Source: Bartonella machadoae
GTDB lineage: Bacteria > Pseudomonadota > Alphaproteobacteria > Rhizobiales > Rhizobiaceae
NCBI RefSeq assembly: GCF_022559585.1
Contig: NZ_CP087114.1
Location: 2,488,501 to 2,552,500 of the forward strand
Direction: 5' to 3'
Length of the DNA stretch: 64,000 nucleotides
Shown piece after piece: positions 1-64,000 of this stretch. Numbering within the stretch: the first letter of the stretch is position 1; each line of letters starts with the position of its first letter. The notes under the pieces are model-generated. The model was not told where the DNA came from, did no database searches, and worked only from the letters and a program-made list of their open reading frames with translations. The position numbers and the translations under genes are program-made.

Positions 1-727
1 TTTTTGCCTTTTCTTCTCCCTCACGCGCCAACACCACAGCCGCCTTGGAAACTTCTTTATGAAAACGCCGCCGCAAAGCCCGCTCCGAAGGAAGTGGTTC
101 CCAACCCTTTTCTCGTGCAATCACAACCATCCGCCGATAACACGCCGAAAAAGCCGGTTTAGAGGGACGTAAATAATCCGAACAGAGAACCTCCCAAGCC
201 TCCTCATGACAAGGCGCAAATTGTGAAAAATTCTCCTCACCATAACAAGGCGCTAAAGCCGCAAGCCAATCAGGGCGTTCATAACCTTCCACCCTTTGCC
301 ACCAATGAAACAGTGACCGACAACTGATACCAAAATGAACCCCCGTCCGTACCGCCGCATCATGCACGCCAAGACCTCCATGGAGTAAATCATCCATAAA
401 ACAAAGTGCCTTCAAACGCTCTTCACAGCGCCTTTTATGCTCCTTTGAAAGCCCCTCATAACGCGCCCAAAGGTCTTCTTTTTGCCCACGACTCTCCCCC
501 GAAACACACCCCGCACCAGAGCGCACCAACAAAGCCGCCCGCGCCTCCTCCGGCAATAACGAGAGATGATACTCCCAAACCGGCTTGGTCTTACCTAATG
601 TTTGGCGAAACAATTGTTTATTCAAACGCCATTTTTTAAGCGCAAAATTATTGAGACCAATTTTTGTCTTCGGCAACCCTGGCAAAGCCGCTTCAGCCAA
701 TTCAGCAATACTAAACCATTCCTTCAT
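1..727 (-). CDS. Mu-type transposase A subunit, N-terminal part (runs off left edge)
   Basis: Reading the minus strand from an ATG at 727-725 gives about 242 codons without a stop to the window edge. The start, MKEWFSIAELAEAALPGLP followed by an EYHLSLLPEEARAALL segment near residue 55, has the layout of the Mu-type winged-helix DNA-binding domain at the N-terminus of MuA-like transposases. The rest seen here would be the linker and second DNA-binding region. The DDE catalytic core expected further on lies outside the window, so integrity cannot be judged. The start codon overlaps the stop of the upstream gene (ATGA), which suggests translational coupling in a phage early operon. The family call is confident from the N-terminal motif; activity is unknown. 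Confidence 0.8.
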   Translation of the reverse strand, partial: MKEWFSIAELAEAALPGLPKTKIGLNNFALKKWRLNKQLFRQTLGKTKPVWEYHLSLLPEEARAALLVRSGAGCVSGESRGQKEDLWARYEGLSKEHKRRCEERLKALCFMDDLLHGGLGVHDAAVRTGVHFGISCRSLFHWWQRVEGYERPDWLAALAPCYGEENFSQFAPCHEEAWEVLCSDYLRPSKPAFSACYRRMVVIAREKGWEPLPSERALRRRFHKEVSKAAVVLAREGEEKAK

Positions 728-1185
728 GGCTGCCCCCGTCTAATTCTCACAGGGGTCGCACGCATAACCTTTAACCGTGCCGCAATCTCTCGCTGTTCTT
801 GCTGGAGCCTTGCAATCTCTGCCAAGCGCGCTTCATCCCCTTGCAACAACAACAAACCATCTTCACGCACCACCTCATCCCAGAGCCAAAAAGCTTCTGT
901 CGCCCGCACAAAGGCCTTAAAACGCGGTAGAGAAATATCCACCTGCTTACTCTCAGCAACATAAGCATCCAAACTCGCCTTACTCAAACAACCAATGCCC
1001 AAATAATGCGCCATACGTTCCGCAACCACGCTGCGTTCAAACCGGCATTCGCGTAAAGCCCGTGCCATGGCGCGCTTCATGTGTGAGCGAAACCGCTCCA
1101 AATCAATCTGCGCAACCGGTTCGCGGCAAGGAAAAACCGGCTGTTGAAAAAAATCAAGCTGCCCGCAACCATGCATCTTCATCAT
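724..1185 (-). CDS. Mu-like prophage early protein of unknown function
   Basis: A protein of about 153 residues starting MMKMHGCGQLDF, with a GGAGGTG ribosome site just before the ATG at 1185. The start overlaps the stop of the ParB-like gene (ATGA) and its own stop overlaps the transposase start, so it is embedded in a tightly coupled early operon. I do not recognise the family. The middle (about 40-115) looks helical and contains an FRSHMKRAMARALREC stretch that could be a helix-turn-helix; the C-terminus (about 115-145) is a Glu/Gln/Arg-rich likely coiled coil. Its place directly before the transposase gene suggests a role in early phage regulation or transposition, but that is inference only. 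Confidence 0.6.
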   Translation of the reverse strand: MMKMHGCGQLDFFQQPVFPCREPVAQIDLERFRSHMKRAMARALRECRFERSVVAERMAHYLGIGCLSKASLDAYVAESKQVDISLPRFKAFVRATEAFWLWDEVVREDGLLLLQGDEARLAEIARLQQEQREIAARLKVMRATPVRIRRGQP

Positions 1186-2201
1186 TGCACCTCCACCGCT
1201 TGCTTTTCTAAATAGGCGCAAAAACGCGCCCGCGTTTGCTCATTCGCCCTTTGCCACACCCCCAATAATTGGGCAAAAATCCGTTCCTGTTCATTAATTT
1301 GCGGGGGCGTATTAATCCCATTGACCAAATCAAAAGCCCGTCGCAAATCCCCCTCAACCTGTTGAAACGCAACCGCCACTCTCCGCTGTGCCAACGGCTC
1401 CATCTTTGCCAATTTTAACAATTGTGCCTGATTATCCGCCAAGGCGGTCCCACGCAAAACCGACCGCAATTCCGGCTGTAAATGCTGCGCAATCTTTGTT
1501 AAATAATGTACTGCGCGTTTCGATAAACCAATGCGGTCCGCCACATGTTTAGCAAAAGGGTAAACTTTACCCAATTGCTCTTCATCATGCAATTGTGCAA
1601 ACTTTGCACTATTGCTACTCCTTTGAGCAATTCGGTCAACTTGACCGAATTCCTCCAAAGACCCATCATTTGGCAAAGGTGCAACTTGCACCTTTGCTAC
1701 TTCGTCCCCTTCACGGGCGATTTCATTGTCATTTGAAGAGGCATTATCACTGATTTGAGCAATAGGGTAAACTTTACCCAATTGCTCTTTTTTGCTTTTA
1801 TGCTGGTTACTACCGTCCCCACCACGTTGAATCTCCCCATACTTCTTCTCCCACAATTCACGGTAGGTCTGGACAAACAAAGCACGGTCAATAACAGATA
1901 ATTCATTACGAAACAGATTTTCCGCAACCTCTAATAGTGCAGCATTCTCCTTATCCGCTTGCACAACAACCGCATCAATTTCGCCAAAACCCAAAAGCGC
2001 AGCAGCCCGTAATCGGTGCGCACCGGCAATAAGCGTATAATTACCCTCTTTTGCATTGGGCGTATGGCGCACGGTAATCGGGTTCATCAACCCTTCTCGC
2101 GCTATCGATTGCGCAAGAGCCTTAGCATGCTCATCATCCACAGGGCGAATACGCTCCGGCACAACAATCACATCAAGAGAAAGCCTTTGAAACTGTGCCA
2201 T
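1182..2201 (-). CDS. ParB/Spo0J-like protein of Mu-like prophage
   Basis: About 339 residues. The N-terminal 100 residues form a ParB N-domain: IVVPERIRPVDDEHAKALAQ, then GLMNPITVR, an IAGAHRLRAA box (the GERR-like motif in GAHR form) and VAENLFRNEL. A region near 215-265 (HVADRIGLSKRAVHYLTKIA) is the predicted helix-turn-helix. Between them lies an unusual linker (about 130-215) whose coding DNA contains five palindromes and in which EQLGKVYP occurs twice. The gene overlaps the upstream DnaA-like gene and the downstream unknown gene by a few bases. ParB-like proteins in Mu-like phages of alphaproteobacteria are known as early genes; whether this one binds DNA for partition, regulation or transposition is unknown. 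A GTG at 2204 directly before the ATG is an alternative start. Confidence 0.75.
   Translation of the reverse strand: MAQFQRLSLDVIVVPERIRPVDDEHAKALAQSIAREGLMNPITVRHTPNAKEGNYTLIAGAHRLRAAALLGFGEIDAVVVQADKENAALLEVAENLFRNELSVIDRALFVQTYRELWEKKYGEIQRGGDGSNQHKSKKEQLGKVYPIAQISDNASSNDNEIAREGDEVAKVQVAPLPNDGSLEEFGQVDRIAQRSSNSAKFAQLHDEEQLGKVYPFAKHVADRIGLSKRAVHYLTKIAQHLQPELRSVLRGTALADNQAQLLKLAKMEPLAQRRVAVAFQQVEGDLRRAFDLVNGINTPPQINEQERIFAQLLGVWQRANEQTRARFCAYLEKQAVEVQ
1557..1787. repeat. Array of five centre-C palindromes inside the ParB-like gene
   Basis: Five inverted repeats, each with a central C in an AACTT core: 1558-1572 (GGGTAAA arms), 1589-1615 (13-base arms, one mismatch), 1629-1651 (perfect 11-base arms), 1673-1697 (perfect 12-base arms) and 1757-1787 (15-base arms, one mismatch, inner arms GGGTAAA). 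Several share outer GCAAT/ATTGC arms while the inner arm differs. Centres are at 1565, 1602, 1640, 1685 and 1772. They encode the variable linker of the ParB-like protein. Seen directly in the sequence; function is unknown. Confidence 0.85.
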
Positions 2202-2599
2202 CACCCCGCCGCCTTTCTCATTTCTTTAAAAAACAAATCCATCGCACGGCACACCCATCTTCGATAAGCCCTAGCAAAAACAGGATCGTTCAAACGCTGA
2301 CTAATCACTTGAAGAGACAAAGATATAGAAGTCCGCTGCCGTGCTTGTATGGCGACAATACGCCGCCGCGGCACTTCAAACTGATAATGCAAAATATGAA
2401 TAACAATCTGCCGTGCTAATGCCGCATCAAACAAACCATGCGGCGGATCAATAATATACCGGATTGGAAGATGCCTAAAGCCTCCATTCACCGCCTTAAA
2501 ACAACAAGCAAGCATCGTTTCTAACCGTTCAACTTCTGAATAAGGGTTGACGATTTCTCTTTTTGCCTCTGGGGTCCATAAATTACAAGCTGCAACCAT
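2201..2599 (-). CDS. Phage early protein with DnaA domain IV-like helix-turn-helix
   Basis: About 132 residues from the ATG at 2599, which is preceded by a GAGGGGGG ribosome site; a longer in-frame start at 2632 lacks one. The C-terminal half (RQIVIHILHYQFEVPRRRIV, then RQRTSISLSLQVIS and RLNDPVFARAYRRW) resembles the DNA-binding domain IV of DnaA, in which an R-x-x-T-S/T-V signature contacts the DnaA box. The N-terminal half contains YSEVERLETM and does not show an AAA+ ATPase domain. It lies between the Ner gene and the ParB-like gene and overlaps the latter. Such a stand-alone domain could read host DnaA-box-like sites; that is inference from similarity by eye. Confidence 0.55.
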   Translation of the reverse strand: MVAACNLWTPEAKREIVNPYSEVERLETMLACCFKAVNGGFRHLPIRYIIDPPHGLFDAALARQIVIHILHYQFEVPRRRIVAIQARQRTSISLSLQVISQRLNDPVFARAYRRWVCRAMDLFFKEMRKAAG

Positions 2600-2799
2600 A
2601 ACACCCCCCTCTAAAGAGAACCTGCTTACCACCTAAGCGCCAAAACAAACCTATCCAAACAGCCGTTTGACCATGCAACTCTCTGCAATTTATCTTGCCT
2701 ATTTCGTATTGATGTTTAGACATTGATAACTCTTTTTATCTTATGATATTTAAATTCATGGGAAATGCGTAAAACACACGCACAACCTTGCAACAAAGT

Positions 2800-3093
2800 T
2801 CAAGCGGCATTACCGCGCAATGTGGAATGTGCACTCAAATCCGTATTGGCATGTTTTGCTGCTTTAAAAATGCGACGGTTCGTTTTAGGGTAGCGGTCGC
2901 TAAAAACCTGCTCGACGGGCAAGCCGATAAAATCGGCAATGGCACGTTCAGCTTTTTCATTGGGCCGTGTCCAAATGTTTTTGACACTGGATGACGGGAT
3001 TTGATAAACTTTCGTGAGTTCCGCCAAGGTCATATTACGGCGGCGTAGCTCAGCTAAAATACTATGGCGATCCCATGTTTGTGTGATAGTCAT
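2800..3093 (-). CDS. ner: Ner/Nlp-family DNA-binding protein of Mu-like prophage
   Basis: About 97 residues from the ATG at 3093, chosen because AGGAG lies eight bases upstream and because the protein then starts MTITQTWDRHSILAELRRR, the usual beginning of Ner-family proteins. The motif run W-D-R-H-S-I-L-A-E-L, then MTLAELTKVY, SSSVKNIWTRP and AERAIADFIG with a terminal SDRYP is the Ner/Nlp signature (lambda-repressor-like helix-turn-helix). In Mu, Ner turns down both the early and the repressor promoters. Here it is the first gene of the leftward early operon, divergent from the repressor gene, exactly the Mu arrangement in mirror image. Confidence 0.85.
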   Translation of the reverse strand: MTITQTWDRHSILAELRRRNMTLAELTKVYQIPSSSVKNIWTRPNEKAERAIADFIGLPVEQVFSDRYPKTNRRIFKAAKHANTDLSAHSTLRGNAA

Positions 3094-3191
3094 AACTTTC
3101 GCTCCTGCTTGAAACGGATGTCGCAACCATCCGTCTTTTGTGGGGTTCTTTGTGTAATAACTGCCCTTAATAACGGGCTGTAATATGAGGT

Positions 3192-3234
3192 ATAATGCAA
3201 GAATTGCATTATGTCAATTCAATATTTGCATTAT
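3192..3234. promoter_or_regulatory. Candidate operator: inverted and direct TTGCATTAT repeats
   Basis: ATAATGCAA at 3192-3200 and TTGCATTAT at 3204-3212 form a perfect inverted repeat with a 3-base spacer, and a third TTGCATTAT lies at 3226-3234. They sit in the divergent region between ner and the repressor gene and overlap the first apparent start codon of the repressor. This fits an operator for the repressor or for Ner; binding itself is inference. Confidence 0.55.
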
Positions 3235-3764
3235 TTTGTGATTTGGCAAAAAAAGAAATTGAACCAAAAACTGAACAAGCAAAACGATTACGTTTGATAC
3301 GAGAAAGCTTACAGCTTAATCGAGATCAAATAGCTACCCGTTTAGGTATTAAGAAGGCAATTTATGACCACGCTGAAAGAGGTACTACCTTTCCCAATGT
3401 CGAGTTTTTGACTGCTTTGTCACAGAAATTACAGGTTAACTTAGCTTGGTTTGTTACAGGCGAAGGCGAAATGTTCGTAGATATAACGAAAGTGCTTGGT
3501 TTAAAAGCACCTACCATCCCTACTGGGCTAATGAAAAAGCTCGGTCGCATAGCTTATACGACCTATCGCGACGCAAAAATAAAACTCCCCCCTGAAGATA
3601 TAGCGGAATTAGCGGCAGAGCTTTATAGAAAGTTGCAAGAGCTTGTTCAAAACATCAATGACCCAGAAGAAGTCGAAGCGACTTTTCCTCTTCTAAAGTT
3701 GCACTTAAAGCGACAAATTGAAGCTGAAAAAGCACATCTAACAACCACACAAAATACGGCCTAA
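3195..3764 (+). CDS. Prophage repressor, XRE-type helix-turn-helix protein
   Basis: Up to 189 residues. Residues about 33-80 (RLRLIRESLQLNRDQIATRL, then KAIYDHAERGTTFPNVEFLTAL) form an XRE/Cro-C1 helix-turn-helix followed by a short segment ending in GEGEMF, typical of phage repressors. The C-terminal part (about 105-180) is helical and lacks an obvious S24 peptidase (LexA-like) domain. It is transcribed divergently from ner and the early operon, the position of the c repressor in Mu-like phages. The first ATG at 3195 lies inside the candidate operator; a TTG at 3243 that would begin LAKKEIEP is an alternative start. A hairpin terminator follows at 3851. Repressor identity is inferred from fold and position. 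Confidence 0.7.
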   Translation: MQELHYVNSIFALFCDLAKKEIEPKTEQAKRLRLIRESLQLNRDQIATRLGIKKAIYDHAERGTTFPNVEFLTALSQKLQVNLAWFVTGEGEMFVDITKVLGLKAPTIPTGLMKKLGRIAYTTYRDAKIKLPPEDIAELAAELYRKLQELVQNINDPEEVEATFPLLKLHLKRQIEAEKAHLTTTQNTA

Positions 3765-3850
3765 TGTCCCTTTAAAAGGAAAAATGTAGGCGCGTTTCTC
3801 CTTACATTAACAAAATAAATTAAATTATTGTTTTTAAAAGATTATATGCG

Positions 3851-3889
3851 AAAAAAATAGAAATGCGCCATATGACGCGTTTCTTTTTT
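3851..3889 (+). terminator. Intrinsic terminator after the repressor gene
   Basis: An A-rich arm with GAAATGCG pairs with CGCGTTTC followed by a T-run. The A-tract on the left makes it plausible in both directions. It ends the repressor transcription unit. Confidence 0.6.
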
Positions 3890-3947
3890 GCTTTTTTGGT
3901 CATTTTGGGCTGATTTTGAAGGTAATTACATTTTTTGCTTCATTTTT

Positions 3948-4389
3948 TTCAAAGGGTCTTCAAAGCCGGTTTTCTGGGATTTCACAGACTTTTTAAAATT
4001 CTTCAAAGGATTTTCAAAGACCATTCAAAGCTTTTTCTTATTTTTAGTGCAAAATTCTAATTTTTGGCATTTTTCGCTCTTTTTGCCATTTTCAGGTGTC
4101 AAAATCTCTTTTGACAAAACGCGCATTTTAAGGTAAAAAATATGCATAAAAACAACAAATTACCACGTATTCCTACCTAATCCCACCTCTTCCCACTTAC
4201 TGCAAAACCTACTGTCAAACTACATCTTCCAACAATCCCATCATTTGACACTTAAAATCTGTAAGATATGCATGCAGAGACCAGTAAATTTTGTATCATT
4301 TGCATCATATTTTGTAAAAATAACCTCATTTTCAAAGGATTTTCATTTTTTCAAAGGGCTCTCAAAGGGTCTTCAAAGGCCTTTCAAAA
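3948..4389. repeat. Two clusters of TTCAAAG repeats with 11-bp phasing
   Basis: This lies in the gene-free stretch 3765-4435. Cluster 1 has TTCAAAG at 3948, 3959, 4002, 4013 and 4024, plus a variant TTCACAG at 3981. Cluster 2 has TTCAAAG at 4331, 4350 and 4372, with variants CTCAAAG at 4361 and TTCAAAA at 4383. Most neighbouring starts are 11 (or about 21-22) bases apart, one helical turn or two. Both clusters share the longer phrase CAAAGGGTCTTCAAAG. They lie beyond the repressor gene, where the left end of a Mu-like prophage is expected, and next to a dnaB fragment. They may be transposase end-binding sites or iterons; nothing else is recognisable between the clusters. Confidence 0.75.
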
Positions 4390-4435
4390 GCCATTTATTG
4401 CTCCTTTTATGCCTGTTTTTCTCTTATGATTTTCT

Positions 4436-5569
4436 TCATAGATCACTAAAACATGTAAAATCAGCTTGGAAAGCAAGAGGAACAGTGCATGTGGGACTAT
4501 GACGTTGCTTGGCTATAATCACTTCAGCTTGCCCCCTCACCTGATCCATCTTCTCTTGCCATTTAACAGATTCAACGCTGCCTTCCTTTGGCTGTTCATT
4601 TTTCAAGTAATATTCTTCACGATAGACAAACAAAACAATATCTGCATCTTGTTCAATCGAACCGGATTCACGTAAATCAGAAAGTTGTGGGCGTTTGTCT
4701 GTACGGTTTTCAACTTGTCGTGAAAACTGTGAAAGAGCAATGATGGGAATATTTAGCTCTTTTGCCAGTGCCTTAAGAGCCATGGTAATGGCTGTCATTT
4801 CTTGCACACGATTGTCTGAGGAACGCTTTGTATGACCCGCCATGAACTGGATATAGTCAATAACCAAAACATCCAAACCATGTTGTCTCTTTAAACACCT
4901 TGCACGTGCTGCCAATTGAGCAACAGACAGACCACCCGTTTGGTCGATATAAAGCGGGGCTTTTTGCAGAGAACATGTCATGTGGATGAGTTTAGTAAAT
5001 TGCTGTTCTGAGAGATTGCCCCGTCTGATATCAGAAGAAGAGACTTCTGTTTGTTCAGAAATGATACGGGTTGCTAGCTGCTCTGAGGACATTTCTAACG
5101 AGAAGAATCCAACGATACCTCCCTCATTGTTTTGTTCCTGTGTTTGATCATCGCTCTTGCAAGCATTGGCAATATTAAAGGCAATGTGGGTCGCAAGAGA
5201 GGTTTTCCCCATACCGGGACGACCAGCAAGAATAATGAGATCAGATTTTTGTAACCCTCCCATTTTCTCATCAAGGGTTTTGATATGGGTTGCTATCCCT
5301 GAAAGTCTTGAGGAACGCTTTATAGCAGCACTTGCCATGGTAAGCGCCTTTGTGAGAGCGTCTGCAAAATTTTCAAATCCACCGCCATATTTTCCCTTTT
5401 CTGCCAACTCAAACAATTGCTGTTCAATTCTTTCAATCTGTTGTGAGGAACTCAACTCTACAGGAGCATCAAAAGCTGTATGAACAACCTGATGCCCAAG
5501 AGTAATCAAACAACGTCGAAGGAAAAGATCATAAAGAACCCGCCCATAATCTTGCGCATTAATGATCAT
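4436..5569 (-). pseudogene. N-terminally truncated replicative DNA helicase (dnaB-like)
   Basis: The 377-residue frame begins MIINAQDYGRVLYDL, which corresponds to the end of the DnaB N-terminal domain, so roughly the first hundred-odd residues of a normal ~500-residue helicase are missing. The RecA-like ATPase core is complete: Walker A GRPGMGKTSLA near residue 120, Walker B VLVIDYIQF near 235, LSQFSRQVE near 280 and an intact EVIIAKQRH C-terminus ending FSDL. No further DnaB coding is seen upstream of 5569. It sits at the outer side of the prophage end. It could be a duplicated relic or a short helicase still made; without the N-terminal domain, hexamer formation and primase contact would be impaired. 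Pseudogene status is inferred from truncation only. Confidence 0.7.
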
Positions 5570-5812
5570 AACAGTTTGAGAGCTTTTCTTTTTACTATCA
5601 GATTTTGATTTTAGTAATTTTTCGTTCTTTTAATTTTTTAGGTTCGCAATCTAAATTGCAAAAAACACATTAAATGATAAAAAATATAAATGTAAAAAAA
5701 TGAATTATCACATCTTGTAGTCAATCAAACCTTTATTAGTCTTTGTATAATTGAAAACAAAGCAGAACGAATCAACAAATCACAGAGTAAAATTTTTTTT
5801 ACATCAATTGCA

Positions 5813-6676
5813 TTATTCATTCTTCCATAATTCATAAAAATGATGCAGTGGTCCTCGCCCTTTTCCCACGTGTAAAGCACTTGAAGCAGATAAAGCGCCA
5901 TTCAAATAGTTTTTTGCTTGTTTAACAGCACAAACCAAAGGCTTTGTCGGCAACAAAGCTGCAATAGCAGCAGAAATGGTACAACCTGTGCCGTGATCAT
6001 GCGTAGTAATAAGACGAGGAGCTTCAAGCATGATAAGGTCTTCACCGTCACAATAAAGATCCGGACTAGAAGAATTGTAATTTTCTGTACTTTTGCTTGC
6101 CAGAGTACTTAAATGCCCCCCCTTCAAGAGAACTGCATGACATCCTAATGCCAAAAGCTGTGGTCCATATTGGTACATAGTCTCTAACGACCACTGCGCT
6201 TCACATTCCAATAACAAAGCTGCTTCAGGCAAATTTGGTGTAATCAAAGTCGCTATTGGCACAAGAACATCACGCATAACTTCAATTGTATCAGGTGTTA
6301 AAAGAACATCTCCACTTTTTGCCACCATAACCGGATCAAAAACAATAAAACGAGGTTTATAGTAAGCCAAACGCTCTGCTACAATCTGGGCAATCTGAGC
6401 ATTTGCCACCATACCAATTTTAACGGCATCAACATCAATATCTTCAAACACAGAATCAATTTGATCAGCAACAAAAGAAGCGTCCAATGCCTGAAAAGCA
6501 CGCACACCTTGTGTATTTTGTGCAACAACAGCTGTAACCACACTCATGCCATAGGTTTTCATTGCTGAAAACACCTTTAAATCCGCTTGCATTCCAGCGC
6601 CACCAGAAGGATCTGTTCCTGCAATAGATAAAATTCGTGGAATAAAAAATTTGTCTTGGCTATTTTGTGGTTTCAT
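5813..6676 (-). CDS. thiD: Hydroxymethylpyrimidine/phosphomethylpyrimidine kinase
   Basis: 287 residues, near the usual ThiD length. IAGTDPSGGAGMQADLKVF near the N-terminus is the substrate and phosphate-binding loop, FDPVMVAKSGD is near 125, and THDHGTGCTISAAIAALL near 230 is the anion-hole/catalytic Cys motif (GTGC) of the ribokinase-like fold. The enzyme phosphorylates HMP and then HMP-phosphate for thiamine synthesis or salvage in the cytosol. It stands alone between the dnaB fragment and the divergent plsC gene. The 140-base upstream region shows no thi-box, so TPP-riboswitch control is not supported. Other thiamine genes are not in the window. Confidence 0.93.
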   Translation of the reverse strand: MKPQNSQDKFFIPRILSIAGTDPSGGAGMQADLKVFSAMKTYGMSVVTAVVAQNTQGVRAFQALDASFVADQIDSVFEDIDVDAVKIGMVANAQIAQIVAERLAYYKPRFIVFDPVMVAKSGDVLLTPDTIEVMRDVLVPIATLITPNLPEAALLLECEAQWSLETMYQYGPQLLALGCHAVLLKGGHLSTLASKSTENYNSSSPDLYCDGEDLIMLEAPRLITTHDHGTGCTISAAIAALLPTKPLVCAVKQAKNYLNGALSASSALHVGKGRGPLHHFYELWKNE

Positions 6677-6818
6677 CAGCCTATTTCCTTATGTTTTTAA
6701 ATATCAGAAAAGAGGTTCCCCAAAAAGAGATCTTTGAAAAAACATAAAGAGTGATGTTTTCTCATGTAAAATACGTTATATACACAGTCTCACTACAGAG
6801 ATAAAATGGAAAATTATA

Positions 6819-7613
6819 GTGCTTATTCTTCGTTCTCTTCTTTTTACATTCGCTTTTTATACAACAACTTTTATACAAATGATTCTTTACGCTCCGGTCT
6901 ATTTTCTAATGCCACGTAAAAAAGCATGGATTGTTCCTAAAACATGGGCACGCGTTACACTCTTTTTACAAAAATACATTGCGGGTACAGACTATGAAAT
7001 TGAAGGATTAGAAAATCTCCCCAAAGGGGCATACATTATTGCTCCAAAGCACCAATCCGCATGGGAAACTTTTGGTCTCGTCCCCTTTCTTGATGACCCT
7101 ACTCTCATCCTAAAACGTGAGTTGACATGGATTCCACTTTTTGGCTGGTACATGGCAAAAACACAAATTATCCCCATTAATCGAACAACACCCATTAAAG
7201 CTTTAAAAACCATCATACAAAAAGCGAAAGAAAAAGCAAAACAAGGGCGCCAAATCTTGATTTTTCCAGAAGGGACACGTCGACAACCTGGTCAGGAACC
7301 AGATTATAAATCGGGGATTGTTGCTCTTTATAATGAACTAGAGCTGCAAGTTGTTCCCATTGCACATAATGCTGGTTTATATTGGCCTCGAGGGAATTTT
7401 CGCCGCTATCCTGGAACAATTCGTGTTCGCTTTCTTCCCCCCATAGAAGCTGGTCTAAGCAAACGTGATTTTCTAGACCAACTCGTGCAAAAAACAGAAA
7501 AAGCTTGCGATGAATTGCTTTTATTAGCAGCCCAAGACCCTAACTCTCCACCTCTGCCACCTTCTGCTGTAAAAAGGCTTCAAGAACTCAATCATGATGA
7601 AACCACACAATGA
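6819..7613 (+). CDS. plsC: 1-acyl-sn-glycerol-3-phosphate acyltransferase
   Basis: 264 residues with a GTG start at 6819; the ATG at 6806 is out of frame. An N-terminal hydrophobic segment (about 2-30) anchors it to the membrane. The PlsC/LPLAT motifs are present: APKHQSAWETF near residue 75 (motif I), RELTWIPLFGWYM (motif II region), FPEGTR near 145 (motif III) and VVPIAHNAG near 190 (motif IV). It makes phosphatidic acid from lysophosphatidic acid in phospholipid synthesis. Motif I reads HX4E rather than the canonical HX4D, a conservative change at the catalytic acid. It is divergent from thiD; an integrase remnant follows it. Confidence 0.9.
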   Translation: MLILRSLLFTFAFYTTTFIQMILYAPVYFLMPRKKAWIVPKTWARVTLFLQKYIAGTDYEIEGLENLPKGAYIIAPKHQSAWETFGLVPFLDDPTLILKRELTWIPLFGWYMAKTQIIPINRTTPIKALKTIIQKAKEKAKQGRQILIFPEGTRRQPGQEPDYKSGIVALYNELELQVVPIAHNAGLYWPRGNFRRYPGTIRVRFLPPIEAGLSKRDFLDQLVQKTEKACDELLLLAAQDPNSPPLPPSAVKRLQELNHDETTQ

Positions 7614-8209
7614 TTTAATAATGGGTAATTTATCACTTTTATATCGAACTGAACGTATAGAGTAGGGGATATTTTTCGCGTTTCTTAAATAATGAAGCAT
7701 CAAAATTTGCCTACAGCCTACAAAAGAAAACAGTATGTAAATAAAAATATGTGAAAAAGAAATGAACATATCTCTTAGTGAAGACTCTTAAATGCAAAAG
7801 CCATTGAAGATTTGAAAATGAGCAAAAAGAGTACGATGTCAACTTATAGCTCTATAAGCACAAAAGTGATGGTGCCCTATGGATTTTATATTACACTCTT
7901 TGCAAGCAGTGCTAAAATATGGAACTGGAACGAATGAAATATCTCTAAAGAAAAAGCTTAGATGAACAAAAGATAAAGCATTACACAATGTCCATTGTGA
8001 AAAGATATTGCTATAGAAATGTTTTAAAACTGCAAAGTTAAATTCAAGGGGAAAAAGCAAAGACAAATGCTAATTTTATCTCATAAGAAAAACGAAGACA
8101 ATATAAAGTGTATTAACCATCTATCTTCTCTGTTCTGGATTCAAAAGTTTTGTGTGCTACATTAAAACAGTTCTAAATAATGAATAAGTAGAAATTGGAC
8201 TTCAACTTA
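7614..8209. other. Gene-free stretch after plsC, with an integrase remnant
   Basis: About 600 bases with no credible gene on either strand. The only recognisable content is the degenerate integrase fragment at 7826-7968 and a small 7-base hairpin (CACAATG/CATTGTG) near 7985. The remainder is AT-rich and presumably decayed. Confidence 0.6.
7826..7968 (+). pseudogene. Degenerate fragment of P4-type integrase (copy 4)
   Basis: AGAGTACGATG, then GATGGTGCC, TATGGATTTTATATTACAC and a segment ending CTCTAAAGAAAAAGC run parallel to the integrase remnant at 10784-10910 (AGAGTACGATG, GATGGTGGTGCTCAATGG, TTATACC, TTTAAAGCAAGC). The reading frame is destroyed. It is the most diverged of four related fragments in the window. 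The identification is by eye and needs an alignment. Confidence 0.5.
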
Positions 8210-9316
8210 ATGCGGCAGCTTTTTTATAATTTACTCTTAGTTTTCATTTTAAGTTTTACGAGTGGTTTTGCTTTTGCTCAACCCTTTATCTCTGTTGACG
8301 TTACAACTGGACGCATTTTAGAACACCATCAAGCTTTTGAACGCTGGTATCCTGCCTCTTTAACAAAATTAATGACCGTTTATGTCATTTTTCGTGCTAT
8401 GAGCCGAGGCGAAATTTCCCCCAACAAACACATCACCATTAGCGAAAATGCAGCAAAAGCCCCAGCTTACCGTTCAGGTTATAAAGCTGGTTCCGTTCTA
8501 AGCCTTGATACAGCCTTAACGATTACTCTGGTTAAGTCCACCAATGATTTAGCTATTGCTATGAGTGAAGCGGTTGCTGGTTCGCAAGAAGCTTTTGTAC
8601 AAAAAATGAATGCTGCTGCACGACGTCTTGGCATGTTTGGAACACATTTTGCGAATGCAAGTGGATTACCAAATCCACACAATTATTCTACAGCCCGTGA
8701 TATTGCTCTTTTAGCGGTTCAGATTCGTCGAGAGTTTCCTCAATATGCGCATTATTTTTCTATTCCAGCCATTGATTTTGGTAACAAACGAAAAATTCAA
8801 CAAAATTCAAACAATCTCATTGGTCGTTTTTATGGAATAGATGGCATGAAAACAGGCTTTATTTGCGATTCTGGCTTCAATCTTGTTGCCTCAGCAACAC
8901 GCAACAACCGCACAATTATTGCTGTCATTTTAGGTTCTAACAACGTAAGTGAAAGAGAAGAAAAAGCAGCACAACTGCTTGAGACAGGATTCTCTCATAA
9001 CGGTATACCCCAATTAACACTGGCAACACTAAAACCCTATGGTGCCAAGATAACAAAAGTAAGCAATATGAGACAGCAAATGTGCACTCCTGAAGCCATA
9101 AAAATGCATGCGAATTCTTATGACGATCAAGGAAAGATTATCCTCACCTCACCTTTTATCACTCCTTCACCTTCTTCTGTACCTCCTTTACAAGTACGCC
9201 TTATTCGTGCACCACAAGAAACTAAAATCACAGCCAAACCGCCAAAAAAACTCTACATTCCGCATAAAAAGCCATCCCCTCCCCCTCTAACAAAGGCAAT
9301 AAACCACGGTCGATGA
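8210..9316 (+). CDS. dacA: D-alanyl-D-alanine carboxypeptidase (PBP5/6-like)
   Basis: About 368 residues if started at the ATG at 8210, which yields a clean signal peptide (MRQLFYNLLLVFILSF to FAFAQP); a TTG at 8195 would add five residues. The three SXXK-type penicillin-binding motifs are present: SLTK near residue 50, STN near 105 (KSTNDLAIA) and KTG near 210 (DGMKTGF). The enzyme trims the terminal D-Ala of peptidoglycan pentapeptides in the periplasm. The C-terminal 80 residues are Pro/Ser/Lys-rich (HKKPSPPPL), unlike the amphipathic anchor of E. coli PBP5. Its stop overlaps the start of the GTPase gene that follows. Confidence 0.9.
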   Translation: MRQLFYNLLLVFILSFTSGFAFAQPFISVDVTTGRILEHHQAFERWYPASLTKLMTVYVIFRAMSRGEISPNKHITISENAAKAPAYRSGYKAGSVLSLDTALTITLVKSTNDLAIAMSEAVAGSQEAFVQKMNAAARRLGMFGTHFANASGLPNPHNYSTARDIALLAVQIRREFPQYAHYFSIPAIDFGNKRKIQQNSNNLIGRFYGIDGMKTGFICDSGFNLVASATRNNRTIIAVILGSNNVSEREEKAAQLLETGFSHNGIPQLTLATLKPYGAKITKVSNMRQQMCTPEAIKMHANSYDDQGKIILTSPFITPSPSSVPPLQVRLIRAPQETKITAKPPKKLYIPHKKPSPPPLTKAINHGR

Positions 9317-10383
9317 TACATATGAAAACAAAGCGCATCCCTCTTACGCTTATTACTGGTTTTTTAGGCTCTGGTAAGACAACTTTACTCAACCGTATGT
9401 TGCGAGACCCCCTTTTGGCTGACTGTGCCGTTATCATCAATGAATTTGGTGAAGTAAGTATTGACCATCTTCTGGTTGAAAAAACAACAGAAGGAATCAT
9501 TGAACTTACAAATGGTTGCTTATGTTGCAATTTACGCAGCGATCTTATCGATACATTAACCGATTTGATTGACCGCGTTCATAGAGGACACCTTAAACCA
9601 CTCAACCGTATCATCATTGAAACAACGGGATTGGCGGATCCCGCCCCTATTTTACAAGCTCTTCTAAGCCATCCCCTCTTAATTCAAACATTATCAATCG
9701 ACGCTGTTCTTACAACATTTGATACATTAAATGCGCCTTCCATATTAAAGTGCTATCCTGAAATACAAAAACAACTTGTCCTTGCTGATAAAGTTATTCT
9801 TACCAAAACAGATCTTATTGATCAAAAAACGCCCTCAAATATACTCATCAACACACTCAGAGCAATAAATCCTACAGCACAAATTATAGACGTCCATTCT
9901 GAACACTGTTGTTTAAATATGTTAATGGGTAAGACATTATGGGATGAAAAAAAAGAAAATACAGCGCTTAAACAATGGCTCACTCTTGCTCCACACGATC
10001 ATACGCTCCAGAGCACCATTTATGCCTTTTCACTAGATTACGAAGAGTCTATTGATTATACGACTGTTGAGAATTTTTTAGATCTCTTAAAAGAGCGTTA
10101 TGGTACAAAATTATTACGCTTCAAAGCAATTATTGCATTGCGTGATGACCCACACCATCCCCTTGTATTACACGGTATACAAACATTTTTTCATCCACCC
10201 ATAAAGCTTTCAACTTGGCCACAAGGAATGATACACAGCCGTTTTGTTATCATTGTCGATGGGGTTAAAAAAGAAGCAATACAAAAAATTTTCGATGCTT
10301 TTTTTAACAAACCCGCAATAGATACAGCAGACAAAACTGCTCTACTGGACAATCCTTTGGTCATTCTAGGGATGAAATTTTAA
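9313..10383 (+). CDS. COG0523 / CobW-family metal-trafficking GTPase
   Basis: 356 residues. Walker A GFLGSGKTTLLN lies near residue 17, the family's CXCC metal site appears as NGCLCCNLR near 68, ETTGLADP is the switch region near 95, and TKTDLID near 165 is the guanine-specificity motif. The C-terminal CobW_C domain (about 235-345) is present, but there is no His-rich metal-binding tail. Family members move zinc, cobalt or other metals to client enzymes; the client here cannot be told. The start overlaps the carboxypeptidase stop (ATGA); an in-frame ATG at 9322 is an alternative. A zinc role next to a serine carboxypeptidase gene is not obviously meaningful. Confidence 0.85.
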   Translation: MIHMKTKRIPLTLITGFLGSGKTTLLNRMLRDPLLADCAVIINEFGEVSIDHLLVEKTTEGIIELTNGCLCCNLRSDLIDTLTDLIDRVHRGHLKPLNRIIIETTGLADPAPILQALLSHPLLIQTLSIDAVLTTFDTLNAPSILKCYPEIQKQLVLADKVILTKTDLIDQKTPSNILINTLRAINPTAQIIDVHSEHCCLNMLMGKTLWDEKKENTALKQWLTLAPHDHTLQSTIYAFSLDYEESIDYTTVENFLDLLKERYGTKLLRFKAIIALRDDPHHPLVLHGIQTFFHPPIKLSTWPQGMIHSRFVIIVDGVKKEAIQKIFDAFFNKPAIDTADKTALLDNPLVILGMKF

Positions 10384-10441
10384 TTTTTTCTCTCATTCTC
10401 AATCAATGAAAATTTTTCATGAATACATAAAATGGATTTTT

Positions 10442-10540
10442 AAACACTCTCCACTCCATCTTACCACAAGTGCCCACGCACCTTTCGTGAAGAACAAAGC
10501 ATTCTAAAACGAAGAGAAAATAGACCTTTATCATTCAAAA
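10442..10540 (+). repeat. Upstream member of a direct repeat flanking an integrase remnant
   Basis: The stretch with CTCCACTCCATC, ACCACAAG, AAAGCATTCTAA and GAAGAGAAAATAGAC matches, in the same order and orientation, the stretch at 11181-11280 (TTCCACTCCATTTCATCACAAA, AAAGCATTCTAA, AAAGAGAAAGAGAC). About 100 bases are shared with substitutions. The two members bracket the integrase remnant, which suggests a tandem duplication or element ends. This is the main content of the gene-free gap 10384-10763, which otherwise holds only the element's leader from 10553. Confidence 0.6.
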
Positions 10541-10552
10541 TTCATACAACAC

Positions 10553-11225
10553 ATTGATTTATAACGATAATTTATCGTTTTTCATGTTGAATGAGACCCT
10601 CGAATCTTGTAAGATTCTTTCATCTCAAATTCTCTTATGTTGAATCAATCATAATCATTTATTTGCGCGTTATAAGCGGAGTTAGCGTGTGGGTAGAAAA
10701 CTCTAATGAAAGAAGTAAAAATGCCTTTAATGAATCGTCTCAATAACAAGGGTTGTCGCACCATTGGGGACCGGTAAAGAGTACGATGGTGCCGGCTTGC
10801 ACCTTCATAAGCGTAAAGATGGTGGTGCTCAATGGCTTTACCATTATACCATTTGCGGGCGCCGTCGTGAAATGGACTTCTGTGCTTTAAGAAATTTTTC
10901 TTTAAAGCAAGCTCGTGAATGTGCAACTGGGTGGCGTTCTGTTTTGCATGAGGGGTGTGACCCCATTAAAGAACGTAACAAACAAAAGCATGAGACAATG
11001 TGTAATCTGCATTATCTAAAAGATATCGCTCTCGATGCTTTTGAAAGTCATAAAGTTGAATTAAAAAGAGATGGTAAAAGTGGTGCGTGGTTTTCATCTT
11101 TAAAACTTCATATTCTCCCTAAATTAGGCTGTTTACCAGTTTCAGAGATTACGCAAACTGATATACGTAGAGCAGATCTTCAAACATTTTCCACTCCATT
11201 TCATCACAAATACAAACACACTTAA
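10553..11225 (+). pseudogene. Truncated P4-type tyrosine integrase with its upstream region (copy 1)
   Basis: The 153-residue frame starting at 10764 covers only the N-terminal part of a P4-like integrase: YDGAGLHLHKRKDGGAQWLY, then GRRREMDFCALRNFSLKQAR (the DUF4102-type arm-binding domain), DPIKERNKQK and an SKxxKxxILPKLG-type core-binding segment up to SEITQTDIR. It then runs into unrelated sequence (ADLQTFSTPF) and stops at 11225. The catalytic domain with R, HxxR and Y is absent, so it cannot recombine. About 200 bases upstream, from ATTGATTTATAACG at 10553, are also conserved in the copies near 26.9 kb and 61.1 kb. The downstream direct repeat begins where the integrase homology ends. 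Confidence 0.8.
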
Positions 11226-11280
11226 TGGAGAATAAAGCATTCTAACACAAAAAGAGAAAGAGACTCTTATACTTCAAAAA
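11181..11280 (+). repeat. Downstream member of the direct repeat flanking the integrase remnant
   Basis: This is the partner of the repeat at 10442-10540. It replaces the rest of the integrase gene and supplies the last residues and the stop of the broken frame. Seen directly by comparing the two stretches; about two thirds of positions agree by eye. Confidence 0.6.
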
Positions 11281-11284
11281 AATT

Positions 11285-12034
11285 TCACGGTGTTAAAGAA
11301 GCTGAAATTTTATCAGTATTATGACTGAAAACATAACGTTGTTCATAAACCTCAACAATTGGAGGTTTACGATTTTCTTCAAAGAAATCGTACCCTTCCT
11401 TCAGCATAACCCAAAATTGATAATGGGGGTCAGAACGATGGCGTGTCATATTAGTATCAGTCATGCGAAAAGGGAAAGCTTGCAACTGAAATTCTTTCTG
11501 TCCCCCTTTGAAAGAGTCCCGTGCAAAAGCATAAATTTGCGCCATATTTCTATCACTCATAGCGTAACAACCTGCAGAAATACAAGATCCATGGACCATA
11601 AGATGCCTTCCTGTGCGACCATGCGCCTGATCATAAAGGTTTGGAAAACCTATATCAAAAGAAAGATAATATTTTGAGTAAGGATTCATTTGGTTTGCAG
11701 TAATCGTATAAAAACCTTCTGGTGTCTGGAGATCCCCTTCTTTATATTTGGGTCCAAGCTTCCCTGACCATTTGCAAATGCCATAGCGAGCAACCAGTAT
11801 GAAAGAACCTGAACGAGATTGTTTCCAAATTTCAGCAACATTTTCCTCTTTAAAAAATCGCATCAAAATTGGAGCATAAGGGTCGATATCGTAGAGAGCC
11901 ATTCTGTTTTGGATTTCTTGTGGAAGGGGTTGCTCAACTTTAGCCCGAATAGATGCTGGCAATCTTCCCCCACATCCCGTCAATATACCCATTGCAAACA
12001 ACACACACACAGTGAGGAATCTTTTGAATGTCAT
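11285..12034 (-). CDS. L,D-transpeptidase (YkuD domain) lipoprotein
   Basis: About 249 residues from the ATG at 12034, which has TGGAG nine bases upstream; a start at 12049 is possible. The N-terminus (MTFKRFLTVCVLFAMGIL then LTGCGG) is a lipoprotein signal with Cys in the lipobox. Residues about 65-190 form a YkuD/YafK-type domain: LGPKYKEGDLQTPEGFYTI, then HLMVHGSCISAGCYAMSD, which holds the catalytic His and the SxGC cysteine. Such enzymes make or trim 3-3 crosslinks in peptidoglycan, or attach proteins to it. It is followed on the same strand by accA's upstream neighbour region only; no operon partner is evident. The subfamily (YafK-like) is judged by eye. Confidence 0.85.
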   Translation of the reverse strand: MTFKRFLTVCVLFAMGILTGCGGRLPASIRAKVEQPLPQEIQNRMALYDIDPYAPILMRFFKEENVAEIWKQSRSGSFILVARYGICKWSGKLGPKYKEGDLQTPEGFYTITANQMNPYSKYYLSFDIGFPNLYDQAHGRTGRHLMVHGSCISAGCYAMSDRNMAQIYAFARDSFKGGQKEFQLQAFPFRMTDTNMTRHRSDPHYQFWVMLKEGYDFFEENRKPPIVEVYEQRYVFSHNTDKISASLTP

Positions 12035-12071
12035 TGAATAAAACTCCAATCTATCCCCTCACAAAAATAAT

Positions 12072-13028
12072 TTATGCCAAAGACCTACCAATTTGCAGAT
12101 ATTTTTCCCAACGTTCTCGTTTAAGAACTTCACCAGCTTTGCCCGCCATAGAATCCAAAGCAGAAGAAATCACATTCCCCGTCTCATCAATCACAATCTC
12201 TTTACCACGATGTGCGCCACCTAAGGGTTCTGGAATAATATCATCAATAATTTTTAATCGGTGTAAATCTTGAGCGGTAATACGCATATTCATTGCGGCA
12301 TCTTTTGCACGGGTTGGATCACGCCATAAAATAGAAGCCGCTCCTTCTGGAGAAATAACAGAATAAATAGCATGTTCTAACATATAAACTTTGTTGGCTG
12401 CAGCAATAGCTATTGCCCCCCCTGATCCACCTTCTCCAATAACAACGGAAACCACGGGAACTTTTAAGCGCAAAGTTGCTGCTGTTGATTGAGCAATTGC
12501 TTCGGCTTGACCGCGCTCTTCCGCACTCACACCAGGATAAGCGCCTGCCGTATCGACAAAAGTGAGGAGTGGCAAACCAAAACGATCAGCCATTTCCATA
12601 ATACGCACGGCTTTGCGATATCCTTCTGGACGCGCAGAACCAAAATTATAGCGCAAACGCGTTTGCGTATCATGCCCTTTCTCCTGACCGATATAGGCAA
12701 TGGCTTCACCTTTAAAGCGTGCAAACCCCGCTTGAATAGCCTCATCTTCGGCAAATTTACGGTCTCCGGCCAATGGTGTCACATCACAGAGCAAACGCGC
12801 CGCATAATCCATAAAATGGGGACGATCAGGATGGCGAGCCACCTGTGTCTTTTGCCATGGCGATAATTTTTTATAAAGATCACGCAATGCTGTTTGCGCA
12901 CGTTTTTCAAGACGTGCGATTTCATCACTCATATCAAGGCTGCCCTCTTCTTGAGAAATCTGTTTTAACTCAAGAATTTTTCCATCGAGATCAGCAACCG
13001 GTTTTTCAAAATCAAGATAATTATACAT
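12072..13028 (-). CDS. accA: Acetyl-CoA carboxylase carboxyltransferase subunit alpha
   Basis: 318 residues when started at 13028 (MYNYLDFEKPVADLDGKI), the usual AccA beginning; three extra residues precede it in frame. The family signature runs through the protein: RPEGYRKAVRIMEMADRF near 120, VDTAGAYPGVSAEERGQAEA near 140, and IGEGGSGGAIAI near 180 that forms the oxyanion hole, then ISPEGAASILWRD near 215. With AccD it transfers CO2 from carboxybiotin to acetyl-CoA to give malonyl-CoA for fatty acid synthesis. It lies downstream of xerD on the same strand, a common arrangement in this group. No oddities seen. Confidence 0.95.
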   Translation of the reverse strand: MYNYLDFEKPVADLDGKILELKQISQEEGSLDMSDEIARLEKRAQTALRDLYKKLSPWQKTQVARHPDRPHFMDYAARLLCDVTPLAGDRKFAEDEAIQAGFARFKGEAIAYIGQEKGHDTQTRLRYNFGSARPEGYRKAVRIMEMADRFGLPLLTFVDTAGAYPGVSAEERGQAEAIAQSTAATLRLKVPVVSVVIGEGGSGGAIAIAAANKVYMLEHAIYSVISPEGAASILWRDPTRAKDAAMNMRITAQDLHRLKIIDDIIPEPLGGAHRGKEIVIDETGNVISSALDSMAGKAGEVLKRERWEKYLQIGRSLA

Positions 13029-13107
13029 TCTACTCAACTTATTTGGTGTGACTTATAAACTTATAATTTGCTTTATAAAGTATTTTTCAAAAACATCACC
13101 ATTTTCT

Positions 13108-14046
13108 TTACTGAGCGTTTTTTTCATCTGCAAGAGGATGATGTTCATTAACTAAACGATAAAGGCCTTCTTCCAACACATGCGTGTAAATTTGAGTAGT
13201 AGCAATATCAGAGTGACCTAATAAATGCTGAACGGCACGTAAATCCGCACCATTTTGCAAAAGATGGCTCGCAAAAGCATGACGTAACACATGGGGAGAA
13301 AAATGACGACTTGTTATTCCTGATCTATTTGCAAGACCTTTTAAATCCCGTGCAACAACTTGTCGAGCAATATAGCCTGTTTCTGAATGGGCAGGAAAAA
13401 GATAAGGACTTTCTGCATCATTTCCTTGATCACGCAAGTTTAACCACTGCGTAAGAACTTGGCGTGCTTTTTTTGATAACAGCACCATTCGTTCTTTTTT
13501 ACCCTTACCACGAACCAACAGACTACACCCGCCCCCTCGAACAGCTTGTACCGGAAGACTCACCAACTCACTAATACGTAAACCTGTTGCATAAAGCATT
13601 TCAATCAACACCTGAAGACGCAATGCTCGGAAATGATTCTTTGATCCATAATCTGCTTGTTCCACTTCCAATTGTGCTAAATCAAGTAATTTTGTCACTG
13701 CACCCTCACTGATAACCTTGGGCAAAGGACGCCCTTGACGAGGTGCATCAATATCATAAGAGGGATCATCGGCTCTCAAACCTTCTGCATAAAGAAACTG
13801 ATAGAACTGACGCAAAGTCGATAAACGACGCGCTTGCGAAGATGCTGTAAAACCAAGAGTGTGCATAAGTGACAAAAGACTCATTAAATCTTTTCTTTGT
13901 GCCGAAAAGAGTGAACGAGAGTGCGAAGACAATTCATTTTGTGCCCATTGTAAATCATGCTGATAAGCCGAAAGCGTATGTGTAGCAGCACCTCGCTCAG
14001 CACTCATCATCTCAAGAAAACGCTCTATCACAACATCACTTTTCAT
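13108..14046 (-). CDS. xerD: Site-specific tyrosine recombinase XerD
   Basis: 312 residues from the ATG at 14046, which is preceded by AAGGCGA; the frame is open further upstream to 14352 but that part (Phe/Cys-rich, overlapping the start of aroK) is not credible coding. The N-terminal SAM-like domain (about 1-95) includes AERGAATHTLSAYQHDL. Catalytic residues are visible: Arg in YATGLRISELVSL, Lys in RGKGKKERMV, HVLRHAFASHLL (HxxR), LGHSDIATTQIYTHV (second His and the Tyr nucleophile). XerD acts with XerC at dif to resolve chromosome dimers. The divergent position to aroK and the neighbourhood of accA are typical of rhizobial-type genomes. Confidence 0.93.
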   Translation of the reverse strand: MKSDVVIERFLEMMSAERGAATHTLSAYQHDLQWAQNELSSHSRSLFSAQRKDLMSLLSLMHTLGFTASSQARRLSTLRQFYQFLYAEGLRADDPSYDIDAPRQGRPLPKVISEGAVTKLLDLAQLEVEQADYGSKNHFRALRLQVLIEMLYATGLRISELVSLPVQAVRGGGCSLLVRGKGKKERMVLLSKKARQVLTQWLNLRDQGNDAESPYLFPAHSETGYIARQVVARDLKGLANRSGITSRHFSPHVLRHAFASHLLQNGADLRAVQHLLGHSDIATTQIYTHVLEEGLYRLVNEHHPLADEKNAQ

Positions 14047-14301
14047 TGATTCGCCTTCGAAGAAAGATTTAGTGAATTTAAAGGAACATCGATATATGTT
14101 TCCACCCTCACCGGCTCTACCAGAACCACGAGCGCAATCATTATACCGAGAAAAACAGCAAATAAAATGAAAAGAATCATCAAAAATCTGGTTAATGTTG
14201 GCATAAAACAATAAACTATCTAAAAGTATTCCATCCTTATATGATATCTTACAAAGATTAACAGGAATTGACTTTAAAGCAGATAAATGCCGAAATAGGT
14301 T

Positions 14302-14934
14302 ATGAACAATCATCGATCTCAACATATCCCGATAACACAGATAAAAAAACAACTTTTATCCTCTCTTGATAAACGTGCCCTTGTCTTTGTTGGTCTGATG
14401 GGAGCAGGCAAATCAGTCATCGGCAAACGCGTCGCCACCATGCTTCATTTACCCTTTTATGATTCTGATCAAGAAATTGAAAAAGCTTCAAAAATGACCA
14501 TCACGGAACTTTTTAAAATTTATGGTGAACCTGAATTCCGTGCTCTTGAACAGCGTGTTATTTTAAACCTCGTAAAAAAAAGTCCCCTTGTTTTAGCAAC
14601 AGGTGGTGGTGCCTATATTAATGAAAATATTCGCAAAGCTATCCATGAAAATGGGATATCCATCTGGCTCAAAGTAGAGCTTGATATCCTCATGAAACGT
14701 GTCTCACGGCGCCCAACACGACCTCTCCTTCAAACAGCAAATCCTCAAGAAATCATGCAAAAACTCATGGAACAGCGTTATCCTATCTATGCCAAAGCAA
14801 ACTTAACAATTAACAGTCATAAAGAAAGCCGCCATACCGTAGCAAAAAATGTCATACGGTCTCTACAGCACTACCTTAATACAGAAAATAACGATAGGAA
14901 TAACAAACATGCAGACCAAGACCGTCACTGTTAA
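14302..14934 (+). CDS. aroK: Shikimate kinase
   Basis: 210 residues, slightly long because of about 25 extra N-terminal residues. The P-loop [15 protein letters not shown] lies near residue 35, [18 protein letters not shown] is the shikimate-binding and DxD region near 58, EFRALEQRV follows, and [10 protein letters not shown] near 100 binds substrate. An Arg in RPTRPLL near 135 is in the lid region. It phosphorylates shikimate in the chorismate pathway. The gene ends inside the start of aroB (26-base overlap), so both are almost certainly translated from one mRNA. A later in-frame start is possible, but no better ribosome site was seen. Confidence 0.93.
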
Positions 14935-16042
14935 ACTGGACAAGCGTTGTTACAATATCATCATTGGTCCAGATCTGATTGCACAAGCTGCTTCACACAT
15001 TAAATATTCTCTTCAGCAAAAAGGCTCCGATAAGATGCGTCTGGCCGTTGTTACAGACACCAATGTTGCATCTTTCCATTTGGCTAAATTACAGGAACAA
15101 TTAACAAACAGCGAAATCCGTACTATTCCCATTATTGTGGAAGCTGGGGAACAATCAAAATCATTTTCCACTCTACAAACTGTTATCGATAAAATCCTTT
15201 CTGCACGTTTAGAGCGAGGTGACTGTGTTATTGCTTTTGGTGGTGGCGTTGTTGGCGACTTAGGAGGATTTGCCGCAAGCATTATACGCCGTGGCATGAA
15301 TTTCATTCAAATGCCTACAACTCTGCTTGCACAAATTGACTCCTCTGTTGGTGGAAAAACGGGTATTAATAGCCAATATGGTAAAAATCTTATTGGTACT
15401 TTTTATCAACCAAGCTGTGTTATTGCTGATACCTGTATTCTTGATACACTACCACCGCGTGAATTTCGCGCTGGCTACGCAGAAATGGTCAAATATGGTC
15501 TCATTAACCAGCCTGATTTCTTTGCATGGCTTGAAACAAACGGGCAAAAAATCTTTTCCAATGGTCCGACACGAACAGAAGCTATTGTCCGTTCATGCCA
15601 ATTTAAAGCCGATATTGTAACGCGTGACGAATATGAGGCGGGAGAACGTGCACTCTTAAACCTTGGCCATACATTTGGACACATGCTTGAAACAGCAACC
15701 GCCTACGATTCAAACCGCTTAATCCACGGTGAAGCTGTAGCAATTGGAATGGTTCTAGCACATCAATTTTCCACTCAACTGAATTTACTAGACCCTAGCC
15801 ACACGCAACGTGTTGCAACACACCTCAAAGCCATGGGTCTGCCAACACAATTAAAAGAGATTCCAGGCGAACTCCCAGATGCTAAAACACTCATGGCTCT
15901 CATTGCCCAAGACAAAAAAGTTTCAAAAAATAGCTTGACCTTCATCCTAACACGCGGAATTGGTCAATCATTTATTGCAAAAAATGTTTCTCCTGAGGCA
16001 GTTTTAACTTTTCTGGAACAAAAATTAGCAGAAAATCGTTAA
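14909..16042 (+). CDS. aroB: 3-dehydroquinate synthase
   Basis: 377 residues from the ATG at 14909 ([13 protein letters not shown]), chosen over 14849 because AGGAA lies just upstream and the length then fits AroB. NAD-binding and active-site features are present: EAGEQSKSF near 82, [15 protein letters not shown] near 105, [19 protein letters not shown] near 130, and metal ligands in EMVKYG (Glu near 190), LNLGHTFGH (His near 255) and HGEAVAIGM (His near 270). It converts DAHP to 3-dehydroquinate, step two of the shikimate pathway, and is coupled to aroK, which acts later in the pathway. Confidence 0.95.
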
Positions 16043-16103
16043 TTCATATTGAATATAATTGATTCGTTTTTATACTTCTATTAAAGAAAATAAGTATGAT
16101 GAT

Positions 16104-16405
16104 GTCTGCGTAGCTCAGTAGGATAGAGCACAGGATTCCTAAGGAAATTGGGCACATTAAGGAGAAATCTTTAAAGTGAATCTGCTCAAATTCGGGGAAA
16201 GCTTCATAGGGACTATATGCCAATCCCGAGCCAAGCCTTTTTTCAAACAAAAGGAAGGTGTAGAGACTGAACGGGCAGCACCTAAAGAGCGTAAGCTTCA
16301 AGGTGAAGAGACAGTCCAGACCACAAACAGCTTACAAAGCTGGCGGTGAAAATCGAAGTGGTATGAATCCTGGGGTCGCAGGTTCGAATCCTGCCGTAGA
16401 CACCA
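16104..16405 (+). tRNA. tRNA-Arg(CCU), split by a group I intron
   Basis: Exon 1 (16104-16140) starts GTCTGCG and ends in the anticodon CCT; exon 2 (16366-16405) starts AATCCTG and ends CGTAGACACCA. Joined, they give 77 nt with all arms: 7-bp acceptor (GTCTGCG/CGTAGAC, one G-U), D-stem GCTC/GAGC, anticodon stem CAGGA/TCCTG with loop TTCCTAA, T-arm GCAGG/CCTGC with loop TTCGAAT, and an encoded CCA end. The intervening 225 bases match a group I intron inserted after anticodon position 36. The same tRNA is interrupted in Agrobacterium, where the intron self-splices in vitro. Gene finders that do not allow large introns will miss this tRNA. It reads AGG codons. Confidence 0.93.
16141..16365 (+). 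ncRNA. Group I self-splicing intron (IC3-like) in tRNA-Arg(CCU)
   Basis: 225 nt between the CCU anticodon and the 3' half of the loop. It follows a U and ends in G, the rule for group I introns. The core parallels the Azoarcus tRNA-Ile intron as I remember it: CAAATTCGG then GAAA, GCCAAGC, GAAGGTGTAGAGACT (P7 left strand), a CACCTAA segment, GGTGAAG and CAGTCCAG (P7 right strand). Small hairpins are visible: TTAAGGA/TCTTTAA closed by GAAA (likely P2) and CAGCTT/AAGCTG (likely P9). The GGG at 16150-16152 could pair with the CCU 5' exon end as the guide, by analogy with the three-base P1 of Azoarcus. No endonuclease gene is inside. Confidence 0.9.
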
Positions 16406-16451
16406 TCTTATCAATCAAATTATTTCGTTCTGCATAACACAGGGAAGCATT

Positions 16452-16847
16452 ATGAAAAAAACTCCACAACATTTAGGATTTTTCGCCGCTTTAATTTTAT
16501 CATCTTTCAGCTCAATTAATGCCTTCGCTGGCTCTATAGTGATTGAGGTACCAGACACTCCAGAACCAAAAACACAAACCGTCGCCTATCAATGTGATAC
16601 TGGAACCAGTAAAGAACGTGTTGAAGCCGTCTATCTCAATGCTGATAATATTTCATTGGTTGATTTCAAGTGGAAAGGTGACCGCGTTATTGCTGCAAAT
16701 GTCATCGCCAATACAGGGAAAAAATATGAAGGAGCCCAGTATATTTGGTGGGAAATCAACAATGAAATTATACTTCATGATCTTGTTCAAGATCCAGAAG
16801 GAAAAAAACGCATCCACTGTAAAGATGAATCGACATTATTATTTTAA
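16452..16847 (+). CDS. MliC-like periplasmic lysozyme inhibitor (tandem copy 1)
   Basis: 131 residues with a signal peptide (MKKTPQHLGFFAALILSSF to AFAGS). The mature part has the MliC (C-type lysozyme inhibitor) layout: YQCDTGTSKERVEAVYLNAD, then ISLVDFKWKG and a YEGAQYIWWEINNEIILHD segment that parallels the SGSGxxYxxxxxxFWxKGxEA region. Two Cys (Y-Q-C and a C-terminal H-C) could form the fold's disulfide. There is no lipobox, so it would be soluble. MliC-type proteins protect Gram-negative peptidoglycan from host lysozyme, sensible for a host-associated bacterium. It lies just after the split tRNA gene and 17 bases before a close paralogue. The family call is by eye. Confidence 0.7.
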   Translation: MKKTPQHLGFFAALILSSFSSINAFAGSIVIEVPDTPEPKTQTVAYQCDTGTSKERVEAVYLNADNISLVDFKWKGDRVIAANVIANTGKKYEGAQYIWWEINNEIILHDLVQDPEGKKRIHCKDESTLLF

Positions 16848-16864
16848 AGAACAAAGGAGACATC

Positions 16865-17257
16865 ATGAAAAAAACTTTTTTTAATTTACGGTTTTTTGCC
16901 ATTTTAAGTCTATCACTTTTTAGCTCAATGAGTGCTTTTGCGGGCTCTCTCGTCATTGAGGTGCCAGACACCCCAGAACCAACAACAGAAATTGTTTCCT
17001 ATAAATGCGAGATGGGAACAAAAAAGGAGCATGTTGAGGCAACCTACTACAATGCTGGTGACATTTCATTAGTTGATCTCAAATGGAACGGAAAGCGTGT
17101 TATTGCTGCAAATGTTATTGCCGCTTCTGGAGCAAAATATGCGGGAGCTGAATATATTTGGTGGACGACAAAAAACGAAGCTTCATTTTATAACCTCATT
17201 AATGATCCAAAGGAGGAAAATCCTTTCCTTTGTACAGAGGAACAAGATACAAAATAA
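16865..17257 (+). CDS. MliC-like periplasmic lysozyme inhibitor (tandem copy 2)
   Basis: 130 residues, paralogous to the gene before it over the whole length: signal peptide ending SAFAGS, the identical start of the mature protein (LVIEVPDTPEP against IVIEVPDTPEP), YKCEMGTKKEHVEATYYNAGD, ISLVDLKWNGKRVIAANVIA, then YAGAEYIWWTTKNEASFYNL, which is closer to the MliC consensus (W-x-x-x-x-E-A) than copy 1. AGGAG lies six bases before the ATG. The pair most likely arose by local duplication and is co-transcribed. Divergence is concentrated in the C-terminal 30 residues, so the two may differ in target or stability. Confidence 0.72.
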   Translation: MKKTFFNLRFFAILSLSLFSSMSAFAGSLVIEVPDTPEPTTEIVSYKCEMGTKKEHVEATYYNAGDISLVDLKWNGKRVIAANVIAASGAKYAGAEYIWWTTKNEASFYNLINDPKEENPFLCTEEQDTK

Positions 17258-17299
17258 CAAAAGACTCTTAGAGATAGAAAACGACGCTGGCTCTCATTG

Positions 17300-17686
17300 T
17301 TATTTTGTTTCTTCTGGTGGAGACGTTTTTTCTTCCATCTGATGAGATAAAAGAGTCAGCGGTTTTTCTGATTCATTTTCCGAATAGCTTCTATAAGCTG
17401 CTGCCTGTGACAACAGCATAGAAGCGATTGGTATTGTTACAAACAAAAAGATCACCAGCAAGAGTTCATGAAAAACAAAATGATGATCTACGAATATTGA
17501 ATAAAGAAACGAAGCAATGAGAATACTCCCTGCGCCCCAGCTTGTACTCAATGGAGACATATGCAAACGTTCATAAAAATTAGAAAAACGCACCAGCCCT
17601 ATTGCTCCAATCAGTGTAAGAGTCGATCCTAATATTAAAAAAACTGTCACAATAAGAGCAGCCGCAAGTGACACATCATCTTTCAT
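17300..17686 (-). CDS. phaG: Cation/proton antiporter subunit G (Mrp/Pha)
   Basis: 128 residues with three predicted membrane spans (about 8-30, 43-63, 68-90) and the MnhG/PhaG signature GAIGLVRFSNFYERLHMSPLSTSWG. The C-terminal 35 residues are charged and cytoplasmic. It is the last gene of the six-gene operon phaAB-C-D-E-F-G and starts within the stop of phaF (4-base overlap). MrpG-type subunits have no transport motif of their own but are needed for complex assembly. The complex exports Na+ or K+ in exchange for protons across the inner membrane. Confidence 0.9.
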   Translation of the reverse strand: MKDDVSLAAALIVTVFLILGSTLTLIGAIGLVRFSNFYERLHMSPLSTSWGAGSILIASFLYSIFVDHHFVFHELLLVIFLFVTIPIASMLLSQAAAYRSYSENESEKPLTLLSHQMEEKTSPPEETK

Positions 17687-17964
17687 TCAATAATCTCCCC
17701 ACGCATAAGAAATTTAGCCAAAGCAATACTTGATACAGGCCCGAGCAATCCAAGAATAAGAGCTGCGACAAAATAAACAGTTGTTCCCGAACGAATATCG
17801 AAGGTAAGAAACAAAAGAATAGTATTTATATAAAGAACATCCAAACCGACAATCCGATCTTGCGCCCGAGGACCACGAATCAACCGAAATAAGGCGGGAA
17901 TCATCGCCAAACTTAAAAAAAACTGTGAGAGGAAAATCCCCCAATAAAGGATAACCATACTCAT
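17683..17964 (-). CDS. phaF: Cation/proton antiporter subunit F (Mrp/Pha)
   Basis: 93 residues with three membrane spans. PALFRLIRGPRAQDRIVGLDVL near 22-43 is the MnhF/PhaF signature, including the conserved Asp in the D-R-I-V-G-L-D run. The start overlaps the stop of phaE and the end overlaps phaG, each by 4 bases, so translation is coupled along the operon. It belongs to the small membrane subunits of the Mrp complex. No oddity seen. Confidence 0.9.
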   Translation of the reverse strand: MSMVILYWGIFLSQFFLSLAMIPALFRLIRGPRAQDRIVGLDVLYINTILLFLTFDIRSGTTVYFVAALILGLLGPVSSIALAKFLMRGEIIE

Positions 17965-18446
17965 AAAAAAATCTCCAAAAGCAATTGTTCATATCGTTGT
18001 TTGATCAACTGTTGGTAATTATATTCACTCTTAAAATTCAAAACATGAAGCAAAAGTTCATTATTTTTTCTATTATAAGCAATCCAAACGGTTCCTGGAG
18101 TGACCGCAAGAATGCAAGCTAAAACAGCTAAAGCAGTATGACTTTCAAGCAAAAGAGGCACCACAACAAAACCAGATTGCTGCTTTCGAAAGTTTTTTGT
18201 TAAAATAAAGCAAACCACCGAAACATTTGAAACGATAGAATCGATAAATACGCGAAAAATCAGACGAAAAACGGCACGCCAACTCTTAATCGTGACCTTT
18301 TCTGATTCAAGAAACCGCATCATCCAACCACTAAACAAAGCAATTATAATCCCCAAAAGCAATTGACCTAAACTAAAACCATTTAAGATCAACCACATAA
18401 ACACAATTGCCGCAGTGAAAAGAGGGAAAGGACAAAAAAAGTTCAC
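17961..18446 (-). CDS. phaE: Cation/proton antiporter subunit E (Mrp/Pha)
   Basis: 161 residues with two N-terminal spans (about 5-40) and one near 100-120. Features of MnhE/PhaE are visible: ILNGFSLGQLLLG near 20, a positively charged middle segment, LLLESHTALAVLACILAVTPGTV near 100-122 (the conserved TPGT), and a soluble C-terminal part with LLLHVL. It overlaps phaD upstream and phaF downstream by 4 bases. MrpE forms part of the small-subunit module of the antiporter complex. Confidence 0.9.
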   Translation of the reverse strand: MNFFCPFPLFTAAIVFMWLILNGFSLGQLLLGIIIALFSGWMMRFLESEKVTIKSWRAVFRLIFRVFIDSIVSNVSVVCFILTKNFRKQQSGFVVVPLLLESHTALAVLACILAVTPGTVWIAYNRKNNELLLHVLNFKSEYNYQQLIKQRYEQLLLEIFL

Positions 18447-20068
18447 CGATGGATCTCCCTCTTTTCAAGAGAAAAATCATCTAAAACACTGCCAATATAG
18501 TTTTGAGGGTGATATAAAATTTTAGCTGTTTCAGACATATAATGACCAACAGGTCCAGCGACAACTGTTATAAGAAAACATAAAGCAAGAAGAGCGGCAA
18601 TAGGTGCAAACTCAATCACCTGCACCCGTGGAATCCTTCCTTCAAGAGAAACCCAAAAAGTCCGAATTCCCGCTCTTGTTAGAGCAATCAGAGCCGCAAA
18701 ACCAGAAAGGGTAACAAAAATTACAAACAACCAATCATAATAAACCGGTAAAGAAGCAGACACCCCCTCCTTCGTGTGGTTTAATATGGCCGTGAACATC
18801 ATAAATTTAGCAACAAAACCCGAAAAAGGCGGTAGACCAATAATCAAAAGAGCACAAATGCCAAAACAAGCACCAAGAATTGCTAAAGTTACCGGCAAAT
18901 AAGTACCAATTTCATCTTCCTCTTCCTCTTCATCATCCCCATACACCTCCATTGTAACAGTGAGAACATTGGCTGCCACATCTTGACAACGTTCAACAAG
19001 CTCTACGAGAAGAAAAAAAGCACCAAGAGCTAAAGTTGAAGAGACAATATAAAACAACATACCTGCTATTAATGCTGTATTACCAATTGCGATTGCCATC
19101 AACAATGTCCCAGAAGAGACAAGAACGCTATAAGCCGCCAAACGCACCAACACTTGGCTCGCCAAGATTCCAATAAAACCAAAAGTCATAGTGGCAAGTC
19201 CACCATAAAACAAAATCGCATGACCAAAATTGCTAAAATATCCACTTTCAGGACCAAACAATAGCAGTGTTAAACGTAAAATAATATAAATACCCACCTT
19301 ACTCAAAAGCGCAAAAGCAGCTCCAACGGGCGCCGCTGCTGCACTGTAAGTGGGCATCAACCAGAAATTAAGAGGCCACATACCGGCTTTGAGTAAAAAG
19401 GCAATTCCCAAAAATGCTGCACCTATTTCAAATAAAACAATATTACTAGATGCTATAGATCTCATTTTTACAGCCAAATCAGCTATATTAAGGGTGCCAA
19501 CGATTCCATAAATGAGTGCTGTACCAAGTAAAAAAAACAGTGAAGCTACAAGGTTAACAACGACATAATGCAACCCCGCACGTACACGCAATTGTCCAGA
19601 ACCATGTAATGCAAGACCATAAGAAGCTGTTAACATCACTTCAAAAAACACAAATAAATTGAACAAATCACCTGTCAAAAAAGCGCCATTGATTCCAACC
19701 ATGAAAAATTGCATAAGCGACTGAAAATGAGGGCCCGCTTTGTACCAATAAGCCTGTGCAAAAACCAATGCGCTGGTCATCAACAAACTAGAAAGTAAAA
19801 GCATCATAGCGCTTAAACGATCAAGGACCAAAACAATTCCGAAAGGAGAAGGCCAATTGCCAAGACGATAAACATCCGAAAGGGGTGCAACTTCAAGAGC
19901 ACGCATAATCAATAAAACAGCAACAACAACCAACAATCCCGCAGAAAAAAGACTTATGAATGCTTTCCGTTTTGCATGGCGTTCATCATAAAAAAGCAAG
20001 ATTGCGCCGATACTTAACGGTAAAATAATAGGCACAATCAGAAGATGCTGCACGCAGGATTGCATCAC
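18443..20068 (-). CDS. phaD: Cation/proton antiporter subunit D (Mrp/Pha)
   Basis: 541 residues with about 14 membrane spans. It is homologous to the antiporter-like subunits of complex I (NuoL/M/N): FFEVMLTASYGLALHG near 135 holds the conserved Glu, FLLKAGMWPLNFWLMPTYSAAAAPV near 225 holds the conserved Lys, and IGLPPFSGFVAKF near 400 is the family's third landmark. A strongly acidic cytoplasmic loop (YGDDEEEEEDE) lies near 375. It is one of the two proton-pumping subunits. It overlaps phaC and phaE by 4 bases. Confidence 0.93.
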   Translation of the reverse strand: MMQSCVQHLLIVPIILPLSIGAILLFYDERHAKRKAFISLFSAGLLVVVAVLLIMRALEVAPLSDVYRLGNWPSPFGIVLVLDRLSAMMLLLSSLLMTSALVFAQAYWYKAGPHFQSLMQFFMVGINGAFLTGDLFNLFVFFEVMLTASYGLALHGSGQLRVRAGLHYVVVNLVASLFFLLGTALIYGIVGTLNIADLAVKMRSIASSNIVLFEIGAAFLGIAFLLKAGMWPLNFWLMPTYSAAAAPVGAAFALLSKVGIYIILRLTLLLFGPESGYFSNFGHAILFYGGLATMTFGFIGILASQVLVRLAAYSVLVSSGTLLMAIAIGNTALIAGMLFYIVSSTLALGAFFLLVELVERCQDVAANVLTVTMEVYGDDEEEEEDEIGTYLPVTLAILGACFGICALLIIGLPPFSGFVAKFMMFTAILNHTKEGVSASLPVYYDWLFVIFVTLSGFAALIALTRAGIRTFWVSLEGRIPRVQVIEFAPIAALLALCFLITVVAGPVGHYMSETAKILYHPQNYIGSVLDDFSLEKREIHR

Positions 20069-20406
20069 GGCACCTCACGTCCATCAACATGATCTGAACC
20101 TGTCAATCCGCGTGAAACCAGTAGAATAACCAAGAATAAAGCTGTCGTTGCAAAACCAATCACAATTGCTGTCAAAACTAAAGCTTGTGGAAGAGGATCA
20201 ACGTAATTCTCTGGATTAATCACCATGGAAGGATCAACGATAGGTGCAGCGTTACTACGCGGTCTACTCATTGAAAACATAAAAAGATTAACACCATAGG
20301 AAATCAAAGACAAACCAACAATGACCTGAAAAGTTCGTGGACGTAAAATAAGCCAAATACCTGAACCGACAAGAATACCGATGCTCAAAGAAAGAACAAT
20401 TTCCAT
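20065..20406 (-). CDS. phaC: Cation/proton antiporter subunit C (Mrp/Pha)
   Basis: 113 residues with three spans, homologous to NuoK. GIWLILRPRTFQVIVGLSLISYGVNLFMF near 17-45 is the MnhC/PhaC signature, and DPLPQALVLTAIVIGFATTA near 70-90 follows. The loop between spans 2 and 3 is short and polar. It lies between phaAB (1-base overlap) and phaD (4-base overlap). NuoK-like subunits help form the ion path with the D subunit. Confidence 0.92.
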   Translation of the reverse strand: MEIVLSLSIGILVGSGIWLILRPRTFQVIVGLSLISYGVNLFMFSMSRPRSNAAPIVDPSMVINPENYVDPLPQALVLTAIVIGFATTALFLVILLVSRGLTGSDHVDGREVP

Positions 20407-23327
20407 TAATTCTCCTTCTCTTTTAAAAGTGGTTTTTTACCGATTCGGTAACTACGAATAGACTGGTGAGCAAGTGCAATTAAAATGAGAACAGTTGCTC
20501 CCAACACAACAGAAAACACGCCAAAATCAAATAAAAAAGCAGATGCCAAAGGAATCTTTCCAATCAACGGGAAATGCTTATATTGAAAAAAAGAGGTTAA
20601 AAAAGGATAGCCAAAGAACCAAGCCCCAACACCCGTTGTGACTGACAACAGTAAGCCAAACCCCATCCAACGCAAAGGTAAAACCCTCAAATGGGTTTCC
20701 ACCCAACGAATATCACGGGCCAGATATTGCAAAATAAAGCCTATCGCTAACGTCACACCACCGACAAATCCACCTCCTGGAAGATCATGCCCTCGCATAA
20801 ATAAATAAATTGAAAAAGCAATAATCACTGAAAAGAGCCACCCCATGATGACAGCAGGAACCGTTAAATAATTCAAGACAGTATCCCCCACATTTCGATC
20901 AGGCTGTTTCATATCAAAAGCTTTCTGAATACGTTGTTGAAACGGCGCATCAATGCTTTCAGGAGCAGGACGAAACCGTCGTAAAAGAGCAAAAACAGTA
21001 AGTGAAACAACACTTAAAACGACAATTTCTCCCATAGTATCAAAACCACGGAAATCAACCAACAATACATTGACCACATTGCGACCACCAGCACCGCTAT
21101 AAGCATTTTTGAGAAAAAAATCGGAAACTGTGGACCCTTGAGGACGTGTCATCATTGCAAAAGAAAGCCACGCCACACCAACTCCTCCGACAAGAGCTAT
21201 AAGAAAATCACGCATACGACGCAAACGCACAAAAAGACGGACAGGGGTTGGAGCAGGATTATACAAACGTTTAGGCAACCATCGCAAACCAAGCAACAAC
21301 AGAACGGTTGTCACCACTTCAACAACCAATTGTGTTATTGCCAAATCGGGTGCAGAAAGCCACAAAAAGGTTGCGCAAGTCATCAATCCGGCTCCCCCCA
21401 ACAGCATCAGTGAAGCAAGACGATGAAATTTTGCTTGCCAAGCCACCAAAAGCGCACACAATCCACCGACCAGACAAAGAGCCAGAAACGGAAGATCAAG
21501 GGGAAAAAGCGGCAACGAACCCGCTGAAATTAAACCATCGTACCAAAGGAGCAAACCAACAAAGACAAAACACACAGCAAAAATCCAGTGCAACTGTATT
21601 TGCAAACGGCGTGTTGACAAAACAGCTTCTACGGTACGCGCCCATTTCCAAGAAACAATCACAAGAGCACGTTCAAAAATACGCGGTCCATTCAAATGAC
21701 GAAAGAAAGGAGGCCCATCATCACAGGATAAAAAATAACGGTGCCCAAGAGCATAGAGCAATCCACCCCCGAATAAAGCCACCAAACTCATCATTAATGG
21801 AGTATTAACCCCATGCCAAACAGCTAAACTATAAGGAACTGTCATTGGTCCTAAAACAGCTATAACAGCATTATCCAAAATAGGTCCTATTGTTAAATTA
21901 GGAAAAATACCAACCGCCAAACAAATAAACACCAAAAGTTCCATTGGTAAACGCATAAAATGCGGTGGTTCATGGGGCGTTTTAGGTAAATTGACAGGCT
22001 TTGGTCCTAAAAAAACACCATGAATAAAGCGTATAGAATAAGTGACACTAAACAAACTTGCTAGTGTTGCCACATAAGGTGCAATCCAATCAAGCCATGA
22101 ATCCATATGCATTTCAACAGCTTCAGCAAAAAACATTTCTTTCGATAAAAAACCATTCAACAACGGGACTCCAGCCATTGCAGCACTTGCAACTAAAGCA
22201 AGAGTTGCTGTAATAGGCATAGAACGATAAAGACCTGTCAACTTACGCATATCACGCGTTCCCGTCTCGTGATCAATAATGCCAGCAGCCATAAATAAAG
22301 ATGCTTTAAAAGTAGCATGATTAGCCATATGAAAAATTGCCGCAACACACGCAAGGGGGCTACCAAGACTTAAAAGAGTGGTAATCAATCCAAGATGACT
22401 AATGGTTGAATAAGCAAGCAATCCTTTCAAATCTTGCTGAAACATGGAAAAATAGGCACCAAGCAACAATGTCGCAAGACCGGAAAAACCAACCAACCAA
22501 AACCAAGATTCTGTTCCAGAGAGCACAGGCCATAAACGAACCAGCAAAAACAATCCTGCTTTCACCATTGTTGCTGAATGGAGATAAGACGATACCGGTG
22601 TTGGAGCGGCCATTGCATTGGGCAACCAAAAATGAAACGGAAACTGTGCACTTTTTGTTAAGCCTCCCAATAAAATACAGATAAGAACAGCATTATAAAG
22701 AGGATTTGATCGGATTATATCACCAGACTGTAACACCTTATCCAAATCAAAACTGCCAACGATGTGTCCAATCAATAAAATCCCAATGAAAAGAGCAAAA
22801 CCACCAAAACCCGTGATTGTTAAAGCCATCCGCGCTCCTTCACGCGCACTTGCATTATGGTACCAATAACCGATCAACAAAAAAGAAAAAATGCTTGTAA
22901 GTTCCCAAAAAACAACCAAAAAAACCAGATTTCCTGACAAAACTATTCCTGTCATTGACCCCATAAAAGCGAGAAAAAAAGAAAAAAATCGCGGTACAGA
23001 ATCCGCCGGATCCATATAATAACGCGCATAGACAACAACGAGCAGTCCAATTCCCGTGATGAGCAAGCAAAAAAGCCAAGCCAGACCATCCATACGGAGA
23101 ATCAAATTAACGCCCCATTCTGGAAGCCAAAAAACATCCAAACGGACCGTATGGTTTCCACGAACCGTTGGATAAAGCATTATTGTAAAAAGAAAACAAA
23201 AAAGTGCAATAGCACCGGCAAACCACGCTTCATTGTTTTTTGCTGTTGAACGAAAAAAGCCAATAACAGCACTCCCACAAAAGGGAAGCAAAACGAGCAA
23301 TATCAACATTGCTTCCCGTGCTGTCAT
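20406..23327 (-). CDS. phaA: Fused cation/proton antiporter subunit A-B (Mrp/Pha)
   Basis: 973 residues. Residues about 1-770 are MrpA: a NuoL-like core with FWELTSIFSFLLIGYW near 140 (conserved Glu), LTKSAQFPFHFWLPNAMAAPTPVSSYL near 225 (conserved Lys and the PTPVSAxLH motif) and LLNGFLSKEMFFAEA near 385, then the NuoJ-like part. The last ~170 residues are an MrpB domain (GHDLPGGGFVGGVTLAIGFI). This A-B fusion defines group 2 Mrp operons with six genes, as in the Sinorhizobium pha system, which exports K+ and supports growth at alkaline pH. Na+ or K+ preference here cannot be told. It is the first gene of the operon; its promoter should lie in 23328-23565. Confidence 0.95.
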   Translation of the reverse strand: MTAREAMLILLVLLPFCGSAVIGFFRSTAKNNEAWFAGAIALFCFLFTIMLYPTVRGNHTVRLDVFWLPEWGVNLILRMDGLAWLFCLLITGIGLLVVVYARYYMDPADSVPRFFSFFLAFMGSMTGIVLSGNLVFLVVFWELTSIFSFLLIGYWYHNASAREGARMALTITGFGGFALFIGILLIGHIVGSFDLDKVLQSGDIIRSNPLYNAVLICILLGGLTKSAQFPFHFWLPNAMAAPTPVSSYLHSATMVKAGLFLLVRLWPVLSGTESWFWLVGFSGLATLLLGAYFSMFQQDLKGLLAYSTISHLGLITTLLSLGSPLACVAAIFHMANHATFKASLFMAAGIIDHETGTRDMRKLTGLYRSMPITATLALVASAAMAGVPLLNGFLSKEMFFAEAVEMHMDSWLDWIAPYVATLASLFSVTYSIRFIHGVFLGPKPVNLPKTPHEPPHFMRLPMELLVFICLAVGIFPNLTIGPILDNAVIAVLGPMTVPYSLAVWHGVNTPLMMSLVALFGGGLLYALGHRYFLSCDDGPPFFRHLNGPRIFERALVIVSWKWARTVEAVLSTRRLQIQLHWIFAVCFVFVGLLLWYDGLISAGSLPLFPLDLPFLALCLVGGLCALLVAWQAKFHRLASLMLLGGAGLMTCATFLWLSAPDLAITQLVVEVVTTVLLLLGLRWLPKRLYNPAPTPVRLFVRLRRMRDFLIALVGGVGVAWLSFAMMTRPQGSTVSDFFLKNAYSGAGGRNVVNVLLVDFRGFDTMGEIVVLSVVSLTVFALLRRFRPAPESIDAPFQQRIQKAFDMKQPDRNVGDTVLNYLTVPAVIMGWLFSVIIAFSIYLFMRGHDLPGGGFVGGVTLAIGFILQYLARDIRWVETHLRVLPLRWMGFGLLLSVTTGVGAWFFGYPFLTSFFQYKHFPLIGKIPLASAFLFDFGVFSVVLGATVLILIALAHQSIRSYRIGKKPLLKEKEN

Positions 23328-23507
23328 TCTTTAAACTCCACTTTTTCTTTAATATTTTGTTATTAACAAAATAAAAGTTACATTGTTATCCCCCCTCATT
23401 TTGCACTTACGATAATAAGATTTAATAAAACTTAAAAGCATTTAAATTTTTCAAAAAACAACTGCTGCGTGAAAAATCTGTATATCATAAGCATTCTCTT
23501 TTCATTT

Positions 23508-23570
23508 TAAGGGCGGTAACAAACACGATAAGGTTTGAGAGAGATTTTTTTACATCTAACAATTTTTACC
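23508..23570 (-). pseudogene. Degenerate duplicate of a BA14K-like gene tail
   Basis: AGGGCGGTAACAAACACGAT and the following TTTTTTTACATCTAACAATTTTT parallel AGAGCGGTAACGCGCACGAC and TTTTTTATATCTGATAGATTTTT at 23645-23712 inside the neighbouring gene. Translated on the minus strand it still reads a piece like KPYRVCYRP beside the intact IESCRARYRS. It looks like a short, decayed tandem duplication; by-eye match only. Confidence 0.4.
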
Positions 23571-24036
23571 CTTTAAAAAAGCGCGAAAGACATTGCTTAC
23601 GAGGTCCATAAAAAGGTTGGTAACTGTTATCATTTTTATTATAAGAGCGGTAACGCGCACGACAAGATTCAATATGTTGTTGAGGCAACTTTTTTATATC
23701 TGATAGATTTTTTGTCTCTGATAGAGCTTTCAACAATGTCGGCTTTGTGTTTAAATGCGGTAACGCAACGAAAGCTGCTTCAGGATACCACCAATTGTCT
23801 TTATATTTACGATAACCACGCCGATAATTATGATAACCCTTAAAACCATTAAGTTCTTTACGCCCTGTGAAAATCAAAGGCACACCACTCTCTCGAACAA
23901 CATCCTGGGGAACAACCACTTTAGCTTCAACATTATTCTTATTTTGCATTAAATTAACAATATTGGTTGTTATAATGAAAAAACCGCCAATAACTATAAG
24001 AGCCGAAATATAATATAATTTTTTTTTCATATACAT
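23566..24036 (-). CDS. BA14K-like secreted protein
   Basis: 156 residues. Residues about 6-28 are a hydrophobic signal or anchor segment. The C-terminus, QHIESCRARYRSYNKNDNSYQPFYGPRKQC when read in parts (HIESCRARYRSY, then SYQPFYGPRKQC), is the BA14K signature of Brucella/Bartonella-type proteins. The middle is rich in Tyr, Arg and Gly (KGYHNYRRGYRKYKDNW), typical of this family. BA14K of Brucella is an immunoreactive protein reported to have lectin-like properties; the role here is unknown. The usual HxxWC Trp is replaced by Ser (IESC). It stands alone between the pha operon and nspC. Confidence 0.65.
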   Translation of the reverse strand: MYMKKKLYYISALIVIGGFFIITTNIVNLMQNKNNVEAKVVVPQDVVRESGVPLIFTGRKELNGFKGYHNYRRGYRKYKDNWWYPEAAFVALPHLNTKPTLLKALSETKNLSDIKKLPQQHIESCRARYRSYNKNDNSYQPFYGPRKQCLSRFFKG

Positions 24037-24192
24037 AATGCAAATCTCAACATTACAAAATCAAAACGCAATGATAAAAAGTTTTTTTACTTCTAGAGAG
24101 AAACAAATTCTTTTTTTTTGAGATATTCTGTTGCTCTTTGTATTAAACGTTAAACTTTGCAATAAGATCCTTCAAAAGAGAATGGATAAACA

Positions 24193-25290
24193 ATGATAAG
24201 AACCCCCTATTATCTGATAGATAAATCTAAACTCATAAAAAATATGGAAATTATCGCTTGCTTGCGCAAAATGTCTGGAGCAAAAATTCTCCTTGCTTTG
24301 AAATGTTTTGCGACATGGAGTGTTTTTGATTTAATGTCTCAGTTCATGGATGGAACAACCTCGTCATCCCTTTATGAACTGCGTTTGGGAAAAGAAAAAT
24401 TCGGCAAAGAAACCCATGCATATTCAGTTGCTTGGGCAGATCATGAAATTGATGAAGTGTGCGGTTACGCAGACAAAATTATTTTTAATTCCATCCAACA
24501 ACTTCAACGTTTTTCTGACGCAACAAAAACGATTCAACGAGGACTAAGATTAAATCCAGGGATCAGTGCATCTAATTTTGATCTTGCCAACCCCTCTCGT
24601 CCTTTTAGTCGCCTAGGAGAAACGAATAAAAATGCTATAAAAGAGGTTCTCCCTCTCATCAATGGCTTAATGATCCACAACAATTGCGAAAATGCTGATT
24701 TCAATCTTTTTAATCAAATGCTAAATCGCATGGAAGAAAAATTTTCAGAAATTTTCGCTGCTGTTGACTGGATAAGCCTTGGTGGTGGAATTCATTTTAC
24801 AGCCCCAAATTATCCTCTAGAAACTTTTGCAAAACGCTTAAAAGATTTTTCAAAAACCCATAGTGTCACCATTTTTCTAGAACCAGGAGAAGCCGCCATA
24901 ACAAAAAGTACCACACTAGAAGTAAGCGTTCTTGATACACTATATAATGAAAAAAAACTTGCTATTGTTGATAGCTCGATTGAAGCGCATATGCTCGACC
25001 TTTTAATTTATCGTGAAAATGCTAAATTAGAGCCCAATCAAGGGCTGCATGAAATCATGGTCTGCGGAAAATCCTGCCTTGCCGGTGATATTTTTGGAAC
25101 ATTTCATTTCCCTGAACCTCTTAAAATAGGCGACAGACTGTCTTTTCAAGATGCAGCAGGCTATACAATGGTCAAGAAAAATTGGTTTAATGGCGTTGCA
25201 ATGCCTGCCATTGTTATCAAAGAATTAGATGGTACATTAACGCTTCAACGCCAATTTAGCTATAATGATTATCAAGAAAGTCTTTCGTAA
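24193..25290 (+). CDS. nspC: Carboxynorspermidine/carboxyspermidine decarboxylase
   Basis: 365 residues, the usual NspC length. The PLP lysine is K37 in ILLALKCFATW; TSSSLYELRLGKEKFGKETHAYS near 55, GLRLNPG near 115, WISLGGGIHFTA near 197 and FLEPGEA near 230 are alanine-racemase-fold (fold III) PLP contacts; CGKSCLAGD near 300 carries the active-site Cys and substrate Asp. It decarboxylates carboxyspermidine (or carboxynorspermidine) to the free polyamine. The dehydrogenase that makes its substrate is encoded 57 bases downstream, so the pair forms a complete polyamine branch from aspartate semialdehyde. Confidence 0.9.
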   Translation: MIRTPYYLIDKSKLIKNMEIIACLRKMSGAKILLALKCFATWSVFDLMSQFMDGTTSSSLYELRLGKEKFGKETHAYSVAWADHEIDEVCGYADKIIFNSIQQLQRFSDATKTIQRGLRLNPGISASNFDLANPSRPFSRLGETNKNAIKEVLPLINGLMIHNNCENADFNLFNQMLNRMEEKFSEIFAAVDWISLGGGIHFTAPNYPLETFAKRLKDFSKTHSVTIFLEPGEAAITKSTTLEVSVLDTLYNEKKLAIVDSSIEAHMLDLLIYRENAKLEPNQGLHEIMVCGKSCLAGDIFGTFHFPEPLKIGDRLSFQDAAGYTMVKKNWFNGVAMPAIVIKELDGTLTLQRQFSYNDYQESLS

Positions 25291-25347
25291 AAAAAGAACC
25301 ATTTAAAAAACAGTGTAGAACAGTATTAAAAAGGAGATAAACCCACA

Positions 25348-26586
25348 ATGAAGAAAAATATTCTCATTATTGGTGCTGGAGGTGTTGCACAGGTTGTTGC
25401 ACACAAATGTGCTCAACACAATGATATTCTTGGTGACATTCATATTGCTTCACGAACACTCAAAAAATGTGAAACCATCATTGCTTCCATTAAAGAAAAA
25501 AACACAATGAAAGAACAAGGTGTTCTTCAGGGCCATATGCTCAACGCAATGAATGTAGAAGAAACTGTAAAACTCATCCAAAAAACAAAATGCGAAATTG
25601 TCATCAATGTTGGATCAGCCTTTCTTAATATGTCTGTTCTTTCAGCTTGTATTGAAACAAAATGTGCTTACATTGATACTGCAATTCATGAAGATCCTTT
25701 GAAAATTTGCGAAACGCCTCCTTGGTATGGAAATTATGAATGGCCCCGACGTCAAGAATGTGAAAAAGCTGGTATAACAGCTATTTTAGGCGCAGGTTTT
25801 GACCCAGGTGTTGTCAATGCTTATGCGGCATTTGCACGTGAGTGTTATTTTGATAAAATTACCGATATTGATATTATTGATATTAACGCTGGAAACCATG
25901 GACATTGGTTTGCCACGAATTTTGACCCAGAAATCAACTTTCGAGAATTTACAGGACAAGTATGGTCTTGGCAAAATAAAAAATGGGCTTCCAATAAAAT
26001 GTTTGAAGTGAGCCGTGAATGGGATCTTCCTGTTGTTGGAAAACAAAAAGCCTATATGACAGGACATGATGAAATTCATTCATTATCCAAAAATCTTGAT
26101 GTTCAAAACGTTCGCTTCTGGATGGGATTTAGTGAACATTATATCAATGTGTTCACTGTTTTGAAAAATCTTGGGCTTTTATCCGAACAGCCTATTAAAA
26201 CAGCAGAAGGACAAGAAGTCGTTCCTTTGAAAGTTGTGAAAGCCGTCTTACCTGACCCTGCTTCATTAGCACCAAACTACACAGGAAAAACGTGTATTGG
26301 AGATCTCATTAAAGGTGAAAAAGATGGTAAATCAAGAGAAGTTTTTATCTATAATATAGCTGATCATAAACAAGCTTTTAATGAAACCGGTGCACAGGGT
26401 ATTTCTTATACAGCTGGTGTACCAGCAGCCGTTGCGTCTCTTCTCATTGCTACTGGTGAATGGGATGTTAAAACCATGGTCAATGTAGAAGAATTACCAT
26501 CACGCCCTTTCCTTAAATATCTTGAGCATATGGGGCTTTCAACTTGGATAAGAGAACAACAAGAAGAGAAAAAATTACAGTTTTAA
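25348..26586 (+). CDS. Carboxynorspermidine/carboxyspermidine dehydrogenase (saccharopine-dehydrogenase-like)
   Basis: 412 residues. NILIIGAGGVAQVVAHKCA at the start is the NAD(P)-binding Rossmann motif, and INVGSAFLNMSVLSACIETKCAYIDTA near 90 plus ILGAGFDPGVVNAYAAFA near 145 are the LYS9/saccharopine-dehydrogenase family landmarks. TGVPAAVASLLIATG near 355 is typical of the carboxynorspermidine branch. The enzyme condenses aspartate semialdehyde with putrescine or diaminopropane and reduces the product. A strong AAGGAGAT ribosome site precedes the ATG. The downstream hairpin ends the two-gene operon. Which diamine is used cannot be told from the sequence. Confidence 0.88.
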   Translation: MKKNILIIGAGGVAQVVAHKCAQHNDILGDIHIASRTLKKCETIIASIKEKNTMKEQGVLQGHMLNAMNVEETVKLIQKTKCEIVINVGSAFLNMSVLSACIETKCAYIDTAIHEDPLKICETPPWYGNYEWPRRQECEKAGITAILGAGFDPGVVNAYAAFARECYFDKITDIDIIDINAGNHGHWFATNFDPEINFREFTGQVWSWQNKKWASNKMFEVSREWDLPVVGKQKAYMTGHDEIHSLSKNLDVQNVRFWMGFSEHYINVFTVLKNLGLLSEQPIKTAEGQEVVPLKVVKAVLPDPASLAPNYTGKTCIGDLIKGEKDGKSREVFIYNIADHKQAFNETGAQGISYTAGVPAAVASLLIATGEWDVKTMVNVEELPSRPFLKYLEHMGLSTWIREQQEEKKLQF

Positions 26587-26613
26587 ACGCATTTTCATAG
26601 CTGTGTAGAAAAA

Positions 26614-26640
26614 CCGCCCCTTTAAAAGGGCGTTTTTTTT
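26614..26640 (+). terminator. Intrinsic terminator of the nspC operon
   Basis: CCGCCCC and GGGCG arms around TTTAAAA are followed by eight Ts. It lies 28 bases after the dehydrogenase stop and marks the junction with the integrase remnant. Confidence 0.85.
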
Positions 26641-26974
26641 AAGTACCCAAGCCCATTTCACGACACCACTCGTGAATGGTATAACGATAAAGCCATTGAG
26701 CACCACCATCTTTACACTTATGAAGGTGCAAGCCGGCGCCATCATACTCTTTACCGCCCCCCAATGTTGCAACAGCCCTTGGTCTTGAGACGATTCATTA
26801 AAGGCATTTTGCTCTTTTCTAAACGGTTTTCTCCCCACACACCAACCCTGCTTATGATGTGCAGAAACAGCGTTTCACTTGATTCAACATAAGGAGATTT
26901 GAATTGAGAGAAACTTACAATATTCATGGGTCTCACTCAACAGGAAAAACAGTAAATTATCGTTATAAATCAAT
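26641..26974 (-). pseudogene. P4-type integrase remnant with upstream region (copy 2)
   Basis: On the minus strand, from ATTGATTTATAACG at 26974, the sequence follows copy 1: the GAGACCC segment, TTATGTTGAATCA, GTGTGTGGGGAGAAAACC, then the coding start AAAATGCCTTTAATGAATCG, AAAGAGTATGATGGCGCC and CACCTTCATAAG. It keeps only about 60 integrase codons and ends at GGGCTTGGGTACTT, right against the terminator of the nspC operon. Reading frames are broken. It is closer to copy 3 than to copy 1 in the leader (both have TTTCTGCACATCATAAGC). No function expected. Confidence 0.75.
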
Positions 26975-27069
26975 ATTTTGTCTTTTTTTTATACAAGGTA
27001 AAACTCTAAAAAATCATTTTAGCTTTTTTTAAAAAAACTCATGAAGCTCTAAAAAGAATACCTAAATAT

Positions 27070-28476
27070 TCAAATATGGAGTGGTTTAGCAAATGTTGCT
27101 AAAGCGGCTTCTCGCACTGCTTCCGATAAAGTAGGATGTGCATGACAACAACGTCCTAGATCTTCTGATGAACCACCAAATTCCATTAAAACTGCAATTT
27201 CATGGATCATTTCACCAGCACCAAATCCAAGAATATGTCCACCCAAAACCCGATCTGTCTTTTTATCGGCAAGTATTTTAACAAACCCATCACTTTTTTG
27301 CATCGCACGTGCACGACCATTGGCCATAAAAGGAAATTTACCCACATGATAATCGATACCGGCTGCTTTAAGTTCTTCTTCTGTCTTTCCCACACTAGCA
27401 ATTTCCGGCTGTGTATAAACAACACTAGGAATGACATCAAAATTAACATGCCCCCTTTGACCTGCCAAAATTTCTGCCACCGCAACGCCTTCTTCTTCCG
27501 CCTTATGCGCTAGCATGGGACCTTTAACAACATCACCAATTGCATAAATTCCTGGAATATTGGTCTGCCAATGTGCATCGATATCAATAAAACCACGTTC
27601 ATCCACTTTGATACCAGCTTTTTCCAAACCAAGACCTTCCGTATATGGAGAACGTCCAGTAGCAATAAGCACAACCTCAGCCTCTAAAGTTTCAGCAGCA
27701 CCACCTTTGACCGCTTCAAAATTCACTTGAGCCATTGAACCAGATTTTGTAATAGCAGTTACCTTTGCACCCGTTTTATATTCAATTCCCTGTTTTTCCA
27801 TTATTTTTTGGAATTGCCGTGAAACCTCACCATCCATTGAGCCTAAAACTTTATTAAGATATTCAATAATGGTCACTTTAGCGCCTAAGCGACTCCAAAC
27901 AGAACCAAGCTCTGAACCAATAACACCAGCACCAACAACAATCATACGTGCTGGTACTTTTTCAAGAGCAAGAGCTCCCGTAGAAGAGACAATAACCTTT
28001 TCATCAATTTCAACATTGACACCCGGAATACTGGAACTTTCTGAACCCGTCGCAATAATAATATTTTTTGTTGCAATCGTTTGTTGACGACCATCCCTAG
28101 CAACCACTTCAACTTGACCTGCACCTAAAATTTTGGCTGTACCAAAGAAAGTATCAACTTTATTCTTTTTCATCAAAAAAGAGACGCCGCTGGTATTAGC
28201 TGTAACAACCGCCTTTTTATGCGCCATCATTTGATCAAGATTAAGCTTAGATTTTTCAATAGAAATACCAAGTGTTTCAAAGCCATGCTGCGTTTCAGCA
28301 AACACTTCTGAAGCATGTAACAATGCTTTAGAAGGAATACAGCCAACGTTAAGACAAGTCCCTCCCAGCGTTGTGCGCTTTTCAATAATTGCTGTTTTTA
28401 GCCCAAGTTGCGCAGCCTTTATTGCTGCAACATAACCCCCTGGTCCCGCTCCAATTACAACCACATCATAAGACAT
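27070..28476 (-). CDS. lpdA: Dihydrolipoyl dehydrogenase (E3)
   Basis: 468 residues. VVIGAGPGGYVAAIKAAQLG at the start is the FAD motif, GGTCLNVGCIPSKALLHA near 38 holds the redox-active CxxxxC pair, VVGAGVIGSELGSVW near 180 is the NAD motif, and the C-terminal CHAHPTLSEA near 445 holds the catalytic His. It reoxidises dihydrolipoyl groups of the 2-oxoglutarate dehydrogenase complex. It is the last gene of the mdh-sucC-sucD-sucA-sucB-lpd run, 32 bases after sucB, so it most probably serves this complex, although a second E3 for pyruvate dehydrogenase may exist elsewhere. Confidence 0.94.
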   Translation of the reverse strand: MSYDVVVIGAGPGGYVAAIKAAQLGLKTAIIEKRTTLGGTCLNVGCIPSKALLHASEVFAETQHGFETLGISIEKSKLNLDQMMAHKKAVVTANTSGVSFLMKKNKVDTFFGTAKILGAGQVEVVARDGRQQTIATKNIIIATGSESSSIPGVNVEIDEKVIVSSTGALALEKVPARMIVVGAGVIGSELGSVWSRLGAKVTIIEYLNKVLGSMDGEVSRQFQKIMEKQGIEYKTGAKVTAITKSGSMAQVNFEAVKGGAAETLEAEVVLIATGRSPYTEGLGLEKAGIKVDERGFIDIDAHWQTNIPGIYAIGDVVKGPMLAHKAEEEGVAVAEILAGQRGHVNFDVIPSVVYTQPEIASVGKTEEELKAAGIDYHVGKFPFMANGRARAMQKSDGFVKILADKKTDRVLGGHILGFGAGEMIHEIAVLMEFGGSSEDLGRCCHAHPTLSEAVREAALATFAKPLHI

Positions 28477-28508
28477 CCGTTTTTCCTTTCATTCTGAAAA
28501 CTGTAATT

Positions 28509-29762
28509 TTACAAGTCAAGAACAAGGCGTTCCGGATCTTCTAAACTTTCCTTAACACGCACAAGGAAAGTCACAGCTTCTTGCCCATCTACAATACGAT
28601 GATCATAAGAAAGTGCTAAATACATCATGGGGCGAATGACAATTTGCCCCTCAACAACCATTGCCCGCTCTTTAATAGCGTGCATTCCTAAAATACCAGA
28701 TTGTGGGGCATTCAAAATCGGTGTTGACATTAATGATCCATAAACTCCCCCATTGGTAATGGTAAAAGTTCCCCCTTGCATATCAGAAACGGCTAATTTT
28801 CCATCACGAGCAAGACGCCCCAAACGACCAATTTCTTTTTCAATCTCTGCTAACGACATCTGATCTGCATCACGAACCACGGGAACAACAAGTCCCTTAT
28901 CTGTTCCAACAGCAATTCCAACATTGACATAGTTTTTGTAAATAATATCTGTCCCATCAATTTCAGCATTAACAGCAGGAAGTTCTTTCAATGCATGACA
29001 AACAGCCTTGGTAAAAAATCCCATAAAACCAAGCTTAACCCCATGTTTCTTTTCAAAAAGATCCTTATAACGCTTACGTAAATCCATCACCGCCGACATA
29101 TCAACCTCATTAAATGTGGTTAACATCGCTGCTACATTTTGTGCATCTTTAAGACGGCGCGCAATCGTTTGACGCAATTTCGTCATACGAACCCGCTCCT
29201 CACGTCTTTCCTGATCAGCAGCAACTGAAGAGCTGGATACAGAAGCAGAAGAAGGACTGGACGCAGAGGAGGCGCTGGAGGCAGAAACAGCAGGAGCTGA
29301 CGCCTTTATCCCTTGTGCCAACACACCAAGAACATCTTCTTTAAGAATCTGCCCACGTTTTCCGGAGCCTGAGATATCGCTTTTTGTAATATTGTTTTCA
29401 GCCATTAATTTCGCTGCTGAAGGAGCAGGTGGCATTGTACTGCTCGAAGAAGGCTTCTCCAATTCAGATGGCGTTGTTGGCGCAGATGTCTCAGAAGACG
29501 ATGGTGATTTAGCAACACCAGCTGCTCCAGCTTCAACGGCTCCTAAAAGCGCATTCACCTCAACCGTATCACCTTCCTTGGCAATAATTTCAGATAATTT
29601 CCCCGCAACAGGCGAAGGAACCTCAACTGTTACTTTATCAGTTTCTAATTCAACCAAAGGCTCATCCATCGCAACGGACTCACCAAGTTTTTTAAACCAT
29701 TTTCCAACGGTTGCTTCAGTAACTGATTCGCCCAAAGTAGGAACACGGATTTCAGTAGTCAT
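28509..29762 (-). CDS. sucB: Dihydrolipoyllysine-residue succinyltransferase (E2 of 2-oxoglutarate dehydrogenase)
   Basis: 417 residues. The lipoyl domain (about 1-77) has the lipoylated Lys in [12 protein letters not shown] peripheral-subunit-binding domain (about 115-150, [12 protein letters not shown] then [13 protein letters not shown]) follows, flanked by Ser/Ala/Pro-rich flexible linkers ([11 protein letters not shown]). The catalytic domain (about 190-417) ends with [13 protein letters not shown], which contains the active-site His and Asp. It forms the core of the 2-oxoglutarate dehydrogenase complex and transfers succinyl groups to CoA. It lies 32 bases after sucA. Confidence 0.95.
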
Positions 29763-29794
29763 AATATTTTTCCATACATCAGAGTAGCCATAAA

Positions 29795-32794
29795 TTAAGA
29801 ACCTAACGCGTCTTCAAGAAACGCAGCCAGTTGTTCAAGATGTTGCGTCATTAACCCAGAGGCTGGTGACGCACTTGCAGGACGCCCCGCATAACGTGCA
29901 CGTGAATATTGCGCATTAATATGCGTCAAAACCCATTCTAAATAAGGCTCAATAAATGACCAAGCCCCCATATTTTTTGGTTCTTCTTGGCACCAAACAA
30001 CTTCTGCTTGTAAAAAGCGTGACAACACGTCCACCAAAGCTTTCGCAGGAAAAGGATAAAGTTGTTCAACGCGCAGCAAATAAACATTATCAATGCCTCT
30101 TTTTTCACGCTCTTCATAAAGATCATAATAAACCTTACCCGTACAAAGAACGATACGGCGAATTTTACTATCTTTCTGCAATTTAATCACAGAATTTTTG
30201 AGCGTTTCTGCATCATCAAGCAACAAACGCTGGAAATTCATTTCTGGTCCCATTTCATTGAGAAAAGAAACAGCCCGCTTATGACGCAAAAGTGACTTTG
30301 GTGTCATTAAAATTAAAGGTTTACGAAAATCGCGTTTAATCTGCCGGCGCAGAATATGAAAATAATTTGCTGGGGTTGTACAATTAGCAACCTGCATATT
30401 ATCTTCTGCACACAATTGAAGGAAACGCTCTAAACGTGCTGAAGAATGCTCTGGTCCTTGCCCTTCAAAACCATGAGGCAACAAACATACAAGACCAGAC
30501 ATCCGAAGCCATTTACGTTCAGCAGAGGAGATAAATTGATCAAAAATGACCTGCGCTCCATTAGAAAAGTCACCAAATTGTGCTTCCCAAAGCGTCAATC
30601 CCCGTGGTCTCGCAAGAGAATATCCATATTCGAAACCAAGAACAGCCTCTTCAGAGAGCATAGAATTGACAACCTCATAAAGCGCTTGATCCTTTCTCAA
30701 ATGATTTAAAGGAATGTAACGCGCTTCATTTTCTTGATCATAAAGAACTGAATGGCGTTGTGAAAAAGTTCCACGCTCAACATCTTCACCGGAAAGGCGT
30801 ACCGGTGCTCCTTCTAAGCAAAGTGAACCAAAAGCTAAAGCTTCAGCCGTTGCCCAATCAACACCTTCACCCGTTTCAAAAATCTTAGCACGGTTACTTA
30901 AAAAGCGCTGGATTGTTTTATGCACATGAAAGTCTGTTGGAATCTCAACAAGTTTCTGACCAATCTCCTTTAAAGTCTCAATCGCAACGCCTGTCTTTCC
31001 ACAATGTTGTTCCTCAGTACTATTAGAAGCCTTAAGTCCTGTCCAACTCCCATCAAGCCAATCGGCTTTATTAGGCTTATAAGAAGTGCTCGCTTCAAAT
31101 TCACCTTCCAGCTTATCACGCCATTGTTTTTTTTGCTGTTCAATATCTTCTGCAGCAATTACGCCTTCTTCTACCAACTGGTTCCCATAAAGCTGAAGCG
31201 TTGTTTTATGATTACGGATTGCTTTATACATAAGTGGTTGTGTAAAAGAAGGTTCATCTCCTTCATTATGTCCATAACGACGATAACAGAACATATCAAT
31301 GACCACCGGTTTATGGAAAATCTGACGAAATTCTGTTGCCACTTTTGCAACAAAGACCACCGCTTCAGGGTCATCACCATTGACATGAAAAATTGGCGCA
31401 TCGATCATTTTCGCCACATCTGATGGATAAGGTGAAGAACGCAAAAAGCGTGGATCCGTTGTGAAACCAATCTGATTATTGATAATCACATGAACCGATC
31501 CAGCAACGCTATAACCTCTAAGACCTGAAAGGCCAAAAGTTTCCTGAATCACACCCTGCCCAGCAAAGGCAGCATCACCGTGAATAAGTAACGGCAAAAC
31601 CTTTGAACGTTCACTCAACGGGAGTGAATCCGTATTTTTAGAATCCACAAGTTGATCTTGTTTAGCACGTGCTTTACCAATAACAACCGGATCAACGATT
31701 TCAAGATGAGAGGGATTCGCTAAAAGCGATAAATGAACTTTTTTACCATCAAACTCAAGATCAGCTGAAGTTCCCAAATGGTATTTGACATCACCCGATC
31801 CTTCTACATCATCAGGCTTATAAGACCCCCCCTTGAATTCATGAAAAATGGCCCGATGTGGTTTTGCAAGAACTTGTGAAAGGACGTTTAAACGACCACG
31901 ATGCGCCATCCCTAAAATGATTTCCTGTACCCCCAAAGCACTACCACATTTAATAATCTGTTCAAGAGCAGGAATTAAGGCTTCACCGCCATCAAGTCCA
32001 AAACGCTTTGTTCCTTTATATTTGGTATCTAAAAACTGTTCGAATCCTTCCGCCTCAATAAGCTTATTAAGGATAGCTTTTTTACCTTTCTGCGTGAAAG
32101 CAACGCGCTTATCTGGTCCTTCAATACGCTCTTGAAGCCATGCTTTTTGAGCAGGATCAGAAATATGCATATACTCAATCCCAATTGTAGAACAATAGGT
32201 CCGATTGAGAATCTCAAGCATTTGCGGAATAGTTGCGTATTCTAAGCCTAAAACATTATCAATAAAAATGGGGCGCTCATAATCAGCAGGAGTAAAACCG
32301 TAAGTTTCTGGAGAAAGTTCCTTATAATCCTCAAGTTTTTTTGCTAATTGAAGAGGATCAAGCTGTGCACGAAGATGTCCACGAGCACGAAAGGCGCGAA
32401 TCATCATAAGCGCATGAACAGAATCACGCGTTGCTCGAATAACATCTTGTTCGCTGGTGGTTTTTCCTTTTTGCGCAGCGCTCATTGCTGCTTTTTCTTT
32501 TAATTTATCACCAACATGCTTTTCAAGAACAGACCAATCACCATCGAGAGCAGAAACCAACTCACCATTTGCCTTTAACGGCCAATGATCACGTTGCCAT
32601 GTTGCCCCTTTAGCATTTTTCAGGACATCTTCTTTTTTATCATGAAGGTTTTCGAAAAAAGTACGCCACTGTGAATCTACGCTAGTAGGATCTTTTTCAT
32701 ATTCGGCATAAAGCTGATCTATATAATCTGCATTTCCACCATATAAAAATGACGTTTGTGCAAAAAGACTATTTATCTCGTCCTGCCTTGCCAT
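29795..32794 (-). CDS. sucA: 2-oxoglutarate dehydrogenase E1 component
   Basis: 999 residues, full length. The N-terminal [21 protein letters not shown] is the E2-binding start of bacterial E1o. The thiamine diphosphate site includes [11 protein letters not shown] near 295 and [20 protein letters not shown] near 405 with [11 protein letters not shown] near 435 (the GD...NN motif). GHNEGDEP near 510 and [18 protein letters not shown] near 750 are further landmarks. It decarboxylates 2-oxoglutarate and passes the succinyl group to SucB. An ATG at 32794 follows a CCGGAGAAG ribosome site. It is separated from sucD by a 166-base gap that contains a strong hairpin. Confidence 0.96.
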
Positions 32795-32920
32795 ATACTT
32801 CTCCGGAACATTGATTCCGTCTCCTTATATTTTTTAACCTTTAATGCTCATAAAGTAATGCTCATAAAGCAAATGAGAGTTAAGAATTGTAAAAAGTTTC
32901 ACTTCTTTATACCCAATATT

Positions 32921-32956
32921 TCATCTAAATAAGGATAATTTCTTATTTAGATGAAG
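32921..32956. other. Perfect 14-bp stem-loop between sucD and sucA
   Basis: TTCATCTAAATAAG and CTTATTTAGATGAA pair perfectly around an 8-base loop, four bases after the sucD stop codon. On the minus (coding) strand it is not followed by a clear T-run; on the plus strand it is followed by GTTTTTT. It may act as a partial terminator, a 3'-end stabiliser or a processing site that sets the sucCD to sucAB ratio. The structure is seen; the role is inference. Confidence 0.7.
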
Positions 32957-32960
32957 TTTT

Positions 32961-33863
32961 TTACCCCTTTAAAACTGACATCAAGGTTTTTCCTATCTGT
33001 GATGGTGAAGGAGAAACGCGAATTCCTGCCGCTTCCATTGCAGCAATTTTATCTTCTGCGCCACCTTTACCACCGGAGATAACAGCACCAGCATGCCCCA
33101 TTGTACGCCCTGGAGGAGCTGTACGACCAGCAATAAAACCAACCACTGGTTTTTTACGACCTTTCCTTGCCTCATCTTGAAGGAACTGTGCCGCTTCTTC
33201 TTCAGCAGAACCACCAATCTCACCAATCATAACAATAGACTGGGTTTCTTCATCGGCTAAAAACATTTCTAAGACATCAATGAACTCTGTGCCCTTAACA
33301 GGATCACCACCAATACCAATCGCTGTTGTCTGTCCAAGACCTTCATGACTCGTTTGAAAAACAGCTTCATAAGTTAAAGTTCCTGACCGCGAAACAACCC
33401 CAACAGAACCTTTTCTAAAAATAGAACCAGGCATAATACCAATTTTACATTCATTAGGAGTAAGAATACCAGGACAATTAGGGCCAATAAGGCGTGATTT
33501 TGATGTCTCCAATTTGGCCTTGACTTTAACCATATCCATAACAGGAATACCTTCCGTAATACAGATAATCAAACGAATTTCAGCATCTATCGCTTCTATA
33601 ATAGCTGCCGCGGCTCCTGCAGGTGGAACATAAATAACAGAAGCATCTGCACCTGTTTTTTCTTTTCCTTCTACAACACTGGAAAAGATAGGAAGAGTTT
33701 CACCTTTTGCACCTTCCCATATTTCACCACCCTTTTTAGGATTAACGCCACCAACCATTTGCGTGCCATGATAAGCAAGAGCTTGCTCTGTATGAAACGT
33801 TCCGGTTTTTCCTGTAAGTCCTTGAACCAAAACTTTTGTATCTTTATTCACAAGAATTGACAT
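32961..33863 (-). CDS. sucD: Succinyl-CoA synthetase subunit alpha
   Basis: 300 residues. The CoA-binding domain starts [19 protein letters not shown] near residue 12, GGVNPKKGG near 38 follows, [13 protein letters not shown] near 123 is the CoA-ligase signature, and [14 protein letters not shown] near 245 holds the active-site His that is phosphorylated during catalysis. With SucC it converts succinyl-CoA to succinate with ATP or GTP formation. Only three bases separate it from sucC, so they form one transcript. Confidence 0.96.
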
Positions 33864-33866
33864 AGC

Positions 33867-35063
33867 TTAAGCTCCCTTTACGGCCGCAACGATTTTTTGA
33901 GCAGCATCATCTAAATCATCAGCAGGAATAACATTCAAACCACTGTCCTTAATAATCGCTTTACCCTGCTCAACATTTGTGCCCTCAAGACGGACAACCA
34001 AAGGAACTTTTAATCCAACGTCTCTCACAGCAGCAACCACACCTTCAGCAATAACATCGCAACGCATAATACCACCAAAAATATTAACCAAAATGCCTTT
34101 AACATTTGGATCAGCAGTGATAATTTTAAAAGCGGCTGTTACCTTTTCTTTTGAGGCTCCACCACCAACATCAAGGAAATTTGCTGGTTCCGCTCCATAA
34201 AGCTTAATGATATCCATTGTCGCCATAGCAAGACCTGCACCATTGACCATACAACCAATTGTGCCCTCAAGAGCAACATAAGCAAGATCATGCTTTGATG
34301 CTTCAATCTCTTTCGGATCTTCTTCTGAAAGATCGCGTAACTGCAAAATATCGGGATGACGAAACAAAGCATTATTATCAAAAGAAACTTTTGCATCAAG
34401 AACACGCAAATGACCATCTTTCATCACAATAAGCGGATTAATTTCAAGAAGGCTCATATCTTTTTCACAAAACACCTTATAGAGAATTGGAAACAGCTTT
34501 TCCCCATCTTCTCGTGCACTATCGCGTAATTCTAATGCATCACAAAGCCTTGTACAATCAGCAGAGGTAACGCCCTGTAGAACATCAATGGGTAGAGTTA
34601 ATATTTTTTCTGGTGTTTCTTCAGCAACTGTTTCAATATCCATTCCCCCTTCCGTTGAAACAACGAAGGAAACCCGACCAACTGTACGATCAACCAAAAG
34701 CGAAAGATAAAGTTCCCGCTCAATATCGGCACCATCTTCAATATACAGGCGATTAACCTGTTTACCCTCTGGACCCGTTTGTTTTGTTACCAAAGTGTTA
34801 CCAAGCATTTCTTGAACATTTGCAACAACCTCTTCAACGGATTTTGCAAGCCGAACACCACCCTTTGCCTCAGAGCTAAGTTCTTTAAACTTACCCTTAC
34901 CACGACCACCAGCGTGTATTTGACTTTTCACCACATAGAGCGGCCCAGGCAATTTTTTTGCCCACTGTTCTGCTTGTTCTACAGAATAAACAGCAATACC
35001 GTTTGCAATTGGCGCTCCATATTCATGAAGCAGACGTTTAGCCTGATATTCATGGATATTCAT
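33867..35063 (-). CDS. sucC: Succinyl-CoA synthetase subunit beta (ADP-forming type)
   Basis: 398 residues. [19 protein letters not shown] begins the ATP-grasp domain; [18 protein letters not shown] near 45 binds the nucleotide, EINPLIV near 198 and [11 protein letters not shown] near 215 hold metal ligands, and [15 protein letters not shown] near 320 contacts the partner. The gene lies 92 bases after mdh and immediately before sucD. The nucleotide preference (ADP or GDP) is by analogy with bacterial enzymes. Nothing odd seen. Confidence 0.95.
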
Positions 35064-35155
35064 ACATTTGTCCTTTTCTTTTACGGATTATTTTATTAAT
35101 CATCAAATTCTAATATTTTAAATACTCTGTTTTAATGAACAGAACCCTACGCAAT

Positions 35156-36190
<1,035 letters not shown>

Positions 36191-36407
36191 TTAGCTATAT
36201 TTTCAATAACATCAACAAAAAGAGAAAATATGAAACTTACCAAATTTTTCTTTTCACAAAAGCAATAATTCCCCATAGAAACAATATTAGAAAATTACCA
36301 TGAAGTATCGATAAAGTGAATTTAAAAAAAACACAACAGAATTATCACAATTCTTTTACGCGTAAAGAGTTATTGTTCTTATGGTTTACATAAAGATAAA
36401 GTTATGT

Positions 36408-37592
36408 TCAACTTTCCCCCTTTAAAAGAAAATGTTCTGCCCAAAGTTTCAAATAATCCTGGCTTTGCATTTCAAAAAGACGTGATTGTGTTCTTTTAAA
36501 CTCAAATGTCTCCGTTGTCTGAGCTCGTCCCTTATATAGATTTTCAAGGACATCCGCCGCTGACATAAATAATCTTATGTGGCGTTCATAAAGAATATCA
36601 ATGAGTAAAATAAACCGTTTTGTTTCATTGCGACATGTATCATCCATGACAGGAACATTATCGACAAAAATCGTGTGATAACGCTCCGCCAATGCTAAAT
36701 ACTCAGCTGCTGCCAAGGGCTTTACACATAAATCGCGATAGTCAAAACGTGCACATCCTTCACCAGAACGTGGAACATGAATAAAACGCCCTTTTAAAGT
36801 AAGTTCATCAGAAGTTTCTTTTTGCCCTTCTAGCACCAATGCCCAAGCTTGATCCATGTGCTCATTTGCTTCCAACCCTAACGGTGTTATATACACATGT
36901 TGTAGATTTGATTTTTCAAGACGATAATCTGTTTTAGCGTCAAGATTGACAATGCGAACATGTGCTTTCAAAACGTGAATAAAGGGCAAAAAAAGCTCTC
37001 GATTTAAACCATTGTAATAAAGATTATCGGGAGCAACATTTGAAGTCGCAATAAAGAAAACGCCTTTATCAAACAAAGCCGAGATGAGACGTCCCAACAC
37101 CATGGCATCAGCAATATCTGTTACACTAAATTCATCAAAACAAAGCACCCGAGCCTCTTGTGCAAGATCTTCAACAACAGCTAAAATAGGATTATCTTTT
37201 CCAGCTTTTCCAGCTTTTCCATTTATTGACGCCTGACGGTAAAAATTAATGCGTTCATGCACATCAGCCATAAAATCATTAAAATGAGCACGCTTTTTAC
37301 GTTCTTTTGGCAAACAAGAAAAGAACAAATCCATAAGCATGGTTTTGCCTCGTCCTACTTCACCATAAATATATAACCCCCGTAAGGAATCATCCTTTTG
37401 CCTTGAACAACGAAAAAAATTTTGTTTTTTCTTCTTGAAAAAGTGCCAAAACAGCCAAGGACGCGAAACATTTTGTTCCATAATATCTTGTAATAAATGA
37501 TCAAAATGCTCAGCTAAAGCCAATTGAGCAGGATCAAAACTGATTTCTCCTTTATATACCAACTCCTTATAACGCCTTGACACTAAAATCAT
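36408..37592 (-). CDS. zapE: AFG1-like ATPase, cell division protein ZapE
   Basis: 394 residues. Walker A GEVGRGKTMLMDLFF is near residue 75, RAHFNDFMADVHERI near 97, Walker B VLCFDEFSVTDIADAMVL near 145, FIATSNVAPDNLYYNGL near 180 (sensor 1), and the C-terminal part includes FDYRDLCVKPLAAAEYLALA and RFILLIDILYE typical of AFG1/ZapE. In E. coli ZapE acts at the division ring under stress; mitochondrial AFG1 aids protein quality control. A short Lys-rich insertion (HFFKKKKQNFF) sits before the Walker motif. It is followed by mdh in most relatives, as here. Confidence 0.9.
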   Translation of the reverse strand: MILVSRRYKELVYKGEISFDPAQLALAEHFDHLLQDIMEQNVSRPWLFWHFFKKKKQNFFRCSRQKDDSLRGLYIYGEVGRGKTMLMDLFFSCLPKERKKRAHFNDFMADVHERINFYRQASINGKAGKAGKDNPILAVVEDLAQEARVLCFDEFSVTDIADAMVLGRLISALFDKGVFFIATSNVAPDNLYYNGLNRELFLPFIHVLKAHVRIVNLDAKTDYRLEKSNLQHVYITPLGLEANEHMDQAWALVLEGQKETSDELTLKGRFIHVPRSGEGCARFDYRDLCVKPLAAAEYLALAERYHTIFVDNVPVMDDTCRNETKRFILLIDILYERHIRLFMSAADVLENLYKGRAQTTETFEFKRTQSRLFEMQSQDYLKLWAEHFLLKGES

Positions 37593-37690
37593 CCAAACAA
37601 CCTTTATAACCCGTTTTCAATGAAAGAGACGCGCTTTTGTCATAAACCAGTGTCTATATTTTAAATTTTTCATAACAGGACAAAAACAAT

Positions 37691-38236
37691 CTAACGGCTT
37701 AAAATAACGGGACGATCATCAATTGTACGTCCCTCAAAACGATCAATATTGGAAGAATAAAGGGCAACAATAACGCGTCCTGCATTATTATAGAGATATA
37801 ATCTTTTTCCTTTAACAGCCCACGAATTTACTTGAGAAATGATTCCCGGACAATGTAAAGGACCAGCTCGGTATCCTTGGCCAAATTTTGTTTGTGGCGT
37901 TGCAATTCGGCAAACTTTACCATCCATAGAGAGATTCCACACTCCAGCAATACTTGCAGGAAACAAATCAACAGCACTACTTGGCAATTCGAGACTAGCC
38001 ATTCGCCCATCGCTTTGAGAATCTCCTTTCTCATACATTGAAACCTCTGCTGTTTCAGAAGAGGAATAATAAGAAGAGGAAGGATCAGGCATCACTTCTG
38101 TTGGCATTTCTTGAAGTGGATAAAAAACTTCTGCTGTGTTATTATTATCGCTTCTATCAAATCGCGATGTTAAACATCCCCCTAAGAACATAACCATTGA
38201 TATTGCAATGAAAGACGAATTTTTAAAAAATGGCAT
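37691..38236 (-). CDS. omp19: Omp19-like outer membrane lipoprotein (Inh-type beta-barrel inhibitor domain)
   Basis: 181 residues from the ATG at 38236 (MPFFKNSSFIAISMVMFLGG then Cys), giving a lipoprotein signal with an LGGC lipobox; a start six codons earlier is possible. Residues about 25-95 are Ser/Asn/Pro-rich and unstructured. The C-terminal 90 residues (SIAGVWNLSMDGKVCRIATPQ, then FGQGYRAGPLHCPGI and SWAVKGKRLYLYN) closely follow Brucella Omp19, which has an AprI/Inh protease-inhibitor fold with one disulfide. Omp19 of Brucella inhibits host proteases and is immunogenic. Function here is by homology. Confidence 0.85.
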   Translation of the reverse strand: MPFFKNSSFIAISMVMFLGGCLTSRFDRSDNNNTAEVFYPLQEMPTEVMPDPSSSYYSSSETAEVSMYEKGDSQSDGRMASLELPSSAVDLFPASIAGVWNLSMDGKVCRIATPQTKFGQGYRAGPLHCPGIISQVNSWAVKGKRLYLYNNAGRVIVALYSSNIDRFEGRTIDDRPVILSR

Positions 38237-38474
38237 ATCTATACTCTTTCCCATAACTAAATAAATTCACTCAAAGAATAGGTGAACATGTGTTATATGG
38301 CATTTTACAAAGATAAATTAATAAATTTAAAAAATAGGATAAAAATAACTTATTTTAAGTAATAAATAATTTTCTGCCATCAATTTTATGATTATTTCAT
38401 GATTAAGTACTAGAAATTCATAATATTTTCAGCCATATATCTTTTGTAGCAATCATTAAAAATAGAGAAATTTC

Positions 38475-39326
38475 ATGAAAACGCCTTTCAGTAAAATGAA
38501 CGGTCTTGGTAATCAAATCATTGTTATTGATATGCGTAAAAGCACACATTCGCTTACACAGCAAGCAATATTTGCTTTATCGGCAGATCCTCAAACGCAT
38601 TTTGATCAAATTATGGCTATTCATACATCAACTAAAAAAGAAGCCAATTTTCGTATTGAAATATGGAATGCGGATGGTTCAATAGCTAAAGCTTGCGGTA
38701 ACGGTACCCGTTGCGTAATCGCATGGCTCACAGATCACAATCTTGGTGAAACTTTTCAATTGGAAATGCCCACTGGAATTATTGAAGGTAAACGCCGAAC
38801 GGACGGACTGATCTCTGTTGACATGGGGAAGCCCAATTTCAATGCAAAAGAGATGCCTGTTTCACGTGAAATAGTTGATACCAATCACGTAGAAATCACT
38901 GCTGGTCCTTTAAGAGATGCTTGCCTTGTATCCATTGGTAATCTTCATGCTATTTTTTTTGTTGAAAATGACATTCAACAGATTCCATTAGAAATCTATG
39001 GAGCAAAACTTGAACATGATCCTCTTTTTCCAGAACGCTGTAATATTTCTATCGCTTATGTCTCGTCAAAGAAAAGCCTAAATTTACGTACATGGGAGCG
39101 AGGCGCTAGATTAACACAAGCATGTGGTAGCGCTGCTTGCGCAAGTGCGGTAGCTGCTTATCGACGTGGACTCACAAAACGCCATATTGATGTGAATTTA
39201 CCAGGGGGAATGCTTAATATTTTTTATCGAGAAGATGATCACATTATCATGACAGGTCCAATCAAATATGAATTTAGTGGTTTTTTAAACCCTTTAACAG
39301 GGAGTTACAAAAAGGATCTCTCTTGA
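38475..39326 (+). CDS. dapF: Diaminopimelate epimerase
   Basis: 283 residues. MNGLGNQIIVIDMR at the start and NADGSIAKACGNGTRCVIAWL near 62-82 contain the first catalytic Cys; TQACGSAACASAVAAYRRGL near 215-235 contains the second. The enzyme interconverts LL- and meso-diaminopimelate for lysine and peptidoglycan. Asn/Asp in the usual NxDGS segment is present. The stop shares one base with the start of mtaB. A near-perfect parS sequence lies within the coding region at 38859. Nothing odd in the protein. Confidence 0.94.
   Translation: MKTPFSKMNGLGNQIIVIDMRKSTHSLTQQAIFALSADPQTHFDQIMAIHTSTKKEANFRIEIWNADGSIAKACGNGTRCVIAWLTDHNLGETFQLEMPTGIIEGKRRTDGLISVDMGKPNFNAKEMPVSREIVDTNHVEITAGPLRDACLVSIGNLHAIFFVENDIQQIPLEIYGAKLEHDPLFPERCNISIAYVSSKKSLNLRTWERGARLTQACGSAACASAVAAYRRGLTKRHIDVNLPGGMLNIFYREDDHIIMTGPIKYEFSGFLNPLTGSYKKDLS
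38859..38872. promoter_or_regulatory. parS-like site inside dapF (13 of 14 bases)
   Basis: GTTTCACGTGAAAT differs from the consensus GTTTCACGTGAAAC by the last base. It lies about 12 kb from the candidate oriC and encodes part of PVSREIVD, so coding constraint could explain it. Binding of ParB is inference. Confidence 0.5.
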
Positions 39327-40609
39327 TGACAATAGAAATTGTAACTTTTGGTTGTCGATTAAATAGCTACGAATCGGAAATCATACGCAAAGAAAGCTCT
39401 TCCTCGGGACTAGATAAGCTTAAAGACGGTGCCATTATCTTTAATACCTGTGCTGTCACAGCTGAAGCTGTACGACAAGCAAAACAAGCTATTCGCAAAG
39501 CAAGACGTGAAAATCCTCATGCCCGCATTATTGTAACAGGATGTGCGGCACAAACAGAAGGGCAGAATTTTGCCTCAATGTCAGAGGTTGATCTTGTTTT
39601 AGGGAATGAAGACAAGCTTCATGCACATTCTTACCGTCAACTTCCTGATTTTGGCATCAATCATTCTGAAAAATTGCGTATTAATGACATCATGGAAGTA
39701 GAGAAAATTGCTCCACACATGGTAAGTGCAATGGAAGAACGTACCCGTGCCTTTGTACAAGTACAAAATGGATGTGATCATCGCTGTACTTTTTGCATTA
39801 TTCCCTATGGACGTGGGCCATCACGTTCAGTTCCCATGGGGGCTGTTATTGAACAAATTAAACAATTGATAAACAATGGTATCCAAGAAGTGGTTCTAAC
39901 AGGTGTAGATCTTACAAGTTATGGCCACGATCTCCCTGGAAAAGTTACTCTAGGAAAACTAACTTCGAGTATTTTACACCACGTTCCTGATTTGCCTCGA
40001 TTACGCCTTTCATCAATCGATTCTATTGAAGCAGATGAAGAACTCCTTAATCTTTTAGCCTATGAAAAAAGAATAATGCCACACTTACATTTATCCTTAC
40101 AAGCTGGCGATAATATGATACTTAAAAGAATGAAACGGCGGCATTTGCGCGAACATGCAATTCAATTTTGCCAAGATTTACGTGCCAAACGTCCTACAAT
40201 GGTTTATGGTGCTGATTTAATTGCTGGTTTTCCAACCGAAACAGAAGAAATGTTCGAAAATAGTCTCTCTTTAATTCATGACTGTAATTTAACACATCTT
40301 CATGTCTTTCCTTTTTCTCCAAGAGAAGGAACACCTGCTGCGCGTATGCCTCAAGTCAACCGTAGAGTGGTTAAAATGCGTGCAGAAAGATTACGCAAAG
40401 CAGGTGATGAGGCGTATAAGAAACATCTTGCTCACTTACAAAATAGTCAACAAACAATTCTTGTTGAAAAAGATGAAATTGGACGAACAGAAGATTATAC
40501 TCTTGCACAAATTAAAGGTGTAAAAGCTGGAACTATTGTTCAAGCCCTTATTGTTGATCATGATGGTGATAAATTGATTGCTGTCCTTCCAAAATTGAAT
40601 GCCGCTTGA
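39326..40609 (+). CDS. mtaB: tRNA (N6-L-threonylcarbamoyladenosine-37-C2)-methylthiotransferase MtaB
   Basis: 427 residues from the ATG at 39326; a TTG one codon earlier overlaps the dapF stop. The N-terminal UPF0004 domain (VTFGCRLNSYES near 6, FNTCAVTAEAVRQAKQ near 40, VTGCAAQTEG near 72) supplies three Cys for the auxiliary iron-sulfur cluster. QVQNGCDHRCTFCIIPYGRGPSRS near 148 is the radical-SAM CxxxCxxC. HLSLQAGDNMILKRMKRRH near 255 follows, then a TRAM-like tail. It adds a methylthio group to t6A37 in tRNA-Lys. It precedes ftsY by 15 bases, an arrangement often seen in this order. Confidence 0.9.
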   Translation: MTIEIVTFGCRLNSYESEIIRKESSSSGLDKLKDGAIIFNTCAVTAEAVRQAKQAIRKARRENPHARIIVTGCAAQTEGQNFASMSEVDLVLGNEDKLHAHSYRQLPDFGINHSEKLRINDIMEVEKIAPHMVSAMEERTRAFVQVQNGCDHRCTFCIIPYGRGPSRSVPMGAVIEQIKQLINNGIQEVVLTGVDLTSYGHDLPGKVTLGKLTSSILHHVPDLPRLRLSSIDSIEADEELLNLLAYEKRIMPHLHLSLQAGDNMILKRMKRRHLREHAIQFCQDLRAKRPTMVYGADLIAGFPTETEEMFENSLSLIHDCNLTHLHVFPFSPREGTPAARMPQVNRRVVKMRAERLRKAGDEAYKKHLAHLQNSQQTILVEKDEIGRTEDYTLAQIKGVKAGTIVQALIVDHDGDKLIAVLPKLNAA

Positions 40610-40624
40610 TCAGGAAAAAACTTT

Positions 40625-41857
40625 ATGAAAAAATCTTTTATCAAAAAAATATTCTCTTTTAACAAATCTAAACAACAGGAAAGTGAACGTGTTTCCATTC
40701 CTCATGAAGCAGATACGACACAAGAAAGTGAATATAAAAATAAAGACATAAAAAACGATCAACCCTCTATAGAGAGAGAACAAGAAGAACAGGTAGAAAA
40801 TCAAAAGGCAACACCTGAAAATTGTGATGAGGAAACTCCATCTTTTGCACCACATTCTGGAAAAATAATTGTTACAGATACAATTAGTGAAAAAAGAAAC
40901 GAAGAATTTTCATCTGAATCTTCTGCTGAACAGAAAAAAACAGCGTGGTTTGGACGTCTAAAAAAAGGATTAGCCCTTTCTTCACAACGCTTAAGCGGGT
41001 CGATTGGAGACCTTTTTGTTAAAGGGAAACTTGATGAAGAAACCTTACAAGAATTGGAAGATATTCTTATTCAAGCTGATCTTGGTGTAGAAACGTCCAC
41101 GCGGATTACTGATATTTTGGCTTCTAATCGTTATGAGAAAAATTTATCTCCAGATGACATTCATACCATCATAGCTGACGAAATAAAAAAAGTATTGGAA
41201 CCTGTTGCAATTCCACTAGAACTTGACCTTAATCATAAGCCTCATGTTATTTTACTCGTAGGTGTAAATGGTACTGGAAAAACGACAACTATTGGAAAAC
41301 TTGCGGCAAAGCTCACCGCAGGAGGATTAAAAGTTATGCTCGCTGCTGGTGATACATTCCGCGCTGCTGCTATTGAACAACTCCATATTTGGGGTGAACG
41401 CACAGGATCTCCTGTTATTTCAACCAAACTAGGAGCGGATGCTGCAAGCCTAGCATTTGATGCTTATGAAAAAGCAAAAAAAGCAAACAGTGATGTCTTG
41501 ATTATTGATACAGCTGGACGTCTACAAAATAGAACAGAGTTGATGGATGAATTGGCAAAAATTATTCGTGTTTTAGGTAAACACTCTCCCCAAGCACCTC
41601 ATACAATTCTTCAAACACTTGATGCAACAACTGGGCAAAATGCGCTGAAACAAGTAGATATTTTCCGTAATATTGCTGGCGTTAATGGTCTTATCATGAC
41701 AAAGCTCGATGGTACAGCACGGGGAGGAATTCTTGTTGCCATTGCAGCAAAATATAAATTACCCGTTTATTTTATCGGCATAGGAGAGAATATAGAGGAT
41801 CTTCAACCTTTTTCTGCTTCTGAATTTGCCGAAACCATTGCAGGAAGACACGCATGA
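40625..41857 (+). CDS. ftsY: Signal recognition particle receptor FtsY
   Basis: 410 residues. The first ~100 residues are a highly charged, low-complexity A domain (Glu/Lys/Gln-rich) that binds the membrane. The N and G domains follow: LDELEDILIQADLGVE near 140, GVNGTGKTTTIGKLAAKL near 215 (P-loop), AGDTFRAAAIEQL near 243, DTAGRLQNR near 295, TKLDGTARGG near 360 and GIGENIEDLQPF near 385. It docks SRP-ribosome complexes at the inner membrane. The stop overlaps the start of the septation protein gene by 4 bases. Confidence 0.95.
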   Translation: MKKSFIKKIFSFNKSKQQESERVSIPHEADTTQESEYKNKDIKNDQPSIEREQEEQVENQKATPENCDEETPSFAPHSGKIIVTDTISEKRNEEFSSESSAEQKKTAWFGRLKKGLALSSQRLSGSIGDLFVKGKLDEETLQELEDILIQADLGVETSTRITDILASNRYEKNLSPDDIHTIIADEIKKVLEPVAIPLELDLNHKPHVILLVGVNGTGKTTTIGKLAAKLTAGGLKVMLAAGDTFRAAAIEQLHIWGERTGSPVISTKLGADAASLAFDAYEKAKKANSDVLIIDTAGRLQNRTELMDELAKIIRVLGKHSPQAPHTILQTLDATTGQNALKQVDIFRNIAGVNGLIMTKLDGTARGGILVAIAAKYKLPVYFIGIGENIEDLQPFSASEFAETIAGRHA

Positions 41858-42543
41858 AAAAAACTTCATTTAAACCTCATTCGCATAATAACTTCAACTC
41901 AAAGAAGACCAATGACAATCAAAAATCTTCTCTTTCACCCACCCTTAAATTTTTCTTAGAAATGGGACCATTGGTTATTTTCTTCCTTGCTAATTACAAG
42001 GGAGAGTGGTTGATAAATAATATCGGGATTTTTAAAAATTTTAGTAAACCTATTTTCCCTGCAACAGCTATTTTCATGGTAGCAATCATAGTTGCACTAA
42101 GCTTATCATGGGTTTTTGCACGAAAAATTCCCATAATGCCTCTCATCTCAGGAATATTCGTTCTTGTCTTTGGATTTTTAACTCTTTGGCTTCATAATGA
42201 CACTTTTATCAAAATGAAACCAACAATCATTAACAGCTTATTTGCTCTTATTCTTTTTGGTGGCATGCTTTTTAAAAAACCACTTTTGCGTTACGCCCTT
42301 GATTCTACTTTAAAACTTGATGATTTAGGATGGCAAAAACTCACATATCGCTGGGCATTTTTTTTCGTGTTTCTTGCTCTTTTGAATGAAGTTGTTTGGC
42401 GTAACTTTAGCGATAACTTTTGGACGAGTTTTAAAGTATTTGGTGTTATGCCCATAACGGTTGTTTTCATGATTACTCAGATGCCTCTTATCATTAAACA
42501 TTCAGAGGGTCTTTTTCCAGAAAAGGATAAATCTAATTCTTAA
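41854..42543 (+). CDS. yciB: Inner membrane septation protein A (YciB/IspZ family)
   Basis: 229 residues with about five or six membrane spans after a polar N-terminal 30 residues. FFLEMGPLVIFFLANYKG near 33, then IFPATAIFMVAI, PIMPLISGIFVLVFGFLTLWLHNDTFIKMKPTI near 90-120, WQKLTYRWAFFFVFLALLNEVVWR near 160 and FKVFGVMPITVVF match YciB/IspZ. These proteins affect cell envelope and septum formation; the mechanism is not clear. It is coupled to ftsY by a 4-base overlap. The Ser/Asn/Lys-rich extension at the start is longer than in enterobacteria. Confidence 0.9.
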   Translation: MKKTSFKPHSHNNFNSKKTNDNQKSSLSPTLKFFLEMGPLVIFFLANYKGEWLINNIGIFKNFSKPIFPATAIFMVAIIVALSLSWVFARKIPIMPLISGIFVLVFGFLTLWLHNDTFIKMKPTIINSLFALILFGGMLFKKPLLRYALDSTLKLDDLGWQKLTYRWAFFFVFLALLNEVVWRNFSDNFWTSFKVFGVMPITVVFMITQMPLIIKHSEGLFPEKDKSNS

Positions 42544-42612
42544 AACAATACCTTCATTACTATAAATTATTTTGTAAATTTATCGACATTACATCATTTA
42601 TGGAGGGAATAT

Positions 42613-43374
42613 GTGTTAATTGAACAGTTTGTCTGTCGAGAAGATAATTTTGGTGTACTCATTCATGACGAAAAAAGCGGTTACACAGCAGCAATTGATG
42701 CACCGGAAAGTAACGCGATTCAAAGAGCCCTAAAACGCCGCAATTGGACGCTTCAAACTATTTTTATCACGCACCATCATTATGACCATGTAGCAGCACT
42801 GGAAGAGCTAAAACAAATTTATAAAGCTGTAGTGATTGGACCGGAAACAGAGAAAGAAAAAATCAATCATCTTGATCAAACACTTCAACCTGATGAAAAA
42901 CTTCTCTTTGGTACGTGCCCGCTTTTAGCTCTTTCAACACCTGGTCATACTTTAGGTGCATTATCTTATTATTTTCCTGAAGAAGGTGTTCTTTTTGCTG
43001 GAGACACACTTTTTTCATTGGGGTGTGGACGTCTTTTTGAAGGAACACCTTTACAGATGTTAAACTCCTTAAAAAAACTTCGTCAGCTTCCCGATGAAAC
43101 ACTTCTCTATTGTGGTCATGAATACACAAAAAATAATGCTCTTTTTGCATTAACAATTGACCCACACAATCAAAAACTCCGTCAAAGAGTCGAAGAAGTT
43201 TTGTTATTACACACAAAAAACGCAATGACTTTACCAGTAACCTTAGGACAAGAAAAAGCTACTAATCCCTTTCTTCGCTGGGATAGTAGCACGCTGCGAA
43301 AAGAACTTGCAATGGAAAATCACACAGACGAAGAGGTCTTTGCTGAAATCCGAAGAAGAAAAGATAATTTCTAG
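42613..43374 (+). CDS. gloB: Hydroxyacylglutathione hydrolase (glyoxalase II)
   Basis: 253 residues with a GTG start at 42613; the ATG two bases earlier is out of frame and TGGAGGG lies upstream. The metallo-beta-lactamase motif ITHHHYDHVAAL (THxHxDH) is near 55, STPGHTLGALSYYF near 108 and FAGDTLFSLGCGRLFEG near 127 supply further metal ligands, and YCGHEYTKNN near 168 plus the C-terminal NPFLRW near 218 bind the glutathione thioester. It hydrolyses S-lactoylglutathione in methylglyoxal detoxification. A decayed gene follows directly. Confidence 0.93.
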   Translation: MLIEQFVCREDNFGVLIHDEKSGYTAAIDAPESNAIQRALKRRNWTLQTIFITHHHYDHVAALEELKQIYKAVVIGPETEKEKINHLDQTLQPDEKLLFGTCPLLALSTPGHTLGALSYYFPEEGVLFAGDTLFSLGCGRLFEGTPLQMLNSLKKLRQLPDETLLYCGHEYTKNNALFALTIDPHNQKLRQRVEEVLLLHTKNAMTLPVTLGQEKATNPFLRWDSSTLRKELAMENHTDEEVFAEIRRRKDNF

Positions 43375-43376
43375 TT

Positions 43377-43788
43377 ATGTTAAGGTTTGTATACCACTTG
43401 TTTTTTCTTTTTGTTTTATACACCAAAATGACAATAGCAAATGAAAAAACAATGCGTTTGATTTCCCATATATTCTAGAAAATTATATCTTAACAGAAGA
43501 TTTTCTCATAAGAATGGAACAAATTGAAAAAGATTGTAAAAATTTACCACCAGAGAAGTCAACAACATCCCATAAGAGTTATGAGAATAATCTTAAGATT
43601 TTATGGCTCTTATTTCTGATCAACCAAAACTTATGGCTCTTTTAAGAAAAAATAATATTACACCAAGAGATTTTGCTCTTGGCAATTTGGCAATTCAGGC
43701 AACAGTAACAGAACTTTTAAATGAATCCTCCCCTAGAGATTTTAAAAGAGAAGGTTTTTCTTCTCCTGAAAAAAATTCTGTATTTTAA
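43377..43788 (+). pseudogene. Frameshifted gene for a small secreted protein
   Basis: An ATG at 43377, three bases after the gloB stop, opens a signal-peptide-like start (MLRFVYHLFFLFVLY) that meets a stop near 43475. In another frame the text continues FPYILENYILTEDFLIRMEQ, IEKDCKNLPPEK and SYENNLK, and in a third frame ALISDQPKLMALLRKNNITP then RDFALGNLAIQATVTELL up to 43788. The three pieces together resemble a conserved alphaproteobacterial secreted protein of about 120-140 residues (pattern LTEDFL, PKLMAxL, ITPRDF). At least two frameshifts separate them. The family is not named; the resemblance is from memory. Confidence 0.6.
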
Positions 43789-43881
43789 AGTAATTTAGAA
43801 TTTGGTAAAAAATATTTATATAGAATGCTCGTTATTTTAAGAGGAAGTTGTAAATAGCTTATCTTTTCTTAGACAATAAAT

Positions 43882-44787
43882 TTAACTTTGCAAACGTCGA
43901 CAAATATCATCCAATTGCTCTAACGAAGAATAATGTATTTTTAGATCACCACCTTTTTTACCATGCCGGATAATGACCTTCATTCCAATAACATCTGCAA
44001 GTAATTTTTCTAAAGATTTTGTTTCTGTATCTTTCTCCACAATAGTTCTTTTTTTGACTTTAGGATTTGCCTGTTCATAGGCAAGTATTTCTGTCTGACG
44101 TACAGAGAGCCCTTCACGAATAATTTTTTCAGCCAATTCTTGCGGATTATCGACAGTGATAAGACAGCGTGCATGGCCTGCTGAAAGTTGCCCATCCGTC
44201 AAAAATTGCTGCACTTTTTGTGGAAGCTTTAATAAACGAAGCGTATTAGCAACATGACTCCGGCTTTTTCCAATGACTTGTGCTAAATCGGCTTGCGTAT
44301 ATCCATGTTCATTGAGTAAAATTTCATACCCCATTGCCTCTTCGATAGGATTAAGATCGGCACGTTGAACATTTTCAATAATAGCCAATTCTAAAGCTGT
44401 TTTATCATCTACATCGCGAACAATGACTGGTAATTTGCTTAAATTTGCTCGTTGTGCCGCACGCCACCGTCTTTCTCCAGCAATCAATTCAAACCGGTGA
44501 GGATGATCACGTGAGGGTCTCACAATAACAGGTTGAACAACACCGTGTTGGCGAATTGATTGTGCTAAATTATCAAGTTCCGAATCGGTAAAATGGCGTC
44601 GTGGGTTATGCGGATTGCATGAAATAGATTCAAGGGGAACAAATCTTTCAGAAACAGGGGATGCTGTAGTTGGATCCGTAAATTTGTCAGTATTTGATGA
44701 ACGTGTAAAATCATTATTTAAACTGATATCCCCAATTAATGCTGCTAATCCACGACCCAGTCTTTTTTTTGATTGATCATCATTCAT
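43882..44787 (-). CDS. parB: Chromosome partitioning protein ParB
   Basis: 301 residues. The N-terminal ParA-contact peptide KKRLGRGLAALIG is present. The ParB core includes ISCNPHNPRRHFTDSELDNL near 55, QHGVVQPVIVR near 80, and LIAGERRWRAAQRANL near 100 (CTP-binding GERR), NVQRADLNPIEEA near 138, then the helix-turn-helix QADLAQVIGKSRSHVANTLRLL near 160 and a C-terminal dimer domain. It loads on parS sites and spreads as a CTP-dependent clamp. It lies 44 bases after parA on the same strand. Confidence 0.96.
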   Translation of the reverse strand: MNDDQSKKRLGRGLAALIGDISLNNDFTRSSNTDKFTDPTTASPVSERFVPLESISCNPHNPRRHFTDSELDNLAQSIRQHGVVQPVIVRPSRDHPHRFELIAGERRWRAAQRANLSKLPVIVRDVDDKTALELAIIENVQRADLNPIEEAMGYEILLNEHGYTQADLAQVIGKSRSHVANTLRLLKLPQKVQQFLTDGQLSAGHARCLITVDNPQELAEKIIREGLSVRQTEILAYEQANPKVKKRTIVEKDTETKSLEKLLADVIGMKVIIRHGKKGGDLKIHYSSLEQLDDICRRLQS

Positions 44788-44831
44788 AGTTTTTCTCTTT
44801 GCGTTTTCTTATAAAAATTATTTTTACATTT

Positions 44832-45629
44832 TTAAGCAGCAGCATGTGCTTGTTTTTCGCGTTGAATGACTTCCGAAGCGAGACGCAAGTAAGCCTGACT
44901 ACCAGCACATGTTAAATCATAAAGCAATACTGGTTTACCAAAAGAAGGCGCTTCTGATACCCGCACATTTCGTGGAATAACAGTACGATAAACTTTATCT
45001 CCCATAAAAGAGCGCACATCTTGGACAACTTGATTCGAAAGATTATTCCGTCCATCATACATTGTGAGAACAATACCCTGAATTTCTAGAGATGGATTCA
45101 GAACAGATCGCACCTGTTTTACTGTTTCAAGCAATTGACTTAATCCTTCAAGTGCTAAAAATTCACACTGCATAGGCACTAAAACAGAATCAGCAGCACC
45201 CATAGCATTAAGTGTGAGAAGATTAAGAGACGGAGGACAATCAATGAGAATATAACTGTATTTTTTTTCCATCTTCGGATCATCACAGAGGGCTTTACGC
45301 AATCGTTGAATGCGATCTTGTGAGGAAGCAATTTCCATTTCCACACCTAAAAGATCAAGTGTAGAGGGGACAATATGGAGATTTGGAACAGCTGTTTTTA
45401 AAGCTGCTTTTGTGACTGAAATTCCTGAAATAAGCACATCATAAGAAGATAAAGGACGGCTATTACGATCAATTCCCAATCCTGTACTTGCATTCCCTTG
45501 CGGATCAATATCCATAATAAGAACATTTTCGCCAATAGCTGCTAAAGCTGTTGCAAGGTTAATTGCAGTGGTCGTTTTTCCGACTCCACCCTTTTGGTTT
45601 GCAATAGCGATGATCCGTGTTTCGCTCAT
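44832..45629 (-). CDS. parA: Chromosome partitioning ATPase ParA
   Basis: 265 residues. IAIANQKGGVGKTTTAINLATAL at the start is the deviant Walker A, DIDPQGNASTGLG near 42 the A' motif, YILIDCPPSLNLLTLNA near 127 Walker B and PMQCEFLALEGLSQLLETV near 150 the typical C-terminal landmark. It binds DNA non-specifically and pulls ParB-parS complexes apart after origin duplication. It lies 6 bases after rsmG. No oddities. Confidence 0.96.
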   Translation of the reverse strand: MSETRIIAIANQKGGVGKTTTAINLATALAAIGENVLIMDIDPQGNASTGLGIDRNSRPLSSYDVLISGISVTKAALKTAVPNLHIVPSTLDLLGVEMEIASSQDRIQRLRKALCDDPKMEKKYSYILIDCPPSLNLLTLNAMGAADSVLVPMQCEFLALEGLSQLLETVKQVRSVLNPSLEIQGIVLTMYDGRNNLSNQVVQDVRSFMGDKVYRTVIPRNVRVSEAPSFGKPVLLYDLTCAGSQAYLRLASEVIQREKQAHAAA

Positions 45630-45635
45630 TTTGCT

Positions 45636-46283
45636 TTACCCTCTATATGATCGAACATGAGAAATTTCTAAGATAACAGAATTTTCATCAATTTTACTTT
45701 TATGTTTTAGCAGATCAAACTGCCAATTGGCAGAGGCATTTTTTATTTCTGTAGCGTAATCCCGACCTTTTTGCAAAAGAGCTATTGTTTTTTTTGTTAA
45801 TAGCGGAAAAATAAGCTGTAGAAGAGCATCAAGAGAGGCTAATCCTCGCGCTGTTATAATCTCTGGCATATCTATTTTTTTGTATACATCTTCAATTCTA
45901 CAATGATAAACTTTTGCTGGAAGATTAAGTTGAGCAATAACTGTTCGCAAAAAAGCGACTTTTTTTCCATTACTCTCAACAAGATCAATATGCCCTGTTT
46001 TTTTTTCTTTCAGAAAAATAGCAATAACGATTGCGGGAAATCCACCACCTGATCCAAGATCACACCAATGCAAAAAATCACTGTATAATGGATAAATTTG
46101 CGCACAATCCAAGATATGGCGTGTCCATAGAACTGGTATTGTCGCATGAGATACCAGATTAATATGCGAATTCCACTGCGTAATTAAATTTTCAAATTGT
46201 ATTAAATTCTCCATCGTTTCACGTGAAACAGAAGGAACAATATTTAAGAGTGCTTGATATTTTTGTTCTATAGAAATATCCAT
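45636..46283 (-). CDS. rsmG: 16S rRNA (guanine527-N7)-methyltransferase
   Basis: 215 residues. HILDCAQIYPL near 57, WCDLGSGGGFPAIVIAI near 70 (SAM motif I), VESNGKKVAFLRTV near 103, and ARGLASLDALLQL near 145 are RsmG features. It methylates G527 in the 530 loop of 16S rRNA; loss causes low-level streptomycin resistance in other bacteria. The start shares one base with the mnmG stop. A perfect parS site is embedded in its codons for VSRET near residue 20. Confidence 0.94.
   Translation of the reverse strand: MDISIEQKYQALLNIVPSVSRETMENLIQFENLITQWNSHINLVSHATIPVLWTRHILDCAQIYPLYSDFLHWCDLGSGGGFPAIVIAIFLKEKKTGHIDLVESNGKKVAFLRTVIAQLNLPAKVYHCRIEDVYKKIDMPEIITARGLASLDALLQLIFPLLTKKTIALLQKGRDYATEIKNASANWQFDLLKHKSKIDENSVILEISHVRSYRG
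46216..46229. promoter_or_regulatory. parS site inside rsmG
   Basis: GTTTCACGTGAAAC, a perfect 14-base match to the chromosomal parS consensus, 0.6 kb upstream of parA. About 5 kb from the candidate oriC. Confidence 0.9.
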
Positions 46284-48151
46284 TAAGCTGATTTAGCCTT
46301 TTCGCGTCGTTGACGTTGAATATAGGTAATAATAAGAGATAATGCTGCTGGTGTCATCCCATCAATTTTTTGAGCATCCGCGATTGAACGTGGTGAGAGT
46401 TGTTGGATTTTAGTCTTCAATTCATTTGAAAGACCTGAGATTGATTGAATATCAAGAGAAGAGGGTATCTCTAGACGTTCATCACGCTGAAGAGAAGCTA
46501 TATCTTGTGCTTGTCTCTCTAAATAAACTGCATATTGTGCTTCAATTTCTAAGGATTCAACAGTTTTAGAGTCAATGGATTGTAATTGTGGCCAAAATTG
46601 TGAAAGACACTCTATGGTTATATGAGGATAAGCTAGAAAATCATAAGCAGAGCGCCGAACCCCATCTTGATTGACTTGTAATCCATAAGCAGAAGCTTCC
46701 TTAGGAGTTAAAAAAAGCGCCTGGCATATTGATCGTGCTTGATCAAGACGCTGTTGTTTTTGTTTATAACAATCCCAACGCATTTTACTCACAATACCCC
46801 ATTGTTGTGCTAAAGGTGTCAATCGAACATCAGCATTATCAGACCGCAAAGACAAACGAAATTCAGCACGTGATGTGAACATTCGATAAGGCTCACAAAC
46901 GCCACGTGAGACTAAATCATCTACCATAACACCAATATAAGCTGTAGAACGACTTATAAGTATTTCCTCTAATTTACCGACTTTACGTGCGGCATTTAAT
47001 CCAGCTAAAAGACCTTGTGCCGCTGCTTCCTCATATCCTGTTGTACCATTAATTTGACCTGCTAAAAACAATCCTGGTAAACAGCGTAACTCTAATGTTT
47101 TCTTTAATTGTTGTGGATTAACAAAATCATATTCAATAGCATAACCAAGTTGTAAAACCTCAGCATTTTCCAAACCTTCAATAGTTTTCAAAAAAGAAAT
47201 TTGTACATCTTCAGGAAGAGAGGTAGAAAGACCATTTGGATAAACAGTATCATCATCTAACCCTTCAGGTTCTAGAAAAATTTGATGTCCGTCACGTTCG
47301 CCAAATTTAACAATTTTATCTTCAACAGAAGGACAATAACGTGGTCCTAATCCTTCAATATTCCCAGAATATAAAGCAGATCTATGAATATTTTCACGAA
47401 TAATTTGATGTGTTTGCGTATTTGTACGTGTTATAGCACATTCAATTTGTGGTTGTTCAATTTTTTCTGTTAAAAGAGAAAAGGGAACGGGATCTTGATC
47501 AGCTTGCTGTTTTTGAAGAGACTCCCAATCAATTGTTTTTTTACTAAGACGTGCAGGCGTTCCTGTTTTTAATCTTCCAAGATTTATATTATAACTTTTC
47601 AAACGTTCAGCAAGTTGTACACTTGATTTATCCCCCATACGACCAGCAGCCCATGTTTTATCACCAATATGAATAAAACCATTTAAAAATGTACCTGTTG
47701 TTAAAACAACAGCACCAGAAAATATTTTTCCTTGATTTTTTAAAACAACCCCTGAAACACAATCATCTTTAACAATAAGATCAACAACTTCATCTTCAAT
47801 GAGAATGAGATTATCTTGTTCTTGTAAAAAATTTTGTATTGCTTTTTTATAGAGTTTTCTATCGGCCTGTGTACGAGGTCCTCTTACTGCTGGACCTTTA
47901 CGTCGATTAAGAAGTCTAAATTGAATTCCAGCTGCATCTGCTGCTCTCCCCATGAGACCATCCAATGCATCAATTTCACGAACCAGATGCCCTTTTCCAA
48001 GCCCCCCAATAGCAGGATTACATGACATTGTTCCTAATGCTGATATTTTATGTGTAACAAGAGCTGTCCGTGCACCAACACGGGCTGAAGCTGAAGCTGC
48101 TTCACAGCCTGCATGACCACCTCCAACAACGATAACATCATAGAATTGCAT
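46283..48151 (-). CDS. mnmG: tRNA uridine-34 5-carboxymethylaminomethyl modification enzyme MnmG (GidA)
   Basis: 622 residues from the ATG at 48151; a TTG just before it is less likely. [21 protein letters not shown] is the FAD motif, [24 protein letters not shown] near 43 and [30 protein letters not shown] near 70-100 are GidA signatures, LKTGTPARL near 205 follows, and [16 protein letters not shown] near 375 is another. With MnmE it installs the cmnm5 group at wobble U34 of several tRNAs. Its order next to mnmE, rsmG and parAB is the classic near-origin cluster. Confidence 0.95.
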
Positions 48152-48182
48152 CAAAATTCATTCCATAAATAACCATTTTAAA

Positions 48183-48259
48183 GTTTCACGTGAAACAAGA
48201 TATAAAATACATAATCTTTGAGATGTGTCTATTTAAATAATCAATGTTTCACGTGAATC
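48183..48259. promoter_or_regulatory. Two parS sites between mnmG and mnmE
   Basis: A perfect GTTTCACGTGAAAC lies at 48183-48196 and GTTTCACGTGAATC (one mismatch) at 48246-48259, 63 bases apart, in the short intergenic gap. Together with 46216 they form the main parS cluster near the presumed origin. Confidence 0.85.
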
Positions 48260-48260
48260 A

Positions 48261-49568
48261 TTATTTACCAACACAAAATTCTGAAAAAATAATATCAAGC
48301 AAATCTTCAACATCTATATCTCCAGTAATTTTTCCAAGAAAATCACTCGCACGACGAAGATGTTCTGCACGTAAACTTAAATCAAGGGAAGTATAATGCA
48401 CAGAAGCCTCAATTTCTTTAACAGCCTCTTTTAATAATTGAAGCTGTCTTTTACGTGCTGGTACAAGATTTCCAATTTCAGAAGCACGACGTGAACAAAA
48501 TGACTCCAGTTCCTTAATAAAATCATCAAAATTTAAACCCGTTAAAGCAGAAAACTGTATAAAAAAATTCTTCCCATTTTTTTTATAAAGATCAAGCTTA
48601 TTACCAACACGCCATATTTCAGCTGATGTTTCTGGTAAATTAACCTCTTTTGGATGACCTATATCATAAACTAAAACAACCAAATCAGCATCCTTAACAT
48701 GCTGCTTAGCAACTTCTATTCCTAATTTCTCTATTCTATTTTCTGTCTCTCTTAACCCAGCAGTATCGGTTAAAAAAACAGGTAAACCACCAAGAACCAA
48801 CCTCATTTCTAAAGCATCACGCGTCGTCCCTGCTTCTTCTGTCACAATCGAAACAGGTCTCCCAGCCAAACGATTCATAATACTTGATTTTCCAGAATTT
48901 GGAGCACCAGCAATAACAATTTTCAACCCATCACGCAAAATACTCGCGCGTTCCCCTTCATCAATATGTTCTCTAAGAGAAACACAAAGATGTTCCATAT
49001 CTTTCCAAATTTTATCAGATATCGCATCAGGAATATCCGCCTCATCAACAAAATCAAGTTCTGCTTCAATAAAGGCACGTGCTTTCATAAGTTTATGACG
49101 CCAATCACGATAAAGCGCTGTTAAACGTCCACTTGTTCCCATAATAGCTAAACGTCGCTGACTTTCTGTTTCTGCTTCTATTAAATCAGCAAGACCTTCT
49201 GCTTGAACAAGATCTAATTTTCCCTCCATAAAGGCACGACGTGAAAACTCACCCGCTTCTGCAAGACGACATCCAGAAAATGTAGATAATTCATCAAGAA
49301 AACGATTAACAACAGCTTTTCCTCCATGTAAATGAAACTCTGCACAGTCTTCCCCTGTAAAACTATGAGGAGCAGGAAAAAAAACAGTTAAAGCAGAATC
49401 TAAAAAACTGCCATCACGAGCAGTAAGATTTCCATAATGCATATATCGCGCTTTAGGTAAACAACCACAAAGCGTCTTAACAATATTCACAACATGAGGA
49501 CCAGAAAGCCGAATAACTGCTACCCCTGAAGGTAACAACCCACTCGAAACAGCAAAGATTGTATCCAC
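48261..49568 (-). CDS. mnmE: tRNA modification GTPase MnmE (TrmE)
   Basis: 435 residues with a GTG start. MDTIFAVSSG begins the folate-binding domain, HSFTGEDCAEFHLHGGKAVV near 70 follows, and the G domain has AGAPNSGKSSIMNRLAG near 220 (P-loop), TEEAGTTRD near 243 (switch), DTAGLRETE near 266 and NKLD near 325. The C-terminal FCVGK is the CxxGK farnesyl-like Cys motif that ends all MnmE proteins. It partners MnmG in wobble uridine modification. The gene lies between rho and mnmG on the minus strand. Confidence 0.95.
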   Translation of the reverse strand: MDTIFAVSSGLLPSGVAVIRLSGPHVVNIVKTLCGCLPKARYMHYGNLTARDGSFLDSALTVFFPAPHSFTGEDCAEFHLHGGKAVVNRFLDELSTFSGCRLAEAGEFSRRAFMEGKLDLVQAEGLADLIEAETESQRRLAIMGTSGRLTALYRDWRHKLMKARAFIEAELDFVDEADIPDAISDKIWKDMEHLCVSLREHIDEGERASILRDGLKIVIAGAPNSGKSSIMNRLAGRPVSIVTEEAGTTRDALEMRLVLGGLPVFLTDTAGLRETENRIEKLGIEVAKQHVKDADLVVLVYDIGHPKEVNLPETSAEIWRVGNKLDLYKKNGKNFFIQFSALTGLNFDDFIKELESFCSRRASEIGNLVPARKRQLQLLKEAVKEIEASVHYTSLDLSLRAEHLRRASDFLGKITGDIDVEDLLDIIFSEFCVGK

Positions 49569-49600
49569 AGGATATATCCTAAGCTAAAAACTTAATGTTT

Positions 49601-50866
49601 TTATGTATTCATTGAATCAAAAAATTCACTATTGTTTTTCGTCTGTTTTAATTTATCAATTAAGAATTCAATCGCATCAGTTACATTCATGGGTGTCAAA
49701 ATACGACGAAGTACAAAAATCTTATGTAAATCTTGCCGTGCAACCAAAAGCTCTTCCTTACGTGTTCCAGATTTCAAAATATCCATAGCTGGGAAAATAC
49801 GCTTATCAGCAACCTTACGATCAAGAACAATTTCTGAATTACCTGTTCCTTTAAATTCTTCAAAAATAACCTCATCCATACGACTACCAGTGTCAATCAA
49901 AGCCGTAGCAATAATGGTTAAAGATCCACCTTCCTCAATATTACGTGCAGCACCAAAAAAACGTTTAGGACGCTGTAGCGCATTTGCATCTACACCACCT
50001 GTTAAAACTTTACCTGATGAAGGAACAACCGTATTATAAGCACGTCCGAGGCGCGTAATAGAATCGAGAAGAATAACAACATCACGCCCATATTCAACAA
50101 GGCGTTTTGCTTTTTCAATAACCATTTCAGCTACTTGAACATGACGTATTGCGGGTTCATCAAAAGTAGAGGAAACAACTTCTCCTTTTACGGAACGCTG
50201 CATATCAGTAACTTCTTCTGGTCGTTCATCAATCAGAAGAACAATGAGGTAACATTCAGGATGATTAGTCGTGATAGAATGGGCAATATTTTGAAGTAAA
50301 ACCGTTTTTCCTGTTCGAGGAGGTGCGACAATTAATCCTCTCTGCCCCTTTCCTAATGGAGATATTAAGTCAATGACCCGTGATGACATATCCTTCTCGG
50401 TAGGATTTTGTATTTCCATTTGAAAACGTTCATTTGAGTAAAGAGGCGTAAGATTATCAAAATGAATTTTATAACGAATTTTTTCAGGATCTTCAAAATT
50501 GATCGTATTAATTTTAAGAAGGGCAAAATAACGTTCGCCTTCTTTTGGGCTCCGTATAGGACCTTCAACCGTATCACCTGTTTTTAAAGAAAAAGACTGA
50601 ATTTGCGCAGGAGAAAGATAAATATCATCAGGTCCTGGAAGATAATTGGCATCAGCAGATCGCAAAAATCCAAATCCATCTTGTAAAACTTCAACGACTC
50701 CTTCTCCAATAATTTCTACATCTTGTGAAGCGAGTTTTTTTAAAATAGCAAACATTAATTCTTGTTTGCGCATCAAAGAAGCATTTTCAACTTCTAATGT
50801 TTCAGCAAAAGAAACAAGTTCAACGGGATTTTTACTTTTAAGTTCTTGTAGTTTCATTTCTTGCAT
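49601..50866 (-). CDS. rho: Transcription termination factor Rho
   Basis: 421 residues, the normal length. The N-terminal helix bundle is followed by [30 protein letters not shown] (cold-shock-like RNA-binding domain, about 55-85). [17 protein letters not shown] near 180 is the P-loop, [13 protein letters not shown] near 210 Walker [28 protein letters not shown] near 230, [13 protein letters not shown] near 265 the Q/R-loop region. It is an RNA-dependent helicase that ends transcription. It is the gene bordering the candidate oriC on the left; ATG at 50857 is an alternative start. Confidence 0.97.
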
Positions 50867-50899
50867 GAAATACGCTCTTTAACTGATGGGGGAATTGTC

Positions 50900-51463
50900 C
50901 TTAGAATAAACATGAAAAAGATAAAGAATGAAATATTCTTATAAGAAAACGAGATTTTACACTCAATTTTTTTAATCTGCAAGCATCATTTACACGAATT
51001 ATTATTTTATGATGTTAAGTAACTTTATAAAAAAACAATTATATAAATTACATTATAAAATATTACTTTTAAAATAACTAAATTTTAAATCAACTCCCAT
51101 AAGAAATTATATAATTTATTTTATATCATGAGTAAATTCATATTATATGATTATTTTTGTTTTTTTATATTTTTATAATAAATTATAGATTATAAAAGAG
51201 GATTTTTATTATTTATACCTGTGTTTAATGTGAATTATTAATTATACTTTTTTATCCTCAATTTTATACACAAATGTAAAAGAAAAAAAAACATTTATAA
51301 CATGACCTTAAAGGCATTATCCCCGTTATTTTAATATAAGAGGAAATTCAATTATCACAACTATTCAATTTGTGTATAAAAAGAGAAATTTTTCGCTAAA
51401 TTTTAATCTTACAAAAAAAAGCGATTATATATACACATCTGTTAACAAGGAGTTAAAATTTTT
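50900..51463. other. Candidate chromosomal replication origin (oriC)
   Basis: A gene-free stretch of about 600 bases between the divergent genes rho and ppsR. It is extremely AT-rich, most so at 50990-51240. Perfect DnaA boxes (TTATNCACA) lie at 51264-51272 (TTATACACA) and 51371-51379 (TGTGTATAA, other strand), and 8-of-9 matches at 51252-51260 (TTATCCTCA) and 51429-51437 (ATATACACA). In Caulobacter and relatives oriC lies beside the homologue of Rickettsia gene RP001, in the cluster with hemE; here the same cluster lacks hemE, which fits Bartonella being unable to make heme. parAB-parS lie 3-8 kb away. The origin call is inference. Confidence 0.65.
51442..51456 (+). promoter_or_regulatory. 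CtrA-type box TTAA-N7-TTAA enclosing the ppsR ribosome site
   Basis: TTAA, seven bases (CAAGGAG), TTAA: a full CtrA consensus half-site pair whose spacer is the Shine-Dalgarno of the following gene. It stands at the edge of the candidate oriC. In such AT-rich DNA a chance match is possible. Confidence 0.4.
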
Positions 51464-52288
51464 GTGACAAAAGAAAAAAAATCCTTTCATTTACATATGC
51501 TTTCTGATGCAACAGGAGAAACATTAATCTCTGTTGGAAGAGCGGTTGCATCACAATACACGATGTGTCATGCCACAAAGCATATCTATCCTATGATTCG
51601 TAATGAAACACAGTTGCAAAGAGCTCTTGATGAGATACAACAAGAACCTGGTATTGTTCTTTACACAATTATTGATAAAAAAATTAAACTGCTTCTTAGA
51701 AGAAGATGTGAACAAATAAAAGTTCCCTATATTGACATATTACATCCTGTTCTCGATGCTTTTCAGTCTTATCTTGGAACGCCAACAAATTTACGCGCGA
51801 GTGCGCAGCATGATCTCAATGCAGATTACTTTCGTCGTATTGATGCATTGGATTTTACAATAGAGCATGATGATGGACAGTCTTCTAATAATTTATCAGG
51901 TGCAGATGTGATACTTGTAGGAATTTCAAGAACCTCTAAAACACCGACCAGTATTTATTTAGCAAATCGGGGAATAAAAACAGCGAACATCCCTCTTATT
52001 CCGGGGATTGATTTACCAGAAGCCGTTTTAGAAGCAAAAAATGCTTTGATTGTTGGTTTAATAGCTTCAGCTGAAAGAATCTCACATGTTCGTCAAAATC
52101 GAGATTTGGGAGAATGTTCTACCATTGAAAGCTACACGGATAGAATCAGCATAGCTGAAGAATTGACCTATGCAAAACGCATTTGTGAACGTTTTGGTTG
52201 GCCTATTATTGATGTCACAAGACGCTCTATTGAAGAAACAGCTGCTGCTATATTTGAACTTTTGTCACGATTCCGTGAAGGAAAATGA
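51464..52288 (+). CDS. ppsR: Pyruvate, water/phosphate dikinase regulatory protein (PSRP)
   Basis: 274 residues with a GTG start, AAGGAG 11 bases upstream. FHLHMLSDATGETLISVGRAVASQ begins the DUF299/PSRP family; DVILVGISRTSKTPTSIYLANRGIKTANIPL near 148-178 contains the P-loop-like phosphate site, and QNRDLGECSTIESYTDRISIAEEL near 212-235 follows. Such enzymes switch pyruvate phosphate dikinase or PEP synthase on and off by an unusual ADP-dependent phosphorylation and phosphorolysis. It borders the candidate origin and is the first gene of a rightward run with maf, aroE and coaE. Confidence 0.93.
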   Translation: MTKEKKSFHLHMLSDATGETLISVGRAVASQYTMCHATKHIYPMIRNETQLQRALDEIQQEPGIVLYTIIDKKIKLLLRRRCEQIKVPYIDILHPVLDAFQSYLGTPTNLRASAQHDLNADYFRRIDALDFTIEHDDGQSSNNLSGADVILVGISRTSKTPTSIYLANRGIKTANIPLIPGIDLPEAVLEAKNALIVGLIASAERISHVRQNRDLGECSTIESYTDRISIAEELTYAKRICERFGWPIIDVTRRSIEETAAAIFELLSRFREGK

Positions 52289-52890
52289 AAAAAATGATAG
52301 AAAATACGTTAATATTAGCATCTCTTAGTTCTTATCGTGCACAATTATTGAAAAAAGCAGGTTTAAACTTTTTCATTGAAGGCGCTTCCTTTGATGAAAG
52401 AGAAATAGAAAAAACAGCAGAAACAAAAGATCCTAAAAAATTGAGTTGTTTTCTTGCAAGTGCAAAAGCAAAAAATGTTTCTGATCGCTTTCCTAATGCT
52501 TTAGTCATTGGTTGTGATCAAGTGCTTGATTTAGAAGGACAAGTTTTTCATAAAGCTACAAATAAAGAGCAAGCACATCAACGTTTACGTGATTTATCAG
52601 GAAAGACACATTCCCTTCACAGTGCAGTGGCTTTATTTCAAAATGGTCAAGAAATTTGGAGTGAAGCCTTTAGTGCACATATGACAGTCCGTTCTCTTTC
52701 ATCAGAGTTTATTGAATATTATTTAGCACGTGTTGGGATAGATGTTTTAAACAGTGTGGGAGTGTATCAAATTGAAGGGGAAGGAATCCAACTTTTTGAA
52801 AAAATTGATGGAGATTTTTTTACTATTATTGGTTTACCTTTATTGCCTTTATTAATAAAATTACGGCATTTAGGGGTTATTGATGATTGA
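52285..52890 (+). CDS. maf: Maf-family nucleoside triphosphate pyrophosphatase
   Basis: 201 residues. [19 protein letters not shown] near 8 is the Maf start (S-x-x-R), [13 protein letters not shown] near 33, LASAKAKNV near 58, [42 protein letters not shown] near 70-112 contains the catalytic Asp and the GKTH box, and [31 protein letters not shown] near 152-185 closes the fold. Maf proteins hydrolyse nucleotide triphosphates such as modified or pyrimidine ones. The start overlaps the ppsR stop by 4 bases, and the end overlaps aroE. Confidence 0.92.
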
Positions 52891-53764
52891 TGTGACAACA
52901 AAGTGTAAAAAAACAATTTTTCCACGTGCTTTTGTTGTTGGTACACCTATTCACCATTCAAAATCGCCAAAAATACACAATTTTTGGCTTAAACAATATG
53001 ATTTGCAAGGTGAATATTTGGCTCAGGAAGTAGCTCTTGGAAAATTTGCGGATTTTTTTACATCTATACAGAGAAGAGGTTTTTGTGGGGGAAATGTTAC
53101 TTTACCCTATAAACAAGAAGCTTTTCATTTGGCAGATTATAAAGACAATGTAGCAGCGATAATTGGTGCTGTTAATACACTATGGTATGAAGGAAATAAA
53201 CTTTGTGCAACCAATAGTGATGCCTATGGTTTTAGTGCCAATCTTGATGATTTTGCCCCTGGGTGGGGGGGTGAAACAGCACTTGTTTTTGGTGCGGGCG
53301 GTGCTGCCCGCGCGATCTTATATGCTTTAAAAAAACGTGGATTTGAACGGATTTTATTGCTTAATCGTACAAAACAACGTGCTGATGATTTAGCCGAGCA
53401 TTTCGGGAAACCTGTTGAGGTTCATAATTGGTATTGTTCTGATGAAGTACTTTACCAAGCTGATTTAATTGTTAATACGACTTCGGTAGGTATAACAAAC
53501 TCCCATGAAAAAAAAAGTGATTCTTTCTTTTGTGATTTTCATAAAGCAAAGACAACTGCATTAGTAACAGATATTGTTTATACACCATTGATAACGCCTT
53601 TTTTACAACAAGCGAAAACGTGTGGTTTAAGGATAGTAGATGGACTTGGTATGCTTTTACATCAAGCTGTTCCTGGTTTTGAACGGTGGTTTGGAATAAG
53701 GCCACAGGTAACAAAGGAACTACGAACAGCAATTTTAAAGGATATGGGTGAAGAGATAGGATGA
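52883..53764 (+). CDS. aroE: Shikimate dehydrogenase
   Basis: 293 residues from the ATG at 52883 (AGGGG upstream; a TTG one codon earlier is possible), overlapping maf by 8 bases. [20 protein letters not shown] near 22 binds shikimate (Ser pair), [13 protein letters not shown] near 70 contains the catalytic Lys, [10 protein letters not shown] near 97, ATNSDAYGF near 110 (Asp), and [19 protein letters not shown] near 135 is the NADP motif. It reduces 3-dehydroshikimate to shikimate and so supplies the substrate of AroK encoded at 14.3 kb. Confidence 0.93.
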
Positions 53765-54348
53765 AAATTATAGGATTGACCGGATCAATCGCTATGGGAA
53801 AATCAACAGTTGCTGATTTTTTTAGACAAGCTGGTATTTCCGTTTTTAGTGCTGACGATGCAGTACATCAACTTTATAAGAGTGAACCAACCTTATCACT
53901 CATAGCGCGTGCATTTCCTAGTGTTATCGAAAATGATAAAGTTAATCGTGCAAAGCTTTCTGAGATTTTGATTAAAGATCATAAAAAATTACAAACATTA
54001 GAAAAAATAATTCATCCTTTGGTACAAAAGAAAGAGAAAGAGTTTATTAATATAGCCCGCCAACGGGGAGAAAAATTAGTTGTTCTTGATATTCCACTTC
54101 TTTTTGAAACAAATGGTGAAAAACGTGTAGACAGTGTTGTTGTTGTTTCTGCACCATCAGCAATACAAAAACAGCGTGCTATGATTCGCAAAAATATGAA
54201 TGAAAAAAAATTTTCTTTTATTAATGCGAGGCAAATATCCGATGAAAAAAAACAAGAACGTGCTCATTTTGTCATTGATACAGGAAAAGATTTAGAGAAT
54301 ACACGTCAACAAGTTTTAAACGTGATAAAAAATTTACTAAAGAACTGA
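53761..54348 (+). CDS. coaE: Dephospho-CoA kinase
   Basis: 195 residues. [23 protein letters not shown] is the P-loop start; [12 protein letters not shown] near 31 holds the catalytic Asp, [13 protein letters not shown] near 83 and [19 protein letters not shown] near 107-125 bind substrate; [20 protein letters not shown] near 158 is the lid and C-terminal motif. It phosphorylates dephospho-CoA in the last step of CoA synthesis. It overlaps the aroE stop by 4 bases and is followed by dnaQ after 4 bases. Confidence 0.93.
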
Positions 54349-54352
54349 AGTT

Positions 54353-55060
54353 ATGCGTGAGATTATTTTTGATACAGAAACAACGGGTTTAGATAAAGAG
54401 AAAGACCGCATAATTGAAATCGGTTGTGTGGAGATGGTTGATCGTTATCTTACAGGACGTCAATTCCACGTTTATTTGAATCCACAAGGTGTTATTATTC
54501 CTGATGAAGTTGTAGCAATTCATGGATTGACCAATGAACGTTTGAAGAATGAAAAAAGTTTTAGCGATATTGTTGATGAATTTTTGGAATTTATCAATGG
54601 TGCAATGATGATTGCACATAATGCGAGTTTTGATATTGGCTTTCTTAATGCAGAATTAAGCCGAGTAAATAAACCGCTTATCAGTGTTGATAATATTCTT
54701 GATACATTGGCTATGGCACGGCGTAAATTTCCTATGGGCCCAAATTCTTTGGATGTTTTATGCAAACGTTTTGGAATTGATAATAGCCATCGTGTTCTTC
54801 ATGGTGCTTTGCTTGATGCGGAAATTCTCGCCGATGTTTATATTGAACTTATTGGTGGAAAACAGGGTGTATTGGGTTTTAATAACAAAGGGGGTGTTGA
54901 TGAAAATACTCAGAATGACAAAGACACTCTCTACGCAGTGAAATCCCGTCCACAGGCTTTACCTTCAAGATTAAGCGTACAGGAAAGAAGGATGCATACT
55001 GATTTTATTAATAAAATGGGTGAAAAGGCTTTGTGGAATGACTTCAAAATTCCTGAATAA
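54353..55060 (+). CDS. dnaQ: DNA polymerase III subunit epsilon (3'-5' proofreading exonuclease)
   Basis: 235 residues. EIIFDTETTGLDKEKDRIIEIG near 3-24 is Exo I with catalytic Asp and Glu; MIAHNASFDIGFLNAEL near 85 is Exo II; NSHRVLHGALLDAEILADVY near 145 is Exo III-epsilon with the His and Asp. The C-terminal 60 residues carry the polymerase-contact tail (KSRPQALPSRLSVQERRMHTDF). It proofreads replication by Pol III. It closes the ppsR-maf-aroE-coaE-dnaQ run; a perfect hairpin follows 65 bases later. Confidence 0.95.
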   Translation: MREIIFDTETTGLDKEKDRIIEIGCVEMVDRYLTGRQFHVYLNPQGVIIPDEVVAIHGLTNERLKNEKSFSDIVDEFLEFINGAMMIAHNASFDIGFLNAELSRVNKPLISVDNILDTLAMARRKFPMGPNSLDVLCKRFGIDNSHRVLHGALLDAEILADVYIELIGGKQGVLGFNNKGGVDENTQNDKDTLYAVKSRPQALPSRLSVQERRMHTDFINKMGEKALWNDFKIPE

Positions 55061-55125
55061 TTTTTCTCTCTTTTTTCTGAGAAGACTCTTTAAAAAACTT
55101 GAAAGAACAAAATCTCCAAAAATAA

Positions 55126-55158
55126 GGTCGTTGTGGGGAGGGGAACACCACAACGACC
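55126..55158. other. Perfect 11-bp GC-rich stem-loop after dnaQ
   Basis: GGTCGTTGTGG and CCACAACGACC pair perfectly around an 11-base loop. There is no following T-run, so it is not a standard terminator. It is the main feature of the 325-base gap between dnaQ and polA and precedes a short ORF with a strong ribosome site. It may be an mRNA 3'-end or a leader structure. Confidence 0.65.
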
Positions 55159-55199
55159 AAGTCGCTACATTGTACCTCAGCTATCATAGGAGGAGCAAA

Positions 55200-55241
55200 A
55201 TGAAAGCTATTATATCCTGTAACAGCAAAGAAAAGCTCTAG
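55200..55241 (+). CDS. Possible 13-codon short ORF between dnaQ and polA
   Basis: TAGGAGGAGCAAA precedes an ATG at 55200; the peptide is MKAIISCNSKEKL followed by a stop. The ribosome site is the strongest in the surrounding 300 bases, yet no gene follows it until polA at 55386. It could be a leader peptide or the surviving start of a lost gene (several relatives have another gene between dnaQ and later genes). No composition typical of amino-acid attenuators is seen. Confidence 0.3.
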   Translation: MKAIISCNSKEKL

Positions 55242-55385
55242 GTACTCAAATAATGCAACGAACTCATGCTTTATGAAAAGAAAAAATGGCTTTTTAGAGG
55301 CAACTCGATAAATTTTTAAATGCAGAGTAAAAAAATGTATAAAAGTGCATTATTTTTTGATTGAAATGGAGAAAATGAATTTGTC

Positions 55386-58307
55386 ATGAAAGCAACAGAT
55401 CATCTTTTTTTGGTTGATGGATCGGGTTATATTTTCCGTGCTTACTATGCTTTGCCGCCTTTAAAGCGCAAAAAGGATGGGCTTCCTGTAGGAGCTGTCG
55501 CTGGTTTTTGTAATATGTTGTGGAAATTGCTCTGTGATGCACGAAATACAGCTACAGGCGTTGTTCCAACGCATTTTGCTGTTATTTTTGATTATTCATC
55601 TGATACATTTCGCAAACAAATTTATCCACAATATAAAGCGAATCGAGAGACTCCTCCTGAAGATCTTATTCCTCAATTTTCTTTAATACGCCAAGCGACA
55701 AAGGCTTTTAATTTACCTTGTATTGAAAAGGAAGGATTTGAAGCGGATGATTTGATTGCTACCTATGCACAACTGGCAACAAAGATTGGAGCAAAAACAA
55801 CGATTATTTCTTCTGACAAAGATCTTATGCAATTGGTCAATGGGCACGTATCCCTGTATGATGGAATGAAAGATAAGCATATTGGTGTTTCTGAAGTTGT
55901 AGAAAAATGGGGTGTTACACCTGAAAAAATGGTTGATTTACAAGCTTTGATAGGAGATCCAACAGATAATATCCCTGGTATTCCTGGTATTGGCCCCAAA
56001 ATTGCAGCCCAATTGTTAGATCAATTTGGTAGTCTTGATCTTTTGTTGCAGCGTGTATCAGAAGTTAAGCAAACAAAACGACGTGAGAATATTCAAGCCT
56101 ATAGTGAGCAGGTACAGATTTCTCGTGAATTGGTTCGGCTTAAAACAGATGTGCCTATCAACGATAATTTAGATGATTTTATTTTAGAACCGCAAGATGG
56201 TCCGCGTTTAATCGCTTTTCTTAAAGCTATGGAATTTACAACATTAACACGTCGTGTAGCAGAGGCAACAGCATGTAATGCAGCAGTTATTGATGCACTC
56301 GATATAGATGTTGAGTGGGATAATTCTACACAAGGGTTGAACAAAGAACAAGGATTGGACAAAGATATTGAGAAAGCTGAAAGAGAATCTCTTAATTTTT
56401 CTGAAAACTCTCCACAATTTTTAGCACAGACACGTAAAGATCAAGCGCTAACTCAAAAAATTACAAGGGATGCTTACACGACTATTCTTGATGAAGAAGC
56501 TTTGCAAGAATGGTTGTCAGAAGCACAAGAGCAAGGTTTTTTCGCTTTTGATACTGAAACAACGTCACTTGATCCTATGCAAGCAAAGCTTGTTGGTTTT
56601 TCATTAGCATTACAGCCGCAAAAAGCAGCCTATGTTCCTCTTGAACACATTGAAGGGGGAGATGATCTTTTAGGGGGAGGGCGTATCGTTGAACAGATTG
56701 AAACACAAAAAGCTTTAGCACTTTTAAAACCGATATTAGAGAATCAAGCAGTGTTAAAAATTGGTCAGAATATAAAGTATGATTGGTTGGTGATGAAACA
56801 ACATGGCATTGTGATACGCTCGTTTGATGACACCATGCTTTTGTCATATGCTTTAGATGCTGGAACTTTAACACATAATATGGATGATTTATCGCAGCGT
56901 TGGCTTGGACATAAACCGATTGCTTACAAGGATTTAACATATAATGGGAAAAAAATTACTTCTTTTGCACAAGTAGATTTAAAACAGGCAACCCTTTATG
57001 CTGCTGAGGATGCTGATGTAACGCTTCGTTTATGGCAAGTTTTAAATCCACAGCTTGTAGCGCAAAGAATGACAAAAATTTATGAACGGCTTGATCGTCC
57101 ACTGATAGAAGTTCTTGCTAGAATGGAAGAACGTGGGATTCTGGTTGATAGGCAGATTTTATTGCGTCTTTCAGGAGAATTAGCCCAAGCTGCTTTTGTT
57201 CTAGAAGAAGAAATATATCAGTTAGCTGGTGAAAAGTTTAATCTTGCCTCACCAAAACAATTAGGTGATATCCTCTTTGGCAAGATGGGTTTGCCTGGAG
57301 GCACTAAAACCAAAGGTGGTCAATGGTCGACCTCTGCTCAAGCCTTGGAAGAATTGGCTGCTGATGGTCATCTTTTGCCCCGTAAAATTATTGATTGGCG
57401 TCAACTTGCAAAACTAAAATCTACTTATACAGATGCTTTGCCTTCTTACATTTTGCCCAAAACAGGGCGTATTCATACGAATTATTCTTTAGCAATAACA
57501 TCAACGGGACGTTTATCATCATCGGACCCTAATTTACAAAATATTCCAGTACGAACAACAGAAGGACGGAAAATACGAGCAGCTTTTATTGCTCCAAAAG
57601 GGCATATGCTCCTATCGGCTGATTATAGCCAGATTGAATTGCGTATTCTTGCCCATATAGCCAACATTACGGCATTAAAAGAAGCTTTTGCACAAGGTAA
57701 GGATATTCACGCTATTACAGCATCGCAGATGTTTGGTGTTGCGATAGAGGATATGCATTCAGATATACGCAGACGTGCAAAAGCGATTAATTTTGGCATT
57801 ATTTATGGTATTTCAGCTTTTGGTTTAGCCAATCAGTTGGGACTTTCGCGACAAGAAGCAAGTCGTTATATTCAACTTTATTTTGAACGGTTTCCAGGCA
57901 TTAAAGACTATATGGAGGCGACGAAAGAATTTGCGCGTCAAAATGGTTATGTAGAAACAATTTTTGGACGACGTATCCATTATCCAGAAATAAAAGCAGC
58001 GAACTCACAGGTGCGTGCTTTTAATGAACGGGCAGCTATCAATGCACCGATTCAAGGATCAGCGGCAGATATTATTCGCCGTGCCATGATTCAAATGGAA
58101 GATGCTTTGGAAAAAGAAAAACTGTCAGCAAAAATGTTGCTACAGGTACATGATGAATTGATTTTTGAAATACCGGAAAATGAGAGTGAAAAAACCATGG
58201 CTGTTGTTAAAAAAGTTATGGAAAATGCTACAATGCCGGTCCTTTCTTTGTCTGTACCACTTGAAGTAAAGGTAATGGTTGCACAAAATTGGGATGAAGC
58301 ACATTAA
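55386..58307 (+). CDS. polA: DNA polymerase I
   Basis: 973 residues with all three domains. The 5'-3' nuclease (about 1-290) has LVDGSGYIFRAYYALPPL, FEADDLIATYA near 118 and IGDPTDNIPGIPGIGPKIAAQLL near 188. The 3'-5' exonuclease (about 355-560) keeps the catalytic residues: FAFDTETTSLDP near 390, IGQNIKYDWLVM near 460 and YAAEDADVTLRLW near 538, so proofreading is likely intact. The polymerase (about 600-973) has STGRLSSSDPNLQNIPVR near 705, LLSADYSQIELRILAHI near 745, RRAKAINFGIIYGIS near 795 and LLQVHDELIFEIP near 925. It acts in repair and Okazaki fragment processing. Its end overlaps the convergent gene by 4 bases. Confidence 0.96.
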   Translation: MKATDHLFLVDGSGYIFRAYYALPPLKRKKDGLPVGAVAGFCNMLWKLLCDARNTATGVVPTHFAVIFDYSSDTFRKQIYPQYKANRETPPEDLIPQFSLIRQATKAFNLPCIEKEGFEADDLIATYAQLATKIGAKTTIISSDKDLMQLVNGHVSLYDGMKDKHIGVSEVVEKWGVTPEKMVDLQALIGDPTDNIPGIPGIGPKIAAQLLDQFGSLDLLLQRVSEVKQTKRRENIQAYSEQVQISRELVRLKTDVPINDNLDDFILEPQDGPRLIAFLKAMEFTTLTRRVAEATACNAAVIDALDIDVEWDNSTQGLNKEQGLDKDIEKAERESLNFSENSPQFLAQTRKDQALTQKITRDAYTTILDEEALQEWLSEAQEQGFFAFDTETTSLDPMQAKLVGFSLALQPQKAAYVPLEHIEGGDDLLGGGRIVEQIETQKALALLKPILENQAVLKIGQNIKYDWLVMKQHGIVIRSFDDTMLLSYALDAGTLTHNMDDLSQRWLGHKPIAYKDLTYNGKKITSFAQVDLKQATLYAAEDADVTLRLWQVLNPQLVAQRMTKIYERLDRPLIEVLARMEERGILVDRQILLRLSGELAQAAFVLEEEIYQLAGEKFNLASPKQLGDILFGKMGLPGGTKTKGGQWSTSAQALEELAADGHLLPRKIIDWRQLAKLKSTYTDALPSYILPKTGRIHTNYSLAITSTGRLSSSDPNLQNIPVRTTEGRKIRAAFIAPKGHMLLSADYSQIELRILAHIANITALKEAFAQGKDIHAITASQMFGVAIEDMHSDIRRRAKAINFGIIYGISAFGLANQLGLSRQEASRYIQLYFERFPGIKDYMEATKEFARQNGYVETIFGRRIHYPEIKAANSQVRAFNERAAINAPIQGSAADIIRRAMIQMEDALEKEKLSAKMLLQVHDELIFEIPENESEKTMAVVKKVMENATMPVLSLSVPLEVKVMVAQNWDEAH

Positions 58308-59185
58308 TTTTTTCCACTTATTTTGTTTTTAAGAAGTGTCATTGCATTGGCGAGATCAAGATAAGCTTTGATAGGCAAATGATCTGAGGCAATGCGTGCA
58401 AGTGGTGAAGAATGGTTCTCAATATTTGTCACCAATTGATGAGGAAAAGCAAAAATTCTATCAAGAGCGAGAAAAGGAAAGCGAGAAGGAAAGCTTGGCA
58501 CAGTTCTAAGTGTGCTGTCAAAATAAGGAGAGAAATGATTTAAAGACGAGCCTTTTCCCATTCGCCATTCATTAAAATCTCCAATGATGAGTGTGGGCAT
58601 AAGAGGGCGTTTTTGTAAAAGTGCAAGAAGTGTCTTTGTTTGTTGGTTACGGGAATGGCGTAATAATCCAAAATGAGCAGCAATAATACGAATAAAGCAG
58701 GCATCATCCATCTCCAATTCTACAATGACAGCGCCACGTGGTTCAATACCGGGAAGAGTGACTTGTAAGATATCACGGACACGTCCTTTTCGCACAAAGA
58801 GAGCATTACCATGCCAGCCATGACCGTAAGGTGACATGGGATTCAAAGGCACTCGAATCAGTCCTGTTTTGTTTTTTAACAGTTGAAGATCAATTAAGCC
58901 TACGCGTTCACCAAAACGTTTATCAACTTCTTGAAGGGCGAGGATATCTATTTGCAATTCGGCAATAACGTTTACAATACGAGTAGGGTTAAAAACCTTA
59001 TCAACACCTATGCATTTATGAACATTATAAGAAGCAACAGTAAGATCATAATGGTTGTTTTTGTTGTTTCTATCTGACCTATAATAAGAACGGTTGTGGA
59101 GTGCTTTTAAAAGAGAGCCATGAAGCTTTTTCTGAATAAATGCTGTGAACCAGGGAAGTTTCTGCTTATAAGGCATCTTTATCAT
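58304..59185 (-). CDS. Endonuclease/exonuclease/phosphatase-family protein
   Basis: 293 residues. The EEP fold motifs are present: VASYNVHKCIGVD near 50 (metal Asn), ILALQEVDKRFGERVGL near 78 (metal Glu), NALFVRKGRV near 125, IRIIAAHFGLLRHSRNQQ near 165 (His), TLIIGDFNEWRMG near 198 (Asp, Asn) and IASDHLPIKAYLDL near 268 (Asp-His). The substrate (DNA, RNA, phosphodiester lipid or inositol phosphate) cannot be told. No signal peptide is evident, although the N-terminus is basic and hydrophobic. It converges on polA. Confidence 0.85.
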   Translation of the reverse strand: MIKMPYKQKLPWFTAFIQKKLHGSLLKALHNRSYYRSDRNNKNNHYDLTVASYNVHKCIGVDKVFNPTRIVNVIAELQIDILALQEVDKRFGERVGLIDLQLLKNKTGLIRVPLNPMSPYGHGWHGNALFVRKGRVRDILQVTLPGIEPRGAVIVELEMDDACFIRIIAAHFGLLRHSRNQQTKTLLALLQKRPLMPTLIIGDFNEWRMGKGSSLNHFSPYFDSTLRTVPSFPSRFPFLALDRIFAFPHQLVTNIENHSSPLARIASDHLPIKAYLDLANAMTLLKNKISGKN

Positions 59186-59234
59186 TTTATGGGTAAGATT
59201 ACCTAAGAGGTAAAGAATAAATGCTGGTATTAAA

Positions 59235-59276
59235 AACGAAAGAACCTTGCCTCTCCAAAAGAAACAAGGTTCTTTA
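59235..59276 (-). terminator. Intrinsic terminator of the BI-1 family gene
   Basis: AAAGAACCTTG and CAAGGTTCTTT form a perfect 11-bp stem; on the minus strand it is followed by CGTTTTTAA. It lies about 20 bases after the stop of the gene at 59297. It is partly symmetric and could also stop plus-strand transcription. Confidence 0.8.
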
Positions 59277-59296
59277 ATTAAGTTATGGTATTACAA

Positions 59297-60070
59297 TCAG
59301 TCACGGTTTGAGCCAAGAAACTGTAGTAAGAAAACAAACATATTTATGAAATCAAGATAAAGACTGAGGGCACCCATAATCACTTTACGACCTTTGGTGT
59401 CAACACCATCTCCTTCATAATACATTAATTTAATATTTTGCGTATCGTAAGCTGTTAAACCAGCAAAAATTAACACGCCAATCACAGAGATAGCAAATTG
59501 CAAAGCACTTGATCCAAGAAAGATATTCACAATCATAGCAAGCATTAAACCAATCAACCCCATGAAGAGGAATGAACCTATCGCTGTAAGATCACGCTTT
59601 GTTGTATAACCATAAAGTGAAAGAGCACCAAAGGCTGCAGCGGTAATAACAAAAGTTTGTACAACACTTTCTGTCGTATAACGCAAAGTAATGGAGGACA
59701 ATGAAAGTCCAACAAGGGCAGCATAGCCAAAAAAGAGACTACGAGCAGCACTTGTACTCAGTGTATTAATTTTAAAACTGAGAAATAATACCGCGACAAG
59801 TGGTGCAAACATAACAATGTAGGAAAGAGGTGATGTATAAAATGTTACTCCAAAGGGAGTTAAATAAATACTGCTACTAATTTGAGCGGCTGCTTGGCTC
59901 ATATCTGTTGTTGTTGCTAATGATGCAATTGCGTAAGCAGCAGCAGCTGTAATAAGCAATCCAATAGTCATTGTATTATAAACGCCCAGCATATAGCTGC
60001 GCAATCCTTGATCAATTGATGCATCGGCATGGGAAACAGACGCCGAACGTAAATTTTTAAAATCAGCCAT
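59297..60070 (-). CDS. ybhL: Bax inhibitor-1 family membrane protein (YbhL-like)
   Basis: 257 residues with seven predicted membrane spans. ALRSYMLGVYNTMTIGLLITAAAAYAIA when read in parts (SYMLGVYNTMTIGLLI) is the BI-1 start; LSYIVMFAPLVAVLFL near 80, FFGYAALVGLSLSSI near 112, FVITAAAFGALSLYGYTTKRDL near 140, GLTAYDTQNIKLMY near 205 and ALSLYLDFINMFVFLLQFLG near 235 are family landmarks, including the conserved Asp pair region. BI-1 proteins may leak calcium or protons; the bacterial role is unclear. It has its own terminator and a structured leader upstream. Confidence 0.9.
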   Translation of the reverse strand: MADFKNLRSASVSHADASIDQGLRSYMLGVYNTMTIGLLITAAAAYAIASLATTTDMSQAAAQISSSIYLTPFGVTFYTSPLSYIVMFAPLVAVLFLSFKINTLSTSAARSLFFGYAALVGLSLSSITLRYTTESVVQTFVITAAAFGALSLYGYTTKRDLTAIGSFLFMGLIGLMLAMIVNIFLGSSALQFAISVIGVLIFAGLTAYDTQNIKLMYYEGDGVDTKGRKVIMGALSLYLDFINMFVFLLQFLGSNRD

Positions 60071-60089
60071 GATATAAAGTCCTTTAGCA

Positions 60090-60200
60090 TATGTTTCATC
60101 AGATGACGGGGTTAAAAACTCATACTGCTACAACAAAAGCCTTGTATAAATTCTCACTTTACCTATACAAACAACCCCAGGCGCCGCTGATGAAATTCCA
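60090..60200 (-). ncRNA. ybhL-type structured leader RNA
   Basis: On the minus strand directly upstream of the BI-1 (ybhL) gene three nested pairings are visible: TTTCATCAG (60187-60195, read on minus) with CTGATGAAA (60094-60102), GGGGTT (60173-60178) with AACCCC (60108-60113), and TTGTATA (60164-60170) with TATACAA (60142-60148). The inner part reads GTTGTTTGTATAGG then AAAGTGAGAAT. A conserved motif upstream of ybhL in Hyphomicrobiales was reported together with SAM-II riboswitches; I believe this is a member, but exact consensus was not checked. The leader ends about 20 bases before the start codon. Confidence 0.7.
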
Positions 60201-60239
60201 GCATACCTCCCCTTATTATGGGGATTTATTTTAAAATTA

Positions 60240-60810
60240 CAAGAGATTTTCATTAAAAAGAAACCTTACAAATTGGTAAGGGAAAGGCGTATTCTAGGTA
60301 AAATATTGTGTCTTTTTTGTGATATTTTGTGCAAGGAAAAGTATTAAAATATGCGTTTAGAGTTTCTCATCTCAATGATGTAATGTAAAATTCATGAGGC
60401 ATAACAATTTTTGCATTTATGAAGATGAAAAGAGTCTCAGTCATTATATTTTCATCTTACAATATTACACTTGTACAGTTTACCAGAGGTCTATTGGATT
60501 TTTTTACAGCATTTTAGACAAATGCCAAATCATCTGTTCTTGAACACTATTTTGTATTTCAAAACCATAGGCATTAACGCTTTGAATCTATTAAAAAATA
60601 TGCAAAAAGAGCAATAAATGGCGAATCTCTAAATAGAACGGTTGTAGCTCTAAAACTACAGAGGGAATAAGTAAGAAAATGCTATTTTAGAAACAAAGAG
60701 GGCACATTTGATGCTCTCAAGATAGAGATATTAAAATAAAAAACAGAGTTTTTTATAAAATTTTTATGAGAAACAGTAAGATTTCCAAAACGTAAGACAG
60801 AAAGATATTC
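60240..60810. other. Gene-free AT-rich stretch, nothing recognised
   Basis: About 570 bases between the ybhL leader and the third integrase remnant, with no credible gene, repeat or hairpin on either strand. It may be decayed DNA from the integrase-bearing element or the former promoter-distal region of ybhL. Confidence 0.5.
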
Positions 60811-61181
60811 AGTGTCTTACGCAACATATCAAAGAGACATTTTTGAAGGTACCCAAGCCCATTTCACACCACTACCCGTGAAGGATATACCAGTAAATCC
60901 ATTATGTACCACCATCTTTACGCTTATGAAGGAGCAAATCGGTACCATCATAATATTTTCTAGCCCCCAATGTTACAACAGTCCTTGGTATTGAGACGAT
61001 TCATAAGAGGCATTTTTGCTCCTTTCTAAGCGGTTTTCTACCCACACACCAACCCCGCTTATGATGTGCAGAAACATCGTTTTGATTGATTCAACATAAG
61101 GGGATTTGAATTGAGAGAATCTTACAATATTCGAGGGTCTCATTCGACAGGCAAAACAACAAATTATCATTATAAATCAAT
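60811..61181 (-). pseudogene. P4-type integrase remnant with upstream region (copy 3)
   Basis: On the minus strand, from ATTGATTTATAATG at 61181, the order is as in copies 1 and 2: GAATGAGACCCTCGAATATT, CCTTATGTTGAATCA, TTTCTGCACATCATAAGC, GTGTGTGGGTAGAAAACC, then coding AAAATGCCTCTTATGAATCG, a stop within the first 20 codons, and GGTACCGATTTGCTCCTTC, CATAAGCGTAAAGATGGTGG, ATGGGCTTGGGTACCTTC. Integrase similarity fades near 60820. Substitutions destroy the frame (no complete domain). It stands between ybhL and lspA, which both read leftwards. Confidence 0.75.
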
Positions 61182-61226
61182 TTGTTATCCGAATAAATAC
61201 CATTATTTTGAGGAAATAAACGGCTT

Positions 61227-61730
61227 TTATTCAGAAAATGTATGATGAGAATGACGTTTTGTTTTTATCCAAGTACGCAATTCTTCAAAAAGTATAGCTA
61301 TAACACCGAGAGTAATAAAACTATCGGCAAGATTGAAAATAGCAAAATAAAAAATATCATCGATATGAAAAAGTATATAATCCGTGACGTGATGAAAGCG
61401 GATACGGTCAATAAGATTGCCAATGGCTCCTCCAATGATAAGAGTGAGACCAAAACGCGTTAAAAATTTATGATATTCAGTATTTTTCCAGAGCCAGAAA
61501 AGGAAAAGAAGAACAGCAAATGTAATGGCAATAAGCCCCCAATGAGAAAAAGAAGAAAAAAACGAAAATGCAATACCAGAATTGCGCACATGATAAAGGG
61601 AAAGGAAAGGAAGAAGAGGTTTTTCTGTTCTTAGGAGCATATTGTGCATAACCCAGTATTTGACTGCTTGGTCAATTGCTACTGTAAATGCTAAACCAAG
61701 GAGAAAAAAAAGCAGAGATTTGCGGTTCAT
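61227..61730 (-). CDS. lspA: Lipoprotein signal peptidase
   Basis: 167 residues with four membrane spans. DQAVKYWVMHNM near 20 (first motif), YHVRNSGIAFSFF near 46, LIIGGAIGNLIDRIRFHHVTDYILFHI near 97-122 contains the first catalytic Asp, and FAIFNLADSFITLGVIAIL near 130-148 the second (NxAD). It cleaves lipoprotein signal peptides at the lipidated Cys; substrates in this window include the Omp19-like protein and the L,D-transpeptidase. It lies 17 bases after the methyltransferase gene on the same strand. Confidence 0.94.
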   Translation of the reverse strand: MNRKSLLFFLLGLAFTVAIDQAVKYWVMHNMLLRTEKPLLPFLSLYHVRNSGIAFSFFSSFSHWGLIAITFAVLLFLFWLWKNTEYHKFLTRFGLTLIIGGAIGNLIDRIRFHHVTDYILFHIDDIFYFAIFNLADSFITLGVIAILFEELRTWIKTKRHSHHTFSE

Positions 61731-61746
61731 ATTTTGGCCTCACATG

Positions 61747-62574
61747 TTACAGTGTTAAATAAGGACGGCGGATTTCATAAAGCATAAGGGCCGTTGCTAT
61801 CGCTAGATTAAGAGAATCGGCGCGTCCACTTTGTGGAATGCGTGCGAGTTTATTACAACGATTCGTAAGAATATCGGATAATCCTTGTTTTTCGTTTCCC
61901 ATGAGAAGAATAATAGGACCATTTTTGAAGTTAATTTTCCGATAATCGGTAGAACCTTTAAGATGTGTGCCAACAACCATAGCTTTTAAATTTTTAGACC
62001 ATTTTACAAAGGTGTTTTCATCACAGCGATAAAGAGGTATAGCAAAAATTGATCCCATAGTTGCTCGTACTGTTTCGGGTGAGAAGGGGTCTGTTGTCTC
62101 ACCTATTAGAATAACGCCTTTAGCTCCTACAGCATCAGCTGTGCGAATAATGGTACCAAGATTTCCAGGATCACGCACCCGATCAAGGGCAACATAAACA
62201 TCTTCGATTTGTTCTTGTATTGTTTCAAGTGGTTGCCACTGTTGTTTAAAAATACCAATCACTGTTTGTGGATTATCGCGGCGGGTAATGGATTCCATCA
62301 CCTTTTGTGAAGCTTTAATGACAAAACCACCATTGGCCACAGTGTGTGCCGCAGTGTTTTCGATAGTGGTATTCCCGATGATGCTTTTAGAAAAAATAAG
62401 TGTCTGTATTGTCCAACCGAGATTGAGAGCATCAATCACCAATTTTAGTCCCTCAGTCATGAAAAGACCTTCTTGATTCCGATTTTTCTTTTGGTTGAGC
62501 GCTCGAAGATTTTTAATAATGGGATTGCTAAGGGAGGTAATTTCTTTAACCTTACCAGTTTTTTGTAGAGACAT
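61747..62574 (-). CDS. TrmH/SpoU-family RNA 2'-O-methyltransferase
   Basis: 275 residues from the ATG at 62574, two bases after the stop of the upstream gene; a start at 62589 would overlap it. The N-terminal substrate-binding domain (about 10-110) begins EITSLSNPIIKNLRALNQKK. The SPOUT catalytic part has LDRVRDPGNLGTIIRTADAVG near 135 (motif 1, N and R), LLMGNEKQGLSDIL near 220 (motif 2, GNE) and ADSLNLAIATALMLYEIRR near 250 (motif 3, SLN). The exact rRNA or tRNA target is unknown. Confidence 0.88.
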   Translation of the reverse strand: MSLQKTGKVKEITSLSNPIIKNLRALNQKKNRNQEGLFMTEGLKLVIDALNLGWTIQTLIFSKSIIGNTTIENTAAHTVANGGFVIKASQKVMESITRRDNPQTVIGIFKQQWQPLETIQEQIEDVYVALDRVRDPGNLGTIIRTADAVGAKGVILIGETTDPFSPETVRATMGSIFAIPLYRCDENTFVKWSKNLKAMVVGTHLKGSTDYRKINFKNGPIILLMGNEKQGLSDILTNRCNKLARIPQSGRADSLNLAIATALMLYEIRRPYLTL

Positions 62575-62576
62575 AT

Positions 62577-63509
62577 TCAGGCAATCCAACGACTAAAAAG
62601 AGAAGTAGAAAGGGCGCGTCCAGCGGCTTCTTCACGCAAGATCAACTCTCCTGATTCGACTGTGCCACCAAGATTTGTCAATTCATCACGCATTAAAGCA
62701 TGAAGCGCATAGAAAGAAGCACGAATAGAATAAGCTGTAAGGACAATAGAAAGAGGGTTATCAGAGAGAAGTTTACGACAGTTTGTGATCATAGCCGGTA
62801 AATGGTCGAACAGTTGCCAAATTTCACCATGAGGACCACGCCCATATGCAGGAGGATCAAGAAGAATCATATCGTAAGTTTTTTTACGCCGCAGTTCACG
62901 TTCGACAAATTTTACAGCATCATCACAAATCCAACGAATCGGATGATCTAACAATCCCGCTGTTTCTTGATTGGCTTTTGCCCAAGCAATGGCTTTTTTA
63001 GAGGCATCAACATGTGTAACATTTGCACCTGCGCGCGCACCAATCAAAGAAGCAATCCCTGTATAGCCAAAAAGGTTTAGCATTTTAACCGGACGTTGAG
63101 TTTTAACAATTTGTTCTTCCATAAAACGCCAATGGGCATCTTGTTCAGGAAAGACCCCTACATGACGAAAGGAAGTAAAACGACCTAAAAAAGACAGTCC
63201 ATTCCAAGCAAGGGGCCAAGTTTCACCCAGTGGTTTTTTGGGAAAATGCCAACGACCAACGCCTTCTTCTTCTCTATTGCCAGTAAAAAGAGCATCAACA
63301 TCATCCCAATGTTTTTGTGATAAAGCGGGTTTCCATAATGCCTGACCTTCAGGACGAATAATATGGTAGTCTCCATAACGCTCTAATTTTTGTCCATTCC
63401 CAGAGTCAATGAGAGCATAATCTGCGCTTACACCTGTTTCTAAAATAAGAGGTAACTTTTCCTGCGGATATTTATCGCTGTGGTGCATTTGAAAATATTG
63501 TGCAAACAT
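62577..63509 (-). CDS. Class I SAM-dependent methyltransferase, RlmI/RlmK-like
   Basis: 310 residues; an ATG at 63488 is an alternative start. The C-terminal two thirds form a Rossmann methyltransferase: VKMLNLFGYTGIASLIGARAGANVTHVDASKKAIAWAKAN when read in parts (LNLFGYTGIASLIG, then VTHVDASKKAIAW) are motifs I and II, and YDMILLDPPAYGRGPHGEIW near 205 is motif IV (DPPAYG), typical of RlmI-type 23S rRNA m5C1962 enzymes and related proteins. No PUA domain is seen at the N-terminus. The specific target is therefore uncertain. It precedes the TrmH-family gene, so both likely form a small RNA-modification operon. Confidence 0.8.
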   Translation of the reverse strand: MFAQYFQMHHSDKYPQEKLPLILETGVSADYALIDSGNGQKLERYGDYHIIRPEGQALWKPALSQKHWDDVDALFTGNREEEGVGRWHFPKKPLGETWPLAWNGLSFLGRFTSFRHVGVFPEQDAHWRFMEEQIVKTQRPVKMLNLFGYTGIASLIGARAGANVTHVDASKKAIAWAKANQETAGLLDHPIRWICDDAVKFVERELRRKKTYDMILLDPPAYGRGPHGEIWQLFDHLPAMITNCRKLLSDNPLSIVLTAYSIRASFYALHALMRDELTNLGGTVESGELILREEAAGRALSTSLFSRWIA

Positions 63510-63690
63510 ATTCGGTATTACAATACAGGTATTAAAAAAATGGGTGTTACAAGGCTTTTAAATTTCTCGCAAGATTGCAAAGGCTTAAAGCCAATTAAAG
63601 CATGTATAGAGAAAAAGAGAAAGACACTTCTCATTCTGTATTGTAACTCTGTATTGAACACAGTCGGAAATCAATTTCTCTAAAATAACA

Positions 63691-63987
63691 TTACACCATA
63701 TCTGTAATCGATTTTTTCAATTTCTCGAGTTCGGCTTTGCTTTTTTTAAGAGCTTTTTTGCATTTATGATACGCAAACCAATTCATGAGGCTTCCTAATA
63801 AAATACCAAAACCAAAGAAAAGAAAGAGCCATATAGAAAAAGGAGCGTGATAAGTAAAACTTTCAGAATTTGACCAAAAAGGATCAAGCGTTAATGCAAC
63901 CATCTGACGATTTGCTATGATAAAAGCAACTAAAATGGCTGTAGGAATCAGCAAAGCAATAGCTGAAAGGGTATGTTTAATTGTCAT
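63691..63987 (-). CDS. LapA-like (DUF1049) inner membrane protein
   Basis: 98 residues with two membrane spans (about 8-28 and 48-70), the second ending in GFGILLGSLMNWFAYHKCKK, the usual LapA/DUF1049 landmark (FGxLLGxLxxW). A basic coiled-coil-like tail (KKALKKSKAELEKLKKS) follows. In E. coli LapA works with LapB in control of LpxC and lipopolysaccharide amount; in this order the protein often stands alone and the role is unknown. It begins 13 bases from the window edge. Confidence 0.75.
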   Translation of the reverse strand: MTIKHTLSAIALLIPTAILVAFIIANRQMVALTLDPFWSNSESFTYHAPFSIWLFLFFGFGILLGSLMNWFAYHKCKKALKKSKAELEKLKKSITDMV

Positions 63988-64000
63988 AAATTTTACTCAT

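Follow-up and report, generated by a model that had tools for sequence, protein, structure and literature searches.

Among bacterial tRNA introns, the group I intron of Azoarcus tRNA-Ile(CAU) is small, lies in the anticodon loop and has its guide about nine bases into the intron. Introns in tRNA-Arg(CCU) genes of Agrobacterium and other alphaproteobacteria were reportedly described by Reinhold-Hurek and Shub in 1992 and by Paquin in 1999. The closest described system is BbgpI, the tRNA-Arg(CCU) intron of Bartonella bacilliformis, for which Wachter et al. (2020, PMC7717549) describe splicing in vivo and self-splicing in vitro. The same paper places the introns of Agrobacterium and other alphaproteobacteria at the same CCT-flanked site of the same host tRNA (PMC7717549). 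This kind of intron is already known, its Bartonella version has been published with splicing data, and for the genus it is ordinary.

In this context, we analyzed a locus of Bartonella machadoae within a stretch of 64,000 nucleotides, referred to here as the window. Beside aroB, a tRNA-Arg(CCU) gene of 77 nt when spliced (16104-16140 plus 16366-16405) is split by a 225-nt group I intron (16141-16365). An earlier sequence-only reading had proposed this gene, and its coordinates, lengths and anticodon are right to the base by exon and intron positions, ARAGORN and comparison. The gene consists of three parts:

16104..16140, + strand: 5' exon of tRNA-Arg(CCU), 37 nt, ending with the anticodon CCT (U36)
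16141..16365, + strand: group I intron, 225 nt, between tRNA positions 36 and 37, its last base being omega-G
16366..16405, + strand: 3' exon of tRNA-Arg(CCU), 40 nt, with CCA encoded

We regard it as nearly certain that the Bartonella gene beside aroB is interrupted by a small member of the family of group I introns known from alphaproteobacterial tRNA-Arg(CCU) genes, without a reading frame of endonuclease size, and that this intron would splice out to leave a normal AGG-reading tRNA.

Two neighboring features of the window were noted by eye. Downstream of the tRNA, the neighboring open reading frames 16452-16847 and 16865-17257 have small products that resemble each other and look secreted, apparently the result of a tandem duplication. 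A 153-aa frame at 10764-11225 resembles the N-terminal part of a phage-type integrase and is probably a remnant.

The covariance-model search suggested by the sequence-only reading bears out that the insert is a group I intron: RF00028 matches 16128-16330 with 65.3 bits (gathering score 50; E 2.6e-14), from the first to the last position of the model (1-253), and no other Rfam family reaches its gathering score anywhere in the 64-kb window. Matches to HPnc0260, rnk_leader, Plastid-ycf2, RAGATH-8 and Fluoride in the region fell below the cut-offs and were taken as chance, while a sub-threshold Rfam tRNA match corresponds to the 3' half of the tRNA-Arg(CCU) gene. With default settings ARAGORN reports 0 tRNAs in the 64-kb window; once introns are permitted, its output is tRNA-Arg (cct) i(38,225), a 225-nt intron starting at gene base 38. 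On the flanks joined by script it calls a 77-nt tRNA-Arg (cct), so the expectation that the two halves assemble into a tRNA of that length holds. The statement that standard tRNA finders miss the gene applies to the ARAGORN default but not to its intron option, and was somewhat overstated. The result closes an annotation gap, in that the tRNA-Arg(CCU) gene of a Bartonella escapes a tRNA finder unless introns are allowed for.

ARAGORN alone cannot fix the splice sites, because some tRNA was still called for 33 of 80 joins that had been displaced by as much as 40 nt. In the window copy, moreover, intron and 3' exon both start with AA, so that a shift of the splice sites by 1 or 2 nt gives an identical product. 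The assigned sites rest on a comparison of 107 gene copies, some genomes being counted more than once, which comprise 62 distinct sequences (60 from Bartonella, the remaining 2 from a different genus of the order). An exon-final U, an intron-final G and a guide TTGGG near the intron start, beginning after 4 to 12 intron bases, are present in 107/107. In eight of these copies the intron starts with GA, which allows no shift, and in four it starts with AG, which excludes the 2-nt shift.

The secondary structure was evaluated by counting paired cells over the 62 distinct sequences, using a structure derived from the copy in the window, so that the counts favor this copy. Helices are named according to the Rfam structure line and to what is generally known of group I introns. 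The elements are:

16150..16152, + strand: internal guide GGG, nine bases into the intron, forming P1 with exon CCU and a U.G at the splice site (P1 186/186 paired)
AUU just upstream of the guide GGG 16150..16152, + strand: P10, can pair with AAU of the 3' exon (184/186)
16153..16178, + strand: P2 hairpin with GAAA loop (610/678; both-side changes in 9/11 pairs)
16182-16185 with 16275-16278, + strand: P3 (248/248)
16192..16229, + strand: P4-P5 domain, P4 being 16192-16197 with 16224-16229 (P4 372/372)
16230..16259, + strand: P6/P6a domain (P6a 347/362, both-side changes in 5/6 pairs; P6 124/124)
16265-16269 with 16312-16316, + strand: P7, the guanosine-binding helix, enclosing the 3' strand of P3 and P8 (310/310)
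16279-16305, + strand: P8 (P8 292/310; inner P8 233/248)
16321..16361, + strand: P9 region with an outer helix CCAC/GUGG, P9 and GAAA-capped P9.1 (248/248, 240/248 and 248/248)

The P3-P9 core with its guanosine site in P7, which characterizes group I introns, is thus present and completely paired in P3, P4 and P7. The exon-final U paired with a guide G and the intron-final G are likewise as expected of the class, the U.G at the splice site occurring in 62/62 distinct sequences. P5 is paired in 123/124 cells and the helix above it in 217/243. Sliding the strands by one or two bases gave at best 248/372 for P4 and 124/310 for P7; P6 slid by +2 also reached 124/124, so its register is not unique. 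Both-side changes affect 4/4 pairs of the helix above P5, 4/4 of inner P8, 3/4 of P9 and 2/4 of P9.1, as well as one pair each of P3, P5, P7 and P8. None were found in P1, P10, P4, P6 or the outer P9 helix among the 62 distinct sequences, and P1, P4 and P7 give little covariation of their own because they hardly vary. Registers first set by hand for P4, P6 and P7 paired in only 178/372, 62/124 and 310/372 cells and were discarded; the Rfam alignment supplied new ones for P4 and P6, and P7 was shortened to its five fitting pairs. A P3 longer by one pair was rejected as well (248/310).

These elements suggest how the precursor tRNA would be processed. The guide GGG would pair with the anticodon CCU as P1, and a guanosine bound in P7 would attack after U36. 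The freed exon would then attack after omega-G, with P10 aligning the 3' exon, to leave a normal 77-nt tRNA reading AGG. The proposed steps follow the group I mechanism as given in PMC3984707.

Within Bartonella the gene is found throughout. By DNA similarity, the full 302-nt gene is present in 71/71 genus genomes with 74-100% identity. AroB relatives in named genomes amount to 48 loci, 37 of them in Bartonella and the closest at up to 86% identity. All 37 named Bartonella aroB loci have the interrupted tRNA beside aroB, including that of B. bacilliformis Ver097 (L108), which ties the gene to its family by sequence homology; neither exon was found within the stretch examined, with up to 11 mismatches, at the 11 loci outside the genus. 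Between the aroB stop and the tRNA lie 57-73 bases in 36 of the 37 cases measured (the window and 36 loci); the exception, L124, has an early stop in translation. RF00028 matched 36 of 37 genus genomes of a first sample versus 0/24 genomes of other genera, with a model that is not fully sensitive, since five of the 36 matched genomes lie below the gathering score and G033 gave no match despite its intron. G033 had been a candidate for a genus member lacking the intron, which was rejected when the intron was found there. Intron and aroB distances correlate with a Mantel r of 0.72, with 0/999 permutations as high, over 36 sequences (the window and 35 named loci, leaving out L124, whose aroB translation stops at codon 25, and L126, whose aroB match is partial). 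This correlation fits an intron inherited with the chromosome.

Some observations concern aroB itself. Decay of the gene is possible in part of the genus, as G033 gave no AroB match in a search run without its own positive control. There (L190, G033:C1:449700-454200) similarity to the window at the DNA level breaks off within the xerD-like/aroK stretch and is picked up again shortly before the tRNA. The early stop of L124 belongs to B. clarridgeiae, and L126 of B. rochalimae matches AroB only over residues 242-376, with 46%.

The sequence-only reading had also argued that growth depends on splicing if this is the only tRNA reading AGG. The genome of the window (G000) has 37 RF00005 tRNA matches, all read by ARAGORN, with tRNA-Arg anticodons ccg, tct and acg; cct is absent among these 37, a list that is not exhaustive in that it also lacks tRNA-Ile(GAT) and tRNA-Ala(TGC). 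The same genome was also scanned with a pattern for intact CCT or TCT sequences from anticodon to T-arm, which assumes a 5-nt variable loop and exact consensus bases; it found the TCT tRNA, a TTCT match that does not resemble a tRNA arm and a TCCT match that lacks an anticodon stem. Across the genus it recovered the expected TCT tRNA arm in 60/61 genomes, missing it in G018, which is 85% complete. It also gave 16 CCT-type matches, of which two were folded (the one in the window's genome and one in G021), neither with an anticodon stem; the other 14 all come from other genomes. A second tRNA-Arg(CCU) in this genome thus appears unlikely from these searches. In 15 ORFs of the window, 5 of the 228 arginine codons are AGG, and tRNA-Arg(UCU) may read AGG by wobble. 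No other tRNA-Arg(CCU) was thus found by these non-exhaustive searches, but the dependence of growth on splicing is unproven, because tRNA-Arg(UCU) is present and may read the codon, which is rare.

A related idea is that the intron depends on a host protein to splice in the cell and could match AGG decoding to the conditions of growth (Mg2+, GTP, temperature). The presence of the intron in 71/71 genus genomes speaks for such a role, as does the presumption, stated in PMC7717549, that every group I intron relies to some degree on protein cofactors in vivo. However, the same paper reports that the ortholog self-splices in vitro, and AGG is scarce in the 15 window ORFs counted; we consider the idea unlikely. 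Slightly less likely still is the composite view that an intron patchy in the family became fixed and vertically inherited in a gene that is apparently the sole source of tRNA-Arg(CCU) in this Bartonella, and that the splicing of this intron may control AGG decoding in a condition-dependent way.

Outside the genus the state of the site is mixed. Among 121 sampled genomes of the wider family, a pattern representing the 5' half of the gene matched 61 times in 49 genomes and not at all in 72. For 30 of these 61 matches, ARAGORN called an intron at the same site in 12 loci, of which 2 are Bartonella, and an intact gene in 6; the remaining 12 were neither, and all of these are one-mismatch pattern matches. 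Elsewhere in the family, these calls indicate, the site is sometimes occupied and sometimes empty. At the level of the order, RF00028 matched 42/397 genomes, and ARAGORN in intron mode assigned 28 of the loci (L157-L184), with several doubtful anticodons, to tRNA-Leu (10), tRNA-Thr (6), tRNA-Phe (5) and tRNA-Arg(cct) (3, one in Bartonella), and one each to tRNA-Ser, tRNA-His and tRNA-Stop, leaving one without a call. By these calls, introns in tRNA-Leu, tRNA-Thr and tRNA-Phe genes occur in other genera of the order (L159-L182). At a further locus, L225 (G203:C36:10000-13500), two strong group I intron matches lie about 1.5 kb apart, and reading frames that on inspection by eye resemble GIY-YIG-type endonucleases stand beside pieces of a phage-type RNA polymerase gene.

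Occupied and empty sites side by side in the family (12 intron-bearing and 6 intact among the 30 loci) could speak for a mobile intron now spreading by homing, and the 1999 work of Paquin reportedly has horizontal transmission in its title. Against this, every one of the 71 genus genomes is occupied, and the correlation between intron and aroB distances (Mantel r 0.72) is as expected for descent with the chromosome. Nor is there an encoded homing endonuclease, the mark of mobile group I introns: no ORF of at least 100 aa overlaps 16104-16405, in agreement with the earlier description of a small intron without an endonuclease gene, and the longest stop-free stretch in the six frames of the 107 introns is 85 codons. 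Present-day homing is accordingly a very improbable account of this intron. Patchy in the family and apparently fixed in one genus, the intron offers a useful case for asking what keeps group I introns in bacteria when no endonuclease is encoded.

The acceptor, D, anticodon and T stems of the tRNA are fully paired in 62/62 distinct sequences, with a T stem that varies on both sides (GCAGG/CCTGC, GTAGG/CCTAC and GTGGG/CCCAC). That the gene is a decayed tRNA pseudogene or the intron a dead relic that lost splicing is scarcely credible, since rare AGG codons (5/228 in the 15 ORFs) and a tRNA-Arg(UCU) that might cover them are outweighed by these conserved stems with their both-side changes, a preserved catalytic core and an ortholog that splices, as PMC7717549 describes. 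Judged by its sequence, the intron is well preserved, orthologous to the published one and almost certainly functional.

The present analysis extends a published single-species result to 71/71 genus genomes and adds a genus-wide count, the finding that distances of intron and aroB agree, the patchy occupation of the site beyond the genus, and a warning concerning essentiality. No survey of the intron across the genus was found in the literature searched, most subscription papers lying outside that search. The Azoarcus intron resembles that of the window in being small and lying in an anticodon loop, whereas its tRNA and guide are different. The Agrobacterium-type introns share its host tRNA and CCT-flanked site as described in PMC7717549; by insertion after the CCU anticodon of tRNA-Arg, as placed by ARAGORN, the window intron takes the position of the alphaproteobacterial tRNA-Arg(CCU) introns. 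The two relatives of the order at the same site, L183 and L184, have introns of 245 and 255 nt. Most similar is BbgpI, which shares genus, host tRNA and CCT-flanked site with the window intron, the two being orthologs; in the B. bacilliformis locus L108 the intron has 230 nt versus 225 nt in the window. The locus G445:C1:42403-42709 lies within 2 bases of the BbgpI locus c42404-42711 given in PMC7717549, so G445 is probably the strain studied there. Taking it as such, the whole gene is 89% identical between the window and BbgpI's strain. BbgpI belongs to a different species and its splicing has been shown, whereas the window copy is known from sequence; by analogy, we infer that it splices like its B. 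bacilliformis ortholog and that the resulting tRNA is used for AGG.
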